Shown: positions 1 through 13,299 of the stretch, piece by piece
How the letters are laid out: every line of letters begins with the position of its first letter
Numbering within the stretch: the stretch's first letter is position 1
Assembly (NCBI GenBank): GCA_025774615.1
Contig: JALGVQ010000071.1
Location: 1 to 13,299, forward strand
From: a bacterium
Lineage (GTDB): Bacteria > Blakebacterota > Blakebacteria > Blakebacterales > Blakebacteraceae
Length of the DNA stretch: 13,299 nucleotides
Reading direction: 5' to 3'
Translations under genes and position numbers: made by a program
The notes under the pieces: generated by a model
The model's input: the letters and a program-made list of their open reading frames with translations, nothing else
What the model was told of the DNA's origin: nothing
The model's database searches: none

Positions 1-746
1 GGATAGCGGGTCAGCTGGACCGCCCCGGCGTCGGCCAGATACTCGCGCTTGCGGCTGATGGAGAACTGGAGGATGCGTGCAGCGATCGGGGCAATGATCG
101 CTGCCACGATCGCCAGTACGAGCAGTATCCCGTTCCCGCCTTCCCTGCTGCCTCTTCTCCCCCCCCGTCCTCCCCAGAACAGACCCCGGAAGAACAGGTC
201 GGCCAGCAGCGCCGTCAGTCCCACAAGCACACCGATAAGGGTCTGAAGCCGGATATCATAGAACCGGATATGAGAAAGCTCGTGCGCCATCACGCCCTGC
301 AGTTCATCACGGCTGAGCTTCTGCCTCAGACCCGTGGTGATGGCTACGACTCCGTGCTCGGGATCACGACCGGTGGCGAAAGCATTCGGCGCCGTGTCAT
401 CTATCACGTATACCTGCGGCATCGGAAGGCCGCCAGCCAGGCAGAGTTCCTCCATCACGTTCCACAGCTCCGGGTCGTCCTTCTTGTGGATCTGCTTTGC
501 CTTGCTCACCCCGAGCACCATCTTCGATCCGGCGTAATAGGCTACCAGGCTGTAGACGATCGCGAAAACGCCGAAGATGCCGAGGAAGCCGATCCCCTGC
601 CCCATCCATGCTTCCCCGATGAGCCAGCCGAATGCTGCGACAAAGAGGATGAAGATGAAGATGAGGAACGTCGACCGACGTTTGTTTCCGCTGATGTGGG
701 AATAGAATCCGCCCAGGGTCTTCTCCCCTTCGACACCTTTGCTCAT
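1..746 (-). CDS. htpX: M48 family zinc metalloprotease, HtpX type (C-terminus cut by window edge)
   Basis: This is a membrane-bound zinc protease of the HtpX/M48B family, which degrades misfolded or damaged membrane proteins. About 248 residues are visible and the C-terminus lies off the left edge. Hydrophobic segments lie near residues 26-47 and 51-79, and two more follow the active site (about 169-191 and 206-228). The family signature NAFATGR is at 121-127. The zinc motif HELSH is at 155-159 (His155, Glu156, His159), and the third ligand Glu235 is in SRKREYLADA. A Gly/Arg-rich loop at about 192-205 is encoded partly by a run of eight G. The ATG at 746 has GGAG only 2 nt upstream; a TTG at 761 in the same frame, with AGGG about 7 nt upstream, is an alternative start. 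It lies 90 nt downstream of lemA on the same strand, a pairing common in bacteria. Confidence 0.93.
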   Translation of the reverse strand, partial: MSKGVEGEKTLGGFYSHISGNKRRSTFLIFIFILFVAAFGWLIGEAWMGQGIGFLGIFGVFAIVYSLVAYYAGSKMVLGVSKAKQIHKKDDPELWNVMEELCLAGGLPMPQVYVIDDTAPNAFATGRDPEHGVVAITTGLRQKLSRDELQGVMAHELSHIRFYDIRLQTLIGVLVGLTALLADLFFRGLFWGGRGGRRGSREGGNGILLVLAIVAAIIAPIAARILQFSISRKREYLADAGAVQLTRY

Positions 747-780
747 ATCTCCGTAATCCAAGGCGTTACCCTACTGCCCT

Positions 781-830
781 GTCACGCGACAACCGTCGCA
801 TTCGAGCGGCGCCGACGTTTGTCACCTGAC
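781..830 (-). other. Imperfect inverted repeat (hairpin) in the lemA-htpX intergenic region
   Basis: Two 18-nt arms (781-798 and 813-830) match at 15 of 18 positions as an inverted repeat around a 14-nt loop. In the minus-strand transcript one of the three mismatches becomes a G-U pair. The structure begins 6 nt after the lemA stop codon. No T-run follows in the direction of transcription, so it is not a classical intrinsic terminator. An RNA processing or stability element, a weak attenuator, or a DNA-binding palindrome are all possible. Confidence 0.5.
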
Positions 831-836
831 ATGACA

Positions 837-1391
837 CTACCGCAGATCGACTTTCGGCACTTCGCGTTCGGTCTCCCCGATCTCGAAAAAGTCCTCCCGC
901 CCGAAATTGAACATCCCGGCGATGACATTTGCGGGGAATTGTTCGGTACGCGTGTTGAAGGTCATGACCATGTCATTGTAATGCTGACGCGAGAAGGAGA
1001 TCTTGTTCTCCGTGCTGGTCAGTTCCTCCTGCAGTGACAGGACGTTTTGATTCGCCTTGAGATCGGGATAATTTTCGACCAGCGCGAACAGCTGACGGAG
1101 GGCACCTGTCAGCATGTTCTCAGCCGCCCCCTGCTCCTGGACGCCGGAGGCGTCAATCGCCTGGTTCCGGGCTTCGATGACCCGTTGAAGGGTCTCCTGC
1201 TCGTACTCCATGTAATCCTTGACCACTTCCACCAGGTTGGGGATGAGGTCATACCGGCGTTTCAACTGAACGTCGATCTGTGACCAGGAGTTCCTCACCC
1301 TGTTCCGCAACTGGACCAGGCTGTTATAGGTACCGATCACAAAGAACATGACGACAGCGAGCAGGATCAGGATGATCCAGAATACGTCCAT
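837..1391 (-). CDS. lemA: LemA family membrane-anchored protein
   Basis: LemA family protein of 184 residues, the usual length. It has a single N-terminal membrane helix (about residues 4-20) followed by a long helical domain. Family motifs are clear: YNSLVQLRNRV (22-32), LKRRYDLIPNLVE (43-55), ALVENYPDLKAN (103-114) and ENKISFSRQHYND (128-140). The exact biochemical role of LemA proteins is not settled; they are envelope-associated and often sit next to HtpX-type or TPM-domain genes, as here. The ATG at 1391 is preceded by GAGGAA about 5 nt upstream. The gene ends in TAG at the normal family C-terminus, which shows that TAG works as a true stop in this genome. Confidence 0.96.
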   Translation of the reverse strand: MDVFWIILILLAVVMFFVIGTYNSLVQLRNRVRNSWSQIDVQLKRRYDLIPNLVEVVKDYMEYEQETLQRVIEARNQAIDASGVQEQGAAENMLTGALRQLFALVENYPDLKANQNVLSLQEELTSTENKISFSRQHYNDMVMTFNTRTEQFPANVIAGMFNFGREDFFEIGETEREVPKVDLR

Positions 1392-1415
1392 GGCGCTTCC
1401 TCACAGGTTCGATCG

Positions 1416-1444
1416 ATCATCACGTGGGCCGACAGGACCAACAA
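1416..1444 (-). promoter_or_regulatory. Possible promoter of lemA-htpX
   Basis: On the minus strand TTGTTG (1444-1439) and GATGAT (1421-1416) are 17 nt apart and lie 25-53 nt upstream of the lemA ATG. The matches to sigma-70 consensus are only 3/6 and 4/6, so this is a weak candidate in the divergent lemA/HD-hydrolase intergenic region. Confidence 0.25.
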
Positions 1445-1479
1445 TACCAGTATGGGGTGCTGTTGGAAAGCCACTCGCG

Positions 1480-1509
1480 TTGACCACTTTCCGGATGAGG
1501 GCATATACT
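1480..1509 (+). promoter_or_regulatory. Sigma-70-type promoter of the HD hydrolase-glycosyltransferase operon
   Basis: TTGACC (1480-1485) and TATACT (1504-1509) match the -35 and -10 consensus at 5 of 6 positions each, with an 18-nt spacer. Transcription would begin near 1516, leaving a leader of about 54 nt before the ATG at 1570. Confidence 0.6.
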
Positions 1510-1569
1510 CAACAACGCAGGGATGATCCGGGACATCTGCCCGGCCACATACAAGACAAGGATATCGGG

Positions 1570-2163
1570 ATGGAATCGAACCGGGATACCGCCTGGGATC
1601 TGTTGACCACCCATATGGCGAAGGAGAGTCTCCTGAAGCATGCCCTGGCCGTAGAGGCCGCCATGAGGGAGTATGCTCTGCGGAGCGGTGAGGACGAGGA
1701 ACTGTGGGGTATCACCGGCCTGCTGCACGATATCGACTACGAACAATATCCGAACATGGAACAGCATCCCTTTGAAGGCGCAAAGATCCTTGAGGAGGCG
1801 GGCTATCCGCCCGAGATGATCCAGGCGGTACTGGCACATGCGCCACATACCGGTGAAAAGCGGGAGACACCTCTGGCGAAAACACTCTTTGCGGTCGATG
1901 AACTCACCGGGTTCATCGTCGCGGTCGCTCTGGTCAGGCCGAGCAGATCGATTCATGACGTGAAGGTGAAATCGGTCACCAAGAAATTCAAGGACCGCTC
2001 ATTCGCCGCTCTCGTGAACAGGGATGATATCATCGAAGGCGCCGGCGATCTGGGTCTCGAGGTATCTGAACATGTCGGTGTAGTACTCGCGGCGATGCAG
2101 GGTATAGCCGCCGATCTCGGCCTGGAAGGAATACCCTCTCCGGAGCAGGAGCAGAATGGCTGA
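1570..2163 (+). CDS. HD-superfamily hydrolase (COG2316-like HDIG domain protein)
   Basis: Protein of 197 residues made almost entirely of one HD domain, a metal-dependent phosphohydrolase fold. The metal-binding pattern is visible: His24 in LLKHALAVE, His53-Asp54 in GLLHDIDYE, His66, His90 and His93 in LAHAPHTGE, and Asp110 in VDELTGF. The C-terminal half carries the conserved block with SVTKKFKDRSFAALVNR. It resembles the stand-alone predicted HD hydrolases of COG2316; the natural substrate (nucleotide or other phosphoester) is unknown. The ATG at 1570 is chosen because AAGGA lies 7 nt upstream and homology begins there; the open frame extends back to 1348 but that extension is non-conserved and covers the promoter. 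The last codons overlap the next gene by 8 nt, so the two are likely translationally coupled. Confidence 0.93.
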   Translation: MESNRDTAWDLLTTHMAKESLLKHALAVEAAMREYALRSGEDEELWGITGLLHDIDYEQYPNMEQHPFEGAKILEEAGYPPEMIQAVLAHAPHTGEKRETPLAKTLFAVDELTGFIVAVALVRPSRSIHDVKVKSVTKKFKDRSFAALVNRDDIIEGAGDLGLEVSEHVGVVLAAMQGIAADLGLEGIPSPEQEQNG

Positions 2164-3337
2164 ACGCGGGAACACACACCCGGCCGCATCTGCAGTAGAC
2201 CACCGTGTGCCGGCCTCCGACCCTATACACCTGCTTATGATGAACAGCACACCGGTGGATGTTTTCGGCGGAGTGGAGCAGTGGATGCTCAGCTCCTCCC
2301 GGGGACTCATCGAACGCGGTCACATCATTCACGCCATGGGCAGGCCTGACAGTCTCTTCCTGACCCGATTGGAAAAAGCAGGCATACCCGTCCACGAAGG
2401 TTGCCGGGGGATGGATCACAGTCCTGTTCAGGCGTCACGGATAGTTCGCATCGCCCGACGCGAGGAACTCAAGATCGCTATCGTGAACTTCAACAAGGAG
2501 CTCACCCACGTTGCCAGAGCGAGAAAACACTCCCCTATCAGGAAGATCATCAGCAGAAGTGTTCTCCCGATGCTCGACACAGACCCGAAACATCGCCGAC
2601 TTTACAAGGAGCATCTCGATGGAATGATCACGCCAAGCCGTGAAGTGAAGCGGATGATCGAATCGTATGACTGGATGGCCGGGATCGCTGTTCAGAACAT
2701 CCCCAACGGACTCGACCTGGCAAAGGTTGATCAATATCAGGGGGGACGGGGACCGGTCAGACAGAGCATGGGTTACACTGCTGATGACTTCATTATCGGT
2801 GCCGTGGGCAGGCTGGAAGCCCACAAGGGGATCAACCATCTGATCGCGGCATTCGGACTGGCGGCCAGAGAACTGGAACACACGGCACTCATCATCGTCG
2901 GTTCCGGTTCCCGTGAGGGGGAACTTCGACACCAGGCAGCATCGATGGGAGCTGTCGGGAAACGGATCCGGTTCACCGGTTACATCGAGGACGCCTATCA
3001 GCTGATGACCACCTTCGACGCGCTGGCCCTCCCCTCCACAACGGAGTACGAAACATTCGGTCAGGTGCTTATCGAGGCTATGGCATTCCGGATCCCCGTC
3101 ATCGGATCGAAGGTGGGAGGGATCCCTGAGGTCATCACCGACGGGAGCAACGGGTTCCTGGTGCCTCCTGGTGATCGGACCCAGTTGGCGGACACGATCG
3201 TGAAGCTCGCGCGCGACGGCAGTCTGCGCCGGGCAATGGCTCGTGAGGGGCGGCGGCGGGTGGAAGAGTTCTACACCGAATCGATGATGCTCGATCGCCT
3301 GGAAAACTATCTGCTTAATTTGGTAAGGACTCCTTGA
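2156..3337 (+). CDS. Glycosyltransferase family 4 (GT-B fold)
   Basis: Retaining glycosyltransferase of 393 residues in the GT4/glycogen-synthase-like group, probably acting on the cytoplasmic face of the membrane to build a glycolipid, polysaccharide or small glycoside. The N-terminal acceptor domain begins near residue 24 (IHLLMMNSTPVDVFGGVEQW). The C-terminal donor domain has NGLDL (184-188), GAVGRLEAHKG (215-225), the GSGSREGEL loop (249-257) and the catalytic-site E-x7-E motif with Glu299 and Glu307 in ETFGQVLIEAMA, followed by GGIPEVI (321-327). The first 23 residues are low in conservation; Met28 or Met29 are alternative starts, but the ATG at 2156 has AGGAG 4 nt upstream and overlaps the previous gene. 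No signal peptide is seen. Donor and acceptor cannot be told from sequence. The TGA stop lies inside the -35 box of the next gene. Confidence 0.92.
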   Translation: MAERGNTHPAASAVDHRVPASDPIHLLMMNSTPVDVFGGVEQWMLSSSRGLIERGHIIHAMGRPDSLFLTRLEKAGIPVHEGCRGMDHSPVQASRIVRIARREELKIAIVNFNKELTHVARARKHSPIRKIISRSVLPMLDTDPKHRRLYKEHLDGMITPSREVKRMIESYDWMAGIAVQNIPNGLDLAKVDQYQGGRGPVRQSMGYTADDFIIGAVGRLEAHKGINHLIAAFGLAARELEHTALIIVGSGSREGELRHQAASMGAVGKRIRFTGYIEDAYQLMTTFDALALPSTTEYETFGQVLIEAMAFRIPVIGSKVGGIPEVITDGSNGFLVPPGDRTQLADTIVKLARDGSLRRAMAREGRRRVEEFYTESMMLDRLENYLLNLVRTP

Positions 3338-3362
3338 CAAATCCCTTCGTATTTGCAACAAT
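3334..3362 (+). promoter_or_regulatory. Likely promoter of the MarR-type regulator gene
   Basis: A perfect TTGACA (3334-3339) overlaps the glycosyltransferase stop codon and is followed, after exactly 17 nt, by AACAAT (3357-3362), 4 of 6 to the -10 consensus. It would give a leader of about 70 nt before the ATG at 3438. This suggests the regulator is transcribed separately from the upstream operon. Confidence 0.5.
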
Positions 3363-3437
3363 GCTTAAACACCTTACCCGGTATCTGCCTGCCGATTGAA
3401 GCGTCCCGCCCTGATGATACATACAGGGGATATTACC

Positions 3438-4052
3438 ATGGCCGTGTTCGATCAAACACATCGGGCCGAGAGCCTGTCGGCACGTATCGCACTTACACTC
3501 ATCGAAAACGGGATGGCTGCCCAGGCGAACAAGACTTCTGCGGCACGCAGTGAGGGACTGCCCACCCTCCAGGCCTCACTCCTCATCCACATGCATACCT
3601 TCAACGGTAATGGGAGCACTGTCGGTGTTCTGGCCGACATGATGCAGCTCACACCCCCCACGATCAGCGACAGCATGAAGGCTCTGGTCCGCAAGGGATT
3701 CCTGACCAGGCAGAAGAGCGAGCAGGACGGCAGGGTCGCCTACTTCCATCTGACGAAAAAGGGCAACGTCCTGGCAGATCGCCTCCAGTCGTGGGCAGAC
3801 CCGATCGAGGAGTCGATCAGAGGGCTGACCAAAAAGCAGCAGCTTGATCTTCTCGGAGCACTCACACGTGTGCTCAGGGACCAGGTAGACGCCGGATTTA
3901 CTCCGGCTGAAGCGATGTGTGTATCGTGCGGGTACTTCAAGGCCGTCTCAGAGGAGGGCAATCGTTTCTATTGCGAGAGGCTGGACGAGCTGCTTTCCCT
4001 TGAAGAGCTGTGCACCGATTGTCCCAATCACATCGAGTGTGGGAATAACTAA
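3438..4052 (+). CDS. MarR-family winged-helix regulator with C-terminal six-cysteine domain
   Basis: Cytoplasmic transcription factor of 204 residues. Residues about 10-155 form a MarR-type winged helix: the recognition region is around 62-90 (VGVLADMMQLTPPTISDSMKAL), the wing at 91-106 (RQKSEQDGRVAYFHLT), then the dimerisation helix. Unlike a plain MarR protein (about 140-150 residues), it continues into a cysteine-rich tail, CVSC (161-164), Cys179, CTDC (192-195), His198 and Cys201, which looks like a site for zinc or possibly an Fe-S cluster. The start at 3438 is preferred because AGGGGA lies 7 nt upstream; in-frame TTG 3396 and ATG 3414 lack such a site. It has its own promoter, so autoregulation is plausible. 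Its stop overlaps the convergent rsgA stop by 4 nt. The target genes and ligand are unknown. Confidence 0.9.
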   Translation: MAVFDQTHRAESLSARIALTLIENGMAAQANKTSAARSEGLPTLQASLLIHMHTFNGNGSTVGVLADMMQLTPPTISDSMKALVRKGFLTRQKSEQDGRVAYFHLTKKGNVLADRLQSWADPIEESIRGLTKKQQLDLLGALTRVLRDQVDAGFTPAEAMCVSCGYFKAVSEEGNRFYCERLDELLSLEELCTDCPNHIECGNN

Positions 4053-4954
4053 CGTTCACCTGCAGTCAGGCTCTCCCTGATCCGCAGGTATGATTCATAA
4101 CGACGGCGGTCGATAACCCCGTTATCGACTGCCGTTTTTACTGCACATTCCGGTTCCTCCCGGTGGCTGCAATCCATGAAGCGGCATGAATCTTCCAGTG
4201 CTGCGATCTCCCTGAATCCGGCTGATACGGTCTCGGGTTCGATATCCACGAGCCCGAATTCCCTGATCCCGGGCGTGTCCGTAATCATGCCGTCCCGGAA
4301 GGAATGTGCCGTGACAGCGCTCGTGGTGTGGCGCCCCTTGCCGGTCGCGCTGCTCAACTCCCGCGTGGGAAGCTCAACCCCGGGAATGATCAGGTTGAGC
4401 AGGGTTGTTTTCCCCACGCCTGAGTGTCCGACGAGTACCGTCAGGCCTGATTCGAGATGTTTCTCGACTGATCCGATCCCCTCACCAGTGAGGGCGCTGA
4501 CAGGAAGGACCGCGTAATCGAGCGTCCGGTATACCGTCAGACTATCCACAATCTGCCCGGAACCGGGCAGGTCGACTTTGTTCAATATGATTATTGCAGG
4601 AATCGATTGTGACTCGGTCGCAACCAGATATCGGTCTACCAGTCCTGTCTTCGGAGGGGGGGCGACGGCCAGAATGATCGCAAGGCGATCGACATTGGCA
4701 GCCACCAGTTGACTTCGTCTTCGCCGGGATGATCTCCAGAGGCATCGTTCCCGGGAGTGGAGTCGGGATACCCGCCATGATATTTCTGCCTCATCACCGG
4801 GTACTTCCATCACGTCGACGCGATCACCGACGACCACCGCACCGACACTCCTTTTCTGGAAGGCCAGTACCGGATCGGACCCGTCCCACCGTACCTCTAC
4901 CACCTCCCCGAATACGGCAGAAACCTCTCCCGTCCTGTTCACCTGTTCAGACAA
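4049..4954 (-). CDS. rsgA: Ribosome small-subunit-dependent GTPase A
   Basis: RsgA (YjeQ/EngC) is a circularly permuted GTPase that checks late 30S ribosomal subunit assembly. The protein is 301 residues, normal for the family. It has an N-terminal OB-fold (about 8-65), then the permuted G motifs: G4 NKVD (125-128), G5 SAL (153-155), G1 P-loop GHSGVGKT (176-183), G2 region GKGRHTT (205-211) and G3 DTPG (226-229). The C-terminal zinc knuckle is complete, with Cys257, Cys262, His264 and Cys270. Translation probably begins at a TTG (4954-4952), with GGAG 8 nt upstream; Val5 (GTG) is an alternative. It is the last gene of a four-gene operon, 28 nt after the GGT-like gene. It ends in TAG, and its 3' coding region contains the terminator of the convergent MarR-type gene. 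Confidence 0.97.
   Translation of the reverse strand: MSEQVNRTGEVSAVFGEVVEVRWDGSDPVLAFQKRSVGAVVVGDRVDVMEVPGDEAEISWRVSRLHSRERCLWRSSRRRRSQLVAANVDRLAIILAVAPPPKTGLVDRYLVATESQSIPAIIILNKVDLPGSGQIVDSLTVYRTLDYAVLPVSALTGEGIGSVEKHLESGLTVLVGHSGVGKTTLLNLIIPGVELPTRELSSATGKGRHTTSAVTAHSFRDGMITDTPGIREFGLVDIEPETVSAGFREIAALEDSCRFMDCSHREEPECAVKTAVDNGVIDRRRYESYLRIRESLTAGER
4104..4139 (+). terminator. Rho-independent terminator of the MarR-type gene, inside rsgA
   Basis: A 14-nt arm (4104-4117), a CCC loop and a second 14-nt arm (4121-4134) pair fully, with 13 Watson-Crick pairs and one G-U pair, and are followed by five T (4135-4139). The T-run is only on the plus-strand side, so it serves the MarR-type transcript, which ends about 52 nt upstream. 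The same bases encode rsgA residues in the other direction. Confidence 0.85.
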
Positions 4955-4982
4955 TTACCTGTCTCCGATGAGGGTGCTGATA

Positions 4983-6692
4983 TCAGTACCCCGCGGCCAT
5001 GCCGTCCTTGCGAGGATCGGACCCGGCACTCCAGCCTTGAGGAAGTCTCATGATCGCCTGCGCCCCACCGAAGGCAACAGACGCTTCAGTGCCGATCACG
5101 TGCCCCATCGCCTCAAGCGCCTGTCGCACCTCGTCGCCTATCGGTGACTCCAGAACTATCCGCAGTCCACTCAGGTGCCGGAAGCGGGGAGCGTCGATGG
5201 CCTCCTGTGGATCCATATCGAAGAGGAGCATATTGAGGAGAACCTGTATATGCCCCTGGGGCTGCATCGATCCTCCCATGACACCGAACGCAAGCCATGG
5301 CTCCTCACGATCACTCCCATCCTCCGAGTGCGTCACAAACGCCGGTATCAGTGTATGAAAAGGGCGTTTCCGCGGCGCAACCGTGTTCGGCAGCCCCTCC
5401 TCCATCGTGAATCCCTGACCACGATTCTGGAGGGTGAACCCGGTTCCCGGAACCGTGACCCCTGAACCGAAATAGTCGAAGACACTGTTGATGAAGGAGA
5501 TCATGTTCCCCTCGGCGTCCGCGACAGTGAGATAGACCGTCTCGGTGGACGTGACAGCCGGGCCGGGATCCTGTCTGCGCGCCGCCTGCTTCGGATCGAG
5601 CAGCGCGCGCCTCTCCTCGATGAACGAATCGGAAATAAGGTGCTCAAGAGGCACATCCATATGGTCGGGATCCCCGACATACCGCGCCAGGTCGGCAAAG
5701 GCCAGCTTCTTCGCTTCGATGAGATGATGGAGGTACTCCGCGCTGTTGTGCCCCATCCCCATCAGTTCATATGGTTCCAGGATGCGCAGCATTTCGAGAG
5801 CAGCGATTCCCTGACCGTTTGGTGGAAGTTCCCAGAGTGTGTAGTTGCCCCGGGAGGCTCCTACAGGTTCGACCCACTCGACGCTGTGGTCCTGAAGGTC
5901 CTGCAGGGTCAGGAACCCTCCGTTTTCCTCCATGAACGCGACGATCTTCCGGCCCAGTTCTCCCCCATAGAAGACCTCTGGTCCCTGATCGGCTATCAGC
6001 CGGAAAGAAGCAGCCAGATCGGGATTACGGAACATCTCCCCTTCGCGGGGCGAGCGTTCTCCATCAATCAGCCAGGTGTTCTTCGAGCCCTCATCACGCA
6101 GGAGCTTCCGGGTCTGATTCGCCCACTGCCTGGCGATGATGGGAGAGACAGGAAAACCCTCCTCGGCAAGCCTGATCACCGGCTGGAGCGCTTCAGCGAG
6201 CGTGATCGTGCCGAATCGCTCGAGCAGAGCCGCCCAGCCGGAGATCGCTCCGGGCACCGTCACCGCTTCGAGTCCTGATCCGGGCACCCTGTCGAATCCC
6301 CGCTCTGCGAGTTCTTCCCTTGTCATGAGCGATCCCGATCGGCCGCTCGCATTGAGACCGGTCAAACGTTGCTCCCCGGCCGACCAGTAGATAGCGAACA
6401 CATCCCCGCCGATCCCGGTCATATGAGGCTCAACCAGACAGAGTACCGCGGCAGCGGTCACCGCAGCATCGATGGCATTGCCCCCGTTCTGAAGCACGTT
6501 CAGACCTGCGGTTGTAGCAAGCGGCTGACTGGTCGCGATCATGCCATGTGGAGCAAACACCGAAGACCTCCCGGCCAGTGTGGATGGACGACTCTCCTGC
6601 GGCTGCCTCTGATTGGCGACCAGTAGTGAGGTAGCAAGGAACACGGGAATCACCAGAGCGATCAGGAAGAGGGTGTTCTTCTGTTTGTTCAT
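4983..6692 (-). CDS. Exported gamma-glutamyltransferase-family Ntn hydrolase
   Basis: Protein of 569 residues of the gamma-glutamyltransferase (GGT)/cephalosporin acylase family, made as one chain and expected to cut itself into two subunits. The hydrophobic stretch at residues 7-26 is a signal peptide or membrane anchor, so the enzyme acts outside the cytoplasm. The new N-terminal nucleophile should be Thr385, aligned from TETVYLTVAD (383-392) against the TTHYSVVD block of classical GGT. The oxyanion glycine pair is in VMGGSMQPQG (471-480). The region that in classical GGT reads REMAP and holds the alpha-carboxyl-binding Arg is here GLNASGRSG (112-120), as in acylase-like or YwrD-like members, so the true substrate may not be glutathione. 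ATG at 6692 with AAGGA 5-6 nt upstream. It follows the racemase gene by 10 nt, and both products appear to be exported. Confidence 0.92.
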   Translation of the reverse strand: MNKQKNTLFLIALVIPVFLATSLLVANQRQPQESRPSTLAGRSSVFAPHGMIATSQPLATTAGLNVLQNGGNAIDAAVTAAAVLCLVEPHMTGIGGDVFAIYWSAGEQRLTGLNASGRSGSLMTREELAERGFDRVPGSGLEAVTVPGAISGWAALLERFGTITLAEALQPVIRLAEEGFPVSPIIARQWANQTRKLLRDEGSKNTWLIDGERSPREGEMFRNPDLAASFRLIADQGPEVFYGGELGRKIVAFMEENGGFLTLQDLQDHSVEWVEPVGASRGNYTLWELPPNGQGIAALEMLRILEPYELMGMGHNSAEYLHHLIEAKKLAFADLARYVGDPDHMDVPLEHLISDSFIEERRALLDPKQAARRQDPGPAVTSTETVYLTVADAEGNMISFINSVFDYFGSGVTVPGTGFTLQNRGQGFTMEEGLPNTVAPRKRPFHTLIPAFVTHSEDGSDREEPWLAFGVMGGSMQPQGHIQVLLNMLLFDMDPQEAIDAPRFRHLSGLRIVLESPIGDEVRQALEAMGHVIGTEASVAFGGAQAIMRLPQGWSAGSDPRKDGMAAGY

Positions 6693-6702
6693 ACCGATCC
6701 TT

Positions 6703-7923
6703 TTATATGATGAAACGGGGGAGCGCAGCGTTCAAACCGATGAGGAGTTTATAGACGGAGATACCCGCCGTATCCGACAGCGCGGCGGCATCGATCGTCT
6801 GATCCCCCTGTCTTCCGATCAGGACGGCCTCATCTCCGATCTGAACATCACTATCATTCCCCACATCGAGCAGTACATGATTTGCCGTCACCAGCGCAAT
6901 CACCGGGAACTGTCTGCCCCGGATGAGCACCTTGCCTTTGCCTGCCGCCGTGGCCGGATATCCATCGGAGTATCCAACCGGAAGAGTCGCGATCCGCGTT
7001 GGTCTGTCCGCTGTCCAGGCTTGATGGTAGGAGAGGGATTCGCCGACTGCGAGTTCCTTGACATACACGACCCGACTCTTCAGTGAGAGTACAGGATGAA
7101 GGTCGATCGGACGGGTTCGTCGACTCTGATCGTTGGGGTAGTGTCCATATATGGCGATCCCGGGTCGCACCATATCCAGGAACGGACCATCAGCATCCAT
7201 GAGTGCGGCGCTGCTGGCTGCATGGCGGATACCTGTATCGATCCCCGATTCTCGAGCCTGCCTGCAGACTGAATCGAACCGATCGATCTGGATCTGGTCG
7301 AATTCAGGGTCTTCTGTCAGAGCGGTGAACACACCTTCGAGCCAGACCCCCTCAAGGCGCGCAACCTCCTGCAGAAAGTCGAGTGCCTTCCTCCAGGGAA
7401 CCCCCACCCTTCCAAGACCGGTGTCGATATTGATCTGAACAGGGACTCTGATCCCGCTTCGCACGGCCCCTGCGGCAAGATCCCTGACCTGATCTGTGAA
7501 CACTGTCTGTGATATCCGTGATCGCACGAGATCGGGAATATCCGAGTTCGAGAAAGGACCAAAATTAAGGATAAGCCAGTCGAATCCGCTCGAACGGAGA
7601 TCGAGGGCGGCTCCGACCTTCGCTACTGCCGCCTGGTGTGTGCCGGCTTCCTGAAGCAGGACCCCCATCTCCATCAGACCGTGCCCGTACCCGTTTCCCT
7701 TGATCACCGCCATGACCGGTCGTCCCCCGACCTGCCTCCCTGTCACGGACAGATTGTGGTTCAGTGCCTCCCGGTCCAGTTCGATCCAGGGATCAGACCC
7801 ATCAGAGGAGCGGGAGGACAGGGAGGATCGGGACGGAGTGAACAGTGCCCGGTGATCGCCGAGCGTGGCGGCCGTACCGAACCCCATGGCTGAAAGGAAC
7901 GATCGGCGATTGTAATCGGTCAT
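6703..7923 (-). CDS. alr: Tat-exported alanine-racemase-family PLP enzyme
   Basis: Fold-type III PLP racemase of 406 residues, with an N-terminal extension carrying a Tat signal (NRRSFL at 5-10, then a short hydrophobic stretch). After about residue 45 the Alr barrel begins. The PLP lysine is Lys75 in VIKGNGYGHG; Arg172 (TGLGRVG), His234 (RHAASSA) and Arg253 (MVRPGIAIYG) fit the cofactor site, and Tyr299 in LSYHQAW is the second catalytic base. The normally conserved G-R-V-x-M-D block of the C-terminal domain is instead ALVTANHVLLD (343-353), so the usual Met-Asp pair is Ala347-Asn348. Housekeeping alanine racemase is cytoplasmic; export suggests a periplasmic amino-acid racemase, possibly of broad specificity. 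The ATG overlaps the upstream stop (ATGA, 4 nt) and has GGAGG just upstream. The symbol names the family, not a proven alanine substrate. Confidence 0.9.
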   Translation of the reverse strand: MTDYNRRSFLSAMGFGTAATLGDHRALFTPSRSSLSSRSSDGSDPWIELDREALNHNLSVTGRQVGGRPVMAVIKGNGYGHGLMEMGVLLQEAGTHQAAVAKVGAALDLRSSGFDWLILNFGPFSNSDIPDLVRSRISQTVFTDQVRDLAAGAVRSGIRVPVQINIDTGLGRVGVPWRKALDFLQEVARLEGVWLEGVFTALTEDPEFDQIQIDRFDSVCRQARESGIDTGIRHAASSAALMDADGPFLDMVRPGIAIYGHYPNDQSRRTRPIDLHPVLSLKSRVVYVKELAVGESLSYHQAWTADRPTRIATLPVGYSDGYPATAAGKGKVLIRGRQFPVIALVTANHVLLDVGNDSDVQIGDEAVLIGRQGDQTIDAAALSDTAGISVYKLLIGLNAALPRFII

Positions 7924-9782
7924 GGCACCTCCAGCGCATCAGCGAGCAGTTCGGCGACATCCTTCGTCTCTTCGAGCGTGCCGGTGAGCATCATGCGGCA
8001 CTCCGGACACGATGTAACGAGCATGTCAACGCCGGCCTCTTCGATCTGACGCTTTCGTTCCTGGTCGACCCGGTTCTCCTCTTCGGCTTCGATCACGAAT
8101 CCAGCCGCTCCCCCTCCACAGCAATAGGAACGGGCCCGGTGGGGGTCGGTCTCGACGAGTGAACCGCCGGCGGCACCGATCAGCTCACGAGGCTGCCTGA
8201 AAATCCCTTCATACCGACCGAGATAACAGGGATCGTGGTAGGTGACCTTCCTTCCCGCAAGGGATCCCGATCCAACATCGAGAGCCCCTGAGGCAATGAG
8301 ATCGACAAAGAGTTCCGAGTGATGGATGACATCCAGATCCTCACCCCCCGGAAAATCACCGTATTCATGCCGAAAGGTGTTCAGGCAGTGGGGACAGCCC
8401 GTGATGATCCGTTGAACACCGAGATCTCCGAACCGCTCGCAGTTCTCTTCTGCCAGCACCTGGAACTGCATCTCCTCCCCCTGTCGACGGGAGTGATGAC
8501 CACTGCAGCTCTCGGTCTCAAGAACTCCCCAGGAGACACCCGCTTTCTCCAGAAGGGCACGCGTTGCTTCAACCACCTTCCGGAAATCGGGGTTATGAGA
8601 CCAGACGCATCCGAGCCAGAGGAGGTATTCGGTCTCCCCCTTCTTGTAGATCGGGATTCCCAGCGACGAGATGAGCTCGGTGCGCACCTCGGCTTCCGAC
8701 GAGAAGGGGTTGCCGGTGTTGTTCATCGCCTTGAGGAATTCAGTGGCCACACCACCGGTGCCGAGCGCGAGTGTCTGGGCGTACTTGGCGCCCGCGAGCA
8801 CCTGGGAATGTTCGATCCCCACCGGACAGATGTTCTCACAGGCCATACAGCTCGTGCACTGTCCAAGTGCCTTCTCGGAAATAATGGTCCCAATCACCAC
8901 CTCATCACCACTGCCACCCATGATCGCCTTCTGGCCCGCCTTGATGAAATCGGCCGGACGCAGTTCCTGACCGGCCGTGGCCGCCGGACACTGATCGGTA
9001 CAGCGCTTGCATTCCACACAGGAAAGAAAATCGAGTCTCAGTTTCCAGGGAATCGCATGAATCGTCTCGAGTCCAAGGGTGATCTCCTCATCATCCTCCA
9101 TCGACTCGAAATCGAGGTTCATCTTCGGAACGTCCCAGAGTCGGGAGCTGCGAAGGAACACATTGATGGGCGCAAGGAAGATGTGCCGGTGTTTCGAGCT
9201 CAGGATAAGAGAGGGGAATCCGAGGATGATCACGACATGGAGCCACCAGTTCACCCGGGCATCGACGAAGTGTGTTCCATTCAGGTCGATGAAGGTGAGC
9301 ATGAGCAGAACGATCAGGAGGGCCACGAATCCCGACTCATACGATTTCGGATCGGGTGAGTACCTGATGAGCACGAACCGGCGAAACGCCAGAGCTGTCA
9401 TCGAGAGCGCACAGACCGCCGCCGCCGCCATCACCACCAGACGGAAGGCAGGGAGTGCATCCCCCATGAGAGCGTGCAGGTAGCCCAACCGGAATGGCTC
9501 GAGGAACATGCTCGTCGTTTCGAGGATGAAGAGGAGGAAGGCGAGGAAGACCGCGGCATGCAGCGTTCCCACAACCGGACGACCGCCCACAACCCGTGAC
9601 TGGAAGAGGACCTCTTTGACCACCCTGACAAGCCGCATTCCGGGATGGTCAAGACGTCCCGGGTCGGGGCGACCTTCCCGCACAACCCGGAGCTGCCGGC
9701 CGGCGATCAGCAGGAATCCCGCCACGGCAGCAACCACAAGGAAGATGAAGATCCCGGTTTCGAGAGATGTAAACTCCAGCAT
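7920..9782 (-). CDS. Membrane (Fe-S)/CCG-domain oxidoreductase, EtfD/EMO type (ETF:menaquinone oxidoreductase-like)
   Basis: Membrane protein of 620 residues. Five hydrophobic segments (about 10-28, 73-94, 114-133, 151-168, 180-196) form a NarI-like domain; His75 and His182 could bind heme b. Then come two 4Fe-4S motifs, Cys255/258/261/265 and Cys309/312/315/319, and two CCG (HdrB/DUF224) domains. The second CCG domain is canonical (Cys519, Cys554-Cys555, Cys592, Cys595). The first has Cys392, SCSGHHSRR (425-433), Cys463 and Cys466, so its paired cysteine is missing. This order matches EtfD of mycobacteria and EMO of syntrophs, which move electrons from acyl-CoA dehydrogenases through ETF to menaquinone; other HdrD-like roles remain possible, and no etfAB genes are in view. 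The ATG at 9782 has GGAGG 6 nt upstream; the open frame extends back to 9932 but that part is not conserved. First gene of the operon. Confidence 0.85.
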   Translation of the reverse strand: MLEFTSLETGIFIFLVVAAVAGFLLIAGRQLRVVREGRPDPGRLDHPGMRLVRVVKEVLFQSRVVGGRPVVGTLHAAVFLAFLLFILETTSMFLEPFRLGYLHALMGDALPAFRLVVMAAAAVCALSMTALAFRRFVLIRYSPDPKSYESGFVALLIVLLMLTFIDLNGTHFVDARVNWWLHVVIILGFPSLILSSKHRHIFLAPINVFLRSSRLWDVPKMNLDFESMEDDEEITLGLETIHAIPWKLRLDFLSCVECKRCTDQCPAATAGQELRPADFIKAGQKAIMGGSGDEVVIGTIISEKALGQCTSCMACENICPVGIEHSQVLAGAKYAQTLALGTGGVATEFLKAMNNTGNPFSSEAEVRTELISSLGIPIYKKGETEYLLWLGCVWSHNPDFRKVVEATRALLEKAGVSWGVLETESCSGHHSRRQGEEMQFQVLAEENCERFGDLGVQRIITGCPHCLNTFRHEYGDFPGGEDLDVIHHSELFVDLIASGALDVGSGSLAGRKVTYHDPCYLGRYEGIFRQPRELIGAAGGSLVETDPHRARSYCCGGGAAGFVIEAEEENRVDQERKRQIEEAGVDMLVTSCPECRMMLTGTLEETKDVAELLADALEVP

Positions 9783-9804
9783 GCATGACCTCCGGTAGCT
9801 TCCT

Positions 9805-9832
9805 GCACCGTGCCGTAATGTCGGAACAGTGC
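9805..9832 (-). other. Hairpin in the 5' leader of the oxidoreductase operon
   Basis: Eleven-nt arms (9805-9815 and 9822-9832) around a 6-nt loop pair with one G-U and one mismatch in the minus-strand transcript. The structure lies between the predicted transcription start near 9846 and the Shine-Dalgarno site, so it could affect translation of the operon's first gene. It may also be chance. Confidence 0.3.
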
Positions 9833-9852
9833 ACCCAGGTAACACCCGCCTG

Positions 9853-9881
9853 ATAATCGCTGGCCCCCGCCCGATAGTCAA
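9853..9881 (-). promoter_or_regulatory. Likely promoter of the oxidoreductase-racemase-GGT-rsgA operon
   Basis: On the minus strand TTGACT (9881-9876, 5/6) and GATTAT (9858-9853, 4/6) are separated by 17 nt. Transcription would start near 9846, giving a leader of about 63 nt. It is in the 188-nt gap divergent to fabG; no equally good plus-strand promoter was found there. Confidence 0.5.
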
Positions 9882-9970
9882 CCATGCAGGTTTTACCCTT
9901 GAATCATCTCCTCCGAGGACAGAAACTGCCAAGGTCAGGAAGAGGGCATCTTAAACAACGGGGGAGTGAT

Positions 9971-10726
9971 ATGGGCGAGAACATCGAGCGGGTAGCTGTC
10001 GTCACCGGCGGTTCGAAGGGTATCGGACGGGCAATCATCATGAAGCTGGCCGAGCCCGGACTCCTGATAGTATTCAATCACTTCGACCCGCCTGAAGATG
10101 GATCCGCCGACGAAACGGTCGCCATGGTCGAGAGTGAAGGCTGTATTGCCGAATACACCCGCGTCGACGTCTCCGATCATGCAGCGGTCAAGGAATTCAT
10201 GGCAGGCGTGGTGGAACGACACGGCCGGATCGATGTTCTCGTGAACAACGCCGGCATCACCCGCGATACGTTCCTCATGCGGATGAAAGAGGGTGACTGG
10301 GATGCCGTTATCGCGGTCAATCTCAAGAGCGCCTTCAACTGTATGCAGGCTGTGACCCGTACGATGATGAAACAGCAGTACGGGCGGATAGTGAGTATCG
10401 CATCGGTGGTCGGTGTGCAGGGTAACGCCGGTCAGGCGAACTATGCCGCCTCAAAGGCCGGTCTTATCGGCCTGACCCGATCGGTCGCCAAGGAACTGGC
10501 GAGCCGGAACATCACCGCCAACGTGGTGGCGCCCGGGTTCATCGAGACCGAGATGACAGCCGTACTGCCCGAAGAGGTCAAAAAGGCATATATGTCCGGT
10601 ATCCCCCTGGCGAGAGCGGGAACACCGGAGGATGTTGCCGCAGCGGTGAAGTTCCTGATCTCAGATGATGCGTCCTACATCACCGGACAGGTGATCCACG
10701 TCAATGGCGGGATGTTGATGGCGTAA
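9971..10726 (+). CDS. fabG: SDR family 3-oxoacyl-ACP reductase (FabG-like)
   Basis: Short-chain dehydrogenase of 251 residues, the usual length for FabG, which reduces 3-oxoacyl-ACP with NADPH in fatty-acid synthesis. The Rossmann motif TGGSKGIG is at 12-19 and NNAG at 92-95. The catalytic set is complete: Asn117, Ser145, Tyr158 and Lys162, with the spacing of E. coli FabG. PGFIETEM (188-195) and the C-terminal YITGQVIHVNGGM block are typical. No other fab genes are in view, so an acetoacetyl-CoA reductase (PhaB-like) or other SDR role cannot be excluded. ATG at 9971 with GGGGAG 4 nt upstream. It is divergent from a probable ETF-linked oxidoreductase, which fits acyl metabolism but does not prove a link. 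Its 3' end overlaps the convergent permease gene by 26 nt. Confidence 0.92.
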   Translation: MGENIERVAVVTGGSKGIGRAIIMKLAEPGLLIVFNHFDPPEDGSADETVAMVESEGCIAEYTRVDVSDHAAVKEFMAGVVERHGRIDVLVNNAGITRDTFLMRMKEGDWDAVIAVNLKSAFNCMQAVTRTMMKQQYGRIVSIASVVGVQGNAGQANYAASKAGLIGLTRSVAKELASRNITANVVAPGFIETEMTAVLPEEVKKAYMSGIPLARAGTPEDVAAAVKFLISDDASYITGQVIHVNGGMLMA

Positions 10727-12749
10727 ACCTCAGACCCGTCTCCTGAACGGCACGGGCCTCCCCGACGAGCGTCACCATATCGCCTGTCATGAGGCGAGTC
10801 TGGCCGTGCGGTACGATCATCCCTCCTCCCCGTACGATCATGGCGATCAGGCAGTCAGGGTGGAGTTCCAGATCCCGGATCTTCTGACCATTCAATTCAG
10901 GATTGAGGAGTTCCACTTCCACGACCTCCCCCGATCTGAGGAAGAACTCCTTGATGTCGGAATCATCCTCCGCGTTCCGCCAGTCGCCGGAGAAATCGAT
11001 CCCCTCTGCACGATTTGCCAGTTCGGCAAGGAACCGCAGATGCTGGCCTGGATCTTTGGTCGGGCCGATGAGGACGAAGAGCGCGTACACGAGTTCCTCC
11101 GCGCCCTCTATTTTCAATCCATCTTTCGAATGGATGATCGTGAGCTCATGGGCCGTAACCCCCTCGACCCGGGCATGCGGCAGGGCAATGTGGTGACCTA
11201 TCGGTGTCTCTCCCAGCCTGTTCGAGGCTCGCAACGCGTCCAGGATCTCCATCTCCGATATGCCGGTGCGTCCCGCCAACGCCACCGACGCCTTCGCCAG
11301 AAGACCATCGAAGGCCTCACCCGGATAGTGGTGCAGGATGTCGGCCCTGATGATGCTGTTCTCGAACATATCCTCCTTGCGGAGCCCCTTCTCACGCAGG
11401 ATCTGTCTCAACTCATGGTCGAGATGGGGTGACGCAGCCCTGCCCATCCGCTCAAAGACATGGAGGAGGGCGCTTGACCGGGAGACGCGTTTCTTCACGT
11501 ACAGGATGTACCAGAGAAGGGTGAGGACGACGATCACCGTGGAAGCGATCACCGGCAACATGCCGAGCGCCGGGATCAGGATCAGGGATGTGAGTATCCC
11601 GATGATCTGGATCCATGGATAGGGGCGGGCATGAAAACCGGGATCGTACGATTCGATCCGGCTCTCACGCATCACAATGACAGCCAGATTCAGCATCCCG
11701 AAGAGCATCAACTGGAATGCGCTGGCCAGTTTGGCTATGGATGTCGGACTCAGGATCAGGATGAAGGGGATCATGAGCAATGCGGTAACTACAGTAGCGC
11801 TCGTGGGAGTATGGAACCGCCCGAGCCGTTTGAAGAGAGCAGGCGCCAGGTTGTCACGGGCCATCGCAAAGGGATAACGACTGGCCGCCGTGATTCCGGC
11901 GTTTGCCGAGGCGATGAACGCCACGATCGCGGTTATCGACATAACCGTCATACCGGCCGGTCCGAGGAACTGCCGCGCTGCATCTGCCATCGGTACGAGC
12001 GTGGAACTGAGAGTGGCGGCATCAAGGACTCCGACGAGCACGACCATCACGAGGATATAGAGCAGGGTTGTGATTCCCAGGGCGAAGATCATCGCCAGGG
12101 GTATGGTTCGTTCCAGGTCGTCGATCTCCTCGGCCACACTGGCGACTTTCGTCAGACCGGTGAAACCGACATATACCAGGCCGATCGCTCCCAGAAAGGA
12201 AACGGAGGTACCTGCGAAGAAGGGTGCGAATGGCGCAGTCTCTATCTGAAAGAGCCCTTTAACAATGAAGAATGTCGTCATGGCAAGAACGATGCTGACC
12301 AGCAGAACCTGAACCTGCGCGACTTTCTTCACACCACTGATACTGATACCGGCAAAGAGTACGCAGAGCGCGACGGCGACCGGTTTCACCGGAAGTGAGA
12401 GGAAGAGTACCAGGTAGGCGCCCAGCCCGATCAGGTCGAAGGCGCTCTTGAACGTCAACGCAAGCCAGGTACCCGCTCCGGCGACGGTTCCCACCAGTGC
12501 CCCGAGACTGCGATCGAGAAAGTAGTAGGTTCCTCCCGCCCTTGGCATCGCGGTTGCCAGTTCCGCCTGAGAAAGCAGTGATGGTATCAGGAGCAGGCCG
12601 GCGACCAGATAGACGAGGATCGCTGCCGGGCCGATCTCACTGAACACCAGGGCCGGAAGCAGAAAGATGCCTGAACTGAGCATCGGTCCGATACTCAGCG
12701 AAAAGGTGGCTCTCAGGTTCAGATGTTTCTGCAGACCTTTCTCACTCAT
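10701..12749 (-). CDS. APC-superfamily permease fused to PTS EIIA-like and TrkA-C (RCK_C) domains
   Basis: Inner-membrane transporter of 682 residues. Residues about 12-420 are an amino acid/polyamine/organocation (APC) permease with about 12 hydrophobic segments; the first helix carries SIGPMLSSGIF (19-29), matching the family substrate-binding break, and AMPRAGGTYYFLDR follows (67-80). Residues about 465-605 resemble PTS EIIA of the fructose/nitrogen type: LGETPIGHHIALPHAR has His525 at the phosphorylatable position, and the HLRFLAELA block (570-578) is typical. Residues about 606-682 are a TrkA-C/RCK_C ligand-binding domain. The C-terminal part is cytoplasmic and likely gates transport by phosphorylation or a small ligand. 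The substrate is unknown; amino acids are the best guess. No Shine-Dalgarno site precedes the ATG at 12749, and a promoter -10 box ends 6 nt before it, which suggests leaderless translation. Confidence 0.92.
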   Translation of the reverse strand: MSEKGLQKHLNLRATFSLSIGPMLSSGIFLLPALVFSEIGPAAILVYLVAGLLLIPSLLSQAELATAMPRAGGTYYFLDRSLGALVGTVAGAGTWLALTFKSAFDLIGLGAYLVLFLSLPVKPVAVALCVLFAGISISGVKKVAQVQVLLVSIVLAMTTFFIVKGLFQIETAPFAPFFAGTSVSFLGAIGLVYVGFTGLTKVASVAEEIDDLERTIPLAMIFALGITTLLYILVMVVLVGVLDAATLSSTLVPMADAARQFLGPAGMTVMSITAIVAFIASANAGITAASRYPFAMARDNLAPALFKRLGRFHTPTSATVVTALLMIPFILILSPTSIAKLASAFQLMLFGMLNLAVIVMRESRIESYDPGFHARPYPWIQIIGILTSLILIPALGMLPVIASTVIVVLTLLWYILYVKKRVSRSSALLHVFERMGRAASPHLDHELRQILREKGLRKEDMFENSIIRADILHHYPGEAFDGLLAKASVALAGRTGISEMEILDALRASNRLGETPIGHHIALPHARVEGVTAHELTIIHSKDGLKIEGAEELVYALFVLIGPTKDPGQHLRFLAELANRAEGIDFSGDWRNAEDDSDIKEFFLRSGEVVEVELLNPELNGQKIRDLELHPDCLIAMIVRGGGMIVPHGQTRLMTGDMVTLVGEARAVQETGLRFTPSTSRH

Positions 12750-12755
12750 GGTGAC

Positions 12756-12764
12756 AGCATACCA
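12756..12764 (-). promoter_or_regulatory. Extended -10 promoter element of the permease gene
   Basis: TGG followed directly by TATGCT (TGnTATnnT pattern) lies on the minus strand with only 6 nt between it and the permease ATG. A start of transcription at or next to the A of ATG would give a leaderless mRNA, consistent with the missing ribosome binding site. No convincing -35 box was found. Confidence 0.4.
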
Positions 12765-12913
12765 TGTGTGAAGTGGTTAATCAGCAGTATAGAGCCACGG
12801 TCCGGTTGATCGGGTATCCTTCCTTTGAATATCCCGCCGGGGTTGTTTTCATTATAGTGAGGAGTGCCAGTGGTAATTCGGGATGCAGTCTGCAGAATCC
12901 CAGGGAGGAAGAG

Positions 12914-13299
12914 ATGACGCATCGATTCACGAGAAGATCGTTCCTTGAGACAGCAGCGCTCGGAACAGCCGCCTGTGGTCTCGCGCCATTTCCGATCGTG
13001 CAGGGGCAACCGGCACTGGCGATTGCGACCTACCGGAGTCCGGAGGAGAGTGATGAGGCGATCAGAGAAGAAGCTATCCGCCTGACGGTTGAATCGATCA
13101 AGGCTCTCGGGGGAATGGATCGGTTCGTCGACAACGGCGACGTGGTCTTCATCAAACCGAATATCGGGTGGGACAAGATGCCCGCGCAGGCTGCCTGCAC
13201 CAATCCCGACGTCGTGGCGACCCTGGTGCGCCTCTGCTAGGAGGCGGGAGCGAAGAAGGTACGGGTCTCTGATTTACCCTGTAACGATCAGCGGCGCAC
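12914..13299 (+). pseudogene. DUF362 family Tat-signal protein with an in-frame TAG; cut by window edge
   Basis: The N-terminal part of a DUF362 protein. It begins at ATG 12914, with GGAGG 5 nt upstream, and carries a Tat signal (TRRSFLETAALGTAA, residues 6-20). The family block VVFIKPNIGWDK is near residues 80-95 (VDNGDVVFIKPNIG), followed by TNPDVVATLVRLC. At 13238-13240 the frame meets TAG (codon 109). The same frame then continues with EAGAKKVRVSDLPCNDQRR to the window edge, which is the expected continuation of DUF362 proteins. A Leu codon (TTG) at this place would restore a normal gene. It may therefore be a nonsense pseudogene, a sequence error, or a read-through site. DUF362 function is poorly known; some members carry ferredoxin-like clusters. 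It is divergent from the permease. The open frame reaches back to 12764, but that part is not conserved. Confidence 0.85.

Follow-up and report, generated by a model that had tools for sequence, protein, structure and literature searches.

The in-frame TAG that interrupts a DUF362 gene at the right-hand end of this DNA is very probably a nonsense codon that arose by accident; the gene is otherwise ordinary, and no recoding is involved. The window (the whole stretch of DNA analysed, 13,299 nucleotides) is one entire contig, C70, of a 3.3 Mb genome, G000, which comprises 324 contigs and has a completeness estimate of 82%. It ought not to be listed as a case of recoding, and it has little import beyond bookkeeping.

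In the sequence as given, codon 109 of the frame that opens with the ATG at 12914 is TAG. The encoded protein carries a Tat signal (a match to TAT_signal_seq, TIGR01409), and its read-through translation matches PF04015 (DUF362) across the stop, over residues 78–124, with 37.3 bits against a gathering score of 24; this match takes in profile positions 1–46 of 200, as the gene is cut at 13299. Intact copies are found in three relatives, G001 (same genus), G002, and G003, with 76%, 66%, and 64% identity, respectively, the first of these over residues 2–128 (tblastn). The PF04015 match and the 76% tblastn identity confirm an earlier note on this DNA, which had described an in-frame TAG within a DUF362 gene and family sequence continuing beyond it. 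The contig end limits inspection beyond the TAG to 19 codons. Base differences from the same-genus copy within them lie mainly at third codon positions (2, 3, and 10 at the first, second, and third positions), and the aligned sequences indicate that the continuity of the frame past the TAG is not a matter of chance. A frameshift is ruled out, as the earlier note had held for a simple one: a single frame runs on both sides of the TAG, and the alignment to the relatives is gapless.

The counterpart of codon 109 encodes phenylalanine in all three close relatives (TTC in G001, TTT in G002, and TTC in G003), and the TAG is absent from these orthologues; it is thus not conserved. More distant family members possess tyrosine, lysine, threonine, or leucine here, so that the site is variable. 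The one-base change from TTG (Leu) that had been proposed as the origin of the stop is not what the relatives show, since two base changes separate TAG from their Phe codons. Because of this two-base distance, one error or mutation would suffice only if the lineage had passed through an intermediate such as Tyr or Leu; an origin from TTG is possible only if Leu came first, and a Tyr intermediate would serve as well.

In other respects, the gene resembles its Tat-exported DUF362 (PF04015) subgroup: it has the Tat signal and the conserved stretch KPNIGWD...TNPDVVATLVRLC...SD..CNDQRR, and it follows fabG and an APC-type transporter gene in the same order as in the same-genus genome. It differs in the in-frame TAG at codon 109 and in being cut by the contig end. 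A chimeric contig was considered and rejected, given that this gene order is shared and the contig is thus no obvious chimera. On the same-genus contig L041 (2917–5725), genes for a 4Fe-4S membrane protein and a Tat-type ferredoxin protein lie downstream of the intact DUF362 gene; this pair, judged by eye, resembles NapH/NapG. These neighbours suggest that members of this DUF362 subgroup have a redox role after export.

Table 1. Position of the interrupted gene in the window, and of other in-gene stops and likely selenocysteine (Sec) TGA codons elsewhere in the genome.
Feature	Location	Strand	Remarks
In-frame TAG, codon 109	Window 13238-13240	+	Phe (TTC/TTT) in three close relatives
Tat-signal DUF362 gene, 5' part, cut by contig end	Window 12914..13299	+	TIGR01409; PF04015; intact orthologues in G001-G003
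Family sequence after the TAG, 19 codons, same frame	Window 13241..13297	+	15/19 residues identical to same-genus copy
Contig end, 59 bases beyond the TAG	Window 13299	.	Window is the whole contig, G000:C70:1-13299
Class-V aminotransferase, TAG	L101 (G000:C9) 2644-2646	minus	Aminotran_5 spans the stop
Metallo-beta-lactamase-fold protein, TAG	L130 (G000:C75) 167-169	minus	Within 170 bases of contig end
TPR protein, TAG	L155 (G000:C87) 2703-2705	minus	G003 aligns through the stop
Aldehyde ferredoxin oxidoreductase, TGA	L165 (G000:C97) 2751-2753	plus	AFOR_C spans the stop; family appears to have Gly
Likely Sec TGAs	L084 (G000:C209) 9701 and 15140	minus	TGA at likely Sec site
Further likely Sec TGAs	L127 (C72) 6202; L120 (C64) 15562; L186 (C155) 821	minus	
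Further likely Sec TGAs	L203 (C244) 16525; L080 (C288) 9061	plus	

Stops with coding flanks in the same frame were sought elsewhere in the genome by a hexamer-based scan of limited sensitivity, which covered 1.23 Mb, or around 37% of the genome. Its 83 candidates were sorted by eye, with Pfam and the relatives as checks on the in-gene calls, and most were judged to be boundaries between neighbouring genes. Besides the DUF362 stop and TGA codons of selenocysteine type, four clear in-gene nonsense codons were found (three TAG, one TGA, and no TAA; Table 1). An excess of TAG among them was considered and rejected: codon usage in this genome predicts a one-step nonsense spectrum of 50%–56% TAG, 24%–27% TGA, and 17%–26% TAA, and the ratio of three TAG to one TGA therefore needs no special cause. 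A useful by-product of the scan is that, over this part of one assembly, sporadic nonsense codons are parted from TGA codons of selenocysteine type.

We infer that the DUF362 stop is either an error or a functionless mutation, and the split made here between these two is part of the same inference. The first, for which the chances are put at about even, is a consensus error: few reads would underlie the last bases of the contig, and the TAG would come from a miscalled base or from a chimeric end. Local errors in uncurated metagenome assemblies are known to propagate into wrong gene sequences (PMC7111523), and the TAG lies very close to the contig end (Table 1). No contig in the bin overlaps this end so as to confirm it, as a query with the final 150 bases showed. 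A second lesion, on C75, also lies less than 170 bases from an end, so that two of the five lesions fall in a zone that makes up 3% of the sample (binomial P of about 0.009, calculated post hoc); this clustering leans mildly towards contig-end errors. Against such an error, the frame is conserved through the 19 codons after the TAG, and the end is thus not scrambled; moreover, the other three lesions lie in the middle of their contigs, so that nearness to an end cannot by itself account for all five. A contig end produced by strain branching, one k-mer past a variant, was also considered and found no support, as the exact overlaps between the ends of sampled contigs measure 114, 114, and 105 bases, not around 60.

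The second, a serious contender held a little short of even, is a real and recent nonsense mutation or strain allele, that is, a young pseudogene in the population. On C9, C87, and C97, comparable lone stops interrupt genes that are otherwise open and lie away from contig ends, and the mark of protein-level selection is still present around the TAG, as would be the case with a young lesion. Under this reading, however, closeness to the contig end would be a coincidence, and the remainder of the gene, in which a second lesion could have shown, is out of view: a search with the same-genus protein did not find it on the other contigs of the bin, and two other DUF362 matches there, examined as the possible missing part, are paralogues instead. 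If real, the TAG would stop translation at codon 109 via RF1, and the product would be a 108-residue stub lacking most of the DUF362 domain, equivalent to a null allele.

Nonsense mutation or base error was also the ordinary reading offered by the earlier note, and it is upheld here. In-frame stops in pseudogenes are known to mimic reassignment (PMC8629427), and the present case resembles those described from pseudogenes and uncurated assemblies (PMC8629427 and PMC7111523) in that an isolated stop lies within a conserved domain and no suppressor tRNA was found.

That TAG is read as an amino acid, pyrrolysine (Pyl) or a standard one, here and in a few other genes, through amber suppression or reassignment, is very improbable, even though family sequence runs on past the stop and three further in-gene TAG codons occur in the sampled genome. 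Within the 1.23 Mb of sampled stretches, 614 coding open reading frames (ORFs) end in TAG (125), TGA (405), or TAA (84); TAG, which closes a fifth of them, is neither rare nor absent as a terminator, and within the window both lemA and rsgA end in it. On C178, an RF1-type gene occupies an unbroken frame of 359 codons, and the genome also has RF2. The intact RF1 frame and the 125 TAG terminators bear out the view, taken from lemA and rsgA in the first place, that TAG is not reassigned genome-wide. The TAG codons are, moreover, not in excess over a random spectrum, and the relatives lack the TAG at the DUF362 site. The residues opposite TAG in relatives, across three genes, are Phe (DUF362), Ser (TCG, in G001), and His (in G003), with TCG one change from TAG; these alignments point to no single amino-acid meaning for the codon.

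The search for pylT/pylS and a suppressor tRNA that had been proposed for this case gave no support to amber suppression. No match to PylS (TIGR02367) is present in the 82%-complete genome, and matches to the PylB family score 118 bits at best, far below the cut-off of 348, such that none qualifies. Transfer RNAs were sought with the Rfam tRNA model over the bin followed by ARAGORN, and with ARAGORN on the sampled stretches; no tRNA with a CUA anticodon was among those recovered, but this negative is a weak one, as the recovered set is incomplete and also lacks Lys, Phe, Thr, and Tyr tRNAs. The genome shares with the Deltaproteobacteria that encode both Sec and Pyl (PMC8318568) an in-frame TAG with conserved flanks, together with TGA codons of selenocysteine type. 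It differs from them in that no PylS, qualifying PylB, or CUA tRNA was found, in that the TAG is not conserved, and in that the interrupted gene encodes something other than a methylamine methyltransferase. For a bacterium with RF1 retained and TAG in use as a terminator, true decoding of TAG would be a notable finding, yet the evidence speaks against it. Hardly any credence is likewise given to weak amber suppression in this uncultured lineage, by a low-level suppressor that would allow read-through of DUF362, the class-V aminotransferase, the metallo-beta-lactamase-fold protein, and the TPR protein. Whatever probability error, mutation, and suppression leave over belongs to unforeseen causes.

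Real recoding looks different in this genome: unlike the TAG case, it is seen repeatedly at redox sites, and the machinery for it is present. The selB gene is present in G000 (C262) and in G001. At the coordinates listed together in Table 1, TGA occurs at likely Sec sites in two HdrA-like proteins (CSI*ILGP, twice), in peroxiredoxins (FTFV*ATE, twice), in thioredoxin-like proteins (GAPW*GYC and FHG*HWC), and in a deiodinase-like protein (GSYT*PPYR). The lineage seems rich in selenoproteins. Two other TGA codons were noted: one in an FG-GAP repeat protein (PPD*CMGFAPQF; L202, G000:C243, plus strand, 13914), possibly a less usual selenoprotein site, and one in a multihaem cytochrome (SGEG*GGAAPP; L081, G000:C288, minus strand, 3286), a possible selenoprotein site at which the TGA may instead be a gene boundary.

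Five near-identical sequences resembling tRNA-Val(TAC) are also present, three on G000:C283 (near 3354, 6861, and 13513) and two on G000:C200 (near 930 and 2736). Their scores against the tRNA family are low to moderate (28.6–38.6 bits), and they are perhaps degenerate tRNA copies tied to a mobile or repeated element.
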